Counted from the first letter of the stretch, positions 1 through 48,120 are shown. The stretch is 48,120 nt of DNA from Flavobacteriales bacterium (GCA_020631045.1 JAHDHZ010000010.1:9168-57287), one strand, 5' to 3'. The notes: generated by a model not told the origin, from the sequence alone. A program made the numbers and translations.

Positions 1-287
1 CCTCTTAAGCCGAAGTTTAACTGACGCATAAGCGGGGCTAACAGACCAGATTTTTGAGCTGAGCCACTCATGGTTTTGACTAGCCATCTCAATACAAAAC
101 CAGGCATAAATGAGAGTAAGACCAATAAAAGGTTTAAATCTTTTTGGTCTTGCTTAGGAGCAAACTCAAGCATGCCATCAACAAATTCAATAGCGCCTAA
201 CTCAGAGAAAGAAGGCATTAATTTATGTCTTGGGCAAATAATATCACCGATGCGCACAAGTGCTTTTTTAGCTTGATTTGATAACAT
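1..287 (-). CDS. GMC oxidoreductase partner protein, gluconate 2-dehydrogenase subunit 3-like (partial)
   Basis: An open frame begins with ATG at 285-287 and runs off the left edge, so only the first 95 residues are visible. It starts one base after the stop of the upstream GMC oxidoreductase, which shows translational coupling. The visible part has a short charged N-terminus, the segment ICPRHKLMPSFSELGAIEFVD and a hydrophobic stretch near residues 54-68. The PSFSE...FVD pattern followed by an acidic/lysine helix resembles small proteins related to gluconate 2-dehydrogenase subunit 3, which often sit beside GMC oxidoreductases. That family assignment is from memory. No cofactor motif is seen. 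It probably supports folding, export or electron transfer of the GMC enzyme. Confidence 0.55.
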   Translation of the reverse strand, partial: MLSNQAKKALVRIGDIICPRHKLMPSFSELGAIEFVDGMLEFAPKQDQKDLNLLLVLLSFMPGFVLRWLVKTMSGSAQKSGLLAPLMRQLNFGLR

Positions 288-288
288 A

Positions 289-1668
289 TTACTTGATTAA
301 TTGTTGAGCAAGTTTGACTGAAAAAGCCATTGCAGACAATGACGGATTAATGCCTGGAGCTGAAGGGAAAATACTGGTATCGGCAATGTAGATGTTTTTA
401 TGATCGTGCACTTGAAAATCAGGATTTACTACCGAATTTTTTGCATCAATACCAATGGCACATCCACCCATTAAATGCAAACCAAAATATACAGGAGATT
501 CTAAAACCTGTTTGGCTCCTTGAGCATGTAAAATATTTTTCAATACCTCAACCCCTTCATTTTTACGTTTTTGATCTTGATCAGTCAATTTCTTTTCAAC
601 GACCAATTTGCCTTTTCGATCAATTTTCATCTCTCCGCCCTCAGGCTCATCGCGAACGGCCACTTCAATTGATGACATTTTTGTGTAATTCAACATCTGA
701 TCTTGGTGCGCATTGCCGTAGGCTCCTAAAAGCATTGCCACTGATATGGGCTGAGCATAGACCACCTCTAACTTAAAGCCTTTTTCTCGAAAGCCTTTAT
801 AGCCAGAAGCAACTGTTTGAAAAGCTCCTTTATGGGCATTTATGGGGGCATCAAACACACCAAAATACATGAATTGCGGGTGCTGAGTGAATCCTTTACC
901 TAAGTGAGGCAAGTGTTTTTTAAAGCCTGATTTGAGCAGCATATGTGTTGAGCCGAAGCTTCCGCCAGCCAGGCATACCTTAGCCGATTTGAGCACTTGC
1001 TTTTTACCCATATGCACTCCGTATACTAGTACATGATCAGCTTTATGCTCAATGCGCTCAACTTCAAATTCAGTTTTAAGCTCAAGACCTGCTTTTACTG
1101 CCTTTTGAATGGAAACTACTAAAGAGCTCTGTTTTGAATCTCTAAAACATCCTCCCAAACAACCAATGCAATCATTGCCTTGATCGTGCTTACAATCATC
1201 TTGCCCTCGCCTTAAATACTTCCAATCAAGACCCAGTTTTTTACATGCATCTCTGAACAAATGCGCATTTTTATTCATCGATTGTTCTTCAAACGTATGC
1301 AACTTCATGCGGCTTTCGGCCTGCTCATAAAACGGCGTCATCTGCTCAACAGAGAAAAAGTCTACCCCACTTCTGGCTTTGAAATCATCAAAACAGTTTT
1401 GATCAAACCGATCCATCAATGCTTGATTGACAATGGTGGTTCCGCCCAAGGTCTTTGCTCTTAGAAAGGCCGTTTTTGCTGTGGTGTTAAACTCAAGGCC
1501 TCCACCCCAGAATAAACTCGAAGAGTAGTCCATCTCATTTTTAGGAAAACTCTTTTTATTGTGTGCCTTGCCAGCTTCTAAAAGCAAGACTTTTGCTCCA
1601 CTTTTGTGCAAGTCTCTGGCGAGCGTTCCACCTGAAGAGCCCGAACCAACTATTATAAAATCATACAT
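289..1668 (-). CDS. GMC-family FAD-dependent alcohol oxidoreductase
   Basis: 459 residues. The N-terminus carries the FAD dinucleotide-binding motif GSGSSGG at residues 8-14, followed by LLLEAG. Near the C-terminus are LHLMGGCAIG (catalytic His region) and GINPSLSAMA (Asn-Pro), the usual GMC end. Four cysteines at 159, 167, 170 and 174 (CX7CX2CX3C) lie in the middle; this Cys cluster is seen in cholesterol-oxidase-like and long-chain-alcohol GMC enzymes and may hold a metal or iron-sulfur centre. The start overlaps the end of the aldehyde dehydrogenase by 8 bp and the stop abuts the small partner gene, so the three form one operon. The likely role is oxidation of a hydrophobic alcohol to an aldehyde, with the neighbour completing oxidation to the acid. 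The substrate cannot be read from the sequence. Confidence 0.88.
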   Translation of the reverse strand: MYDFIIVGSGSSGGTLARDLHKSGAKVLLLEAGKAHNKKSFPKNEMDYSSSLFWGGGLEFNTTAKTAFLRAKTLGGTTIVNQALMDRFDQNCFDDFKARSGVDFFSVEQMTPFYEQAESRMKLHTFEEQSMNKNAHLFRDACKKLGLDWKYLRRGQDDCKHDQGNDCIGCLGGCFRDSKQSSLVVSIQKAVKAGLELKTEFEVERIEHKADHVLVYGVHMGKKQVLKSAKVCLAGGSFGSTHMLLKSGFKKHLPHLGKGFTQHPQFMYFGVFDAPINAHKGAFQTVASGYKGFREKGFKLEVVYAQPISVAMLLGAYGNAHQDQMLNYTKMSSIEVAVRDEPEGGEMKIDRKGKLVVEKKLTDQDQKRKNEGVEVLKNILHAQGAKQVLESPVYFGLHLMGGCAIGIDAKNSVVNPDFQVHDHKNIYIADTSIFPSAPGINPSLSAMAFSVKLAQQLIK

Positions 1669-3241
1669 CTTGCGTGCCTTTTATTTGTTGTTGTTTTCCA
1701 ATGCTATCTAATTTCAAAGCAGCAGGTAAGACTTTGAAAATATTGAGTTTTCCGCCAATTAGATGATCAAGTACGGTGTTGATCATTTTGTATTTCTCTT
1801 TGGTGAAAGGATACCAATGAGGGTCAATAATGCTGCCTTGTTTATCGGTCACAATTGATTTGATGTTTGAAAAGGTATGCAAACCCCACTTGCCTTTGTA
1901 GCGCCCGATTCCACTTTGTTTAACACCGCCAAAAGGCAAGTTTGGATTGGCCTCAGTGATCATGTGGTTGTTGATCGATACATTACCACAGACTAGGGCC
2001 CTGGCAATACGATCAGCACGCTTTAAATCTTTTGACCACACACTGGCCCCTAAGCCATATTCAGAATCATTGGCAAGCTCAATGACTTGTTGCTCTGTTT
2101 TAAACTTCATGATCGGCAGCACAGGACCAAAAGTTTCTTCTTGCATGATTTTCATACTATGATTCACACCCGTGACAACGGTTGGTAAAAAACAATTTTG
2201 AAGGCTCTGCTTAGTAGTGCCTCCACACAAAATTTTGGCGCCTTTTTCAGTGGCATCTGCCAAATGTGCCTCAATAATCTTTATTTGGGCAGGTGATGTC
2301 ATACACCCAATATCATAAGCATCGGGCTGGGTAATGTCGGTTTTAGCCTCAGGGGTTCTAAGCCTTTTGGTGCGCGCCACAATATCATTTACAAAAACAT
2401 CATAGATGTTTTCATGCACATACAAACGCTCAATTGAAGTGCACGACTGCCCCGCTGTAGTGAAAGCACCCCACATCACACCATTGACAGTGCGCGATAA
2501 ATTGACATCATCAAATACAATGCTCGGGTCTTTTCCACCCAATTCTAAATCTACAGGTATTAAATGCTCAGCAGCTTGCTTCATAATTTCTTTACCCGCC
2601 CTGGTGCTTCCGGTAAAATGAATTTTATTGGGTTTGGCATCAATTAAAGCTTTGCCTGTTTCACGGCCGCCGTATACCACTTGAATGGCATCTTGCATAA
2701 AGCCTGATGCGGTTAAAATCTCTTCGATCAATCCTTTTAAAGGAGTCAATTCAGAGGGCTTTACAACAGCTGCATTGCCCGATAAAAAAGCGTAAAAACT
2801 AGGAATTAAAGCCTGATATAAGGGATAATTCCAAGGAGTAATAATCAGCACAATGCCTAAGGGCTCATAAATGACTTTTGATGATTTACCCAGCAATACT
2901 AAAGGAGTAGAGACTTTCTCATCTTTCAATACCTTTTTAACCTTTTTTGTAATGACATCAATTACATCAATGATTTCAAAAATTTCAGAAGTTAAAGCAT
3001 CAAAGCGTGCTTTTCCGGTTTCTTCTATAATCTTATTGGTAATCTCTTCTCGATTCGCCTTGATGTAATCTCTAATTTTGTAGATCTCTTTGATGCGCCA
3101 ATCGATACTTTTCTGAGCAATCACTTGTTGAGCTGCTCGGACATTTTGAAACACCTTTTGTACATCTGAGGTACTTGTATCACTTATCGTATACAGCGTT
3201 TGCTCAGTGATCGGATTGAGTACTTCAAAAGATTTTGCCAT
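1661..3241 (-). CDS. NAD(P)-dependent aldehyde dehydrogenase
   Basis: 526 residues, full ALDH superfamily length. Catalytic residues are in place: Asn138 (TPWNYP), Glu233 (LELGGKDPS) and Cys267 (GQSCTS), followed by EETFGPVLPI. The end (FGGVKQSGIGRYKGKWGLHTFS) and a roughly 65-residue C-terminal extension recall membrane-associated class-3-like fatty/coniferyl aldehyde dehydrogenases. It is the first gene of the minus-strand operon and overlaps the GMC oxidoreductase by 8 bp, so it probably oxidises the aldehyde made by that enzyme. A TAATTTTC, one mismatch from the Bacteroidota -7 box TAnnTTTG, lies a few bases before the start on the minus strand, but no -33 partner is clear. Confidence 0.92.
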   Translation of the reverse strand: MAKSFEVLNPITEQTLYTISDTSTSDVQKVFQNVRAAQQVIAQKSIDWRIKEIYKIRDYIKANREEITNKIIEETGKARFDALTSEIFEIIDVIDVITKKVKKVLKDEKVSTPLVLLGKSSKVIYEPLGIVLIITPWNYPLYQALIPSFYAFLSGNAAVVKPSELTPLKGLIEEILTASGFMQDAIQVVYGGRETGKALIDAKPNKIHFTGSTRAGKEIMKQAAEHLIPVDLELGGKDPSIVFDDVNLSRTVNGVMWGAFTTAGQSCTSIERLYVHENIYDVFVNDIVARTKRLRTPEAKTDITQPDAYDIGCMTSPAQIKIIEAHLADATEKGAKILCGGTTKQSLQNCFLPTVVTGVNHSMKIMQEETFGPVLPIMKFKTEQQVIELANDSEYGLGASVWSKDLKRADRIARALVCGNVSINNHMITEANPNLPFGGVKQSGIGRYKGKWGLHTFSNIKSIVTDKQGSIIDPHWYPFTKEKYKMINTVLDHLIGGKLNIFKVLPAALKLDSIGKQQQIKGTQDV

Positions 3242-3343
3242 AGCATTGAAAATTAGTTGTTCTAAGTTAAAAAAAACTGCTTGAAAGTAGTAGTTGTATA
3301 CTTACTTAAAGCATTTCTAAATATGGTTTTAAGCCTGAAGGCT

Positions 3344-3445
3344 TTCTCAAATTGAGAATCAGACTCTTAATTGTAGAGCATTTTACAACACTTAATTTTT
3401 ATCATATTGATTTTCAGTGTTTTATATTTCGGCACATCTTTAGAC
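3344..3445 (+). promoter_or_regulatory. Composite promoter element, copy 1 (palindrome plus GGCAC block) for exopolysaccharide operon 1
   Basis: Palindrome TTCTCA-AAT-TGAGAA at 3344-3358, six bases, then TCTTA at 3365-3369. TTTTCAG lies at 3411-3417, TTAT at 3422 and GGCAC at 3431-3435. The same blocks at nearly the same spacing precede three other units in the window. If GGCAC is a sigma-54 -24 box, transcription would start near 3456, giving a leader of about 20 nt before the ATG at 3476. The -12 position (TAGAC) is a poor match. The palindrome and spacing are seen directly; the sigma-54 reading is inference. Confidence 0.7.
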
Positions 3446-3475
3446 ATACCTCTAATGAATTTAAATCTAATTGCC

Positions 3476-3955
3476 ATGAAAAATGTTGAAACTCCTTTAA
3501 TTTACATTGTAGAAGATGATCAGTTTTACGCCGAAATGTTGAAAATGCAACTTGAGAATTTCGGGCATAAAAAGCTAGAAGTATTGCACTCAGGAAAAGC
3601 CCTAAGTGAAAACCTCTACAAGCAACCCGATATTGTGTTACTTGATTACAATTTAGGAGACACTACAGGTCTTGAAATTTTGAAAAAAATTAAAGCCTAT
3701 AATCCTAATATTCAAGTTGTGTTTTTATCAGGCCAAGATGACTTACAGATCGCTGTGAATTGTTTAAAATATGGTGCCTATGACTATGTGGTGAAGAATG
3801 ATAAAACAGCCAATAGAATTCAGTTTTTAATTCGTAAGATCATTCAAATTAATCGCTTTATTGAAAAAAATCAGACTGAGGCAAAAGCACGCAAGCTTGG
3901 CCTAGTCACTGTCGGCATTGCGGCTGCTTTATTGATTGGATTCTTATTAAACTAA
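3476..3955 (+). CDS. Stand-alone response-regulator receiver with C-terminal membrane anchor (copy 1)
   Basis: 159 residues from the ATG at 3476. Upstream in-frame ATGs at 3407 and 3455 are rejected because 3407 lies within the promoter element and 3455 at the predicted transcription start. The receiver is complete: acidic pocket E13-D14-D15, phospho-acceptor D57 (VLLDYNL), S85 and K107 (VVKND). There is no DNA-binding or enzymatic output; a linker of about 30 residues leads to one hydrophobic segment, about 141-158, ending the protein. It therefore looks like a tail-anchored phospho-receiver on the inner membrane. It leads the export operon, and a 159-residue paralogue lies at 22108. It may pass phosphorylation state to the membrane-bound export machinery next door, but that is inference. 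Confidence 0.85.
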   Translation: MKNVETPLIYIVEDDQFYAEMLKMQLENFGHKKLEVLHSGKALSENLYKQPDIVLLDYNLGDTTGLEILKKIKAYNPNIQVVFLSGQDDLQIAVNCLKYGAYDYVVKNDKTANRIQFLIRKIIQINRFIEKNQTEAKARKLGLVTVGIAAALLIGFLLN

Positions 3956-3982
3956 GCTACTGCTACTAGACTTAATTTGGTT

Positions 3983-4696
3983 ATGAGATCTCTGATTTTT
4001 GTTTGCTTCTTGTTTGCGATGAGCGCTTGTAAGAACACTACATTGATGCACTCAGACAAGCATTTAAATGACATTCACTCACTTGAGAATTCTAAAGAAG
4101 CATACACGCTTAAAGCGCAAGACAAAATCAACTTGAGCATCTGGAACCATGATAACTTAAGCATTGGATCGATCTACGGCATTTATAATTCAAATGAAGT
4201 GTACGGAAAATGGGTCATGTTAAATGAGCAAGGCAATGTAAGCCTGCCTAAAGTAGGTACGGTGAATCTTCTAGGACTTTCTATCACCCAAGCGAAAGAC
4301 AAACTCTCTAACATGTACAGTAAGCACATTAAAAACCCCATCATTGATCTTAAAGTGCTAAATAGAGAAGTGAGTATATTAGGTGAGGTGAGAAAGCCTG
4401 GTGTTTATAAGCTCGAAAAAGAAGCACACTACCTACTTGAATTTATTGCCAAAGCAGAAGGCATAAATTACTACGGAAATGCAAAAAAAGTGATGCTGAT
4501 TAGAGGACACAAGACCTATGAAATTGATTTAAATTCTACTGATGACTTAGATGCTAAAAATGTGTTGCTCAAAGATGGCGATGTCATTCATGTGCCTACC
4601 TTAAAGGGCAAAAAAATAGACAAGAAAGCCCCTATTCTAATACCTTTTACCAGTGTAATTACAGCACTAGCAGTTGCTTTTTCAATTTTTAATTGA
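3983..4696 (+). CDS. Polysaccharide export outer-membrane lipoprotein (OPX, Wza-like)
   Basis: 237 residues from the ATG at 3983; a TTG two codons earlier is less likely. It has a lipoprotein signal with lipobox MSAC (acylated Cys16), a polysaccharide-export domain (LKAQDKINLSIW..., LPKVGTVNLLGLSITQAKDKL) and a SLBB-like domain beginning EVSILGEVRKPGVYKL and ending LLKDGDVIHVP. A hydrophobic segment of about 18 residues ends the protein, which fits the OPX class. It forms the outer-membrane/periplasmic exit channel in Wzx/Wzy capsule and exopolysaccharide export. The stop shares one base with the start of the co-polymerase gene (TGATG), consistent with coupled translation of the two partners. 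Confidence 0.92.
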   Translation: MRSLIFVCFLFAMSACKNTTLMHSDKHLNDIHSLENSKEAYTLKAQDKINLSIWNHDNLSIGSIYGIYNSNEVYGKWVMLNEQGNVSLPKVGTVNLLGLSITQAKDKLSNMYSKHIKNPIIDLKVLNREVSILGEVRKPGVYKLEKEAHYLLEFIAKAEGINYYGNAKKVMLIRGHKTYEIDLNSTDDLDAKNVLLKDGDVIHVPTLKGKKIDKKAPILIPFTSVITALAVAFSIFN

Positions 4697-6978
4697 TGTT
4701 TTCAAATCAACATATCAAAAAAACACTTTTGCCTTTTTTAAAGGCCCTGCCCTTTATCGCTAGCTGCACAGCTATATGCATTTTTTTGGGCGCCAAATAT
4801 GTATTGTACACAGAGAGCACCTTTGAAACAAGTGCTAAAATAAAACTTGACGACATCAATACCGGAGCCTCTAGCGCGAACCTTTTTAAGAATTTTGATG
4901 TGTTTTCAAATACCAATAAAATTGCCGCAGAAGTAGAGGTGCTTAAATCTCGCGTATTGATAGAGCAGGTCTTAGACAGTTTAGACTTTCAGGTAAGTTA
5001 TTACAGAGTGGGGCGCATTAAAAAAACTGAAATGTATGAACAGAGCCCTTTTCAAGTGCAGTACAAAAATGCTGCCTTCACAGGTAAAATGGTGTACTTA
5101 AAAATTTTAGATACGCTTGGTTTTGAGATTTCTTTGAGTGAAGATTTTGAGAATATTGAAAGGGGTAGGTTTAAAGAATGGGTGGAGTTTGAAGGTACTG
5201 AGCTTAAAATTGAACTCAATAAAGAAGTAATTGCATCAAAAAAGTCGTTTCATTTGATTGACACTTATGGTTTTGTGATTGAAGATCAGCACAGTTATAT
5301 TGAACAAAAAGTGATTCCATATTTAGATGTCTATCCCACAAAAGATGATGTCGCAGTCATTAACCTAACCTATACTGGCACAAATGCAAAAAAGGCAGCT
5401 AAATTTTTAAACAAACTAACCAAAGTGTATGTTGAAGATTATGTAAGACATAAAATTCACACTGCAGAAAAAACAGTTGAATTTATTGATAATCAACTCG
5501 ATCAAATTGGCAAAGAGCTTACAAAATCTGAAGCCAAACTTGAGGGCTACAGACTTGATGAGCGCATCATCAATACAAGACAAGAGACTGAAACAGACCT
5601 TAGAAAAATTGCGCAACAAAAAATTCAATTGGCCAACTTAAAAATGAATCTCTCTGCCATTGACTCTTTACATGCATACATGCAGACGGCCAAAAACCCT
5701 TTAGATCTAGCCCCTAACTTTGAGGCCTTCAACGATCTTTTGTCAACAGAAATTATCAAAAAAATAAAAGCCTTAAAAGCAGAGAAAAAAGATCTTTTAA
5801 TCAAATACACAGATCAAAACGAAAAAGTCACTGTCATTGATGACAAATTGAAAGACCTGACAGACTACTTAAAAGAAAGTATTCAAAATACCAGAAAAAA
5901 CTTACAAACCAAGTACAACAACATTGAGCAATCTATTACAGAAGCTCAGCGTATTTTTGATTACCTGCCCACCAAAGAGCGCAATATGATTATACTTGAG
6001 AGAGACTTTAGATTGAACGAAAAGATCTTTAGTTTCTTGACTGAAAAAAGAACAGAAGCTTCTATTGCAGCTGCTGCAAATATTTCGTTTCACAGAATTT
6101 TAAAAGATGCAAAGCCCGCTAAAAATCCTAGCTCACCAAAAAAACTTATTACTATAGTCTTATGTGCCTTTATAGGGTTTGTAGGCTCAAGTCTTCTTGT
6201 TTTTCTATACAACCACTTGTCTTCAGCTCCAGCAGACCTTCAAGACCTTGAAAAAAATACAAATTTGCCTATCTTAGGTGTTGTAAAAAAACAGCACAAA
6301 ACTAACAATCAAGACTTTGATGTACTCGCTGCTGAATTGATTCAAAGTAAACTAATCAATAGCAACTGCTCTGTTGCCATTTCTTCAGCCTTAAAAGCAG
6401 AAGGCAGAAGCTACATTGCTCAAGGACTTGCAAGATCTCTAGGCAACCTGGGCTTTAAGACCCTTTTAGTACGCACTAACATTGAAAAGCAAATTAGTCA
6501 AAAAGGATTGGCCAGTTATCTTGAGCAAGAAATTAGTTGCCTTACTTTAATTGAGCAAGCCATTAAACATGATCATTATACTGAGATCAAGGCAGGAAGC
6601 ACAAACACAAGTGCCATCGCACTGTTTTTTGCACAAAACACCCCTAAAAAATTAAAGACGCTCCAGACTCATTACGACATTGTCATCTACGACCTGCCCG
6701 CCATCACAATCGCCAAAGAAAGCACTTTCTTCATGCAACATGCCCACATCAACCTCTATACCATAGTCAGCAAAAAAACCTCAAAAGAATTCATCGAACT
6801 GGCAGAAGAATTGCAAGCCAAATACGAACTCAAAAACATGCACATGATACTCAATAAGGTACACAGTGCTTCAAACTACAGCGGAAAATTCACAGGATCT
6901 GGTTTCAATTATAGCAACAAACCTTTAGGCATCTGCAAAAAAGCTCTAAAATACTTTAAAACCTACGTGTCGTCATGA
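4696..6978 (+). CDS. Wzc-like polysaccharide co-polymerase with degenerate BY-kinase domain
   Basis: 760 residues from the ATG at 4696, which overlaps the preceding TGA. An N-terminal transmembrane helix (about 14-36) is followed by a Wzz-type periplasmic region, long helical coiled-coil stretches (about 230-450), a second transmembrane helix (about 485-505) and a cytoplasmic ATPase-like domain. Where BY-kinases have a P-loop GKS/T the sequence reads EGRS, so the invariant Lys is Arg571, and the Walker A-prime aspartates are replaced (LLVRTN). A Walker-B-like segment IVIYDLPA (D666) survives. The C-terminal tail has a few tyrosines rather than a dense cluster. It likely sets chain length and bridges polymerase and OPX channel without normal autokinase activity. 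The ends are coupled to both neighbours. Confidence 0.9.
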   Translation: MFSNQHIKKTLLPFLKALPFIASCTAICIFLGAKYVLYTESTFETSAKIKLDDINTGASSANLFKNFDVFSNTNKIAAEVEVLKSRVLIEQVLDSLDFQVSYYRVGRIKKTEMYEQSPFQVQYKNAAFTGKMVYLKILDTLGFEISLSEDFENIERGRFKEWVEFEGTELKIELNKEVIASKKSFHLIDTYGFVIEDQHSYIEQKVIPYLDVYPTKDDVAVINLTYTGTNAKKAAKFLNKLTKVYVEDYVRHKIHTAEKTVEFIDNQLDQIGKELTKSEAKLEGYRLDERIINTRQETETDLRKIAQQKIQLANLKMNLSAIDSLHAYMQTAKNPLDLAPNFEAFNDLLSTEIIKKIKALKAEKKDLLIKYTDQNEKVTVIDDKLKDLTDYLKESIQNTRKNLQTKYNNIEQSITEAQRIFDYLPTKERNMIILERDFRLNEKIFSFLTEKRTEASIAAAANISFHRILKDAKPAKNPSSPKKLITIVLCAFIGFVGSSLLVFLYNHLSSAPADLQDLEKNTNLPILGVVKKQHKTNNQDFDVLAAELIQSKLINSNCSVAISSALKAEGRSYIAQGLARSLGNLGFKTLLVRTNIEKQISQKGLASYLEQEISCLTLIEQAIKHDHYTEIKAGSTNTSAIALFFAQNTPKKLKTLQTHYDIVIYDLPAITIAKESTFFMQHAHINLYTIVSKKTSKEFIELAEELQAKYELKNMHMILNKVHSASNYSGKFTGSGFNYSNKPLGICKKALKYFKTYVSS

Positions 6979-8201
6979 GTTTCTCTATTAAAAATATCAA
7001 CGATAAACTCATCGTACTGGCCGATCAACTATTGGTCAGCGGCACCAATTTTCTAATCACAATTCTATTGAGTAAAAAACTGGGACTTTCTGCTTTAGGT
7101 ACCTTTTCTCTGGGCTTTATTGTATTGCTGTTTTGCTTATCAATCTCACAAAGCTTTATTGTCACCCCCATGCTTACCCTTTTTGCTAAACAGCACAATA
7201 AAAAAAGTTATTTACAACACTTAAAACACATTCAAATTTTCTTCACACTGGCTACCACTTCTGTTTTAGCGCTTATCTTTTTCATTCTAAAAAAGTTTGC
7301 CTTCACACTTGAAATCAGCCAAGTACCCTACTCTATTTTAGCCTTGATTTGCACCTATACCTTATGGGATTTCACAAGAAAAATGTGTTTTGTTTTACAA
7401 AAAAACATACTTGTATTAGGCATAGACATACTGGTTTGCATCACGTGTTTAACGCTCTTGTTTTTCTTTAAAACGCTCAGTTTAGAAAAGGCCTTTTTGA
7501 TGATGGCTCTGGCCAATGCTTTGTGTTTTTTTGGATGGATGTTTTTGCCCAAAGCTTCGGTTGATTTTAAAACATTCTTGGGTATTTTAAAAGCGCATTA
7601 CACCTACAGCAAATGGTTGGTATTGTCAGCCTTGAGCAGCTGGGCAAGCGGAAACATCTTTATGATCATCGGCGCTGAATTGGTCAGCACTGCAGCCATT
7701 GGAGCCATCAAAATTTTTCAAAGCTTACTTGGCCTACTCAGTGTGTTACTGCAAGCCTTAGAAAATCAAATCCCCATCAAGGGGGCTTTAATCTTACAAG
7801 AAATGGGGCGCAAGGCTATGATGCATTATATGAAAAAGGTGGGGCTTATTGTAGGGAGTATTTTTATAACTATTCTTACAATAGCCTGTTTGGTGAAAAA
7901 ACCCATTGCGCTACTCTTATCTGACAGCGAAATTCTACACCACTTAGAGCTCTTTAACTGGCTTGCTGTATTTAGTGTATTTGTATTTATCGGCACTATG
8001 CTCAGATTCATTTTAAGAACCATCGAGGTCAATAAACCCATTTTTATGGCGCAAGTCATAAACGTTTTGTTAGGCGTTTGCATCAGCATTCCTTTGATTC
8101 GTTTCTTTGATGCAAAGGGTATCATCTTAAGCATGCTGATTGCTCAAGTAATTTTACAAGGATTTCTTTGGCACACCATTAAAAAATATAACCTATGCTA
8201 A
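6975..8201 (+). CDS. Wzx-type lipid-linked oligosaccharide flippase (MATE/MOP superfamily)
   Basis: 408 residues with about 12 hydrophobic segments over the whole length and short polar loops, matching the polysaccharide flippases of the MOP exporter superfamily. The N-terminus (ADQLLVSGTNFLITILLSKK) is typical: an amphipathic start leading to helix 1. The start codon overlaps the previous stop as ATGA, and the end overlaps the next gene by 7 bp. It would flip undecaprenyl-linked repeat units to the periplasm for the polymerase at 9303. This family diverges strongly in sequence, so the call rests on topology and context. Confidence 0.82.
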   Translation: MSFSIKNINDKLIVLADQLLVSGTNFLITILLSKKLGLSALGTFSLGFIVLLFCLSISQSFIVTPMLTLFAKQHNKKSYLQHLKHIQIFFTLATTSVLALIFFILKKFAFTLEISQVPYSILALICTYTLWDFTRKMCFVLQKNILVLGIDILVCITCLTLLFFFKTLSLEKAFLMMALANALCFFGWMFLPKASVDFKTFLGILKAHYTYSKWLVLSALSSWASGNIFMIIGAELVSTAAIGAIKIFQSLLGLLSVLLQALENQIPIKGALILQEMGRKAMMHYMKKVGLIVGSIFITILTIACLVKKPIALLLSDSEILHHLELFNWLAVFSVFVFIGTMLRFILRTIEVNKPIFMAQVINVLLGVCISIPLIRFFDAKGIILSMLIAQVILQGFLWHTIKKYNLC

Positions 8202-9310
8202 TCATTCACTGCATATTAGGCAAAGCCAACCCCAGTAGGGCTAATGGTGTGAATAAGGTTGTGCATGCGCTAAGCCAGGCCCAAATGCAGGTGCATCCAA
8301 ACATTGAAATTTGGGGCATCACAGTCAATTTAACACACAACTATCCTCAGCGGGCTGTTCAAACTAGGCTCTTCAAACAACAAACCAATCCATTCAAATT
8401 AGACGCCCAACTATACAAAGCGCTCGATCAACTGAAAGGGCAAAAAGTACTTTTTCATCTACACGGCGGATTCATTCCTGCGTTTTACACCCTTCAAAAG
8501 GCCTTAACAAAAAGAAACATTCAATACGTGCTCACTCCACACGGAGCATACAATTTAAAAGCGCTTGAAAAAAGTAGGGGGCGCAAAAGTATCTATCATT
8601 TTTTATTTGAATCAGCATTGATTCGTCATGCTGCCTACATTCATTTAATTGGCGCCTCAGAACAAGAAATGCTTGCTGAAAAATACCCCAAAACTAAGAT
8701 TAAGCTCATTGCCAATGGCCAAGATGTACTTTATAGCTACAAACACACAAAAAGCAAGGATCACTTAAACTTTGGCTTTTTAGGCCGCATTGACATGCAC
8801 ACCAAGGGGCTTGACTTGTTGTACAGCGCCATGGCTAAGTTCGCAAAATTAAACCAGCCATTTACCCTGCACATTGTGGGCAAGGGAGGTGAGATGCAAG
8901 AGTTAAAAGCCCTAGGAAAATCGCTTAATATTGATCAGCACATCATCTATCATGGTGCCAAATATGGTGAGCAGAAATACGCCTTTTTAGCAGAGCTTGA
9001 CATATTTTTTCACCCCTCAAGAAACGAGGGCATGCCAGGGGCTGTACTTGAAGCATTAAGTGTTGAAACCCCTTGTATTGTAAGTAAAGAAAGTAACCTA
9101 GCCAACTATATCAACAAAGCTCAAGCTGGGCTTGGCATGCAAGAGCTAAGCGCATCATCATTATTTAAGGCCATTGTTAATTTCACAGAACAAATCACAC
9201 CCAAACACCGTAAAAACGCCAAAAGCCTCATTGAAAATGAATTTGACTGGCGCGTAATTGCATGCAAGCATCTGAGCGCCTACAGTGCTGTTTTAAACCA
9301 AAATGACTGA
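8195..9310 (+). CDS. Glycosyltransferase family 4 (GT-B fold)
   Basis: 371 residues. The N-terminal Rossmann half has HLHGGFIPAFY and LTPHGAYNLKAL. The C-terminal half starts NFGFLGRIDMHTKGLDLLYSA and carries the nucleotide-sugar binding segment FFHPSRNEGMPGAVLEAL (E-X7-E), all characteristic of retaining GT4 enzymes. It overlaps the flippase by 7 bp and the polymerase gene by 8 bp. It probably adds one sugar of the repeat unit on the cytoplasmic face. Donor and acceptor cannot be told from the sequence. Confidence 0.9.
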   Translation: MLIIHCILGKANPSRANGVNKVVHALSQAQMQVHPNIEIWGITVNLTHNYPQRAVQTRLFKQQTNPFKLDAQLYKALDQLKGQKVLFHLHGGFIPAFYTLQKALTKRNIQYVLTPHGAYNLKALEKSRGRKSIYHFLFESALIRHAAYIHLIGASEQEMLAEKYPKTKIKLIANGQDVLYSYKHTKSKDHLNFGFLGRIDMHTKGLDLLYSAMAKFAKLNQPFTLHIVGKGGEMQELKALGKSLNIDQHIIYHGAKYGEQKYAFLAELDIFFHPSRNEGMPGAVLEALSVETPCIVSKESNLANYINKAQAGLGMQELSASSLFKAIVNFTEQITPKHRKNAKSLIENEFDWRVIACKHLSAYSAVLNQND

Positions 9311-10553
9311 AAAAACATACACCCGCATTCTACACTTTTTAACCCTTATTGTGTTTTTTAAAGTGTTGGGCTATTTTACGCTTTCAGAAAATGTAGCCAT
9401 CACCAGGGTACTGAAAATTATCATTCGCTTTTCAATGACAGGTTTTTTATTATTGATCTATCAGCACCTTCAAAAAACTGATAAACAAACCCACTTTGAG
9501 CTTGAAAAGCCAGCCGGATTATTCTGGTATTGCGCATATCTTTTTTTAGGATTGTGCTCACTACTTTGGTCAACCAACAAGGGCTATTCTGCCTTGCAAT
9601 TGGCCATGAATACAGAAAGCTTGGTGTTCGCCTACTTATTTATCAAAACCTATTTACTATTTGAAAAACAGGCAAAAGCACAAGATTTTGAGGTGAGAAT
9701 ATCTCACATCTTTTGTTATGGCATTACTCCGATCTTATTGATTTTTATCATTGGTTTTTTGATTAATCCTGACAAGTTTTTAAGACTTACTCATGGTGGA
9801 GCAGAAAAACGTTTGGGTGGATACCTCATGAATCCTAACGAGCTAGGCATGCTTGCTGTGGTTGGATTGGGATCGCTGCTCAGCGAGTTAAAATTTGCTT
9901 CTAAAAAATTGGGCTTATTGATTTGTTTTGCCATTTTAATGTATGGACTTGTCCTGACAGAATCAAGATCTTCTATGATTGGGCTCTTATTGATTATTCT
10001 ATACTTTATTCACAAGTCTGAGAATGTAAAAATCAAAATCGGCGTATTGGCTTGTATTGTTTTGGCCATACCAGTTGTGATCAATACTATTTTCATCAAA
10101 CAAGGTGACTTAGAAGAAGTGCTTAGCATGACGGGTCGCTTACCTTTTTGGAAGGCCTTGCTTACTGAAGGACTGCCCAAAGAACCTATTTTTGGCTTTG
10201 GATACATGCGCATTGCTTATACCGAACACTTTCAATCTGCCCATACCTATGCGGGTAAAATGACACACAACACTTTTATTCAAGTCTTGATGAATCTAGG
10301 TTTTGTTGGATTTACCATTATACTATTTCAAATGTTTTATACCCTCAGGGCCTTTGCTCAAAATGCAGATGTAGCCAAAGGACTCTTTTTTGTGGGGATG
10401 TTTATTCCTATTATCATCAACTCATTTACCGAATTTGGCATTTTTGGAGAGGCCAATTTTGGCATTTTATTCTACCAATTTTTATTGTGTCTTTTTTGCT
10501 TAGAGTTGCAACAGAAAAAGGGGTTTAAAACACATAAGAAAGCTGCACATTAA
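9303..10553 (+). CDS. Wzy-type polysaccharide polymerase / O-antigen ligase family membrane protein
   Basis: 416 residues with about 11 membrane segments and one large periplasmic loop. Features shared with the O-antigen ligase/Wzy family are NPNELGMLAVVGLGSLL, LTESRSSMIGLLL before the loop, GRLPFWKALLTEG, GFGYMRI and the conserved His in MTHNTFIQVLMNLGFVG. It would join flipped repeat units in the periplasm. It ends operon 1. Its last 29 bp overlap the 3' end of the convergent TonB-receptor gene, with no room for a separate terminator between the two coding regions. Confidence 0.87.
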   Translation: MTEKTYTRILHFLTLIVFFKVLGYFTLSENVAITRVLKIIIRFSMTGFLLLIYQHLQKTDKQTHFELEKPAGLFWYCAYLFLGLCSLLWSTNKGYSALQLAMNTESLVFAYLFIKTYLLFEKQAKAQDFEVRISHIFCYGITPILLIFIIGFLINPDKFLRLTHGGAEKRLGGYLMNPNELGMLAVVGLGSLLSELKFASKKLGLLICFAILMYGLVLTESRSSMIGLLLIILYFIHKSENVKIKIGVLACIVLAIPVVINTIFIKQGDLEEVLSMTGRLPFWKALLTEGLPKEPIFGFGYMRIAYTEHFQSAHTYAGKMTHNTFIQVLMNLGFVGFTIILFQMFYTLRAFAQNADVAKGLFFVGMFIPIIINSFTEFGIFGEANFGILFYQFLLCLFCLELQQKKGFKTHKKAAH

Positions 10554-12843
10554 CACTTCTACCAGGCTCATCGGCAAAGTAGCGCAATCGATTCAAATAA
10601 CTTCTGTATGTTATATCAAATATGTTCTGCACCTGCACATTTAAAATCAATTGCTGTTTTGTATTGATTAAATGTGTTGACAGTTTGGCATTTACCAAGG
10701 TATACCCTTCTGGCGGGGCAATAAAATCTTGGTCAGCGTTCAAATAATGTTGCTTGAATTGATGGTTGCACTGAAGTGATAAACGGGTGTGCTGTAAAAA
10801 CCCAATCTTTTTTTGCGGGGCATACTCTAAACTGTAGCGTAGTCTTGCCCCAGGCATTTGTACTAAAGGCATATCAAGTTCTAGATTATCTCCCTTCAAA
10901 TAATCAAACATCATTCTAGCGTTAATTGCATTAGAGAGTTGGTATTTAAAATCAAGATCTACTCCTCTTATAATGGCATCATTTGATTCATAAATGAACA
11001 GCGGATAGGCGCCTCTTACCGTAAGTAAAAATGAATCTTGGGCTTGCAGGTAAATAAAATTGTTGATCAGATGCACATACGGAATTACTTTCAAAGAAGC
11101 CTTATGACCAAAGATTTTAAACTCTGCACTTAGCTTCATGCTTTGTTCTGAGTCTAACTGTTCATTGCCTTGCTCGTATGAGGCGACACCTTGATGCAAT
11201 CCATCTGAATACAATTCATGCATTTTTGCTGCTCTTGAAATCACATCAAGGTTTACCCTTAACCTTGTTGCCTTTGAGGTGGCTGCTTGTAAAGAGCCAG
11301 AAAGCACTACATTGTGGTTGATGTGCGTAGTTTGCTCGACAACATTTACGATGCCTCTTCGAATGGGCCAGGCGTTTAACAGGTTAAAATCATAACGCCC
11401 TCCTAGCGCAAATAAGAGCTTATCTTTTTGCTTCTTAAACCCAATAAAATAGGCTGGGCGCAACAATCTAAAATCTGGCAACAAAGGCAAGGTGGCTGTA
11501 CCTGGCACGTTGGTGTTGTCTTGAAAAACAAATTGCAAGCCTGTTTCAAATTGTCTGTCATGGATACTTTCTTTTTGATAAACCAATTCGTAAAAATGGC
11601 TCCATTTTCTTAAATCTAAAGCAGGTACATATCTAAAGGCGCCTCTTCTGTTGTCAAATTCTTTTCTATTGTTGATCTGAAAGGCATAAGATTGCGTCAA
11701 TTTTGAGTAATCAGATAGGGTGTATTGGTGTTTGAATTTAAAGATCGAGTGTGTGGCGGCTTGGTGCGCGGGGTCAATGAGCCTTGAGAATTCTTGGGTA
11801 GCAAAATACGGCTCTTCTCTTTGAATGGCTAGCTGTAAATCGGTTAAATTTCCGATTTGTGATGCCTTTAACACTCCGTTTTCTGAGCTCAACACACTTG
11901 TGTATAGCTCAAAAAAATGACGATTTAGATTTTTTTGAAGTTGTAATCCACCCGAAAAATTACGATAACCAGAATTGGTCAAATAATACTCAGGCGTGTT
12001 GAAATCTCCAAAATTTTTATAGCCTGAAAAAATGCGATACGCAAAGGCATTTCTCTTCTGCTCTAGTTTAAAACTTGAGAATAATCCGCGGCCATTTGAA
12101 TGAAAACCATTTGTAACACTACCATGAAGGTGGGCATCTTGAATTTTTGAGTACGCCGTGACAATTGCGCCCGCTAAAGCCTCTGGGCCATATCGAAGTG
12201 CTGAAGCGCCTTTCAAAACCTTTACTTGATTGAGCATTGAGCCATCGACCTCAATGCCATGATCACTGCCCCAACTTTGAGTTGAAAGGGGCACTCCCTG
12301 TTGCACAACTACTAAGCGATCATTGGTCAGCCCATGTACAATGGGTTTTGAAATGCCTTTACCATTTTGCAACACTTGCACGCCAGAGGTAGTACTGAGC
12401 AACTCAGATAATTGAGCGCCTTTATGCTCTAAAATTAAACTGGGGGCTATTTGTTCACCCACTGTGGCATCAAGCTCGTGGGCGTGATCTTCAACAATCA
12501 CCTCTTGTAAGTCAGCTGCGTGGTGATGCAAAAACACAGAAAGCAGCTTAGAGCTTTTCAGCTCAATGGTCATTTGTTTTTCAGCACAACCCAAGTGTGA
12601 AAAATTCAAATGATAGGTTTGAGCGCACAATTGCTCAATGGCAAACTTTCCTTGTTGATCGGTTACTACTCCTGCCGAAAGTTCACGCACATACACCGTT
12701 GCTCCTGAAAGCGGAGCACCGCTCACCTCATCTTTGAGGGTTCCTTCAATTGTAAAAGCACACTGTGCAATACAATTAAAAGAACTCCAACAAAGAAGTA
12801 AAAGAAGGCTACTGTATTGTAAAATCAAATGCAACCTCAACAT
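10525..12843 (-). CDS. TonB-dependent outer-membrane receptor, probably metal uptake
   Basis: 772 residues. A signal peptide (to about residue 26, SSFNCIAQC) precedes a carboxypeptidase-regulatory-like domain (EGTLKDEVSGAPLSGATVYV, about 32-115), a plug domain (about 125-230, with LVVVQQGVPLSTQSWGSDHG) and a 22-strand barrel ending in an aromatic C-terminus (NVQLSYVF). The plug and barrel style match the receptors for metals or siderophores rather than SusC glycan transporters, which are longer. The start lies inside the end of the lipoprotein gene (35-bp overlap). It is the last gene of a three-gene operon whose first gene encodes a His/Cys-rich protein, suggesting zinc or copper. The 3' end overlaps the polymerase gene antisense. 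Confidence 0.9.
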   Translation of the reverse strand: MLRLHLILQYSSLLLLLCWSSFNCIAQCAFTIEGTLKDEVSGAPLSGATVYVRELSAGVVTDQQGKFAIEQLCAQTYHLNFSHLGCAEKQMTIELKSSKLLSVFLHHHAADLQEVIVEDHAHELDATVGEQIAPSLILEHKGAQLSELLSTTSGVQVLQNGKGISKPIVHGLTNDRLVVVQQGVPLSTQSWGSDHGIEVDGSMLNQVKVLKGASALRYGPEALAGAIVTAYSKIQDAHLHGSVTNGFHSNGRGLFSSFKLEQKRNAFAYRIFSGYKNFGDFNTPEYYLTNSGYRNFSGGLQLQKNLNRHFFELYTSVLSSENGVLKASQIGNLTDLQLAIQREEPYFATQEFSRLIDPAHQAATHSIFKFKHQYTLSDYSKLTQSYAFQINNRKEFDNRRGAFRYVPALDLRKWSHFYELVYQKESIHDRQFETGLQFVFQDNTNVPGTATLPLLPDFRLLRPAYFIGFKKQKDKLLFALGGRYDFNLLNAWPIRRGIVNVVEQTTHINHNVVLSGSLQAATSKATRLRVNLDVISRAAKMHELYSDGLHQGVASYEQGNEQLDSEQSMKLSAEFKIFGHKASLKVIPYVHLINNFIYLQAQDSFLLTVRGAYPLFIYESNDAIIRGVDLDFKYQLSNAINARMMFDYLKGDNLELDMPLVQMPGARLRYSLEYAPQKKIGFLQHTRLSLQCNHQFKQHYLNADQDFIAPPEGYTLVNAKLSTHLINTKQQLILNVQVQNIFDITYRSYLNRLRYFADEPGRSVNVQLSYVF

Positions 12844-13360
12844 CTATTGCGCCTCCGGCATTATCAATCATTCCCCCAGCAACGCCTTCAGCATTTTTGT
12901 CTGGCTCATGTCTTAAAATAGCGGTTAAACTACCAGAATCAGCAGCACCAGTAGTAAACAGGGTGCTTAAGCCCAAAGGATTGCCATCTTCATCTTGATC
13001 TGCGTAAGTGAAGCTTAGATTTGAACTTGTAGAGAGAAAAAAGAACTGATGCTCTTCATCTTCAGCAAGAATTTCTTCATTTATATTTTCAGTGGGCGAC
13101 ACCCCCTCATTCAATAAGGTAATTTGAGTTTGATAGGTTCTGTTTGCCATCAAGGGTTCTACTGAAACATTGGCTGGCTCCCCACCGTCTCCATCTAGGT
13201 CTTTATAGGTGAATTGCTTTTCTACGCCCGTTGAATTATCGGTAAAGGTCATGATCACCGTAGTGATAAATTCTTGTTGGTTTTCTACAACAACCTCTTT
13301 GGGTTTACATGATGATATATACAAGGCAAATATCATCACAGTTAAATGTGCTTTTTTCAT
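12809..13360 (-). CDS. Small lipoprotein of the TonB-receptor-associated 'type 1 periplasmic-binding-fold' annotation group
   Basis: 183 residues with a lipoprotein signal (lipobox ISSC, acylated Cys18). The mature part is rich in acidic residues and has TFTDN...TYKDLDGDGG, LMANRTYQTQITLLNE and EILAEDEEHQFFF, which match from memory a Flavobacteriales protein group usually encoded beside a TonB-dependent receptor. The DLDGDGG stretch looks like a calcium or metal site. Its stop overlaps the receptor start by 35 bp, so expression is coupled. It is probably surface- or periplasm-facing and aids substrate capture. No enzymatic motif is present. Confidence 0.75.
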   Translation of the reverse strand: MKKAHLTVMIFALYISSCKPKEVVVENQQEFITTVIMTFTDNSTGVEKQFTYKDLDGDGGEPANVSVEPLMANRTYQTQITLLNEGVSPTENINEEILAEDEEHQFFFLSTSSNLSFTYADQDEDGNPLGLSTLFTTGAADSGSLTAILRHEPDKNAEGVAGGMIDNAGGAIDVEVAFDFTIQ

Positions 13361-13461
13361 TTTTTTAAATTTTAAATTTTGGTGCTGAGCTAGTCAGCTG
13401 AAATTAATTAGAGCATATGCTAGGTTTACATCTGTAGGCCTAACAATAATTTAAACTGTGC

Positions 13462-13872
13462 TTAAGCCAATTTTGGCGGACCTCTTTGAAAGCTATTTGT
13501 CGTTTTAGTAAGGTAAGCCTCTGAGGTATATCTTTCACTTATAAGCAAAAAGTGTTGGGCTGATATTTCTTGATGATTAGCCGATAAAAACAAATGATTC
13601 TGCGAGATCATCTCATCACAAGCCTCACAAGAAGTTGCTTGCTCTGAGAGGTGCAAATCATGGGCACAAAACTGCTGATCAGATAAAAAACCATGAAATA
13701 CCGTTAAATGACAGGCATCATTTTTTTGCTTTGTACTGCACTCATGTTCGCTGGTGTGATTATGGCTTTGAGTAGTGACATGAGCAATAGGCAGTACTAC
13801 TCCTGTAAGGTGAACTAAAAGCAGCATGCATGTAACGTACAATGCGTATGTTTTATGTGCTTTGCCTCTCAT
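13462..13872 (-). CDS. His/Cys-rich small membrane or secreted protein with C-terminal RGPP motif
   Basis: 136 residues from the ATG at 13870-13872; a longer TTG-initiated frame to 13893 is less likely. One N-terminal hydrophobic segment (about 9-28) acts as signal or anchor. The rest contains many His and Cys (SHNHTSEHECS, FCAHDLHLSEQATSCEACDE), suited to binding a transition metal. It ends in RGPPKLA; small proteins with a terminal RGPP-like motif are common next to Bacteroidota TonB receptors. It leads the minus-strand operon. A TAACTTTG (matches TAnnTTTG) lies about 8 bp before the ATG on the minus strand. The metal-binding role is inferred from composition. Confidence 0.65.
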   Translation of the reverse strand: MRGKAHKTYALYVTCMLLLVHLTGVVLPIAHVTTQSHNHTSEHECSTKQKNDACHLTVFHGFLSDQQFCAHDLHLSEQATSCEACDEMISQNHLFLSANHQEISAQHFLLISERYTSEAYLTKTTNSFQRGPPKLA

Positions 13873-13909
13873 TAACCCTTCAAAGTTAGACAAAATAAAG
13901 CATGCTAGA

Positions 13910-14012
13910 TTCTCAAAATGAGAAAACCCGTCTTAAAGCAAGAAGATAAAAACACTCAAAAAACACAAAACAATGATTTTCAGCACTTTAATTTTCAGGC
14001 ACGATACTCGCA
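13910..14012 (+). promoter_or_regulatory. Composite promoter element, copy 2, for exopolysaccharide operon 2
   Basis: Palindrome TTCTCA-AAA-TGAGAA at 13910-13924, six bases, then TCTTA at 13931-13935. TTTTCAG lies at 13977-13983, exactly 67 bases from the palindrome start as in copy 1. TTAA begins at 13988 and GGCAC at 13998-14002, followed five bases later by TCGCA at 14008-14012. This is the best sigma-54-like -24/-12 pair of the four. The predicted transcription start near 14023 leaves an 18-nt leader before the ATG at 14041, which decides the start of the fusion gene. Confidence 0.75.
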
Positions 14013-14040
14013 ACCTCTTTTACATAATCAAAACCTTGTT

Positions 14041-16692
14041 ATGAATACTCATCAAATATCTATTTCTGATTGCAACATCTTACTCAAACTATTTCATGCA
14101 GATATTGCAGAGGTACATTTTTTTGACCCTAATTCAAGGCTTGTTTTTGATCAGTCCCTTTTTCAAGGCCATCCAACCGGAAAACAAAAAATTTTAATCA
14201 GCACTGCTCAACAGATTACATCATTTAAACATTTTAACCTAGCAGATTTTGACGCCGTTATAGATTTCGGAAACACCAACCTTGAGGCCTACAAATACAA
14301 AAGCACGTTTCATAGCATTCACAACCCCAACCACACGATTCGATGGATCTTCGAATCGCACAACAACACCCCAGGATTTTTAAAGTTTTACAACAACCAA
14401 AGCCTGAAGGCCAAATGCTATAAAACATGCCTCAAACTAGCCTTTAAAATGGGCTTAAAAAAGCTTTTTATCTCAAATACGTTTAATGTGTTTCATCAAA
14501 ACCCACTTGAAGTTCAAAAGACCACTAAGCAATTCAATGCCAAATCTTATAGCATATTTACGGGCACCATTGGAGAGCACAGAAAAGCCATCATTGAATT
14601 TACTGATGATAAAAACAACAATTTTTTCATTAAAAAAGCCATCTCAAATAAAAGCGTTGAGTTGCTTAAAAACGAGGCGACTATTTCAAAAAAACTGGCT
14701 GAGATCGCACCTTCTTCTTTAGTGGTTAAAGAAAGTGATTTAATTGACAAAACTACGCTGATCACCCCTTCAAACAAACCCAAAAAGGCGATAATTTCAA
14801 ATGCCATTAACAGTCTCTCAATTGATGCGTTCAATGCTCTATACAAACAAACAGCACACAAAGACAATCCAAATAAATATTACAAGGCAAAAAACATCAG
14901 TAAAGCCATTCAGCTGATTAAACACAATACTCGATTTAATGAAAACAAAGAAATTGCCCAGAGATTAAACATCTTACATAAATCACTGAGCAAGCAAAAA
15001 TCAATCACACTGGGTTTTGCACATAGAGACTTTACACCTTGGAACATCTATCAGACCAATGAGCATATGCACATGTATGATTTAGAGCTTGCTGATTTTA
15101 AAACCCCATTACTCTTTGATTTGTTTCACTATATTTTTCAAGACTTGTGCTTGACTAGGCGTAAATCTTACACCCAAATCAAACAAGCGCTTGAAACATT
15201 GCAACACAAAACAGAGGTACAAGATCTTTTGAATGCCTTTGACCTTGATTTTAATATACAACTCAAGGCCTATTTACTGGAGCAAATCAGCATGCAATTG
15301 TGCGGCTATACTAAGCAGAAAAGCTTGCACAAACAAGTCTTTTGGCTCATTGAAATATGGTTAAGCGCCCTTAAAGATCAAACCTGTTTACCCACGAAAG
15401 AAGAGCGTAGAAAAACCTTTATTCCTAAATTTTTAACCTTTCTACAAGATCAGCGACACGTAATGCTCAAGCAAATTGCCAGTTTGCCTCACAAGATTGA
15501 CTCTTCAAGTGACCTTGACATCTTGGTTTTAAAAGAGCATCTTAATACTACCATTGATTTTATTAAAACTGAATGTTCAAAAGCTACCGTACGTGTTCAA
15601 AAAAAGAGTTTTATGCACGTTGTTGAGATCTATTTTTCAGACCAAAGCTTTCTCTCTATTGATTTGATTCATGCCTTTAAAAGAAAGGCCTTAGTCATGT
15701 GTGATGCCAAACCATTTTTAGTGAGCGCTTACAACCAAACCTCGATGATACGCAAACCCCAACTACGCTTTGATGTCGAATACATGGTCTTATTTTACAT
15801 CTTAAATGGGGCAAGTCTTCCTGAAAAATACATTCAGCACATCACCCATCAAAGCTTACGAGAGCAGCACAAAACCCTAAATTATCTCAACCAAAAATAC
15901 CAGCTCAACCACGAAAAGCTCGATGATTATTTCACCTTTTCAAAGGGCTTAAAAAAGCATTTAACACGCCAGATAAAACAGGCCCAATCTTTTGTTGAAA
16001 GACTCAAAGCTCAAGGGTTATATGTAAAAGACACCTGCTCATCATTGTTTCAGAAAAAAGGGGTGGTCATTACCTTCTCTGGGGTTGATGGGGCAGGCAA
16101 ATCAACCATTATTGAACAGGTCAAAGAAAAGCTGACCAACACCTACAGAAAAAAGGTGGTAGTATTGAGACACCGCCCTTCAATGCTGCCCATTTTAAGC
16201 ACGTACATTTACGGACACAAAGAGGCTCAAAAAAGAGTGGTGAGCAAACTTCCCAGAAGCGGACAAAACAAAAGCACCTTCAGTTCTTTGCTTCGGTTCT
16301 CTTACTATTTTTTAGACTATTTGTTTGGCCAAGTCTACATCTACTTTCGATACCAACTCAGGGGCACCATTGTGTTGTATGACCGTTATTATTACGACTT
16401 CATCAACGATGCCAAGCGCTCAAACATTCACTTAAACCAGAAGTTTTTAACTGTTCTTTTCAACTTAGTGTACACACCAGAATTGAATTTCTTTTTGTAT
16501 GCTCCGGCACACGTGATTTTAGAGCGTAAAAAAGAGCTCAAAGCCCATACAATAGGTACGCTCACTGAAAAATACTTAAGACTTTTTAAACGGTTTAAAA
16601 ATACTTATCGAGATGCGCAGTTCATCTCAATTGAAAACATTGAAAAGCACAAAACACTTCAAATTATTTACAAACACATTCAAGCGGCCTAA
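14041..16692 (+). CDS. Three-domain fusion: APH-like kinase, nucleotidyltransferase-like domain, thymidylate-kinase-like domain
   Basis: 883 residues from the ATG at 14041. The frame is open back to 13918, but that ATG lies inside the promoter palindrome. An aminoglycoside-phosphotransferase-like kinase domain (about 165-450) has the catalytic segment HRDFTPWN at about 328-335 and YDLELADF. A nucleotidyltransferase-like domain (about 475-640) has DSSSDLDILV at about 487 and a third acid in SIDLIHAF. The C-terminal domain (about 673-883) has a P-loop GVDGAGKST at about 681 and LYDRYYYDF, as in thymidylate kinases. It leads operon 2 and adjoins an acetyltransferase gene. It probably phosphorylates or nucleotidylates a sugar or chain intermediate. 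Each domain is clear; the combined function is unknown. Confidence 0.78.
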   Translation: MNTHQISISDCNILLKLFHADIAEVHFFDPNSRLVFDQSLFQGHPTGKQKILISTAQQITSFKHFNLADFDAVIDFGNTNLEAYKYKSTFHSIHNPNHTIRWIFESHNNTPGFLKFYNNQSLKAKCYKTCLKLAFKMGLKKLFISNTFNVFHQNPLEVQKTTKQFNAKSYSIFTGTIGEHRKAIIEFTDDKNNNFFIKKAISNKSVELLKNEATISKKLAEIAPSSLVVKESDLIDKTTLITPSNKPKKAIISNAINSLSIDAFNALYKQTAHKDNPNKYYKAKNISKAIQLIKHNTRFNENKEIAQRLNILHKSLSKQKSITLGFAHRDFTPWNIYQTNEHMHMYDLELADFKTPLLFDLFHYIFQDLCLTRRKSYTQIKQALETLQHKTEVQDLLNAFDLDFNIQLKAYLLEQISMQLCGYTKQKSLHKQVFWLIEIWLSALKDQTCLPTKEERRKTFIPKFLTFLQDQRHVMLKQIASLPHKIDSSSDLDILVLKEHLNTTIDFIKTECSKATVRVQKKSFMHVVEIYFSDQSFLSIDLIHAFKRKALVMCDAKPFLVSAYNQTSMIRKPQLRFDVEYMVLFYILNGASLPEKYIQHITHQSLREQHKTLNYLNQKYQLNHEKLDDYFTFSKGLKKHLTRQIKQAQSFVERLKAQGLYVKDTCSSLFQKKGVVITFSGVDGAGKSTIIEQVKEKLTNTYRKKVVVLRHRPSMLPILSTYIYGHKEAQKRVVSKLPRSGQNKSTFSSLLRFSYYFLDYLFGQVYIYFRYQLRGTIVLYDRYYYDFINDAKRSNIHLNQKFLTVLFNLVYTPELNFFLYAPAHVILERKKELKAHTIGTLTEKYLRLFKRFKNTYRDAQFISIENIEKHKTLQIIYKHIQAA

Positions 16693-16693
16693 G

Positions 16694-17386
16694 ATGAAAA
16701 AAATCATTGAAAAATGCATTCAGTGGCGCAACCCTGCCTTTAAATTTGACGAGCAGGTGCCGGTGGGCTTCATACTTGAGTTTAGCTTTAAAACCCTTGT
16801 GAAATTGCTTAGAGGTTGGCGAGTTATTTTAAAAGGTAAGCGCCCCAATATGCTGATGCTTGATAAGGGAGTAGCGCTTGAATATGCAAGTAAGATTGAG
16901 TGGAGCAGGTTTGTGCGGTTGGGTAGAATGGTAAAAATCAGCGCGCTTGGCAAGGGGTTTATCAAACTGGGCAACAATGTAAGCATAGGAGATTTTTCTC
17001 GCATTATTACCTCAACCTCCCTGAACAACTTGGGGCAAGGCATCAGTATTGGTGATGATGTAGGCATCGGAGAATTTGCTTATTTGGGTGGAGCTGCAGG
17101 CCTTGAGATTGGTAGAGCCACCATCGTTGGGCAATATTTCTCGTGTCATCCTGAAAATCACAATTTCAATGATGTCTCTACAGACATTCGTCATCAAGGA
17201 GTCAGTAGAAAAGGTATTAAAATTGGTGAGAATTGTTGGATCGGTTCTAAAGTCACCATTTTAGACGGGGTCACCATTGGCAATCATTGCGTGATTGCTG
17301 CAGGCTCTGTAGTTACCAAAAGCATGCCTGCCTATTCTGTGATTGGTGGAGTGCCAGCAAAAATCTTGAAAACCATAAGCGCATGA
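16694..17386 (+). CDS. Left-handed beta-helix (hexapeptide) O-acetyltransferase
   Basis: 230 residues from the ATG at 16694, one base after the previous stop; the frame is open further upstream but that part overlaps the kinase fusion. Hexapeptide repeats run from about 90 to the end (IKLGNNVSIGDFSRI, ISIGDDVGIGEFAYLGG, VGQYFSCHPENHNF, IKIGENCWIGSKVTILDGVTIGNHCVIAAGSVV). The His in SCHPENH lies in the usual acetyl-CoA catalytic loop, and the end VIGGVPAKILK is standard for WbbJ/Maa-type enzymes. It would acetylate a sugar hydroxyl of the repeat unit. The stop overlaps the next start as ATGA. Confidence 0.92.
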   Translation: MKKIIEKCIQWRNPAFKFDEQVPVGFILEFSFKTLVKLLRGWRVILKGKRPNMLMLDKGVALEYASKIEWSRFVRLGRMVKISALGKGFIKLGNNVSIGDFSRIITSTSLNNLGQGISIGDDVGIGEFAYLGGAAGLEIGRATIVGQYFSCHPENHNFNDVSTDIRHQGVSRKGIKIGENCWIGSKVTILDGVTIGNHCVIAAGSVVTKSMPAYSVIGGVPAKILKTISA

Positions 17387-18618
17387 AAACCATTTTAGCT
17401 ACTACATATGCATTGAATCCATACAAAGGTTCTGAAGACGGAATGGGCTTTAATTTTGTGATGCAAATCGCACGCTTTAACAAGGTATGTTGCATTACTA
17501 GAAAAAACAACAAACCTCATATCGATAGATACTTTGCTGAGCACCCTAATGATTTGCGAAAAAATATTCGATTTTATTACTATGACTTGCCCTACTTTTT
17601 ACGATTTTATAAGAAAAAAGCGCGTGGGGCAATGCTGTACTTTTATTTATGGCAACTCTTTATGCCTTTATTTGTTTTGAGCAAAAAAATCAAGTTTGAC
17701 ATTGCCCACAACTTAAATTTTCATGCCGATTGGGCACCTACCTTACTTTGGGTGCTTAAAAAGCCTACGATCTGGGGGCCGATTGGGCACCATCCAAAAA
17801 TTCCCAAAGCCTATATAAAACCAGTTTTTGGCATCACATCTTACTTTAAAAATCGAGTGAATTGGCTGATCAAGCTTTGGTTTTGGAACTTTGATATTCT
17901 GGTATATTTTGCTCGAAAAAAAGCCGATCTGATTATTTGCATGAATAAAGTTAGTGAGAGGCGCATCCATAAAAAATGTTCGACCAACACCTTAGTAATG
18001 CCCTCTGTAGCCAGTGAAAATCAAATCAAGCAATTTAAATATGCCTCTCAAAACACATTTAATGTCATTTCTGTAGGCAGGTTCGTTGAATTGAAAGGCT
18101 TTGATGTGACCATTCGATCGTTTGCCAAATTCTTACACTCAAAAGATGCAAAAACACAAAAAAACATCAGGCTTACTTTAGTGGGTAAAGGCCCTTTAAA
18201 AAAACATCTCATCACATTAATCGATCAATTAAACATCAAACATAACGTAAAGATTATCGATTGGATTGACAGAAAAGATTTATTCAAGCTATATGCAAAA
18301 AGTGCAGTGTTTTTATTTCCTTCCCATGAAGGCGCAGGCATGGTAGTCTCTGAAGCGCTTTCTTTTGGATTACCTGTGATTTGTTTTGATAATGCAGGGC
18401 CTGGAGAATTCATACATGAGCGGTGCGGAGCAAAAGTCAAATACGAAGCCTACGCCTCAAGTATTGATAAGTTTGCTGCAGCTCTAAATCAATATTTTGC
18501 CTCAGCGCATCTTTTAAAAACGCATGCATTGAATGCCCGAAAACACTTTTTAAATACTTTTGAGTGGAATAACCGTGGAGAAACCCTGCGCGATATATAC
18601 CAAAACATCGATGCCTAA
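17383..18618 (+). CDS. Glycosyltransferase family 4
   Basis: 411 residues from the ATG at 17383, which overlaps the acetyltransferase stop; the longer frame beginning at 17287 is read through that gene. The start (LATTYALNPYKGSEDGMGFNFV) is typical of GT4 enzymes with a glycine-rich donor loop. The C-terminal domain has ISVGRFVELKGFDVTIRSF, LVGKGPLKKHL and FPSHEGAGMVVSEALSFGLP (E-X7-E). The protein is strongly basic and rich in aromatic residues, suggesting membrane association. It probably adds one sugar to the lipid-linked repeat unit. The stop overlaps the next gene by 8 bp. Confidence 0.9.
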   Translation: MKTILATTYALNPYKGSEDGMGFNFVMQIARFNKVCCITRKNNKPHIDRYFAEHPNDLRKNIRFYYYDLPYFLRFYKKKARGAMLYFYLWQLFMPLFVLSKKIKFDIAHNLNFHADWAPTLLWVLKKPTIWGPIGHHPKIPKAYIKPVFGITSYFKNRVNWLIKLWFWNFDILVYFARKKADLIICMNKVSERRIHKKCSTNTLVMPSVASENQIKQFKYASQNTFNVISVGRFVELKGFDVTIRSFAKFLHSKDAKTQKNIRLTLVGKGPLKKHLITLIDQLNIKHNVKIIDWIDRKDLFKLYAKSAVFLFPSHEGAGMVVSEALSFGLPVICFDNAGPGEFIHERCGAKVKYEAYASSIDKFAAALNQYFASAHLLKTHALNARKHFLNTFEWNNRGETLRDIYQNIDA

Positions 18619-19675
18619 AACAATCTATTTCTTTCACTTGTTAAATGATTATAGTGGCAGCCCAAAGGTCTTATCACAAATTATCAAAGATCAGATTACA
18701 AAAGGGCATCAATGTCATATATTCACCTCTAAACATGATGGATTCTTATCAAACATCAAAGGGGCACACTACCATTTATTTACTTACAATTGGCATCGCT
18801 TAAAAGTGCTTACATTATTCAAGTTTTTCTTCACAAATCTTGTTTTGCTTTTAAAGACCTTAGGCTCAAAAAAGGCTGATGTTTACTACATCAATACCTT
18901 ATTGCCATTTGCAGCAGCCCTTGGAGCAAAAATCAAAATGGGCAAGGTCATCTACCATGTACATGAAACCAGTATAAAGCCCCTTATTTTTAAAAAATTT
19001 CTAAAAAGCATCTTAAACCTCACCGCTCAAAAAGCCATTTATGTATCTCGTTTTCTAGCCCAACAAGAACGAACCAAACCTCAACCTTTCGTGGTATACA
19101 ATGCCTTAGAAAGCGCTTTTTTAAAGTCAGCTGAAAAACATCATCCTTTGCCTGGCAAAAGGCTCCATTTACTTATGCTTTGTTCTTTGAAACAATACAA
19201 AGGCATTGATATCTTTGTCACCTTAGCAAGGCAATTAAAGGCACATCGTTTCACCCTTGTATTAAACTGCTCTAAACAGGCCCTTGAAGACTATTTTCAA
19301 TGGCCACTTCCTGAAAATTTAGCGCTCTACTCCACCCAAAAAAACGTGCACGAATTTTATCAAAAAGCACATGTTGTCTTAAATCTTTCTTTAAAAGACC
19401 AATGGGTCGAAACTTTTGGTTTAACAGCAATTGAGGCCTTTGCTTATGGTTTGCCTGTGATTGTTCCGCCTGTTGGAGGCATTGCTGAGATTGTCACGCA
19501 CAACTGCAACGGGTTTCACCAAGATGCTTATGACCAAAAAGGGCTTATCAAAAAAATTCAACTGCTCACCCAGTTAGATACTTATCAAAACATGAGCAAG
19601 CAAGCAAAAATAACTTCTAAGCAGTTTGCACCACAAACTATGCTTTCTCAGATCGATCAAATCATCCATCTTTAA
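18611..19675 (+). CDS. Glycosyltransferase family 4
   Basis: 354 residues from the ATG at 18611, chosen because it overlaps the preceding stop by only 8 bp and begins PKTIYFFHLLNDYSGSPKVL, a normal GT4 N-terminus. It carries YHVHETS, LCSLKQYKGIDIFVTLA and ETFGLTAIEAFAYGLPVIVPPVGGIAEIV (E-X7-E with the donor loop). It is the last gene of operon 2, and 136 bp separate it from the next operon. The specific sugar is unknown. Confidence 0.9.
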   Translation: MPKTIYFFHLLNDYSGSPKVLSQIIKDQITKGHQCHIFTSKHDGFLSNIKGAHYHLFTYNWHRLKVLTLFKFFFTNLVLLLKTLGSKKADVYYINTLLPFAAALGAKIKMGKVIYHVHETSIKPLIFKKFLKSILNLTAQKAIYVSRFLAQQERTKPQPFVVYNALESAFLKSAEKHHPLPGKRLHLLMLCSLKQYKGIDIFVTLARQLKAHRFTLVLNCSKQALEDYFQWPLPENLALYSTQKNVHEFYQKAHVVLNLSLKDQWVETFGLTAIEAFAYGLPVIVPPVGGIAEIVTHNCNGFHQDAYDQKGLIKKIQLLTQLDTYQNMSKQAKITSKQFAPQTMLSQIDQIIHL

Positions 19676-19696
19676 ACCAAAATGACTTACTTATAT

Positions 19697-19800
19697 TTCT
19701 CATTTTGAGAAAGACTGTCTTACAAATAGACACCCAGCGCCTTTAAGTGTTTTTAACTACATAAAAATCAACAACTTAAAAAAACGGCACTGTTTTTACA
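19697..19800 (+). promoter_or_regulatory. Composite promoter element, copy 3, for exopolysaccharide operon 3
   Basis: Palindrome TTCTCA-TTT-TGAGAA at 19697-19711, six bases, then TCTTA at 19718-19722. TTAA begins at 19776 and GGCAC is at 19786-19790, followed five bases later by TTACA at 19796-19800. The TTTTCAG block of the other copies is not conserved here. The coding start (GTG at 19812) is only 115 bases from the palindrome start, so the predicted transcription start falls almost on the start codon, which is an inconsistency with the other copies. Confidence 0.65.
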
Positions 19801-19811
19801 ATACCAATTAC

Positions 19812-21020
19812 GTGACCAAACAAAAACATATTGCCATCATCGGAACGGCTGGAGTTCCTGCCTGCTACGGAGGTTTTGAAACACTTGTACACTACATCAC
19901 TCCACACCTGATTGAAAAATTTGATGTGTCCATCTATTGCTCAACAAAGTATTATGCAAAAGAAAAACGCCAAAAAACCTTTAAAGGGGCCAAGCTGATC
20001 TTTTTACCCTTCAATGCCAATGGTCCAATGAGTATTGTATATGACATCATTTCAATCTTACACGCCCTCTTTTATGCCGACACCTTACTTATTTTAGGAG
20101 TTTCAGGGGGTATTATCTTGCCTTTTGTACGGTTGTTTACCAACAAAAAAATCATCATCAACATTGACGGATTAGAGTGGAGACGTGCCAAGTGGTCTAA
20201 ACCTATAAAAGCCTTTTTAAAATTCTCTGAACGCTTGGCTGTAAAATTTTCTCACGCAGACATTACAGACAATGAAGCGATAAAAAAGTATACCGCCATC
20301 AATTACAAGACCTTATCTTATTTAGTTGCATATGGCGCAGACCATGTTCAGCACGAAGCCATCACCATGAAAGATTACCAAATCCACCCTTTTTTAATGG
20401 GTTCTTATGCCTTTAAAGTCTGTCGAATTGAACCAGAAAACAATATTGAAATGATTCTAAAGGCCTTCAGTAGAACCAAGCACATCTTAGTATTGGTTGG
20501 CAATTGGAATCACAGCATATACGCCCAGAACTTAAGAGCACAATACAAGGGCTTTGAAAACCTAAAGTTATTAGACCCCATATACGATCAAAAGGCATTG
20601 AATAAACTCAGAGCAAACGCCTCTTTGTACGTGCATGGGCACAGTGCAGGCGGCACAAACCCTTCTTTGGTTGAAGCCATGTATTTGGGCTTACCTATTT
20701 TTTGTTTTAATGTTTCTTACAACAAAGCCACCACTGAGCATCAAGCTCTGTACTTTAAAAATGTATCTGAACTTTTAGAATTATTGAAAAACACCACCCT
20801 TGAGCAGCGCCTATCGCTTGCCCAAAACATGAAAGCCATTGCTGATAGGCGTTATACCTGGAAGCACATTGCCAAAAAATATGAAAGTCTAATACTTTCT
20901 TTTGACTTTGCTTATCAAAAGCCCGAAGTACAATCAAAGCTTAGCGTGTATGCTGCTGAAAAACTCAAAAATTCTAACTCTAAGCATTTGTTAAACACGC
21001 GCCATTTCTACCAGTCATGA
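19812..21020 (+). CDS. Glycosyltransferase with DUF1972 N-terminus (rhamnosyltransferase-like, GT4)
   Basis: 402 residues from a GTG. The first residues (HIAIIGTAGVPACYGGFETLV) match the N-terminus of DUF1972 glycosyltransferases, which often add rhamnose or a similar sugar early in repeat-unit assembly. The second half has VCRIEPENNIEMILKAF and HGHSAGGTNPSLVEAMYLGLPI, the donor loop with the E-X7-like region. It leads operon 3 and its stop overlaps the initiating transferase start (ATGA), so the two probably act in sequence: initiation, then the second sugar. The sugar identity is inference. No ATG lies nearby that would preserve the motif. Confidence 0.87.
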   Translation: MTKQKHIAIIGTAGVPACYGGFETLVHYITPHLIEKFDVSIYCSTKYYAKEKRQKTFKGAKLIFLPFNANGPMSIVYDIISILHALFYADTLLILGVSGGIILPFVRLFTNKKIIINIDGLEWRRAKWSKPIKAFLKFSERLAVKFSHADITDNEAIKKYTAINYKTLSYLVAYGADHVQHEAITMKDYQIHPFLMGSYAFKVCRIEPENNIEMILKAFSRTKHILVLVGNWNHSIYAQNLRAQYKGFENLKLLDPIYDQKALNKLRANASLYVHGHSAGGTNPSLVEAMYLGLPIFCFNVSYNKATTEHQALYFKNVSELLELLKNTTLEQRLSLAQNMKAIADRRYTWKHIAKKYESLILSFDFAYQKPEVQSKLSVYAAEKLKNSNSKHLLNTRHFYQS

Positions 21021-22111
21021 TTGCTTTTATTTACATATTGTGCACAGCCTTGCCTGCTTTTTTAATCTGTTATATGCTACTGCCTGTTTTAATCAAGCAT
21101 GCAGTGCGCTTAAAACTTGTAGACAAACCCAATCATCGCTCGTCTCATCAAATTACAAAACCCAGCATGGGCGGCATTGCCATTGTGATAAGTATTCTGA
21201 GCGTTTTATTTCTCAATTACCAGGCCTTAAACACTTACCTCCCTTTATTTTTAGGTCTGCTGAGCCTATTTACACTAGGCTTAATTGACGATAAGCTCAA
21301 TTTAAATGCCAAACTTAAATTAATCATACAACTGGTTGTATCTTTTACTTATTTATATCATCAACCTCAGCTGATAGAGCTATGCAGCAAGGCATTTTCT
21401 GTGTCTAACCAAGTAATTCTATTTGCAGGAACCATAGGCATGGCAGGGCTAATCAACGCCTTTAATCTTATTGATGGCATAGATGGGCTTGCAGGAGGCA
21501 TCTCAGTGATCAACTTCAGTGTTTTAGCGCTCTTATTTTTTAGCATTTCAAGCGGAGAGTTAAGTTTAATCAGTCTCACGATTGTATTGTCAAGCCTTGC
21601 GTTTCTATTTTTCAACTTTCATCCATCAAAAATATTTATGGGAGACTGTGGGTCACTAGCACTAGGCTTTTTACTCTCAGTACTTTGCTTAAAATACATT
21701 GAACTGAGTGAGCTGTCAAATGCCTCACTCAACATTTGCTTTGCCATTGTACTTTTACCCATATTCGATACAGCCAGATTGTTTTTAGTACGCATCCTTA
21801 AAAAAGCCTCTCCTTTTTCAGCAGACCGCAGACATGCTCACCACTTGCTTTTAAAAAATGGCATGAATCATGGGTTTGCTTCCTTTACTATTTATGTCAG
21901 TAATATTCTAATCATTTTGATTGGATTATCGCTTCAAAATATTTCTGTTTTGGTTGGATTCTTAGGCATTTTTACCGCTGCATTTTTCTTACTTGAAATC
22001 TTAAGCTTTACACGTCTTCTCAAAAATTTGAGCAAAATAACCTTGACTAAAAAAGCTATCAAACAACTCACCTCTACCAATCAAATCATTGCCAAACACT
22101 TAGAATCATGA
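21017..22111 (+). CDS. Initiating undecaprenyl-phosphate sugar-1-phosphate transferase (MraY/WecA family)
   Basis: 364 residues, about 10-11 membrane segments. Family motifs are in order: DKPNHRSSHQITKPSMGGIAI, LGLIDDKLNLNAKLK (Asp-Asp), NAFNLIDGIDGLAGGIS, MGDCGSLALGFLL and the His-rich loop RRHAHHLLLKNGMNHGF. These are the catalytic and Mg-binding sites of polyprenyl-phosphate N-acetylhexosamine-1-phosphate transferases. It would start each repeat unit by placing a sugar phosphate on undecaprenyl phosphate at the inner membrane. Both ends overlap neighbours as ATGA, tying it to the glycosyltransferase before and the receiver after. Confidence 0.94.
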   Translation: MIAFIYILCTALPAFLICYMLLPVLIKHAVRLKLVDKPNHRSSHQITKPSMGGIAIVISILSVLFLNYQALNTYLPLFLGLLSLFTLGLIDDKLNLNAKLKLIIQLVVSFTYLYHQPQLIELCSKAFSVSNQVILFAGTIGMAGLINAFNLIDGIDGLAGGISVINFSVLALLFFSISSGELSLISLTIVLSSLAFLFFNFHPSKIFMGDCGSLALGFLLSVLCLKYIELSELSNASLNICFAIVLLPIFDTARLFLVRILKKASPFSADRRHAHHLLLKNGMNHGFASFTIYVSNILIILIGLSLQNISVLVGFLGIFTAAFFLLEILSFTRLLKNLSKITLTKKAIKQLTSTNQIIAKHLES

Positions 22112-22587
22112 AAAAACATCCACACATATTTATTGTAGACGACAACAGGGTTGTCACCGAGATGCTCAAATTTCACTTTACAGAGCATAATGACTGGAAG
22201 GTCACTGTTTTCAATGACGGATTTGAAATGCTTAAACACTTAAACCAAGAGCCTGATATTGTTGTTTTAGATTACCATTTAAACGATACAAAAAGAGGTC
22301 TTGACGGCAATTTCTACTTAAAGAGAACAAAGCGCTTTGCAACTATTGTGCTCTCAGGGCAACGCAACATTGAAACTGCTGTAAACCTATTAAAACAAGG
22401 GGCCTTTGACTATATTGTCAAAGATGAAAATGTATTGTTCAAGCTTGAAAAGTCAATTCAAAAAATTCTTCAAACCAAAGAAAAAGTCAAAGACATTCAT
22501 CATCATAAGGGACAAATTCAAAAAGACATGCTCGGATTATTCGCTTTCCTTGTACTGCTTTGCAGTTTTATTTACTTAACTTTTTAA
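22108..22587 (+). CDS. Stand-alone response-regulator receiver with C-terminal membrane anchor (copy 2)
   Basis: 159 residues, exactly the length of the protein at 3476. The receiver has the D11-D12 acidic pair, phospho-acceptor D55 (VVLDYHL), S83 and K105 (IVKDE). A basic/His linker (KDIHHHKGQ) leads to one hydrophobic segment at about 142-158 that ends the protein. The core is visibly similar to copy 1 (LSGQ...AVN.LK.GA.DY.VK). It overlaps the initiating transferase stop as ATGA and is followed 12 bp later by the FIST gene. It is likely a membrane-bound phospho-receiver that links the sensor genes downstream to polysaccharide initiation; this partnership is inference. Confidence 0.86.
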   Translation: MKKHPHIFIVDDNRVVTEMLKFHFTEHNDWKVTVFNDGFEMLKHLNQEPDIVVLDYHLNDTKRGLDGNFYLKRTKRFATIVLSGQRNIETAVNLLKQGAFDYIVKDENVLFKLEKSIQKILQTKEKVKDIHHHKGQIQKDMLGLFAFLVLLCSFIYLTF

Positions 22588-22599
22588 ACAAACCTACCT

Positions 22600-23694
22600 A
22601 TGCTTATTCAAAACAGTAACATCGAAGAAGTCGTTGAAAAAATTGATCAAATAAATACCATTGATTCATGCTTTATGATCTTAATTGGTGAAAAAAGCAG
22701 TATTAAAGTTGATGAGCTGGTTGATGCTTTAAACGCCAAGAGTATCACCTTTATGGGAGGTATTTTTCCCGCTGTTATCTCAGATCAACAGCATTATGAA
22801 GATGCTATTGTAATTGACCAAATACACACAAAGAACAAACCATTTTTTGTTGAGATGACAAGCCAGGCACTGAAACTTGAAGCACTTACAATAACAAATA
22901 AAGGATGCCTACTCACGCTCGTTGATGGATTAAGCCCCAACATTGCCTACTTTTTAGACGAGCTTTACAAGACCAACGGCACTTCTGTGAATTATTTGGG
23001 TGGAGGAGCTGGCTCGCTGAGTCTACAACAAATGCCTTGCCTATTTTCAAATCAAGGACTCAAACAAGATCATGCTCTGATGCTTTTTATCGAAAACAGT
23101 GCTGCTTTGGGTGTAAAGCATGGATGGCAAGAGCTCAAGGGTCCTTTAGTAGCTACAAGCACAGAGAAAAACACCATTAAACAACTCAATTGGGTTGAGG
23201 CGTTTACCGCCTACAAAGAGACTGTTGAAAGCGACTCAGGGGCTAAATTTAACGATGAGAACTTTTTTGATATTGCTAAAGCCTACCCTTTTGGAATTCA
23301 AAAAGACTATAGTGAGGTAATTGTGCGCGATCCTTTGATGCAAGAGAATGGAGCACTCATCTGCGTAGGAGAAGTTCCTCAAAATTCTGTACTTACAATT
23401 TTAAAAGGTGAGAAAGACTCCTTGATTAATGCGGCTGCCAATGCAACTGATCAAGCTGTCAAAAAAAGAACTTCTTCACAAACCAATCACTGTTTTGTAT
23501 TTGACTGTATCTCAAGAGTCTTATTTTTAGAAGATGACTTTTCTAAAGAATTAGACGCTTGTCAAAAGGTATTGCATGAAAACCAAATTAGAACACCCTT
23601 ATTGGGCGCCTTGACCTTAGGAGAAATCTCTTCTTTTGGAGACGGAAAACTCGAGTTTTTCAATAAGACTTTTGTTATTGGACTGATTCAATAG
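22600..23694 (+). CDS. FIST-domain signal transduction protein
   Basis: 364 residues, soluble, with no signal peptide. It has FIST_N-type features (FMGGIFPAVISDQQ..., DGLSPNIAYFLDELY, NYLGGGAGSLSLQQMPCLFSNQGL) and a FIST_C-type second half (WVEAFTAYKETVE, FGIQKDYSEVIVRDPL). FIST proteins are sensory ligand-binding partners commonly encoded beside histidine kinases; in one known case (NosP) they bind heme and NO. It lies one base before the hybrid kinase gene, so it probably delivers a small-molecule or redox signal to that kinase. Ligand unknown. Confidence 0.88.
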   Translation: MLIQNSNIEEVVEKIDQINTIDSCFMILIGEKSSIKVDELVDALNAKSITFMGGIFPAVISDQQHYEDAIVIDQIHTKNKPFFVEMTSQALKLEALTITNKGCLLTLVDGLSPNIAYFLDELYKTNGTSVNYLGGGAGSLSLQQMPCLFSNQGLKQDHALMLFIENSAALGVKHGWQELKGPLVATSTEKNTIKQLNWVEAFTAYKETVESDSGAKFNDENFFDIAKAYPFGIQKDYSEVIVRDPLMQENGALICVGEVPQNSVLTILKGEKDSLINAAANATDQAVKKRTSSQTNHCFVFDCISRVLFLEDDFSKELDACQKVLHENQIRTPLLGALTLGEISSFGDGKLEFFNKTFVIGLIQ

Positions 23695-23695
23695 C

Positions 23696-26600
23696 ATGAA
23701 TAATATTATTCAAGAAATATCACTGCTCTATGAGTTGTCACTCACAATTGGCAGCTCGCTTGAGTTTAAAAAAAATGCAGAGAGTTTCATCAAAATTCTA
23801 CTCTCTAGAAAAAACTTAAACAAAGCAAGTATTTGGCTAAACAGATCTTTTGTAGACACTCAAGCAACTAATGAATATGAAATTGCCTATGAATTTCCTA
23901 TTCAAATTCATAAAACCCTGCAATCAATTGAGGGTTCAAAACCAACAATAAAAGCTTTTTACCAGCAAGATCATTTCAATTTAATTGCAAGCGAGCAAGA
24001 TCTATTTTATCATGATCAAGAGCAAGAATACATAACTGTTTTTAAACTTGAAGATGTCGGGTTTTTATGCCTGTACCACGACTCTAAACACCTATCAAAA
24101 ATTGAAGTCAATCAGCTTACCCCTGTGGTTAAAAAATTTGCAATCTCACTTAGGGCCTGCCTGATTTATGATCTTTCTAACAAACAGTTAGAGCGCATTG
24201 ATCTAATGAGTAAATTTCCTGAACAAAACCCTAACCCTGTCATCAGAATTTCAAGAAGCGGACAAATTCTGTACTACAACAAGGCGAGCCAAGAGCTCTT
24301 AAAGGTACTTGAAGTCAATGAGAGCTTATTGTTTCAAAAATCCATCAAAGAAATTGTTCAAAATGTACTTATCAAAGATGAAATTTTAGAGCTTGAAATT
24401 AAGACAGACACCACTTATTACTCTCTCACATTTACTCCGATAAAAAAGTACAATTATGTTAACATTTACGGAAAAAACATTTCAAACATCAAAGAAGCTT
24501 TGAGCTTGATTGACCATCAAAAAATCTTTTATGAAAACATTTTAAATAGTCTTCCTACAGATGTTGTGGCCTTTGACAAAGACCATAATTATACATTTGT
24601 AAATCCTGTTGCTATTAAAGATGAGGCCACCAGAAAGTGGATCATTGGTAAAAATGACACTGATTACTTTAAAAAGAAAAACCTAAATCTTGATAGAGCC
24701 AACTCCAGAAAAGAAAGATTTAACAAAGCAAAAAGCAGTCGATCTGAAATTGAGTGGGAAGAGCAAATTATAAACCAAGACAACAAAACTGAATACCATA
24801 TACGCAAAATGAAACCTGTATTTGACAATATGGGCAAGCTTGAGATGATGATTGGATATGGTATAAACATTACCAAACTCAAAGCTGCAGAAATTGCATT
24901 AAAAGAGAATGAAGAGAAGTTTAGAACAGTTTTTAATCAATCTAATGACGGCATCATTATTCAAGACCAAAAGGGAAACGTACTTGATGCAAACGATAAA
25001 ATATGTGCACTCTTGCAATACACAAAACAAGAGATACTTACTCAAAATATTTTGCAATTGCTCCCCAAAAATTCTATAGGAGAAACAAAAAAGGTGGTCA
25101 AAACATTAAACGAAAAAGGATACTTAAATTTTGAATTTCATTTAATCAGAAAAGATGGTATTTCAATACCCGTAGAAATTTCAGCGAGCAAAATCAACAT
25201 CGGAAATGATCACTATTTTCACGGTACCATAAGAGATATTACTGAGCGTAAAAAACGTGATTTAGAGCTTATCAATGCTAAAAACACAGCTGAAAGATCT
25301 GTCAGGGCAAAAGAGACTTTCTTGGCCAATATGTCTCACGAGATCAGAACCCCGATGAATGCAATTTTAGGGTTGAGCAAACTCCTTGAAGATGAGCCTT
25401 TAAGTGCTACTCAAAAAAAACGTCTGCACACCATACAGGGATCTGGTCAAAACCTACTGGTGATCATCAATGATATTCTAGATTTTTCTAAGATTGAGTC
25501 AGGTAAACTTCAATTTGAATCTGTTGGGTTTAAACTCAACCAACTTTGCGAGAATTTAATGTCGGTTTTATCATATAAAACTGCCGACAAAGACGTAAAC
25601 CTCATTCACAATTTAAATGCAAAATTAGGTCAGCAAATCTTAATTGGCGACCCCACTCGTTTAAATCAGATTCTTTTAAATCTTATGTCGAATGCCATTA
25701 AATTCACTGAACATGGTGAGGTGAAACTCTCAATTGAGACTAAGCATCAAGACAAAAACAATGTCAACATCTTATTTTGTGTATCAGATACAGGCATAGG
25801 CATCGAACAAGATAAAATTGAAAGTATTTTTAGCAGCTTTGCGCAAGCCGATGTAGGCACTACAAGAAAATATGGAGGTACTGGATTGGGCTTAAGCATC
25901 ACGAAAAAACTTGTTACCATTCAAGGAGGTAAAATTTGGGCTGAAAGCACTCCTAAAAAAGGATCTAAATTTTATTTTGAATTAGAATTTCAAAAAGGAT
26001 CTCAAAGCGATTTAATTAAAGAAGAAATCACAGCGTCGATCAACAAAGAACAACTCACTAAGCTTAAAATATTACTGGTAGAAGACAATAAAATCAATCA
26101 ATTTTACGCCACCTCTATCTTAGAGAAATGGAATATTGAAAGCGAAATCGCTGAAAATGGTCAACAAGCCATCTCAATGCTTAAAAAACATCCCTTTGAT
26201 TTGATACTTATGGATATGCAAATGCCTGTGATGGATGGCCTACAAGCCACACGTATCATTAGAAAAGAGATCAGTAAGACCCTGCCAATTATTGCACTTA
26301 CAGCAAATGCTATTCGCGGAGATGATAACATTTGCTTTCAAGCTGGCATGAATGATTATATCTCAAAACCCTTTAAAGAAGAAGACTTAGTCAGCAAACT
26401 ACAAAAGTACGCCCCTTTAGAACAAAAGAGGGCATCAAAAACTCTCTTAAAATCAAGCAAGATGAACACATTATATGATTTAAGCACTTTAGAATCTAGT
26501 TCTGGTGGAAACACTGCCTTTGTCAAAAAAATGATTCAACTATTCGTTGATGAAACTCCAGGATCAATTGAAAAAATAAAGAAAGGATTGGTTCAGCAAG

Positions 26601-26812
26601 ATTACGCTCAAATTCGATCAGCCGCCCACAAAATCAAGCCATCTTTTCAAATTCTAAACATCATTGAGCTCAAAGAAGACATCAAACAACTCGAATTAAT
26701 GGCCAGCACACCCCAAGAGAGCAATTTCAAAGAAAAGATAGAGCATCTAGTTAAAAAACTAACGGATAGAATGCCTTCTGTTTTTGAGGCACTCAACAAA
26801 GAACTAGAATAA
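23696..26812 (+). CDS. Hybrid sensor histidine kinase (PAS-PAS-HisKA-HATPase-receiver-HPt)
   Basis: 1038 residues with no transmembrane segment, so cytoplasmic. An N-terminal GAF-like region (about 1-165) is followed by about three PAS domains (about 180-270, 275-400, 405-525; the last ends with the PAC-like HGTIRDITERKKRD). HisKA has His548 (NMSHEIRTPMN), and the HATPase has DTGIGIEQDKIESIFSSF and YGGTGLGLSITKKL. The receiver phosphorylates at D840 (LILMDMQMPVMDG), and an HPt domain has His978 (AAHKIKP). The complete four-step relay could feed the receiver proteins encoded in the same locus. It follows the FIST gene by one base and ends operon 3. Confidence 0.93.
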   Translation: MNNIIQEISLLYELSLTIGSSLEFKKNAESFIKILLSRKNLNKASIWLNRSFVDTQATNEYEIAYEFPIQIHKTLQSIEGSKPTIKAFYQQDHFNLIASEQDLFYHDQEQEYITVFKLEDVGFLCLYHDSKHLSKIEVNQLTPVVKKFAISLRACLIYDLSNKQLERIDLMSKFPEQNPNPVIRISRSGQILYYNKASQELLKVLEVNESLLFQKSIKEIVQNVLIKDEILELEIKTDTTYYSLTFTPIKKYNYVNIYGKNISNIKEALSLIDHQKIFYENILNSLPTDVVAFDKDHNYTFVNPVAIKDEATRKWIIGKNDTDYFKKKNLNLDRANSRKERFNKAKSSRSEIEWEEQIINQDNKTEYHIRKMKPVFDNMGKLEMMIGYGINITKLKAAEIALKENEEKFRTVFNQSNDGIIIQDQKGNVLDANDKICALLQYTKQEILTQNILQLLPKNSIGETKKVVKTLNEKGYLNFEFHLIRKDGISIPVEISASKINIGNDHYFHGTIRDITERKKRDLELINAKNTAERSVRAKETFLANMSHEIRTPMNAILGLSKLLEDEPLSATQKKRLHTIQGSGQNLLVIINDILDFSKIESGKLQFESVGFKLNQLCENLMSVLSYKTADKDVNLIHNLNAKLGQQILIGDPTRLNQILLNLMSNAIKFTEHGEVKLSIETKHQDKNNVNILFCVSDTGIGIEQDKIESIFSSFAQADVGTTRKYGGTGLGLSITKKLVTIQGGKIWAESTPKKGSKFYFELEFQKGSQSDLIKEEITASINKEQLTKLKILLVEDNKINQFYATSILEKWNIESEIAENGQQAISMLKKHPFDLILMDMQMPVMDGLQATRIIRKEISKTLPIIALTANAIRGDDNICFQAGMNDYISKPFKEEDLVSKLQKYAPLEQKRASKTLLKSSKMNTLYDLSTLESSSGGNTAFVKKMIQLFVDETPGSIEKIKKGLVQQDYAQIRSAAHKIKPSFQILNIIELKEDIKQLELMASTPQESNFKEKIEHLVKKLTDRMPSVFEALNKELE

Positions 26813-26859
26813 TCTCTGTTTGATTGAGACGCTCATCCACCCAAAAGAGTAAAAGACCT

Positions 26860-27516
26860 TTAAATAATTTTGTGATCGATACCGTATTTGATTAAACCTA
26901 CCGTATTTCTTACATTCAATTTATTCAGCATATTCTGCCTATGTGTATCAATGGTACGCTTACTTAAAAATAAAATCTCCGCAATCTCTTCATTAGTATG
27001 CTCTTTAGCAATCAGTTTTAAAATCTCAACCTCGCGCTTACTCAATAGCGAATCATTTTGTGAGGTGGGCGCGTAATTAGATTCAATTAACTTTAAGGCA
27101 ACCTCGTTGCTATAAAACTTATCATCTGACATGACAGTTGATATGGCTTTTACGAGCTCTTCAGTGCCGGTATTTTTCAGCAAGTAACCCTTCACTCCAA
27201 CTTGTAGCATTTGCTTTATTTTCTCAGTTTCATCATGCATAGAAAGAGCAATGATTTTAGCCTCTTTGTTCTTTTTTAAAAGTTTTTCTGCTAATTCATC
27301 TCCTTGCATATCTGGCAGATTAATGTCAAGCAAAATCACATCGTATTTAAAACAATCAAATAATTGAATTGCCATAGCTGCATCTTCTGCCTCGTCAATT
27401 TTAAATACAATTTTGTCTTGAAGCTTAAGAGACAACTTGACTCCTTCACGAAAAATCTTGTGATCTTCAATCAAGAGCACTCTTAAATTTTCTTTATGCG
27501 TTTGACGCTCACTCAT
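26860..27516 (-). CDS. NarL/LuxR-family response regulator
   Basis: 218 residues. The receiver has the phospho-acceptor in YDVILLDINLPDMQGDE and Lys in GYLLKNTGTEE. The C-terminal LuxR-type helix-turn-helix reads LLSKREVEILKLIAKEHTNEEIAEILFLSKRTIDTHRQNML. The start overlaps the kinase stop (ATGA), making it the cognate regulator of the kinase upstream. It resembles the regulator at 32501, suggesting related target sites. The gene ends convergent to the hybrid kinase, 47 bp away, with no strong hairpin between. Confidence 0.94.
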   Translation of the reverse strand: MSERQTHKENLRVLLIEDHKIFREGVKLSLKLQDKIVFKIDEAEDAAMAIQLFDCFKYDVILLDINLPDMQGDELAEKLLKKNKEAKIIALSMHDETEKIKQMLQVGVKGYLLKNTGTEELVKAISTVMSDDKFYSNEVALKLIESNYAPTSQNDSLLSKREVEILKLIAKEHTNEEIAEILFLSKRTIDTHRQNMLNKLNVRNTVGLIKYGIDHKII

Positions 27517-28715
27517 AGGCTTTGATTCTTTAAAGCAGGGATACTTACCTCGAGTGTAGTTCCCTTATTTATTTCAGATTTCAAGAAACATCTTCCTGAA
27601 AATGCTTCTACTCTTGTTTGGTAGTTCTCTAATCCGTTTCCTTTTCCCTTTGCTTTTTTAAGGTCAAAACCAACTCCGTCATCTTTGATTCGAATTGAAA
27701 TTTCTGATGCTATCTTAAAATTCAACACAATGTTTTGAGCACCTGCATACTTGATGGTATTGTTTACAAACTCTTGAATGATTCGGTAGAGGTTTACCGC
27801 CAAACTAGGATCTAAATTTGTCAATTGTTGTGTAGGATCATCTACTGCTAGTTTAGCTTTCAACTTATTTGAGTTAGATATGATGGTAAAAAGTTGTTTT
27901 GTTGCTCCTAATAAATTTCCGCTTTGAAGAGCTGCTGGCATAAGATCAAAGCAAATCTCTCTTAAATGGGTAATTGACTCATTTAAAATTTCTTTACACG
28001 AGTCATAAATCATTTTACAATTTTGATTCTCTTGTAAAAACGGCTTTAAATTAGAAATCATTAAACTCAATGCCGAGAGTTCTTGACCCAAAGAATCATG
28101 CAAATCTCTAGCTACGCGTTTTTGTTCGTTTTGTTGTGAATCTAATGAGGCCTTTAATATGTTTTGCGCTACGTTTTTCTGATCAGTAACGTCCTCTAAA
28201 ACAACTAAATACCCATTAAACTCATCGTAAGCATTTTTAATTTCTGAAGCCATGCACGAAAAAACTACACTACTTTCAAGCTTGCTTGATTGAGCGTAGA
28301 GCTCTATTTTAAACCTGTGCTCGTTTTGAAATTTTTCAAACAAAACTGGCCAAGCATCGGTATAATTTTTTTGCTCATATGAAAAATAAGAGAAAAGCTC
28401 TTTGAATTGTACTATATCATCTGAAAAATATTGTTCAACCTGACTGTTTTTAGTGAGAATTTTGCCTGTTTTATCGAGCACCAAAATAAGATTGGTAGAA
28501 GAATTAAAAATACTTGAAAAATAATCAAGAGATACTGTTGTGTGCTCAAGCTCTTGGCCTAAAATATTTACAGCCTGAATGATGGTATCTATTTCGTCTC
28601 TCTGAGAAGAAATTTTTCCTTGATATGCATAATTTCCCCTAGCATATTCAATCAATAAATTATTGACTTCATTTAACTGGGTATCTGGAATATTATATTT
28701 TGTATCAAAAATCAT
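27513..28715 (-). CDS. Cytoplasmic sensor histidine kinase (PAS plus HisKA_3, NarX/DesK type)
   Basis: 400 residues from the ATG at 28713-28715, which overlaps the previous stop as ATGA; a longer frame to 28736 is rejected. The N-terminus has a HAMP-like helical segment (YARGNYAYQGKISSQRDEIDTI) with no membrane helix, then a PAS domain (about 63-180; SIFNSSTNLILVLDKTGKIL). The HisKA_3 box is RVARDLHDSLGQELSAL with phospho-His206. The ATPase has EFVNNTIKYAG, DDGVGFDL and GKGNGLENYQTRV. It senses a cytoplasmic signal and phosphorylates the NarL regulator encoded downstream with a 4-bp overlap. Confidence 0.93.
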   Translation of the reverse strand: MIFDTKYNIPDTQLNEVNNLLIEYARGNYAYQGKISSQRDEIDTIIQAVNILGQELEHTTVSLDYFSSIFNSSTNLILVLDKTGKILTKNSQVEQYFSDDIVQFKELFSYFSYEQKNYTDAWPVLFEKFQNEHRFKIELYAQSSKLESSVVFSCMASEIKNAYDEFNGYLVVLEDVTDQKNVAQNILKASLDSQQNEQKRVARDLHDSLGQELSALSLMISNLKPFLQENQNCKMIYDSCKEILNESITHLREICFDLMPAALQSGNLLGATKQLFTIISNSNKLKAKLAVDDPTQQLTNLDPSLAVNLYRIIQEFVNNTIKYAGAQNIVLNFKIASEISIRIKDDGVGFDLKKAKGKGNGLENYQTRVEAFSGRCFLKSEINKGTTLEVSIPALKNQSL

Positions 28716-29113
28716 AATGCATATTGTTCTAGCCATTCTAGAGCAGCATGCTCATCATTGAATACTTTTACTGGGAAAGACTGCTTCTTGTAAGAGACTC
28801 TTAAAAAGAGATTGGCCAAATATGAGGTAAATACAGAGTCTACTAACATTGCTCCAGCCAAAACGCCTTCTCTTGCTTCTTTTGATTGAAAATAAGCTCT
28901 CGTTTTAGGATCTCCAGCAAATTTCATGCCTCTAATATCAGATAAAATCGGAGAAGCCTTACCCTCAACAAAAGCTTTGCGATCAACAACAACCTGACGA
29001 GCTACTTCTATATTAATGTCTATTCCAGGATGATACTTTACAGTAACTACTCCTGTATTGAGCAAGGTATATCTTGCCAATTCGGTATCGATCTTTTTTG
29101 TGGCTTTACGCAT
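28712..29113 (-). CDS. SpoIIAA-like / STAS-fold small protein (DUF7793-like)
   Basis: 133 residues, soluble. The fold pattern is alternating beta strands and helices with VTVKYHPGIDINIEVARQVV, SPILSDIRGMKFAGDPKTRAYF and a final KVFNDEHAALEWLEQY, which is the ending of SpoIIAA-like proteins seen next to Bacteroidota sensor genes. There is no obvious anti-sigma-antagonist phosphoserine. It leads the operon and its stop overlaps the kinase start, so it may tune the kinase or act as a partner sensor. Family assignment is from memory of the pattern. Confidence 0.72.
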   Translation of the reverse strand: MRKATKKIDTELARYTLLNTGVVTVKYHPGIDINIEVARQVVVDRKAFVEGKASPILSDIRGMKFAGDPKTRAYFQSKEAREGVLAGAMLVDSVFTSYLANLFLRVSYKKQSFPVKVFNDEHAALEWLEQYAL

Positions 29114-29225
29114 ATATACTTAACTATTAAAACGTATTTAACACTCTCATTATAAGTTAATTACACGATATATAAGTAAAGTTATCAAAAATAAATTTAC
29201 GCGTCAATTTAAAATCACACTCAAC

Positions 29226-31661
29226 ATGTCTAAATTCTCTTCATTCATTAACGCTGTACATGAAATTGCTAGCGATGGCATCAACAATGGTATTGTTCAT
29301 TTACCCATCAAAGATGAACCTTTGAAAGATGCTCAAATCACAATCAATGAAAAAGCATATACTACTTTCGGATCGTGCAGCTATCTTGGATTAGAATTAG
29401 ACTCGAGGGTTAAATTAGGGGCCATTGAAGCTATTGAGAAGTTTGGCAGCCAATTCTCTTCTTCAACAGCTTATACAAAAGTACCGTTATACGAAGAACT
29501 AGAAGCAAATTTTAAAACTCTATTTGCAACCCATGCTATTGCCTCTCAAACAACAACACTTGCACACATTGGGGCTATTCCGATCTTAGTTGACGACAAC
29601 GACATTGTTATTTTAGACCATCAAGTACACAATACAGTTCAGATTTCTGTGAATTTATTAAAAGCTAGAGGAATTGCTGTTGATATGATTCGACACAGCA
29701 GACTTGATATTTTAGAAGAAAAAATAAAATCTTACAGAAATAAATACAGAAGAATTTGGTATATGATTGACGGAGTATACTCTATGTATGGAGACTTTGC
29801 ACCTATCAAACAACTTGAAGGGTTACTTAATAAATATGAGCAATTATCACTTTATATAGACGATGCGCATGGCATGAGTTGCTATGGCGAGCACGGAAGA
29901 GGTTATACACTCAGCCAAGTCGATCAGCATCAGAATATGGTAATTGCAACTTCTCTAGCAAAGGGCTTTGGTTCTGGAGGTGCTGTACTTTTATTAAAAG
30001 ATGAAAATCAAAGTGAATTGATTCGAAAATGTTCTCTAACCTTGATGGCCTGTGGGCCTTCTCAACCTGCCACACTGGGCGCCTCATTGGCTTCTTCGCG
30101 CATTCATTTATCTAGTGAGATCAATAAACTACAAGATAAACTGATGACTAAAATCAGATATTGCAACCAATTGATCAAAGAACACAACCTGCCAGCAGTG
30201 AGTAATTCAGAAGGCCCTATCTTCTTTATTGCTGCGAGCCTGCCTAAAATAGCCACTAAAATCATTCAAAAAACAATGCAAGATGGCTATTATACGAACT
30301 ACGGCGTGTTTCCTGCTGTTTCTCCTAGAAATGCAGGTGTTCGATTTACCATTACTACACATCATAAAGATGAAGAAATCAAAGGGTTAATTGAATCTTT
30401 AGCTAAAAACTATCATCAAACACTGAAAGAAGAACAATTTAGTGAAGAGCGCATTTTTAGAGCATTTAAACTAGCTGCTCCTAAAAAAGAAACTATGGCT
30501 GAAAAGGTTAACCAAGGTAACTACATCATAGAACATACGCATCACATTAAAGAACAAAACAAAAAAGATTGGAACACGCATGTTGGCAAATTAAATATGT
30601 GTCATACCGAGCAACTTTCATTTTTTGAACAAACCTTTTCAAAAGAAAAAAATACAAAAGAAAATCAATGGCATTTTGACTACATAACAATCTACGATCA
30701 AGACAAGTCAAAAGTATTGCTACAAACCTTTTTTGTAACAACTATTGTTAAAGATGACATGCTTTCTTCTGCAGAAAAATCTGCTATTATTGAACAAGAA
30801 AGAGCAAACGATAAGTATCATATGACTTCAAGCTCAATGATTATGGGCACGCTTTTAACTGAAGGAGAACACCTATACATCCATCCTGAAATAAAAGACC
30901 ATAAAGGCGTATTTCAATTGTTCTTTAAAAAGATTGAGAAAATAAAACACAAGAATAAAGCCAATGCAATTATCATTAGAGACCTTTATGAAATTAACGA
31001 GCAACTTACTAGCTTATTTATTGCTATGGGATTTGTTAAAGCTGAAGTTGGCAACAACAATGTTGCAACATTAAAAGGCATTAGTAATGCTGATGAATAC
31101 ATTGAACATTTAAGCTATAAATCAAGAAAGCACGTAAGAAAATACATACTTAAACACACAGAAGATTTTATAATCATCCATAATAAAGAAGAGGCTCTAC
31201 AAGAAATTGACACCATCTATCAACTGTACTTAAATGTTAAAAACAAGAGCCTTAAAATCAACACTTTTGAATTACCGATTGAATTTTTCAGCGAAGCGTT
31301 TTGTGATGACAAATGGGATGTTACTTTGATAAGAAATAGATCATCAAAGGCCCTGGTTGGATTTATGCTTAGTTGCATAGAAAATAACAACTATTATACA
31401 AAAGTTACAGGTTACGACCCTGCTTATCAGGCTTCTCACTTTATCTATAGACAAGGTCTGTTTCAATCTATTAAAAGGGCTATAGACTTAAATTTAGATG
31501 CCGTTCAATTCGGAATGGCTGCTGATATTGAAAAGAAGAGGTTAGGCGCCCAACAACATGCTCTTTTTGCTTTTTCGCAAATTCAAGATCAATTCAACAT
31601 AGAGTACATCAATGCCCTCAACAAAAACACTGTAAACACTGAAGATATAGTGATTGCATAA
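29226..31661 (+). CDS. Fusion of PLP-dependent alpha-oxoamine synthase and GNAT/FemAB-like N-acyltransferase
   Basis: 811 residues. Residues 1 to about 405 form an alpha-oxoamine synthase: FGSCSYLGLE, FSSSTAYTKVPLYEELE, YIDDAHGMSCYGEHGRG (D212, H215) and the PLP lysine K246 in SLAKGFGSGG. The family condenses an acyl-CoA with an amino acid (BioF, serine palmitoyltransferase, CqsA, cysteate acyltransferase). Residues from about 430 form an acyltransferase-like module with HLSYKSRKHVRKYI, YYTKVTGYDPAYQASHFIYRQGLF and FGMAADIEKKRLGAQ, like peptidoglycan-bridge/GNAT-type N-acyltransferases. One chain could therefore make and then N-acylate a sphingoid or sulfonolipid-type base. The product and signalling role are inference. 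It is followed by a strong terminator and is divergent from the SpoIIAA-like operon. Confidence 0.85.
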   Translation: MSKFSSFINAVHEIASDGINNGIVHLPIKDEPLKDAQITINEKAYTTFGSCSYLGLELDSRVKLGAIEAIEKFGSQFSSSTAYTKVPLYEELEANFKTLFATHAIASQTTTLAHIGAIPILVDDNDIVILDHQVHNTVQISVNLLKARGIAVDMIRHSRLDILEEKIKSYRNKYRRIWYMIDGVYSMYGDFAPIKQLEGLLNKYEQLSLYIDDAHGMSCYGEHGRGYTLSQVDQHQNMVIATSLAKGFGSGGAVLLLKDENQSELIRKCSLTLMACGPSQPATLGASLASSRIHLSSEINKLQDKLMTKIRYCNQLIKEHNLPAVSNSEGPIFFIAASLPKIATKIIQKTMQDGYYTNYGVFPAVSPRNAGVRFTITTHHKDEEIKGLIESLAKNYHQTLKEEQFSEERIFRAFKLAAPKKETMAEKVNQGNYIIEHTHHIKEQNKKDWNTHVGKLNMCHTEQLSFFEQTFSKEKNTKENQWHFDYITIYDQDKSKVLLQTFFVTTIVKDDMLSSAEKSAIIEQERANDKYHMTSSSMIMGTLLTEGEHLYIHPEIKDHKGVFQLFFKKIEKIKHKNKANAIIIRDLYEINEQLTSLFIAMGFVKAEVGNNNVATLKGISNADEYIEHLSYKSRKHVRKYILKHTEDFIIIHNKEEALQEIDTIYQLYLNVKNKSLKINTFELPIEFFSEAFCDDKWDVTLIRNRSSKALVGFMLSCIENNNYYTKVTGYDPAYQASHFIYRQGLFQSIKRAIDLNLDAVQFGMAADIEKKRLGAQQHALFAFSQIQDQFNIEYINALNKNTVNTEDIVIA

Positions 31662-31663
31662 TT

Positions 31664-31701
31664 AAAAAGGGCTGATGCTTTTTTTAACATCAGCCCTTTT
31701 T
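31664..31701 (+). terminator. Strong bidirectional hairpin terminator
   Basis: A perfect inverted repeat AAAAAGGGCTGATG / CATCAGCCCTTTTT surrounds a loop of about 10 bases. The T-run in the right arm and the A-run in the left arm make it usable in both directions. It lies 3 bp after the fusion-enzyme stop and also about 25 bp beyond the stop of the convergent secreted-protein gene, so it likely ends both. Confidence 0.92.
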
Positions 31702-31725
31702 ATTGAAAAAAATCTAAAAGATTTT

Positions 31726-32247
31726 TTAATGAACGTAACTCAAATTATTTTTTTGAATTACTTCTTTCTCAATTGCCTTCATTTGATTAGAATACTCGAC
31801 ACTATATTTAAAATTTTTACCCTTTTCTGGATACCTAAGTATTGCAAATGGAAAATCTAATTCATGTACGTGACTATTCTCTAAAACCCTATATTTATCT
31901 GGTATAAGTGTAACATTAAATTCTAAATCAACTTTTTTCAAAATTTTATTTCTCTTTGCTCTAGCATCTACTTGAATCACTTTTGAAATTTTTTGATCAG
32001 CGCAAAAAACAAGCGTGTACATTTCACCTGTAGACAACTCTAAATCATATTCTCCTGATTTGTTTGCCTGAACATTTGACAGTAGTTGATTTGACTTGTA
32101 GATTTTTACTATTGCTCTTTTAGCAGGTTTTGATTGAGCAGAAATTTTACCATGTACTGAAATGTGTTGAGCTGAAGTTGAAAAACTGAATACACAAAAA
32201 ATAAAAGCAGAAAATAAAACTGAAGTAAAAGTAGTAGAACGTTTCAT
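31726..32247 (-). CDS. Secreted protein with carboxypeptidase-regulatory-like domain
   Basis: 173 residues from the ATG at 32245-32247; the frame runs further upstream to 32340, but the signal peptide (FTSVLFSAFIFCVFSFSTSAQ, cleaved about residue 25) fixes this start. The mature protein begins with a transthyretin-like domain: SVHGKISAQSKPAKRAIVKIYKSNQLLSNVQANKSGEYDLELSTGEMYTLVF. A beta-rich C-terminal part (about 110-173) has no recognised motif. It is probably periplasmic or surface-exposed; no sorting domain is visible. Function unknown. Confidence 0.75.
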   Translation of the reverse strand: MKRSTTFTSVLFSAFIFCVFSFSTSAQHISVHGKISAQSKPAKRAIVKIYKSNQLLSNVQANKSGEYDLELSTGEMYTLVFCADQKISKVIQVDARAKRNKILKKVDLEFNVTLIPDKYRVLENSHVHELDFPFAILRYPEKGKNFKYSVEYSNQMKAIEKEVIQKNNLSYVH

Positions 32248-32465
32248 AATAATTGTATTTAAAAGGTTTATACCATTAAGATAGAGATCAATCAAAGGCA
32301 CTAAAACAGTATGTTTTGTTAAATTAAAAATTAGCAGCAATCACGGTACGCAACTATTATGATCTTACGTATTAACACCAAGTTAATCAAGCACCTAAAC
32401 AACACATTAAAACACTGATTTTGAGTATATAAACTTACATTTAAGCAATGTATTTTTAATACCAT

Positions 32466-32482
32466 TGTGTGTAAAACACACA
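32466..32482 (+). promoter_or_regulatory. Perfect inverted repeat TGTGTGT-AAA-ACACACA upstream of the NarL regulator
   Basis: Seven-base arms separated by AAA, ending 18 bp before the ATG at 32501. The size and symmetry fit a dimer operator, possibly an autoregulatory site of the regulator downstream. An AT-rich stretch precedes it. It is too GC-poor for a terminator and lacks a T-run. No second copy was found by eye. Confidence 0.5.
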
Positions 32483-32500
32483 GAACCCACAGGAAAGCAC

Positions 32501-33148
32501 ATGAATTCGACTTCAATACTACTTGCAGATGATCACCATTTATTTCGACTCAGTCTAAAATTATTACTCAAAAAAAATCAAGCATTCAATGTAGTAGGAG
32601 AAGCCTCTAACGGCATTGAGGTTTTAGATTGGATAAAGCAAAACTATTGTCCTGACATCATTATAATGGATGTAAATATGCCTGAGAAAAATGGCATTGA
32701 CACCACTTATGAACTTAAACAAAGTTCAGACATCAATGTAAAAGTGCTCGCTTTATCAATGAATTCTGAGTATCATTACATCGATTCAATGCTAAAAGTA
32801 GGTGCTGACGGCTACATCACAAAATCTTCTTCTGAAGATGAACTCAATGAAGCCATTAACAACTTAATCATTTCTAATAAAAAATACTTTAGCCAATCTG
32901 TGAAAGAAGTCATGGTCAATTCTTTCATTGACCATGATCAAGTTAAGTTTATCGACCAAAACTTTTCAGAGCGAGAGCTTGAAGTGCTCAAACTTGTAAG
33001 TGCTGGGCTAACTAACGAAGAAATTGCCGAACAATTATTTTTGAGCAAACGAACAATTGAGTCCCACAGAAGAAACATGCTCAACAAAACTGGATTAAAT
33101 AACACTGCAGCGCTTATCAAATATGCTTGTGATCAGAAGTTAATCTAA
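32501..33148 (+). CDS. NarL/LuxR-family response regulator (orphan)
   Basis: 215 residues from the ATG at 32501. An AGGAAA about 6-8 bp upstream is an unusual Shine-Dalgarno-like match for this genome and supports this start over one 36 bp upstream. The receiver has DD (ILLADDHHLF), the phospho-acceptor in IIIMDVNMPEKNG and Lys in GYITKSSSEDE. The C-terminal LuxR HTH is ERELEVLKLVSAGLTNEEIAEQLFLSKRTIESHRRNML, close to the regulator at 26860. No kinase is adjacent; the only other gene is the unknown protein 8 bp downstream. It may share a kinase with the paralogue. Confidence 0.93.
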   Translation: MNSTSILLADDHHLFRLSLKLLLKKNQAFNVVGEASNGIEVLDWIKQNYCPDIIIMDVNMPEKNGIDTTYELKQSSDINVKVLALSMNSEYHYIDSMLKVGADGYITKSSSEDELNEAINNLIISNKKYFSQSVKEVMVNSFIDHDQVKFIDQNFSERELEVLKLVSAGLTNEEIAEQLFLSKRTIESHRRNMLNKTGLNNTAALIKYACDQKLI

Positions 33149-33156
33149 TCTGCTTA

Positions 33157-33783
33157 ATGCTTTTAAAAAAATTAAAACTTCGTTTATTAAAAAGTACTTA
33201 TGGATATAAATACTACAGAAATTACATTGTAGATAACTACAAAAATCTTGACTTTGAATTTTATGAAAAAATCATTGAAGAATTTTCAAGTCTAAAAACT
33301 GTTAAAAGCAATTCAGAAACTAAAATTGCGCACTTAGCAAAAGAACATGATTTAAAAGAAATTGAATCTTTAAACGCTAACAAAATCGTAATTTATCCTC
33401 CAAAAATTATTGGATTGAGAATCATAATCTTAAGAAAGAAAGTTGGGCAATATACCACAAAGCATGAATTCCATTTTTTCAATGATCTGTTAGCATACGC
33501 TAATATAAAATTCGAAACTTCAAATGGAACATCAAAAAATCAACTTAAAAAATTGTTTTACAGTAAATATTTGAAAGAAAACAGCAGCCCACAAGGGTTT
33601 AAGGTTAAAACTTCAGATAATGTTCTTATTATGTTAAAAGAAGGTGTAAATTTTAATCTACATTATTTACCTACAAAAAACTCTTTTTTTATTGATTACA
33701 TAAAAGAAATGAAAATAAAAAAAGAATTTAAAAACAGCCAACACCAGAAGAAAATCAAGGAAGAAATTCTAAATACTATTTAA
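33157..33783 (+). CDS. Hypothetical Lys-rich protein co-transcribed with the NarL regulator
   Basis: 208 residues, starting 8 bp after the regulator stop, so probably in one operon. No signal peptide or membrane segment. It is very basic and AT-rich (KKLKLRLLK..., IKEMKIKKEFKNSQHQKKIK), and shows alternating strands and helices, including FYEKIIEEFSSLKTV and KIIGLRIIILRKK. No motif was recognised; the basic ends could suit nucleic-acid binding, but that is only composition. The stop overlaps the convergent peptidase stop by 8 bp. Confidence 0.6.
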   Translation: MLLKKLKLRLLKSTYGYKYYRNYIVDNYKNLDFEFYEKIIEEFSSLKTVKSNSETKIAHLAKEHDLKEIESLNANKIVIYPPKIIGLRIIILRKKVGQYTTKHEFHFFNDLLAYANIKFETSNGTSKNQLKKLFYSKYLKENSSPQGFKVKTSDNVLIMLKEGVNFNLHYLPTKNSFFIDYIKEMKIKKEFKNSQHQKKIKEEILNTI

Positions 33784-34996
33784 AGCTTGAAACTTTTTTC
33801 AAGATTTTTTCCACCGCATCTTTATGAACCGTGTAGGTCATGATTTTGAGCTTCACATAATCTTCATGATATCTATAATACCCCTCAAGCTTTCCGTTTC
33901 TAGCTCCACTACCTGAATCTTTGACTAAAAACCAAGTATCACCCTCTTTTTCAGCCCATCCAATCAAATGAATGGCATGATCATCTGTAGTTGCTCCATT
34001 AGAAAAACGCATTTGACGAGCATTTTCATCAATATAGTCTGACGGAATATCAAAAGAAGGCACTACGGCTAAATCATTGTAAGCATTGTAACCCGCCTCT
34101 GAAACATCTCCGCCAATTGAGATGGTGTACCCTGATTTTATAGCGCCTTTAATGCCCGATAAAAAATCATCTAAGGGCACATTATTGTAATCTGTCGAAT
34201 TCCACCAGTTGTCTGGCACATCGTACTCTGCTTTTTGATAGTAGGGCTTTTCTAATAACGACATAAAATTCACATAGTCTTCAGGCTTAATCTTCAAGTA
34301 TTCTCTCATATAACCTGTTGGACTATAATAAGTATCTCCATCAACTTTTACACGCTGGGGCGGAGCGCCTAAATAATGATCTAAGATTGATTTGATATTC
34401 TCAATAGCTGCTGCTTCATTCCAAGCATTGCTTTGTTTAAGTGAATGCAAATAACTTTTCATTTCATTAAACATCGCCTTATGGTCATGGTACTTTGTGT
34501 TTAAGGCATTACCTGAATACTGATCTGCTGGCATTAAACCATGCATTTTCATCATTCTTGCTAAGGCATTGGTCTCTGAACCTTCTCCAAAAAACGACTT
34601 GCCTCTTGTTTGAATAAACTCACGTGCTTTTTCAATATATTCAAAATATACCAAGTACAATTCTGAAAGATCAACCTCTTTACCGCTGATACGCTTCACT
34701 TCTGACTCATAAAAAGAAGTAGTTGAAAAACACCAACACGTGCCTGTTCGACCTTGTGAAATTGGTTTTTGGCACCAGGTGGTCTGAAAGTCTTCAAAAC
34801 CAGGGGCCTCAACCCCACTTTGATCCATCTTAAAAGCCTTGCGCTTAGGCTTTGAAGATTTCGTATCTGTTAATCCTGATTTTATTTTTGAATAAAATTT
34901 GTTTTCATATTCAATCATTGAGGCACGGTCTTTAGTTTGTTGAGCAGATAAACTAAAAGCAACGAACATTATTGCGAGACAAAAAAGTGACTTCAT
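33776..34996 (-). CDS. Secreted C1-family cysteine peptidase (bleomycin hydrolase/aminopeptidase C type)
   Basis: 406 residues from the ATG at 34994-34996; a TTG five codons earlier is less likely. A signal peptide (KSLFCLAIMFVAFSLSAQ) precedes a papain-like domain with catalytic Cys in QGRTGTCWCFSTTSFYESE and His in TTDDHAIHLIGWAEKEGDTWFLVKDSG. The usual Asn of the triad is Asp in VKDSG, as I recall for Bacteroidota bleomycin-hydrolase relatives, so it is probably active. The end (YRYHEDYVKLKIMTYTVHKDAV) matches that group. It follows the giant T9SS protein by 25 bp and may cleave it or its partners on the surface; that link is inferred from the operon. Confidence 0.9.
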   Translation of the reverse strand: MKSLFCLAIMFVAFSLSAQQTKDRASMIEYENKFYSKIKSGLTDTKSSKPKRKAFKMDQSGVEAPGFEDFQTTWCQKPISQGRTGTCWCFSTTSFYESEVKRISGKEVDLSELYLVYFEYIEKAREFIQTRGKSFFGEGSETNALARMMKMHGLMPADQYSGNALNTKYHDHKAMFNEMKSYLHSLKQSNAWNEAAAIENIKSILDHYLGAPPQRVKVDGDTYYSPTGYMREYLKIKPEDYVNFMSLLEKPYYQKAEYDVPDNWWNSTDYNNVPLDDFLSGIKGAIKSGYTISIGGDVSEAGYNAYNDLAVVPSFDIPSDYIDENARQMRFSNGATTDDHAIHLIGWAEKEGDTWFLVKDSGSGARNGKLEGYYRYHEDYVKLKIMTYTVHKDAVEKILKKVSSFK

Positions 34997-35021
34997 TCTT
35001 TTTTTTAGCAAAGATAAGCCT

Positions 35022-38000
35022 TTAAATTTTAATCACTTTTGTCACATAAGTATTGAAAAACTCATCTTTTGCTTCAATGAAATAAGTACCCGGCTTTAAA
35101 GGCAAAAGACTCATTTCTCTTACTTGCTCTGCTCTTAATTCTAATTGTACTTCACCCGTTAAATCTTTCACACGCACATACTTAATATTCACATCTAACA
35201 TACCCAAGTCAGGATCTTCAATCGCCACAAACATTCGATCACTTGTTGGATTTGGATACCCCTTAAGCTTTAAAGGAAATACATCTTTAAAATTATACAA
35301 CATCGTACTCAAGGTCGTATTGGTTGTGATAAAATCATTGAAATCAAATTGAATGTGTGCTTTATTCAAGACCACAGCCTGATTGGCTACTTGCTTTTTG
35401 GGCAATACTTTAAAACTTACAAAACCATGACTTTCAGGTTCATTTGAGTTACTATCTGGCAAATGAATGCCCGTCATCAGCCATCTGAGCACTCCATTCT
35501 CATTGGTAAAACTACCCCCATGACTACTCGCAACAGGCACTACCGTTGAGGCATCTAAGTGCATAGATAAAGTATCTACGATCAACACTCTTTCAGCGGC
35601 ATAAGTACCCACGTTTTGAAAACGAATCTTATAGGTCAAGGTATCTACTGGCTTTACGTAATGTTGGGTGGATGCCCCAAGGGGAAAAACCTGCTTGTCA
35701 TTCGGATCAACCGACCCTACTACAATATCGCTGGTCTGATTTTGACTTTGAAATACACCACAATCAACTTCTACTGGGCTCGCCTGAACACTGATGTTTA
35801 AAACATCTTCTAATTGCGCTACCCTGCTTACAGAATCGACAATATTAATGGTAAGTGACTCACCTACTTCAAGAGCGCTAATTACCCAGCTGTAAGTTGT
35901 GTCTATCTTTTCATCCCACATAAGATCAGCACTAATCAAAGCGATCTGTGAGGCTAGAGCCAAATCAATTTCTAAATCGGTAGCTCTTTGTGTCCCTTTA
36001 TTTGACACTTGAATAACAATTGTATTTCTAAGTCCCCTTCTCAAGGCAGAAGTGCTCACAAAGGCCTCAATATCTGGACCATCACAAATAGGGGTTAACC
36101 CAAAGTTTTGATCACAATACTCTTGCTGGTTTTCAACTGTCAATTCAATGGTCTGTGTGCAATTGTTTTGCCACACAGCATTGCTATTCAAGCTTAGGGT
36201 GTAATCTGCAGCACTTACATAAGTTCTATAATTACCTAAAGTGTCAGTTGAAATATAACTCTGATCAGAAAGGTTAATGGTTTGTCCTTTCAATACAGGC
36301 TCTCCTAAATCAAATACACAGTTGTCATTTACATCTTCATAGACTGTTCCGCAAATCAAAGCGCCTTGCTGTTCAACCACCTCAACACAAGTATTTACAG
36401 CAATATGCTCAACTACCTGTACAATACCTGAAGGCCATTCAATGATCAATGAATCAATCTCATTAGCATCTGCTAATCCGAACATTGCTTTTAATGTGCT
36501 TTGACCAGCCGCACCCCCTCCACTCATCGTCGAGATCGCTCTTACTTGCCACACATCAACACCATTCAAATTTGCCTTTAAACGCACACGCGCGCCAATC
36601 GCAGATCGATTTGATCTGGTGCCTTCTAATTTAACACACAACCATGAACTACACTGCGCTTTGGCGTTTTCATAAAACTCATTTACTTCACCTGAACGGT
36701 TGCCCACAAACAAATCTAAATCTCCATCAACATCATAATCAGCCCAAGCATGCGCAAAAGCATCATTGGTCTTACTGGCAATGGGGTTGTCAATACGCGT
36801 GAAATTGCCCTGCCCATCATTGGTGTAGAAGAAATTCACTGCCTGTTGATCATTGGTTACCAATAAATCTACATCTCCATCATTGTCAAAATCAGCAAAC
36901 GAACTACCATGTGAATGCCCTTTATCAATCGAAGGTTGCGCTGAGGCAAGCAACTGAAAGCTGCCCCCTACATTTTCATACAAATGATTGGCTTGATCTG
37001 ATGCATTGGCAATAAACACATCTAAATCTCCATCATTATCAATATCAGCAAAACTTGCACCTACTGAATGGTTTAAAGCCGTTACCAAATGCCCCGTAGT
37101 CACTTGGGTAAAAACTCCTGCTCCTTCGTTTATATACAAAGCATTGGGTTGGTTATTGGTGTTTAAGACCAACAAGTCTAAATCGTTATCTGAATCAACA
37201 TCAGCCCAAGTGCCTGCCACAGAATACTGCGCATCCATCGTAATTGGAGTATTGTCAACTTCTGAGAAAGTACCATCACCATTGTTGTGATAGAGCACAT
37301 TAAACTTAGTGGGCATAAAATCTGCCACAAATAAATCTAAATGCCCATCGTTGTCGTAATCTGCCCATGAAGCACTGTGCACATAACCCCCATATGCCGA
37401 AACATTGCCTGGTACTTCAGTGAAGGTTCCTGACCCATCATTTTGATACAACTTATTGGTCGCGCCTGTATTGTTGGCTAAGAGCACATCTATGTCTCCA
37501 TCATTGTCATAATCTGCCCAGGCAGAAGAAACTGTTCCTCCAACTGTATTTGAAAGATTTGATGTGGCTACACTAAAGGTGCCATTTCCGTTGTTCATGT
37601 ATAATTTATTTGAAGCACCATCGTCATATTCAGCCACAAATACATCTTCAAAACCATTGCCATCAACATCTGCCCAACTTACGCCCCAGGTATTTGAAGA
37701 AGCAGTGGTTAAACCTGCAATGGTTTTTTGGTCAAACTTCACTGAAGGGTCATAAGCCAAGTTGATGGCTGGCAAATCTGCTCCACAAGCTCTTTTAGAG
37801 CGCAAAGTGGTTTGAATCACATCACCTGCCTTGAAGTTAGATTCTAATTGCATTTGAAATTTGATTTTAAAGCGATTTGAATCGAGCTTAAAAACCCCTG
37901 GCAAACCATTTGTATTGATCGCTGAGTTTAAATTTTGAAAATCATAGGTATATACATTTGTTTGCAATGCAGGGTCTGTAACTGCTGTGTAATCAGCCGC

Positions 38001-41000
38001 TAAATTGTATTGCAATGCTGCACTTGAAGGCACATGGGTAATGCTTGCGTTGGCAGGTACCGCAACATCTAAAAACAAGTCTTTTACAACTGCCAATTGC
38101 ACTGAAGCGATTTCAAGCTCAACCTCAACAATTGGGCTACAAGGGTCTCCAACTGTTCGGCCATAAATGACCGCTTGGGTTTCAGAAGGTTTGGGCTCTA
38201 CATACAACTTTAAGGTTCTGTATCCGCAATTGAAGGCCTCAAAGCTTTCAGGGTATCCCGAACACTCATACCCCGCATGCATGATGATGTTTTCATAGCT
38301 GCAGGTATTGTACGAGGCTATAATTTCAATGAGTTCATCATCTACAGTACCAATTTGATACAAACCATTGACAAACGGAAGCTCGGCACCAGTAGTCGTG
38401 TTGATGACTTTTTCAATGGTGATGTTGTTGTTTGGAGCAACTAAATGTACCCAAGTGTTGTTTACTGAGTTTGAATTGGTTTTCACCTGTACTTGCCACT
38501 TCACTGTTTTGTCGATTCCGTCGACTATGGGGTTGAGCGGAATTAAACTGATCTGGTTGGGTCTGAAACGAATGTTGTCTGTACTGGTATTCATTGTCAC
38601 CACATCATCGCCCATTAAATTGTTGTGCTGCATTTTAAAATTCCAGTGCACCGGCTGATACACCTCTTGGGGCACAAAACAATTGGGTGCCAGGGTTAAG
38701 AAAAAAGTCCCTCTAAATCCATCATCAGAGAGGTTAAGGCTTCCGCCATTCATTGTATAGTGCTGGGTCATATCAAAGGTATAGGTATTGCCATTGATCT
38801 GATCTGCAACGATGTTGTTTACGCTTTCAGTAATAGTTGCATTGGTATAACGGGTTCTATATTGTCTGAAATACATGTTTTCAATGGCATAGTTGTCAGG
38901 AATTTGAAACTGTACTTCATTCACAAAAGCCCAATTTCTATATTCATACGGAAAGAGGTTTCCACCGTTATAATTTGAACAGCAATCTCCGATACTCAAA
39001 TACACGTTTTGAGTGATGGTTTTATTGCATCCTGAAATGGTTGAATTGGCATTGCCCCAAGTGGTGAAATAATATCCAATCAAAGTAATTCTACCCCTGT
39101 AAGTATTACATTGATAGCGATTTGCCAGGGTTGGATTGGGCACATCACTCACATAAAAACTGTTTGATACGGTCACTTCTTGAACAATGCCACCTAAGTT
39201 TTGATCTACCCTGTAAGAGGGCATCACAAAAACAGAATCACCTTGCTCAAAGACAAATCCATCAAACCCAGCATCAATTGCCCGAAGCGTTGCAGCAGAA
39301 AAGTCGTAGTGAAATGTTCTGGTTGATCCTTGATCAGAAAAACTAGAAGCAGTGGTTTGTACTTCAAGGTAGGTACCCGCGCTTTGGTCGTATACTCTTA
39401 TTGTACACCCTGCATCGATAAGCGCTGTACCAAGCGGAATAGTTGAAGAGGCGTATCCGTAAGCAAAATCAGAAAAATTGGCGTTGGTTTTAATGGTTCC
39501 TGTAAATACTGAGGCAATGGTATCGCCATACATGGCACGATTCAATTTAATTTTTGAGGCATCTAACAAAGAAGGACTATCTGGCAAACCATCTTGATTG
39601 TTGTCAGATACTCCCAATGAAGTTCTAAAAATTTCAAAATCTTGAAACACCAAACCTTTCTCACAGTTTCCTGGGCAATGCAAATAGGTCTCAACACTTT
39701 CTTTGCAGCTTATAGGCACCAAACAAGTATTTGTACATGCTGGGTCTGGCATGTAAAATACTTGCAGCATTAAGCTTTTTGATCCACCCACAACACCTTG
39801 CACATTACAATTGGCAAGCAACCAAATATTGATTTCAGCCTTCGCAATGGTAAAGGGCGCCTCGGTAGGATAAATCACTTCGATGATTCCGTTAGGCTTG
39901 TCGTAATTTACAGATGATGCCGTCCATTGATTGGGTCCAGAGGTAAAGGTCAATTCATCTAAATCTTCTGTCCACTCCAATCCGTTAGGCAATTCAAAAA
40001 CCGCTTTGTAATACGCTCCATCAGCTTTGGGAAGGGTGTTTTCATGAGAAGAAACAATAAAAGTGAATTCCTCTTTTTGACCGTCATAGATATCTGGTGG
40101 GGTCTCTGTAAAAAAAGTCATCTTGTTTTTATTGACCTCTTGAATCTTATCATCTTTCTGATAGGTCTGCGTCTCGCAATAGTCTGTATAATTGATGTCA
40201 TAATTGTAGCCCATAATCTTTGTATCGTTACAGGTGGTGATGCAACAACGATACATATCAAAGCTTATAACCATTTGTTTGCCAGGCTGAAGGTCTGGTA
40301 GGTCTAGTATCATGCTGCCTACTGCTGCTGAACCCAAACAACTTATTGAATTAGTAAGCTGGGTAGTAGTAGGCAAGATTTGCTGAGCGGTTTGCCCCTG
40401 AATTTGAGCCTGAATACTGTTGACATCTATTCTTTGAGCAATAGAAGCATCAAACAAATCATTGATTGCGTTGAACACATCAAGCTCAATGTTAGCAGCC
40501 AATCCCTGACCGTTGTTTTTAATGATGATTTGCTGAGTGCTTGCCACACTGGGGTCTAGGCATGAGGCCACCTCATCTTGAGGAGTAATGCTCAAAGAAG
40601 GATATTTTAAATTTACCGTCACATGCGCATTGCGCGTAGAGAATTGACATTCAGCGCCTTGATTATACCAAACCGCCTTTAAGTTAGAAGTCATTGTCAC
40701 TTCTTCACAGGCCGTAGCCGAAAGTGTTTGAGTGAGGGTGATGCTCTCGTTTTTATCAAAAAATCCATCGTTGTTTCCAACGCTGTTAAAATCTGAAGAT
40801 GAAAGACTTATGGTTTTGCCATCTGCTTGTAAAACTCCTGAACTGACGCCCTGAATAGAAAGTCTTGTCTCATGCTCATCAATTAAATCAAAAGCCTCTA
40901 CCCTGCCATTACCTGCATTGACAATCGTAATACTTCTTTCAAATACATCACCTGAAGAAAGTGTTTTGGTAGTAGGATTGGTCTGAATAATATTCAAAGA

Positions 41001-41459
41001 GGCATACAATAAATTATACGAGTTTGAAGTATGTGTTTTTTGAACAGAAGAAGCCGTTGCTGAAATCGTATTTCTAAGCACCACACCATTCAACACCTCT
41101 TGAATCGCCTGACAGTTCGCCAACATGTTAAAACTAAATTCTAAGGTTTGATTTACCCCTATATCTGAGCTTTGCACCTGAATCTGGTGTTGACCTGTAG
41201 AGTTTACATTTAAGGTATGGCCACTTAAGCTGCTTATACTGGCATTTTCATACAATACACCATTAGGCATCGCTATGTCTAAAGTAACCCCAGTTAAAGG
41301 ATTAGAGGCATTGTTGACCATGCGCACTGTAAAGACAGCTGCAGATCCATCAACTGATAAATCTAAAGGCGCTGTACTTTCAATCTCGTAGTCTTGTGCG
41401 AAAAGTGATACTGAAAAAAAAGAAAAAATGCTGGCGATGATTAATAAATAGGTTTTCAT
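35022..41459 (-). CDS. Giant T9SS-secreted multidomain surface protein (FG-GAP/ASPIC-UnbV, conserved repeats, sorting domain)
   Basis: About 2145 residues. The start is the second of two in-frame ATGs (first at 41465), giving MKTYLLIIASIFSFFSVSLFAQ as signal peptide. Residues 25-1240 are beta-rich DUF11-like surface repeats with many Cys. Seven FG-GAP-like calcium-binding repeats follow (about 1255-1600; D-Y-D-N-D-G type), then an ASPIC/UnbV domain (about 1620-1690; EWPSGIVQVVE), an SdrD-B-like segment (GTVYEDVNDNCVFDLGEP), and a DUF7619-like region starting DPNDKQVFPLG. The last 75 residues form the T9SS type-A sorting domain (YPNPTSDRMFVAI... ending KVIKI). It is likely a matrix-binding or adhesive surface protein. 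It lies under promoter element copy 4. Confidence 0.9.
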   Translation of the reverse strand: MKTYLLIIASIFSFFSVSLFAQDYEIESTAPLDLSVDGSAAVFTVRMVNNASNPLTGVTLDIAMPNGVLYENASISSLSGHTLNVNSTGQHQIQVQSSDIGVNQTLEFSFNMLANCQAIQEVLNGVVLRNTISATASSVQKTHTSNSYNLLYASLNIIQTNPTTKTLSSGDVFERSITIVNAGNGRVEAFDLIDEHETRLSIQGVSSGVLQADGKTISLSSSDFNSVGNNDGFFDKNESITLTQTLSATACEEVTMTSNLKAVWYNQGAECQFSTRNAHVTVNLKYPSLSITPQDEVASCLDPSVASTQQIIIKNNGQGLAANIELDVFNAINDLFDASIAQRIDVNSIQAQIQGQTAQQILPTTTQLTNSISCLGSAAVGSMILDLPDLQPGKQMVISFDMYRCCITTCNDTKIMGYNYDINYTDYCETQTYQKDDKIQEVNKNKMTFFTETPPDIYDGQKEEFTFIVSSHENTLPKADGAYYKAVFELPNGLEWTEDLDELTFTSGPNQWTASSVNYDKPNGIIEVIYPTEAPFTIAKAEINIWLLANCNVQGVVGGSKSLMLQVFYMPDPACTNTCLVPISCKESVETYLHCPGNCEKGLVFQDFEIFRTSLGVSDNNQDGLPDSPSLLDASKIKLNRAMYGDTIASVFTGTIKTNANFSDFAYGYASSTIPLGTALIDAGCTIRVYDQSAGTYLEVQTTASSFSDQGSTRTFHYDFSAATLRAIDAGFDGFVFEQGDSVFVMPSYRVDQNLGGIVQEVTVSNSFYVSDVPNPTLANRYQCNTYRGRITLIGYYFTTWGNANSTISGCNKTITQNVYLSIGDCCSNYNGGNLFPYEYRNWAFVNEVQFQIPDNYAIENMYFRQYRTRYTNATITESVNNIVADQINGNTYTFDMTQHYTMNGGSLNLSDDGFRGTFFLTLAPNCFVPQEVYQPVHWNFKMQHNNLMGDDVVTMNTSTDNIRFRPNQISLIPLNPIVDGIDKTVKWQVQVKTNSNSVNNTWVHLVAPNNNITIEKVINTTTGAELPFVNGLYQIGTVDDELIEIIASYNTCSYENIIMHAGYECSGYPESFEAFNCGYRTLKLYVEPKPSETQAVIYGRTVGDPCSPIVEVELEIASVQLAVVKDLFLDVAVPANASITHVPSSAALQYNLAADYTAVTDPALQTNVYTYDFQNLNSAINTNGLPGVFKLDSNRFKIKFQMQLESNFKAGDVIQTTLRSKRACGADLPAINLAYDPSVKFDQKTIAGLTTASSNTWGVSWADVDGNGFEDVFVAEYDDGASNKLYMNNGNGTFSVATSNLSNTVGGTVSSAWADYDNDGDIDVLLANNTGATNKLYQNDGSGTFTEVPGNVSAYGGYVHSASWADYDNDGHLDLFVADFMPTKFNVLYHNNGDGTFSEVDNTPITMDAQYSVAGTWADVDSDNDLDLLVLNTNNQPNALYINEGAGVFTQVTTGHLVTALNHSVGASFADIDNDGDLDVFIANASDQANHLYENVGGSFQLLASAQPSIDKGHSHGSSFADFDNDGDVDLLVTNDQQAVNFFYTNDGQGNFTRIDNPIASKTNDAFAHAWADYDVDGDLDLFVGNRSGEVNEFYENAKAQCSSWLCVKLEGTRSNRSAIGARVRLKANLNGVDVWQVRAISTMSGGGAAGQSTLKAMFGLADANEIDSLIIEWPSGIVQVVEHIAVNTCVEVVEQQGALICGTVYEDVNDNCVFDLGEPVLKGQTINLSDQSYISTDTLGNYRTYVSAADYTLSLNSNAVWQNNCTQTIELTVENQQEYCDQNFGLTPICDGPDIEAFVSTSALRRGLRNTIVIQVSNKGTQRATDLEIDLALASQIALISADLMWDEKIDTTYSWVISALEVGESLTINIVDSVSRVAQLEDVLNISVQASPVEVDCGVFQSQNQTSDIVVGSVDPNDKQVFPLGASTQHYVKPVDTLTYKIRFQNVGTYAAERVLIVDTLSMHLDASTVVPVASSHGGSFTNENGVLRWLMTGIHLPDSNSNEPESHGFVSFKVLPKKQVANQAVVLNKAHIQFDFNDFITTNTTLSTMLYNFKDVFPLKLKGYPNPTSDRMFVAIEDPDLGMLDVNIKYVRVKDLTGEVQLELRAEQVREMSLLPLKPGTYFIEAKDEFFNTYVTKVIKI
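36665..37690 (-). repeat. Seven tandem coding FG-GAP-like repeats, about 155 bp each
   Basis: Seven copies of a D-x-D-x-D-G-x-x-D calcium-loop motif lie within the giant surface protein. The first aspartates are coded at about 37668-37670 and the last copy at about 36738-36740, a span of about 930 bp for six intervals. Each unit has a W/FADxDNDGDxDL core and an LYxNxGxGxF end. The motif DYDNDGDID-like loop varies between copies, so these are old diverged repeats. Confidence 0.85.
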
Positions 41460-41489
41460 AGGCATACGATTTTGGCTTTGTATACCTTC

Positions 41490-41594
41490 TATAAGAATTA
41501 GACCAAAAAATTAAGCCCCTGAAAAACAAATAGTTGAATTGAATTCAGGGTTTGGATTACGCTAAAAACTAGAACTATTTTCTCATTTTGAGAA
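41490..41594 (-). promoter_or_regulatory. Composite promoter element, copy 4, for the giant T9SS protein operon
   Basis: Read on the minus strand: palindrome TTCTCA-AAA-TGAGAA from 41594 to 41580, six bases, TCTAG, then TTTTCAG from 41525 to 41519 (69 bases from the palindrome start), TTAA from 41514, and TGGTCT from 41505. TTATA follows five bases later. The palindrome overlaps the last codons and stop of the sirtuin gene. The predicted transcription start near 41479 leaves about 20 nt to the ATG at 41459. The GGCAC block is weaker than in copies 1-3. Confidence 0.65.
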
Positions 41595-42269
41595 AGTCTC
41601 AAGCAATCCTAATAGCCCTTCAGAAGCTTTTGACTGCATCACCTTGAGATTTGATCGTTGAGTCAATTCATAATTGATGGATGGATTCACATCGATATAA
41701 TATACTGCTGCATTTGTGGGTGCATATCCAACCAAAGAAGCCGCCGGATATACTTGCATTGAAGTGCCTACAATAATGATCACTTCAGCATCAGAAACTT
41801 CTTGAACAGCCTTTTCAAACATAGGCACATCCTCAGTGAACCAAACAACATGTGGGCGCAATTGCCCACCACTGGGGCATAGATCCCCTAGATTTAAATC
41901 TTCTGTCCAAAAGGTAACATAAGTAGGGTCTTTGGTACTTCTCACCTTTCTTAACTCGCCATGCAAATGCAACACACTTGAACTGCCCGCACGCTCGTGC
42001 AAGTCATCAACATTTTGCGTGATGATCTTTACGACATGATGCTTTTCTAATTGAGCCAAAGCAAAATGCCCTTGGTTCGGATCGACTTCTTTGAGCTGTG
42101 CTCTTCTTTGATTGTAAAATTCTAAGACCAATTCAGGGTTCGCCTTAAAACCTTCAGGTGAGGCCACTTGCATAACATCATGCCCTTCCCATAATCCATT
42201 TTGATCTCTAAAAGTAGAAATGCCACTCTCAGCTGACATGCCCGCTCCGGTGAGTACTACTATTTTCAC
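41583..42269 (-). CDS. cobB: NAD-dependent protein deacylase, sirtuin (class III-like)
   Basis: 228 residues from a GTG that overlaps the phosphoesterase stop (GTGA). Sirtuin motifs are in place: GAGMSAESGISTFRDQNGLWE, FYNQRRAQL (the Tyr-x-x-Arg that favours succinyl/malonyl-lysine), QNVDDLHERAGSSSVLHLHGEL with catalytic His in HLHGE, and IIVGTSMQVYPAASL. The four zinc cysteines are missing, leaving a single Cys in LCPSGGQLRPHVVWF, a form I recall as common in Bacteroidota. It removes acyl groups from lysines in the cytoplasm. Its end carries promoter element copy 4, so the downstream operon's regulatory region lies inside this gene. Confidence 0.92.
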   Translation of the reverse strand: MKIVVLTGAGMSAESGISTFRDQNGLWEGHDVMQVASPEGFKANPELVLEFYNQRRAQLKEVDPNQGHFALAQLEKHHVVKIITQNVDDLHERAGSSSVLHLHGELRKVRSTKDPTYVTFWTEDLNLGDLCPSGGQLRPHVVWFTEDVPMFEKAVQEVSDAEVIIIVGTSMQVYPAASLVGYAPTNAAVYYIDVNPSINYELTQRSNLKVMQSKASEGLLGLLETFSK

Positions 42270-43294
42270 TTCACAAAAAATTTAGAGCATGTATATACTG
42301 TCAAACACAATATAAAGGCAAAAAAAGCGCCTTGTAAAAAAGATCGATCAAACAACCGGCGCTTGATTTTTTGAATAATCGAGCTCGATGTGTTTTCAGC
42401 AGACATAACCTCTGTATACTGATTGATTGACAAGGGTGTTTGAAAAGTCAGAGAAATCGGCAATAACTGTACTGATCCATCATGAGACACCTGCACCTTA
42501 AGCATTTTATCATCTGGGCCATCTGTGATATGTGTATGCACGTATGTAAGGTTAAAAATAGTGTCTTTTACAGCATAAAGATCTGTAGTTTGTGCGGCCA
42601 TATCTCCTGAAAATGTATATACTGAAATGTTTTGCTCGTTTAAGACTCGAAGAAGGGGCTTGAGTTGCTCAAAAAACAATGCCTGCTGTTTTAGATGTAA
42701 AGGCCTATGCACAAAGAAAAAAGCGTTCTGAAATTGTTGGTCTTTGATTTTGGGGTGCATGAGGGCATGCAAAAATGCTGTTTGATTTTCAGAAAAGTCA
42801 GAAGCTTTATCTTTTTGAACAATGCTTTGTTCTGAGTCAAGTACCACAAATAAATTGTTTTGATGCTCAAAATAAAAATAGGGTTTGACACCGAAAACGT
42901 CATGATACAATTGAAAATCTATGCCCTTTGATGTATAGCCTTCATGATTGCCAAGAGCATTGAAAGCAGGAATCTTAAGTTTATCTATAAAACATCTCTT
43001 AAAGTTTAAAATATGTATAGAATCTGCTTTTTTATAACTGTCTCCCAAAAGCATTAAAAAACTGGCACTATCAGCATTTAATTTGTCTACATGCGCTAAA
43101 ATAGAAGCTGCGGGAAATACCGATTGATTTAAACTGCCATATGTATGGCCAGCCACAAAAAAAGAAAATGTACCAGTACTGTCACTTTGCGCTTGAATGT
43201 CAAGATGATTTAACGCATACTCTTGCTGAGCTAAACACATAAAGCAAAGCATTGTACAACAAAGCATAAAAAAGTATTTGAAGCCTTTAATCAA
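42266..43294 (-). CDS. Exported calcineurin-like metallophosphoesterase with C-terminal membrane anchor
   Basis: 342 residues from a TTG at 43292-43294; a later ATG at 43265-43267 would lose the positive n-region of the signal peptide (KGFKYFFMLCCTMLCFMCLAQ). The phosphoesterase core has LLGDSYKKAD, ALGNHEGY, FFFVHRPLHL and FSGDMAAQT. The first motif reads VAGHTYG, so the usual metal Asp of D-x-H is Ala; metal binding at one site may be altered. A hydrophobic segment (about 318-338) ends the protein, placing the enzyme in the periplasm on a membrane anchor. It is divergent from the CotH/VTC genes, and a role in dephosphorylating surface material is possible. Start confidence is moderate. Confidence 0.8.
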   Translation of the reverse strand: MIKGFKYFFMLCCTMLCFMCLAQQEYALNHLDIQAQSDSTGTFSFFVAGHTYGSLNQSVFPAASILAHVDKLNADSASFLMLLGDSYKKADSIHILNFKRCFIDKLKIPAFNALGNHEGYTSKGIDFQLYHDVFGVKPYFYFEHQNNLFVVLDSEQSIVQKDKASDFSENQTAFLHALMHPKIKDQQFQNAFFFVHRPLHLKQQALFFEQLKPLLRVLNEQNISVYTFSGDMAAQTTDLYAVKDTIFNLTYVHTHITDGPDDKMLKVQVSHDGSVQLLPISLTFQTPLSINQYTEVMSAENTSSSIIQKIKRRLFDRSFLQGAFFAFILCLTVYTCSKFFVK

Positions 43295-43322
43295 TTCTAA
43301 AAATTTATTGGTGAGGGTTTCT

Positions 43323-43330
43323 TAATTTTG
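43323..43330 (+). promoter_or_regulatory. Bacteroidota -7 promoter box (TAnnTTTG) for the CotH operon
   Basis: TAATTTTG at this position matches the Bacteroidota housekeeping -7 consensus TAnnTTTG exactly. It places a transcription start about 15 bp before the ATG at 43352. A TTG at 43308-43310 is closer (12 bp) than the usual -33 spacing, so the upstream half is not convincing. It lies in the 57-bp divergent gap. Confidence 0.5.
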
Positions 43331-43351
43331 CTGCTTATATTCTGCTGCAGC

Positions 43352-44623
43352 ATGCTCAAATTTATAAATAAAATAAGATACCTTCTTTTCATGCTTTTGA
43401 GTCTAGGTGCCATTTTATTTGTTTGCTACAAAGCCTTCAATACTCTTGATTTTAAACTCAATGCTGTTGCAAACCTTGCCTATATGAATGCAGATTTCAG
43501 TGAAAAACATGGCCTTAAAAAAATTGAATTGAACACCAGCAACTCAGATGAATTGCATTTTAATCGCTTATACCGAGATTATTATGCAGAAGGCTTAGGC
43601 CCAGAAAATGATGCCTTTTTACAATATTATTCAAAAAACAATGCTTGGCGCAGGGCGAGCATGGTCATTGATGGTGAAAAATACAAGGTTCAAGTAAAAA
43701 GCCATGGGCGCACGCCTTATGCCCATAAGTTTGGAGCACTTTTTTCATTGGCGGTTAAATTCAAAAAAAACGCCCCTTTTTTTAACAGCAACAGAGTAAA
43801 TTTTGTGATCTACAATCGCATTCAAATGCGCCTAGCGCTGCTTGAACATTTTGCTCAAAAATTTAATGTGTTGACCACTCACTATGAGCTGATTGACTTT
43901 AAATTCGGGGAGAGAAGAAGAGCACTTTATTTTGTTGAACAGCGTATCAATGAAGACTTTTTTAAAACCAACAATCTACCCTACATCGTATTTAACGACA
44001 ATGTTGATGGCTCTTTGATCTACAATCAGGACTTTTCACTAGAGCAACTTGAGCATCAATTGACCCTTGCACTTGAGCAGCACAGTTACAGCACAACACT
44101 CAAAAAACAAATCAAAGATGATTACCAGGCGTTCAATAAAGCTATACAGGCGCAAGATCACAACACTATGCTTGAGTTGCTCGATGCCAATTATTGTGCC
44201 CGCCTTGAGGCTTTACGTGTGGTTTATGGATGTGATGGGCATGGGTTTAATTTTGTAAATCTTGATGTAGTTTATGATACGATTAAACATGTTTTTTACC
44301 CCATCGTCAATAGAGATATTGTTTCAAATAAAATTCAAGATTGTCAAGGGTTAAAAAATCAAGCACGCCAAACTTACATCAGCAATTTTTGGCAAGTACT
44401 AGAGCAAAACGAGCATTTTAACTACAAAACACAACAAGCCCTCTATGATTTTTTAGAACAAAATAACAGCGCTGATATCGCTCACCAAATTAATAACATC
44501 AACAAGCAATACCTTGAGAGCCATTTGCTGAAAAAAACCAGTCTCAACAATCGGTTTGACGGATCAACACTCTTAGACAACATCAACTGTTTAAGAACAT
44601 TTAAAAATGAAAAATATCACTAG
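43352..44623 (+). CDS. CotH-like kinase family protein, membrane-anchored
   Basis: 423 residues from the ATG at 43352 (a TTG 24 bp upstream overlaps the -7 promoter box). One N-terminal membrane helix (about 7-26) anchors an extracytoplasmic domain. CotH-like features are KVQVKSHGRTPYAHKFGALFSLAVKFKK, NRVNFVIYNRIQMRLALLEHFAQKF, the segment LEALRVVYGCDGHGFNFVNLDVVYD and FYPIVNRDIV with the acidic residue of the kinase centre. CotH kinases phosphorylate surface or spore-coat proteins. It leads an operon with DUF4956, a second CotH-like protein and a VTC-domain protein. Target unknown. Confidence 0.82.
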   Translation: MLKFINKIRYLLFMLLSLGAILFVCYKAFNTLDFKLNAVANLAYMNADFSEKHGLKKIELNTSNSDELHFNRLYRDYYAEGLGPENDAFLQYYSKNNAWRRASMVIDGEKYKVQVKSHGRTPYAHKFGALFSLAVKFKKNAPFFNSNRVNFVIYNRIQMRLALLEHFAQKFNVLTTHYELIDFKFGERRRALYFVEQRINEDFFKTNNLPYIVFNDNVDGSLIYNQDFSLEQLEHQLTLALEQHSYSTTLKKQIKDDYQAFNKAIQAQDHNTMLELLDANYCARLEALRVVYGCDGHGFNFVNLDVVYDTIKHVFYPIVNRDIVSNKIQDCQGLKNQARQTYISNFWQVLEQNEHFNYKTQQALYDFLEQNNSADIAHQINNINKQYLESHLLKKTSLNNRFDGSTLLDNINCLRTFKNEKYH

Positions 44624-44632
44624 CTTTGACCC

Positions 44633-45310
44633 ATGGATCAACTTGACTACATTTTAGACTTTCAATCTTCACCTTTGAGTGTGCTCGATTTTCTTTTTGG
44701 ATTAATCTTAGTCATTTTCTTCTCATTTATCATCAAATGGGCGTATGCAAGATTTGCGCTTTCGGTGTCAAACAGATTTATCACAGCTTCTATGTTTCCG
44801 TTTTTTGCAGTGGCTATTTTTGTGATCGTATCAACCATCAAATCAAGTCTTGTGCTTTCTCTAGGATTGGTTGGTGCCCTTTCTATCATTCGATTTAGAA
44901 CTGCCATTAAAGAACCTGAACAGTTGATTTACTATTTGATTTTAACAGCCATTTCAATTTCAGTCGCTGCTGAGATTTATGTGATCGCCCTGCTCACTTT
45001 TTTATTTACCATCGCCTACACATTTTACAGAAGATTCATCTCTTCAACATCTACACTCATTGAGAATGATCAATTGATGATTCGAGCTAAAAAAATTAGC
45101 CTTGCTCAACTTGAAGAGTTAACTGGCGTAGTGATCAATGAAAAATGCAACATCACCGTTCAAAATTACCATGAGCAAGCACATGAAACCGTTGTTGTGC
45201 TTAAAGCAGACCGCTTAAATCTTCAAACAACACAAAAGCTTCGCAACTTTATTGATCAGCAAAAAGACATTGAACTGATTGACTTTCAGTTATTGAATTC
45301 AATCGATTAA
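44633..45310 (+). CDS. DUF4956 membrane protein
   Basis: 225 residues, 9 bp after the CotH stop. Four membrane segments lie in the N-terminal 135 residues. The conserved core SLVLSLGLVGALSIIRFRTAIKEPEQLIYYLILTAIS is the signature of DUF4956. The C-terminal 85 residues are a soluble alpha/beta domain (TGVVINEKCNITVQNYHEQAHETVVVLKADR). DUF4956 proteins are repeatedly encoded with VTC-domain and CotH proteins, as here, and are thought to form a membrane component of that system. Biochemical role unknown. Confidence 0.9.
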   Translation: MDQLDYILDFQSSPLSVLDFLFGLILVIFFSFIIKWAYARFALSVSNRFITASMFPFFAVAIFVIVSTIKSSLVLSLGLVGALSIIRFRTAIKEPEQLIYYLILTAISISVAAEIYVIALLTFLFTIAYTFYRRFISSTSTLIENDQLMIRAKKISLAQLEELTGVVINEKCNITVQNYHEQAHETVVVLKADRLNLQTTQKLRNFIDQQKDIELIDFQLLNSID

Positions 45311-45323
45311 TCTTCAGGTGGGC

Positions 45324-47354
45324 ATGTTGTTCAATCAAAACAGCTCAAATAAAAAACTTAGAGCATTCTTATTTTGCAGTATTGCACTTTTTATTGTGTT
45401 TTTTATTTTAATTGCTGAGAAAACAAACCTTTCTACAGAAATTTCAAATCGTTATCAGCATGTTAAGTTTACAAGCAAAGCCTTCTTTGAAGATAGTAAG
45501 TCAAAAGCAAGAGACGCTTTCAACATCAACATCAAACTAGATAAACTTCAAGATCTCGAAGAAGAAAAACAAGCGCTAAAAAATGATGCATACTTAACCG
45601 CTGAACAATACAAGTGTCGTATTCAATCAAACGATAAATTTTCAAAAGCCAAAATAAGCACATTAAGCAACGCTAAAAACTATAGCCTAAATGATTATGC
45701 TTTATTTTTTAAGGGTGGAAAAGGCTTCTCAAAACAACAACTCTCACTTGAGCAAATCAGGCCCAATCACACATTAGAAAACCTTGCTGGAGCTCTTTAC
45801 AGAGTTGTCAACAAGGCGTTAACCATCAATTTAAATCCGGTTGATTTATACATGAACAAAAGATTTAAAGGCATCTACATCACTAGATCATTGATCGACA
45901 AATACGTTGTTGAGGCAAATGCGCATCGAGAAAGTGCCATTTTCAGTATTAATCAGCAACAACAAATTCATTTTAAAACCTTCAAAGAAGGCCAAAAACA
46001 AAATTTTTTAAATCTAAATAAGTACTCTTTTGTAGATTTTATTGACCCACAGGCTACCTTAAACTATCTGGCCATCTCTTTTATTTTAAACCAAACCCAA
46101 CATTTATCACCTGAGCATTTGTTTTGGTTTTACAATTCTGTCACACACCGCTGCACACCCTTATTTTTTATATTAGAGCACAATCCATCAAATCAAATTG
46201 AAAACCTAGATGCCTTCATAAGCATTGTAAAAGAGCAAAACCCCTACTTGAAGGCTTTCTTAACAGATACCTTGATTAAAAAACTACCCTACAACTTACA
46301 GACTATCAAACACAGCGTTGATCAGAAAACTTACCAAGATTCTGTTTATGTAAACTTCAAACAAAAAAGCCTTGGGCTTGCCTTAAATAGTGATGATCTT
46401 GAAACTGAAATAAACCAAAGAATAAATATGATGCACTTTGAAACTACTACTCAAAAAGCCATCAAAAAATCTATTGTACGTATTTCTAAAGACACGCTTA
46501 TTGATCAAGATTTAACCATTCAACCCCATGAGCACTTAATGATTGGTCCTGGCATTCAAATAGATTTTTCAAACAATGCCAACCTGTTTGTTTATGGTCA
46601 AATCTCTTGCTTAGGCATTGCCCAAAAGCCCACAACATTCAAAAGTATCGAAGGTTCATTGTCATCTATTTATATTGAGTCTAGCTCTGAGATTGAAAAT
46701 ACATTTACCTACACTTCATTTACAGATTTATCAGCATTATCAAAAGAATTTTGGATGCTGCCCTCAGCGGTAACTTTATATGATAGCAGAGCGCAGTTCA
46801 AACACTGTACATTCAACCAAAACAAAGTGGGTGACGATATGATTAACTTATTTAGATGCCCAAAAATTAGTTTTAGCAATTGTGTGTTTCAAAATATTTT
46901 AAGTGATGCTATTGATTCAGACTTTTCAACTATTGATGTTGCTGGTTGCACTTTTGAAAATATCGGAAATGATGCTGTTGATGGATCAGGCAGTGAAATT
47001 CAAATTTTAAAAAGTCGATTTCGAAACATCGAAGATAAGGCCATTAGTGCTGGGGAGGCGAGTGTGTTTAAAAGTAAAGAAAACTGTATTGATAGTGCTG
47101 AGCTTGCTTTGGTGTGTAAGGACGGGTCAGTGATTTTTACCGAAAGTGATAGCTTGGGGTTCAATGGTGTTGATTTAGTCGCTTTTATTAAAAAACCTGA
47201 GTATCAGACCCCCTCTATTTATGTGTCAAATACTCACATTAAAAGCACACTCATTGAATACAATATTCAAGTCGATGGGCTTAAGAATGTTCAGAGACAC
47301 AAAAATGTAAAATCGATGCTTTATGGAAACCAGTACGGAAAAGCCTCAAAATAA
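45324..47354 (+). CDS. CotH-like protein fused to a right-handed parallel beta-helix
   Basis: 676 residues from the ATG at 45324; a GTG two codons earlier is possible. An N-terminal membrane helix (about 13-32) precedes a degenerate CotH-like region (about 70-370), with DLYMNKRFKGIYITRSLID and LFWFYNSVTHRCTPLFFILEHN. The C-terminal half (about 395-640) is a right-handed beta-helix with stacked repeats: QFKHCTFNQNKVGDDMINLF, ISFSNCVFQNILSDAIDSD, IDVAGCTFENIGNDAVDGS and IQILKSRFRNIEDKAISAG. Beta-helices of this kind bind or cut polysaccharide. The CotH catalytic aspartate is not evident, so this paralogue may bind rather than phosphorylate. It overlaps nothing: the VTC gene starts 1 bp later with the chosen start. 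Confidence 0.83.
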   Translation: MLFNQNSSNKKLRAFLFCSIALFIVFFILIAEKTNLSTEISNRYQHVKFTSKAFFEDSKSKARDAFNINIKLDKLQDLEEEKQALKNDAYLTAEQYKCRIQSNDKFSKAKISTLSNAKNYSLNDYALFFKGGKGFSKQQLSLEQIRPNHTLENLAGALYRVVNKALTINLNPVDLYMNKRFKGIYITRSLIDKYVVEANAHRESAIFSINQQQQIHFKTFKEGQKQNFLNLNKYSFVDFIDPQATLNYLAISFILNQTQHLSPEHLFWFYNSVTHRCTPLFFILEHNPSNQIENLDAFISIVKEQNPYLKAFLTDTLIKKLPYNLQTIKHSVDQKTYQDSVYVNFKQKSLGLALNSDDLETEINQRINMMHFETTTQKAIKKSIVRISKDTLIDQDLTIQPHEHLMIGPGIQIDFSNNANLFVYGQISCLGIAQKPTTFKSIEGSLSSIYIESSSEIENTFTYTSFTDLSALSKEFWMLPSAVTLYDSRAQFKHCTFNQNKVGDDMINLFRCPKISFSNCVFQNILSDAIDSDFSTIDVAGCTFENIGNDAVDGSGSEIQILKSRFRNIEDKAISAGEASVFKSKENCIDSAELALVCKDGSVIFTESDSLGFNGVDLVAFIKKPEYQTPSIYVSNTHIKSTLIEYNIQVDGLKNVQRHKNVKSMLYGNQYGKASK

Positions 47355-47355
47355 A

Positions 47356-48021
47356 ATGCTCATGTATCGATTTGAAAAGAAGTTTGCCCTTCATCAAACT
47401 CAACTTTCAAGTTTTTTAATGCAGCTTAATCTTGCAGGATACAAAAGGATTTATGAAGATCGATTCATCAACAATTTATATTTAGATGACATTCACCTCA
47501 AGGCCTTAAAAGAAAATATCGAAGGGCTCAGTGAAAGAAAAAAAGTAAGAATTCGCTGGTATGGACATCAGTTTGCTCTTTCTAAAAAACAACTAGAAGA
47601 GAAAATAAAAAAAGATGATGTCAATACTAAAAACATACTTCAGCTAGAAAACACAAAACTTATATCAACAGAAAAAACAGCTTCCTTTTATCGTTCAATT
47701 AGCAATGAATTAAAAGAAAAGCACCAAAATACTTATTACCAGAAAGGGTACTATAAGCTAATCCCAACTTTATTGAACCGCTACTTAAGAAGTTATTATT
47801 ACAACCATGACAAACAGGTGCGTTTAACCATAGATAGATCACTCTCTTATTATTCTTGTAACTTAAAAACTCTAGCACAAGAAAATCATATTATTGTTGA
47901 ACTCAAATCATCAGCTCAAAATATTATTACCGACCACTTCTTCAAGAGCTTTGAACTTACTAAATTTTCTAAGTATGTGAAAGGCATGATCGCAACAGGC
48001 GAGCATAAGCCAGAATACTAA
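47356..48021 (+). CDS. VTC-domain polyphosphate polymerase-like protein
   Basis: 221 residues from the ATG at 47356. An earlier ATG at 47323 would overlap the previous gene by 32 bp and is less likely. The VTC tunnel domain is visible: YRFEKKFAL at the start, NLYLDDIHLKALKENIEG, the basic strand ERKKVRIRWYG (Lys/Arg that hold phosphate chains), LNRYLRSYYY, RLTIDRSLSYYS and the final acidic strand IIVELKSS. In yeast Vtc4 such residues make polyphosphate from ATP. It has no membrane segment, so the membrane partner would be DUF4956. It probably polymerises phosphate at the inner membrane for the CotH/beta-helix system. Confidence 0.88.
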   Translation: MLMYRFEKKFALHQTQLSSFLMQLNLAGYKRIYEDRFINNLYLDDIHLKALKENIEGLSERKKVRIRWYGHQFALSKKQLEEKIKKDDVNTKNILQLENTKLISTEKTASFYRSISNELKEKHQNTYYQKGYYKLIPTLLNRYLRSYYYNHDKQVRLTIDRSLSYYSCNLKTLAQENHIIVELKSSAQNIITDHFFKSFELTKFSKYVKGMIATGEHKPEY

Positions 48022-48040
48022 ACAAAAACTACTTTCAAAC

Positions 48041-48071
48041 AAAAAAAGCCCAACGAAACTGCTGAGCTTTT
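48041..48071 (+). terminator. Bidirectional hairpin terminator between VTC gene and tRNA-Asp
   Basis: AAGCCCAAC and GCTGAGCTT pair (with G-U pairs) around a six-base loop GAAACT, flanked by A-runs on the left that become a U-run after the tRNA on the minus strand. It lies about 20 bp past the VTC stop and a few bases after the tRNA 3' end, so it can serve both. Confidence 0.75.
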
Positions 48072-48072
48072 G

Positions 48073-48120
48073 CGGTCCGGACGGGACTCGAACCCGCGAC
48101 CCCCTGCGTGACAGGCAGGT
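48073..48120 (-). tRNA. tRNA-Asp (GTC), 3' part; 5' part beyond window
   Basis: Read on the minus strand, the sequence contains the anticodon stem-loop with GTC (CCTGTCACGC), variable loop, T-arm (GCGGG TTCGAGT CCCGT) and the acceptor 3' strand CCGGACC with discriminator G. This closely matches bacterial tRNA-Asp. CCA is not encoded. The D-arm and 5' acceptor strand lie off the right edge. Confidence 0.95.

Follow-up and report, generated by a model that had tools for sequence, protein, structure and literature searches.

A fused alpha-oxoamine synthase and N-acyltransferase encoded beside a conserved DUF7793 regulatory module in Bacteroidota

Results

A single open reading frame in a 48,120-nucleotide stretch of Flavobacteriales DNA (the window) encodes a PLP-dependent alpha-oxoamine synthase (AOS) fused to a GNAT-like N-acyltransferase, with intact catalytic residues in both halves, and lies beside a conserved module composed of a small DUF7793 protein of SpoIIAA-like fold and membrane-free regulatory proteins. 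In relatives whose regulator is of the AraC type, operator-like repeats stand upstream of the synthase gene. At even confidence, we propose that the fusion makes an N-acylated amino-ketone lipid on one chain and that a dedicated circuit senses this lipid and regulates its own synthase, either for homeostasis or as an autoinducing system. The features of the locus are as follows.

26860-27516, minus strand: NarL/LuxR-type response regulator, presumed output; ATGA overlap with the kinase gene
27513-28715, minus strand: histidine kinase (HisKA_3 and HATPase_c) without a transmembrane segment, carrying the N-terminal segment common to the regulators of the module; likely start 28715
28712-29113, minus strand: DUF7793 protein, 133 aa, SpoIIAA-like fold, putative sensor or carrier of the lipid product (PF25056, E 1e-25; AF2 pLDDT 90.9; Foldseek match 2q3l)
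29114-29225, no strand: 112-bp intergenic region separating the synthase gene from the divergent DUF7793-kinase-regulator operon
29226-31661, plus strand: fused synthase, 811 aa, ATG start (ORF, AF2 model, homologues)
29226-30434, plus strand: N-half, about residues 1-403, PLP-dependent AOS (Aminotran_1_2, solved relatives, residue alignment)
30489-30512, plus strand: low-confidence linker, residues 422-429 (pLDDT <50)
30522-31625, plus strand: C-half, about residues 433-800, double GNAT-like N-acyltransferase of the FemAB_like/Acetyltransf_6 kind (PF13480, PF04339, hhalign, invariance)
32465-33148, plus strand: second NarL-type response regulator, an orphan whose link to the module is unproven

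Both halves of the fusion carry conserved catalytic residues

The fusion of an AOS to an N-acyltransferase, claimed by a first-pass annotation of the window, was recovered as described: Pfam and the AF2 model (mean pLDDT 90.4, both halves confident) agree that the AOS domain comes first and the GNAT domain second. We rejected an assembly artefact as the cause of the join, as the same 790-840-aa frame recurs in dozens of independent genomes; the fusion is real.

Aminotran_1_2 spans residues 69-392 of the N-half (7e-18), and the catalytic lysine K246 and the DDAH motif (D212-D213-A214-H215) stand exactly where they had been reported. Across 56 homologues, the stacking residue H135, the D212/H215 pair, K246 and the carboxylate-binding R373 are invariant, and these five residues align with H133, D204, H207, K236 and R361 of E. 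coli BioF, which together with the AOS fold establishes membership of the AOS superfamily. By sequence and by fold alike, the nearest solved relative is Alb29 (8xha/8i7u/8xhd/8xhk), a single-domain enzyme with ~25% identity to the N-half and no GNAT half, followed by Sphingobacterium serine palmitoyltransferase (SPT), with BioF/Kbl also among the nearest structures.

Assignment to a named AOS family fails throughout. The best NCBIfam model, PRK07505 (NF005697), which is named merely 'hypothetical protein' and describes a single-domain subfamily with stand-alone relatives in Bacteroidota genomes (L030, L031), gives 272 bits against a cut-off of 342. BioF (8-amino-7-oxononanoate synthase) is rejected at 144.7 bits (TIGR00858 cut-off 426), and Kbl and ALAS lie far below their NCBIfam cut-offs. 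The same holds for the memberships to which the first-pass annotation had pointed: the SPT models give 138, 133 and 98 bits against cut-offs of 640, 500 and 670, and the CqsA/LqsA autoinducer synthase model (NF005526) gives 54 bits against 428. As a cysteate C-acyltransferase (SulA/CapB), the fusion reaches ~52 bits to PDB 28eh and ~45 to 7u7h, far under a separate enzyme of its own genome, which scores 577 and 514 bits to the same two structures and is encoded on contig C46 (G000:C46, L034 7050-11231) in a sulfonolipid-like cluster that also holds a CapA-like cysteate synthase (357 bits, cut-off 600), an SDR gene and a GNAT-like gene. The amino acid and the acyl donor are therefore not readable from family membership.

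The C-half belongs, as first suggested, to a family of acyl-transfer enzymes. Acetyltransf_6 (PF13480) matches residues 634-770 with 22.9 bits, just over its cut-off of 22, and FemAB_like (PF04339) reaches 33.2 bits (cut-off 27) in the genome scan, although it is unlisted in the hmmscan of the protein alone; at E<=1e-3 the two families match 32 and 16 of the 56 homologues, respectively. By hhalign, the entire C-half matches over 347 columns (98.4%) a 410-aa GNAT that the same genome encodes as a separate protein. No PDB chain was found to match the C-half profile, and a Foldseek search with the full fusion model returned AOS matches alone among its top 50, so the C-terminal fold rests on the HMM/HHM matches and on predicted secondary structure. 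Homologues average 31% identity to the window protein in this half, compared with 46% in the N-half. Despite this lower overall conservation, K509, D511, S519, E523, R526, G541, G547, R585, Y741, K770 and G774 are invariant in the 56 homologues, which argues for an active enzyme rather than a degenerate tail.

The fusion is widespread but patchy

A search for the fused architecture yielded 114 non-redundant full-length homologues, mostly from Bacteroidota with a few from Gammaproteobacteria and Cyanobacteria. A contig search with a 36-row alignment found 572 relatives, whereas a single-sequence query of the contigs gave none. Full-length fusions occur in genomes G002 (60% identity), G003, G055, G047 and G015 (two copies) and in a Flavobacteriaceae-like family, and named carriers among the best 80 of the 572, a set skewed to the nearest relatives, include Lutibacter flavus, Algibacter lectus, Crocinitomix catalasitica, Arenibacter algicola, Aequorivita antarctica (two copies), Ferruginibacter paludis and Pontibacter qinzhouensis. 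Some metagenome bins, such as that of L148, may carry an erroneous taxon label. Plasmid records held no fusion and no place covering 80% of the query; their best matches were relatives of the N-half, stand-alone AOS enzymes of rhizobia.

In a tree, the fused proteins group apart from BioF, Kbl, the cysteate enzyme and the rhizobial stand-alone relatives, with stand-alone Bacteroidota enzymes (G053, G043) branching near the base of the fused group; three reference rows sit on very long branches, which leaves their exact position unsure. In one Pseudomonadales bin (L163 4539-11145), a methyltransferase gene lies between two tandem fused synthases that closely resemble each other.

DUF7793 and a cytosolic regulator accompany the synthase

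The first-pass annotation noted two-component genes to the left (26860-28736, minus strand) and a regulator, here of the NarL type, to the right (32465-33148, plus strand); both are real, and the link of the fusion to a regulatory locus is far stronger than that annotation could know. The most telling neighbour, unmentioned there, is the DUF7793 gene at 28712-29113, whose product scores 90.3 bits against the PF25056 cut-off of 26. DUF7793 is the best-conserved neighbour of the synthase, lying within 3.5 kb of 96 of the 114 non-redundant fusions (86 divergent, 10 co-directional) and near 88 of the 101 that have both flanks longer than 1.2 kb. The family is rare: of 118 genomes sampled from across the phylum, 7 hold it, with nine copies above the cut-off in all. 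It is present in all 20 fusion-bearing genomes checked; within the phylum-wide sample it occurs in 5/5 fusion genomes versus 2/113 others (Fisher p 1.2e-7, unlisted genomes being taken as fusion-free).

The regulator encoded beside DUF7793 has a shared N-terminal segment and usually a PAS domain, together with one of several outputs. Among 73 scanned, 42 contain an AraC-type HTH and 30 a kinase ATPase domain, the kinase type comprising 22 HisKA_3 and 7 HisKA proteins. A hydrophobic segment is absent from 85 of 86 module regulators and from the window kinase, so sensing is probably cytosolic. In the window, the DUF7793, kinase and NarL-type regulator genes overlap by ATGA at both junctions, implying a single operon that points away from the synthase.

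A well-supported subclade (L163, L215, L199, L184, L195, L197, L028, L220 and L208; support 94/98) spanning Gammaproteobacteria, Xenococcaceae, Saprospiraceae and L028 has no DUF7793, indicating that the enzyme works without it there. Neighbours within this subclade include an AMP-binding, acyl-AMP-ligase-like gene with an ACP gene (L215) and a fatty acid hydroxylase (L199), in keeping with a chemistry of fatty acyl groups. The cyanobacterial UBA8530 copies (L174 4369-9847, L188 8451-9395) also stand without DUF7793 and are flanked by HisKA kinases with hydrophobic N-termini. Conversely, L230 carries DUF7793, AraC and MauE genes without a synthase.

Several further arrangements were observed. 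Four tandem DUF7793 genes adjoin one synthase at L224 3560-5351, and genome G055 holds seven or eight DUF7793 copies, most of them away from any synthase. Intact DUF7793 and AraC genes stand beside a frameshifted synthase at L072 7934-10361 and beside a truncated synthase remnant at L226 3672-4181. A MauE gene, often with a small exported DUF6520 protein, follows the regulator in ~45 mostly AraC-type loci (L065-L072, L112-L135, L183-L222), with S9 peptidase and SusD-like genes often nearby. Seemingly similar C1-peptidase-like proteins with a QGRTGTCW motif are encoded near the synthase in the window (33776-35011) and at L208 4431-5645, which may be coincidence. In ~42 loci, RteC, TraG P-loop, DUF4099/DUF3945 topoisomerase and other conjugative-transposon-type genes flank the synthase (for example L065 6915-7745, L118 215-2635 and L071 4526-5971), so the module seemingly lies on or beside integrative conjugative elements.

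A proposed reaction and circuit

From these features we infer the substrates, the reaction order, the DUF7793 ligand and the homeostatic or signalling role of the product, as follows. The PLP half would carry out a decarboxylative condensation between an amino acid and a fatty acyl-CoA or acyl-ACP, giving an alpha-amino-ketone, and the GNAT half would add a second acyl group to the free amine, yielding an N-acyl amino-ketone, an oxidised-ceramide-like lipid. N-acylation would shield an amino-ketone that is otherwise unstable. DUF7793 may then sense the lipid, or the loading of the membrane with it, inside the cell and relay this to the cytosolic PAS regulator, a kinase with its response regulator in the window and an AraC-type protein in many relatives, which would in turn control the synthase gene and probably other genes too.

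The logic of condensation followed by N-acylation, already put forward in the first-pass annotation, is supported by comparison with Caulobacter, where Spt and bCerS catalyze consecutive cytoplasmic steps before the periplasmic CerR (PMC11087976), so that condensation and N-acylation on one chain match Spt and then bCerS. The Caulobacter ceramide route differs in using separate genes, whereas the window fusion falls short of the SPT models and has no conserved CerR-like reductase neighbour; in the neighbourhoods of the 114 fusions, no ketoreductase is conserved. Given that Alb29, the closest solved AOS, was crystallised with L-glutamate, it is not certain that the amino acid is serine-like or that the acyl donor is long-chain.

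The synthase gene may be controlled by its own module

Of 47 AraC-type loci, 30 have a tandem direct repeat of GGATTA with ~21 bp spacing shortly before the synthase, where shuffles predict 0.2 and the other strand has none, compared with 1 of 32 kinase-type loci. Across 689 kb, 56 of 75 such sites fall in the intergenic region before the synthase, although these counts are inflated by related loci and come from the very sequences that served to define the pattern. Direct repeats spaced by ~21 bp are usual for AraC sites. The repeat is thus supporting evidence, short of proof, that the module controls its own synthase. A test of whether the same operator drives the MauE/DUF6520 genes gave one weak site and hence no support for this idea.

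Tentatively, the family may represent a new and widespread class of lipid signalling, in which one polypeptide would make the N-acyl amino-ketone, a CRAL-TRIO-like DUF7793 would hand this product to interchangeable cytosolic regulators with HisKA_3, HisKA or AraC outputs, the synthase would stand under its own regulator, and the Flavobacteriaceae module, often found beside RteC-type conjugative-element genes, might govern transfer. It is possible, and to be held just as loosely, that the fusion is instead a membrane lipid enzyme making a ceramide-like or amino-ketone lipid, with a purely homeostatic DUF7793-regulator unit that senses lipid load and adjusts the synthase gene only, in the absence of any cell-cell signal. 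Such homeostasis is consistent with an operator-like repeat found almost only upstream of the synthase, with the cytosolic location of the regulators and with the module-free subclade and its fatty acid hydroxylase or acyl-AMP-ligase/ACP neighbours; however, the patchy spread of the fusion better suits an accessory or signalling role, as do the conjugative-element context in many Flavobacteriaceae and the apparent DUF7793-AraC unit that lacks a synthase (L230).

The DUF7793 fold points to a possible lipid ligand

The best solved Foldseek match of the DUF7793 model is 2q3l (E 6e-5, moderate TM ~0.57, 14% identity), which has a hydrophobic cavity like those of CRAL-TRIO/Sec14 carriers and for which its authors proposed membrane-linked binding of nonpolar ligands (PMC2954212). 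SpoIIAA-like 2q3l and 2ook (DUF3478) have this fold in common with DUF7793, but no link of either protein to a synthase or regulator is known. A distant DUF7793 at L227 4303-4713 sits in a menaquinone cluster between enoyl-CoA-hydratase-family (MenB-like) and UbiA (MenA-like) genes, hinting at a hydrophobic ligand for that copy. Together, the 2q3l cavity and the menaquinone-cluster copy make lipid binding by DUF7793 plausible but unproven.

The main alternative to a lipid ligand, which we regard as rather unlikely, is that DUF7793 acts as a STAS/SiaC-type partner switch on the stalk of the kinase or AraC protein, sensing the synthase protein or phosphorylation. STAS-like proteins often serve in protein-protein switching rather than in ligand binding, further Foldseek matches of DUF7793 include STAS proteins/anti-sigma antagonists and SiaC, among them SiaC with the cyclase SiaD (7e6g), and the regulators have a conserved N-terminal segment in common. 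Nevertheless, the cavity-bearing 2q3l remains the best fold match, the only PDB match of the DUF7793 profile is an uncharacterised protein (3bl4), so that sequence gives no direct tie to partner switching, and the copy in the menaquinone cluster hints at a hydrophobic ligand.

Other products are less probable

An AOS encoded beside a kinase and a regulator recalls CqsA/CqsS and LqsA/LqsS/LqsR, and the fusion could accordingly make a diffusible autoinducer that is released and that neighbouring cells perceive by means of the adjacent kinase. The UBA8530 copies with their hydrophobic flanking kinases, the suggested own-promoter control and L230, which looks like a listening-only unit, are in keeping with this idea. 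We nonetheless judge it improbable: the autoinducer-synthase score is an eighth of its cut-off, the Cqs and Lqs systems have neither a GNAT half nor DUF7793, and their sensors are membrane kinases, whereas the window kinase and 85 of the 86 module regulators lack a hydrophobic segment, and an N-acylated, two-chain product would diffuse poorly.

Poorer still are the prospects of a FemAB-type C-half that uses aminoacyl-tRNA or another donor to form an amino-ketone peptide conjugate in place of an N-acyl lipid. The FemAB_like name of PF04339 and a predicted double-GNAT layout reminiscent of Fem proteins speak for it, but many acyltransferases fall within PF13480 and PF04339, and PF04339 also occurs in the ceramide producer Caulobacter vibrioides, home of the bCerS CC_1154, a co-occurrence that is suggestive. 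Finally, a one-chain sulfonolipid or classical sphingolipid synthase, as the first-pass annotation had envisaged from the AOS and N-acyltransferase logic and in keeping with SPT among the nearest solved structures, is highly improbable, because the genome carries its separate cysteate-acyltransferase set on C46, the SPT models are far from satisfied and no ketoreductase accompanies the fusion.

Discussion

The statement that no fusion of this kind had been described holds in part. In M. tuberculosis BioF2 (Rv0032), a protein of unknown function, an additional N-acyltransferase region precedes the AOS; SPTs are the nearest validated relatives of BioF2, which among mycobacteria is reported only from the M. 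tuberculosis complex (PMC12910592, PMC6923341). It resembles the window fusion in joining an AOS and an N-acyltransferase on one chain but has the reverse order, with the additional domain before the AOS, and we therefore rejected a BioF2-type assignment. For the order and module found here the statement stands: the literature searched, largely without subscription papers, contained no description of the AOS-then-GNAT fusion, its spread or the DUF7793-regulator module, and likewise no account of DUF7793 or of aminoketone quorum sensing in Bacteroidota. The system would thus join a new regulatory module to the AOS-driven synthesis of a lipid or signal.

If the proposed function is right, it would add a common lipid-producing and lipid-sensing circuit to the biology of the Bacteroidota, offer a natural example of the first two steps of bacterial ceramide synthesis on a single chain, of value in settling their order and in biocatalysis, and provide a testable function for DUF7793, so far a nameless family. 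Because carriers are available in culture, knock-outs and lipidomics can already be attempted. The finding may also bear on M. tuberculosis BioF2, which joins similar parts in the opposite order.
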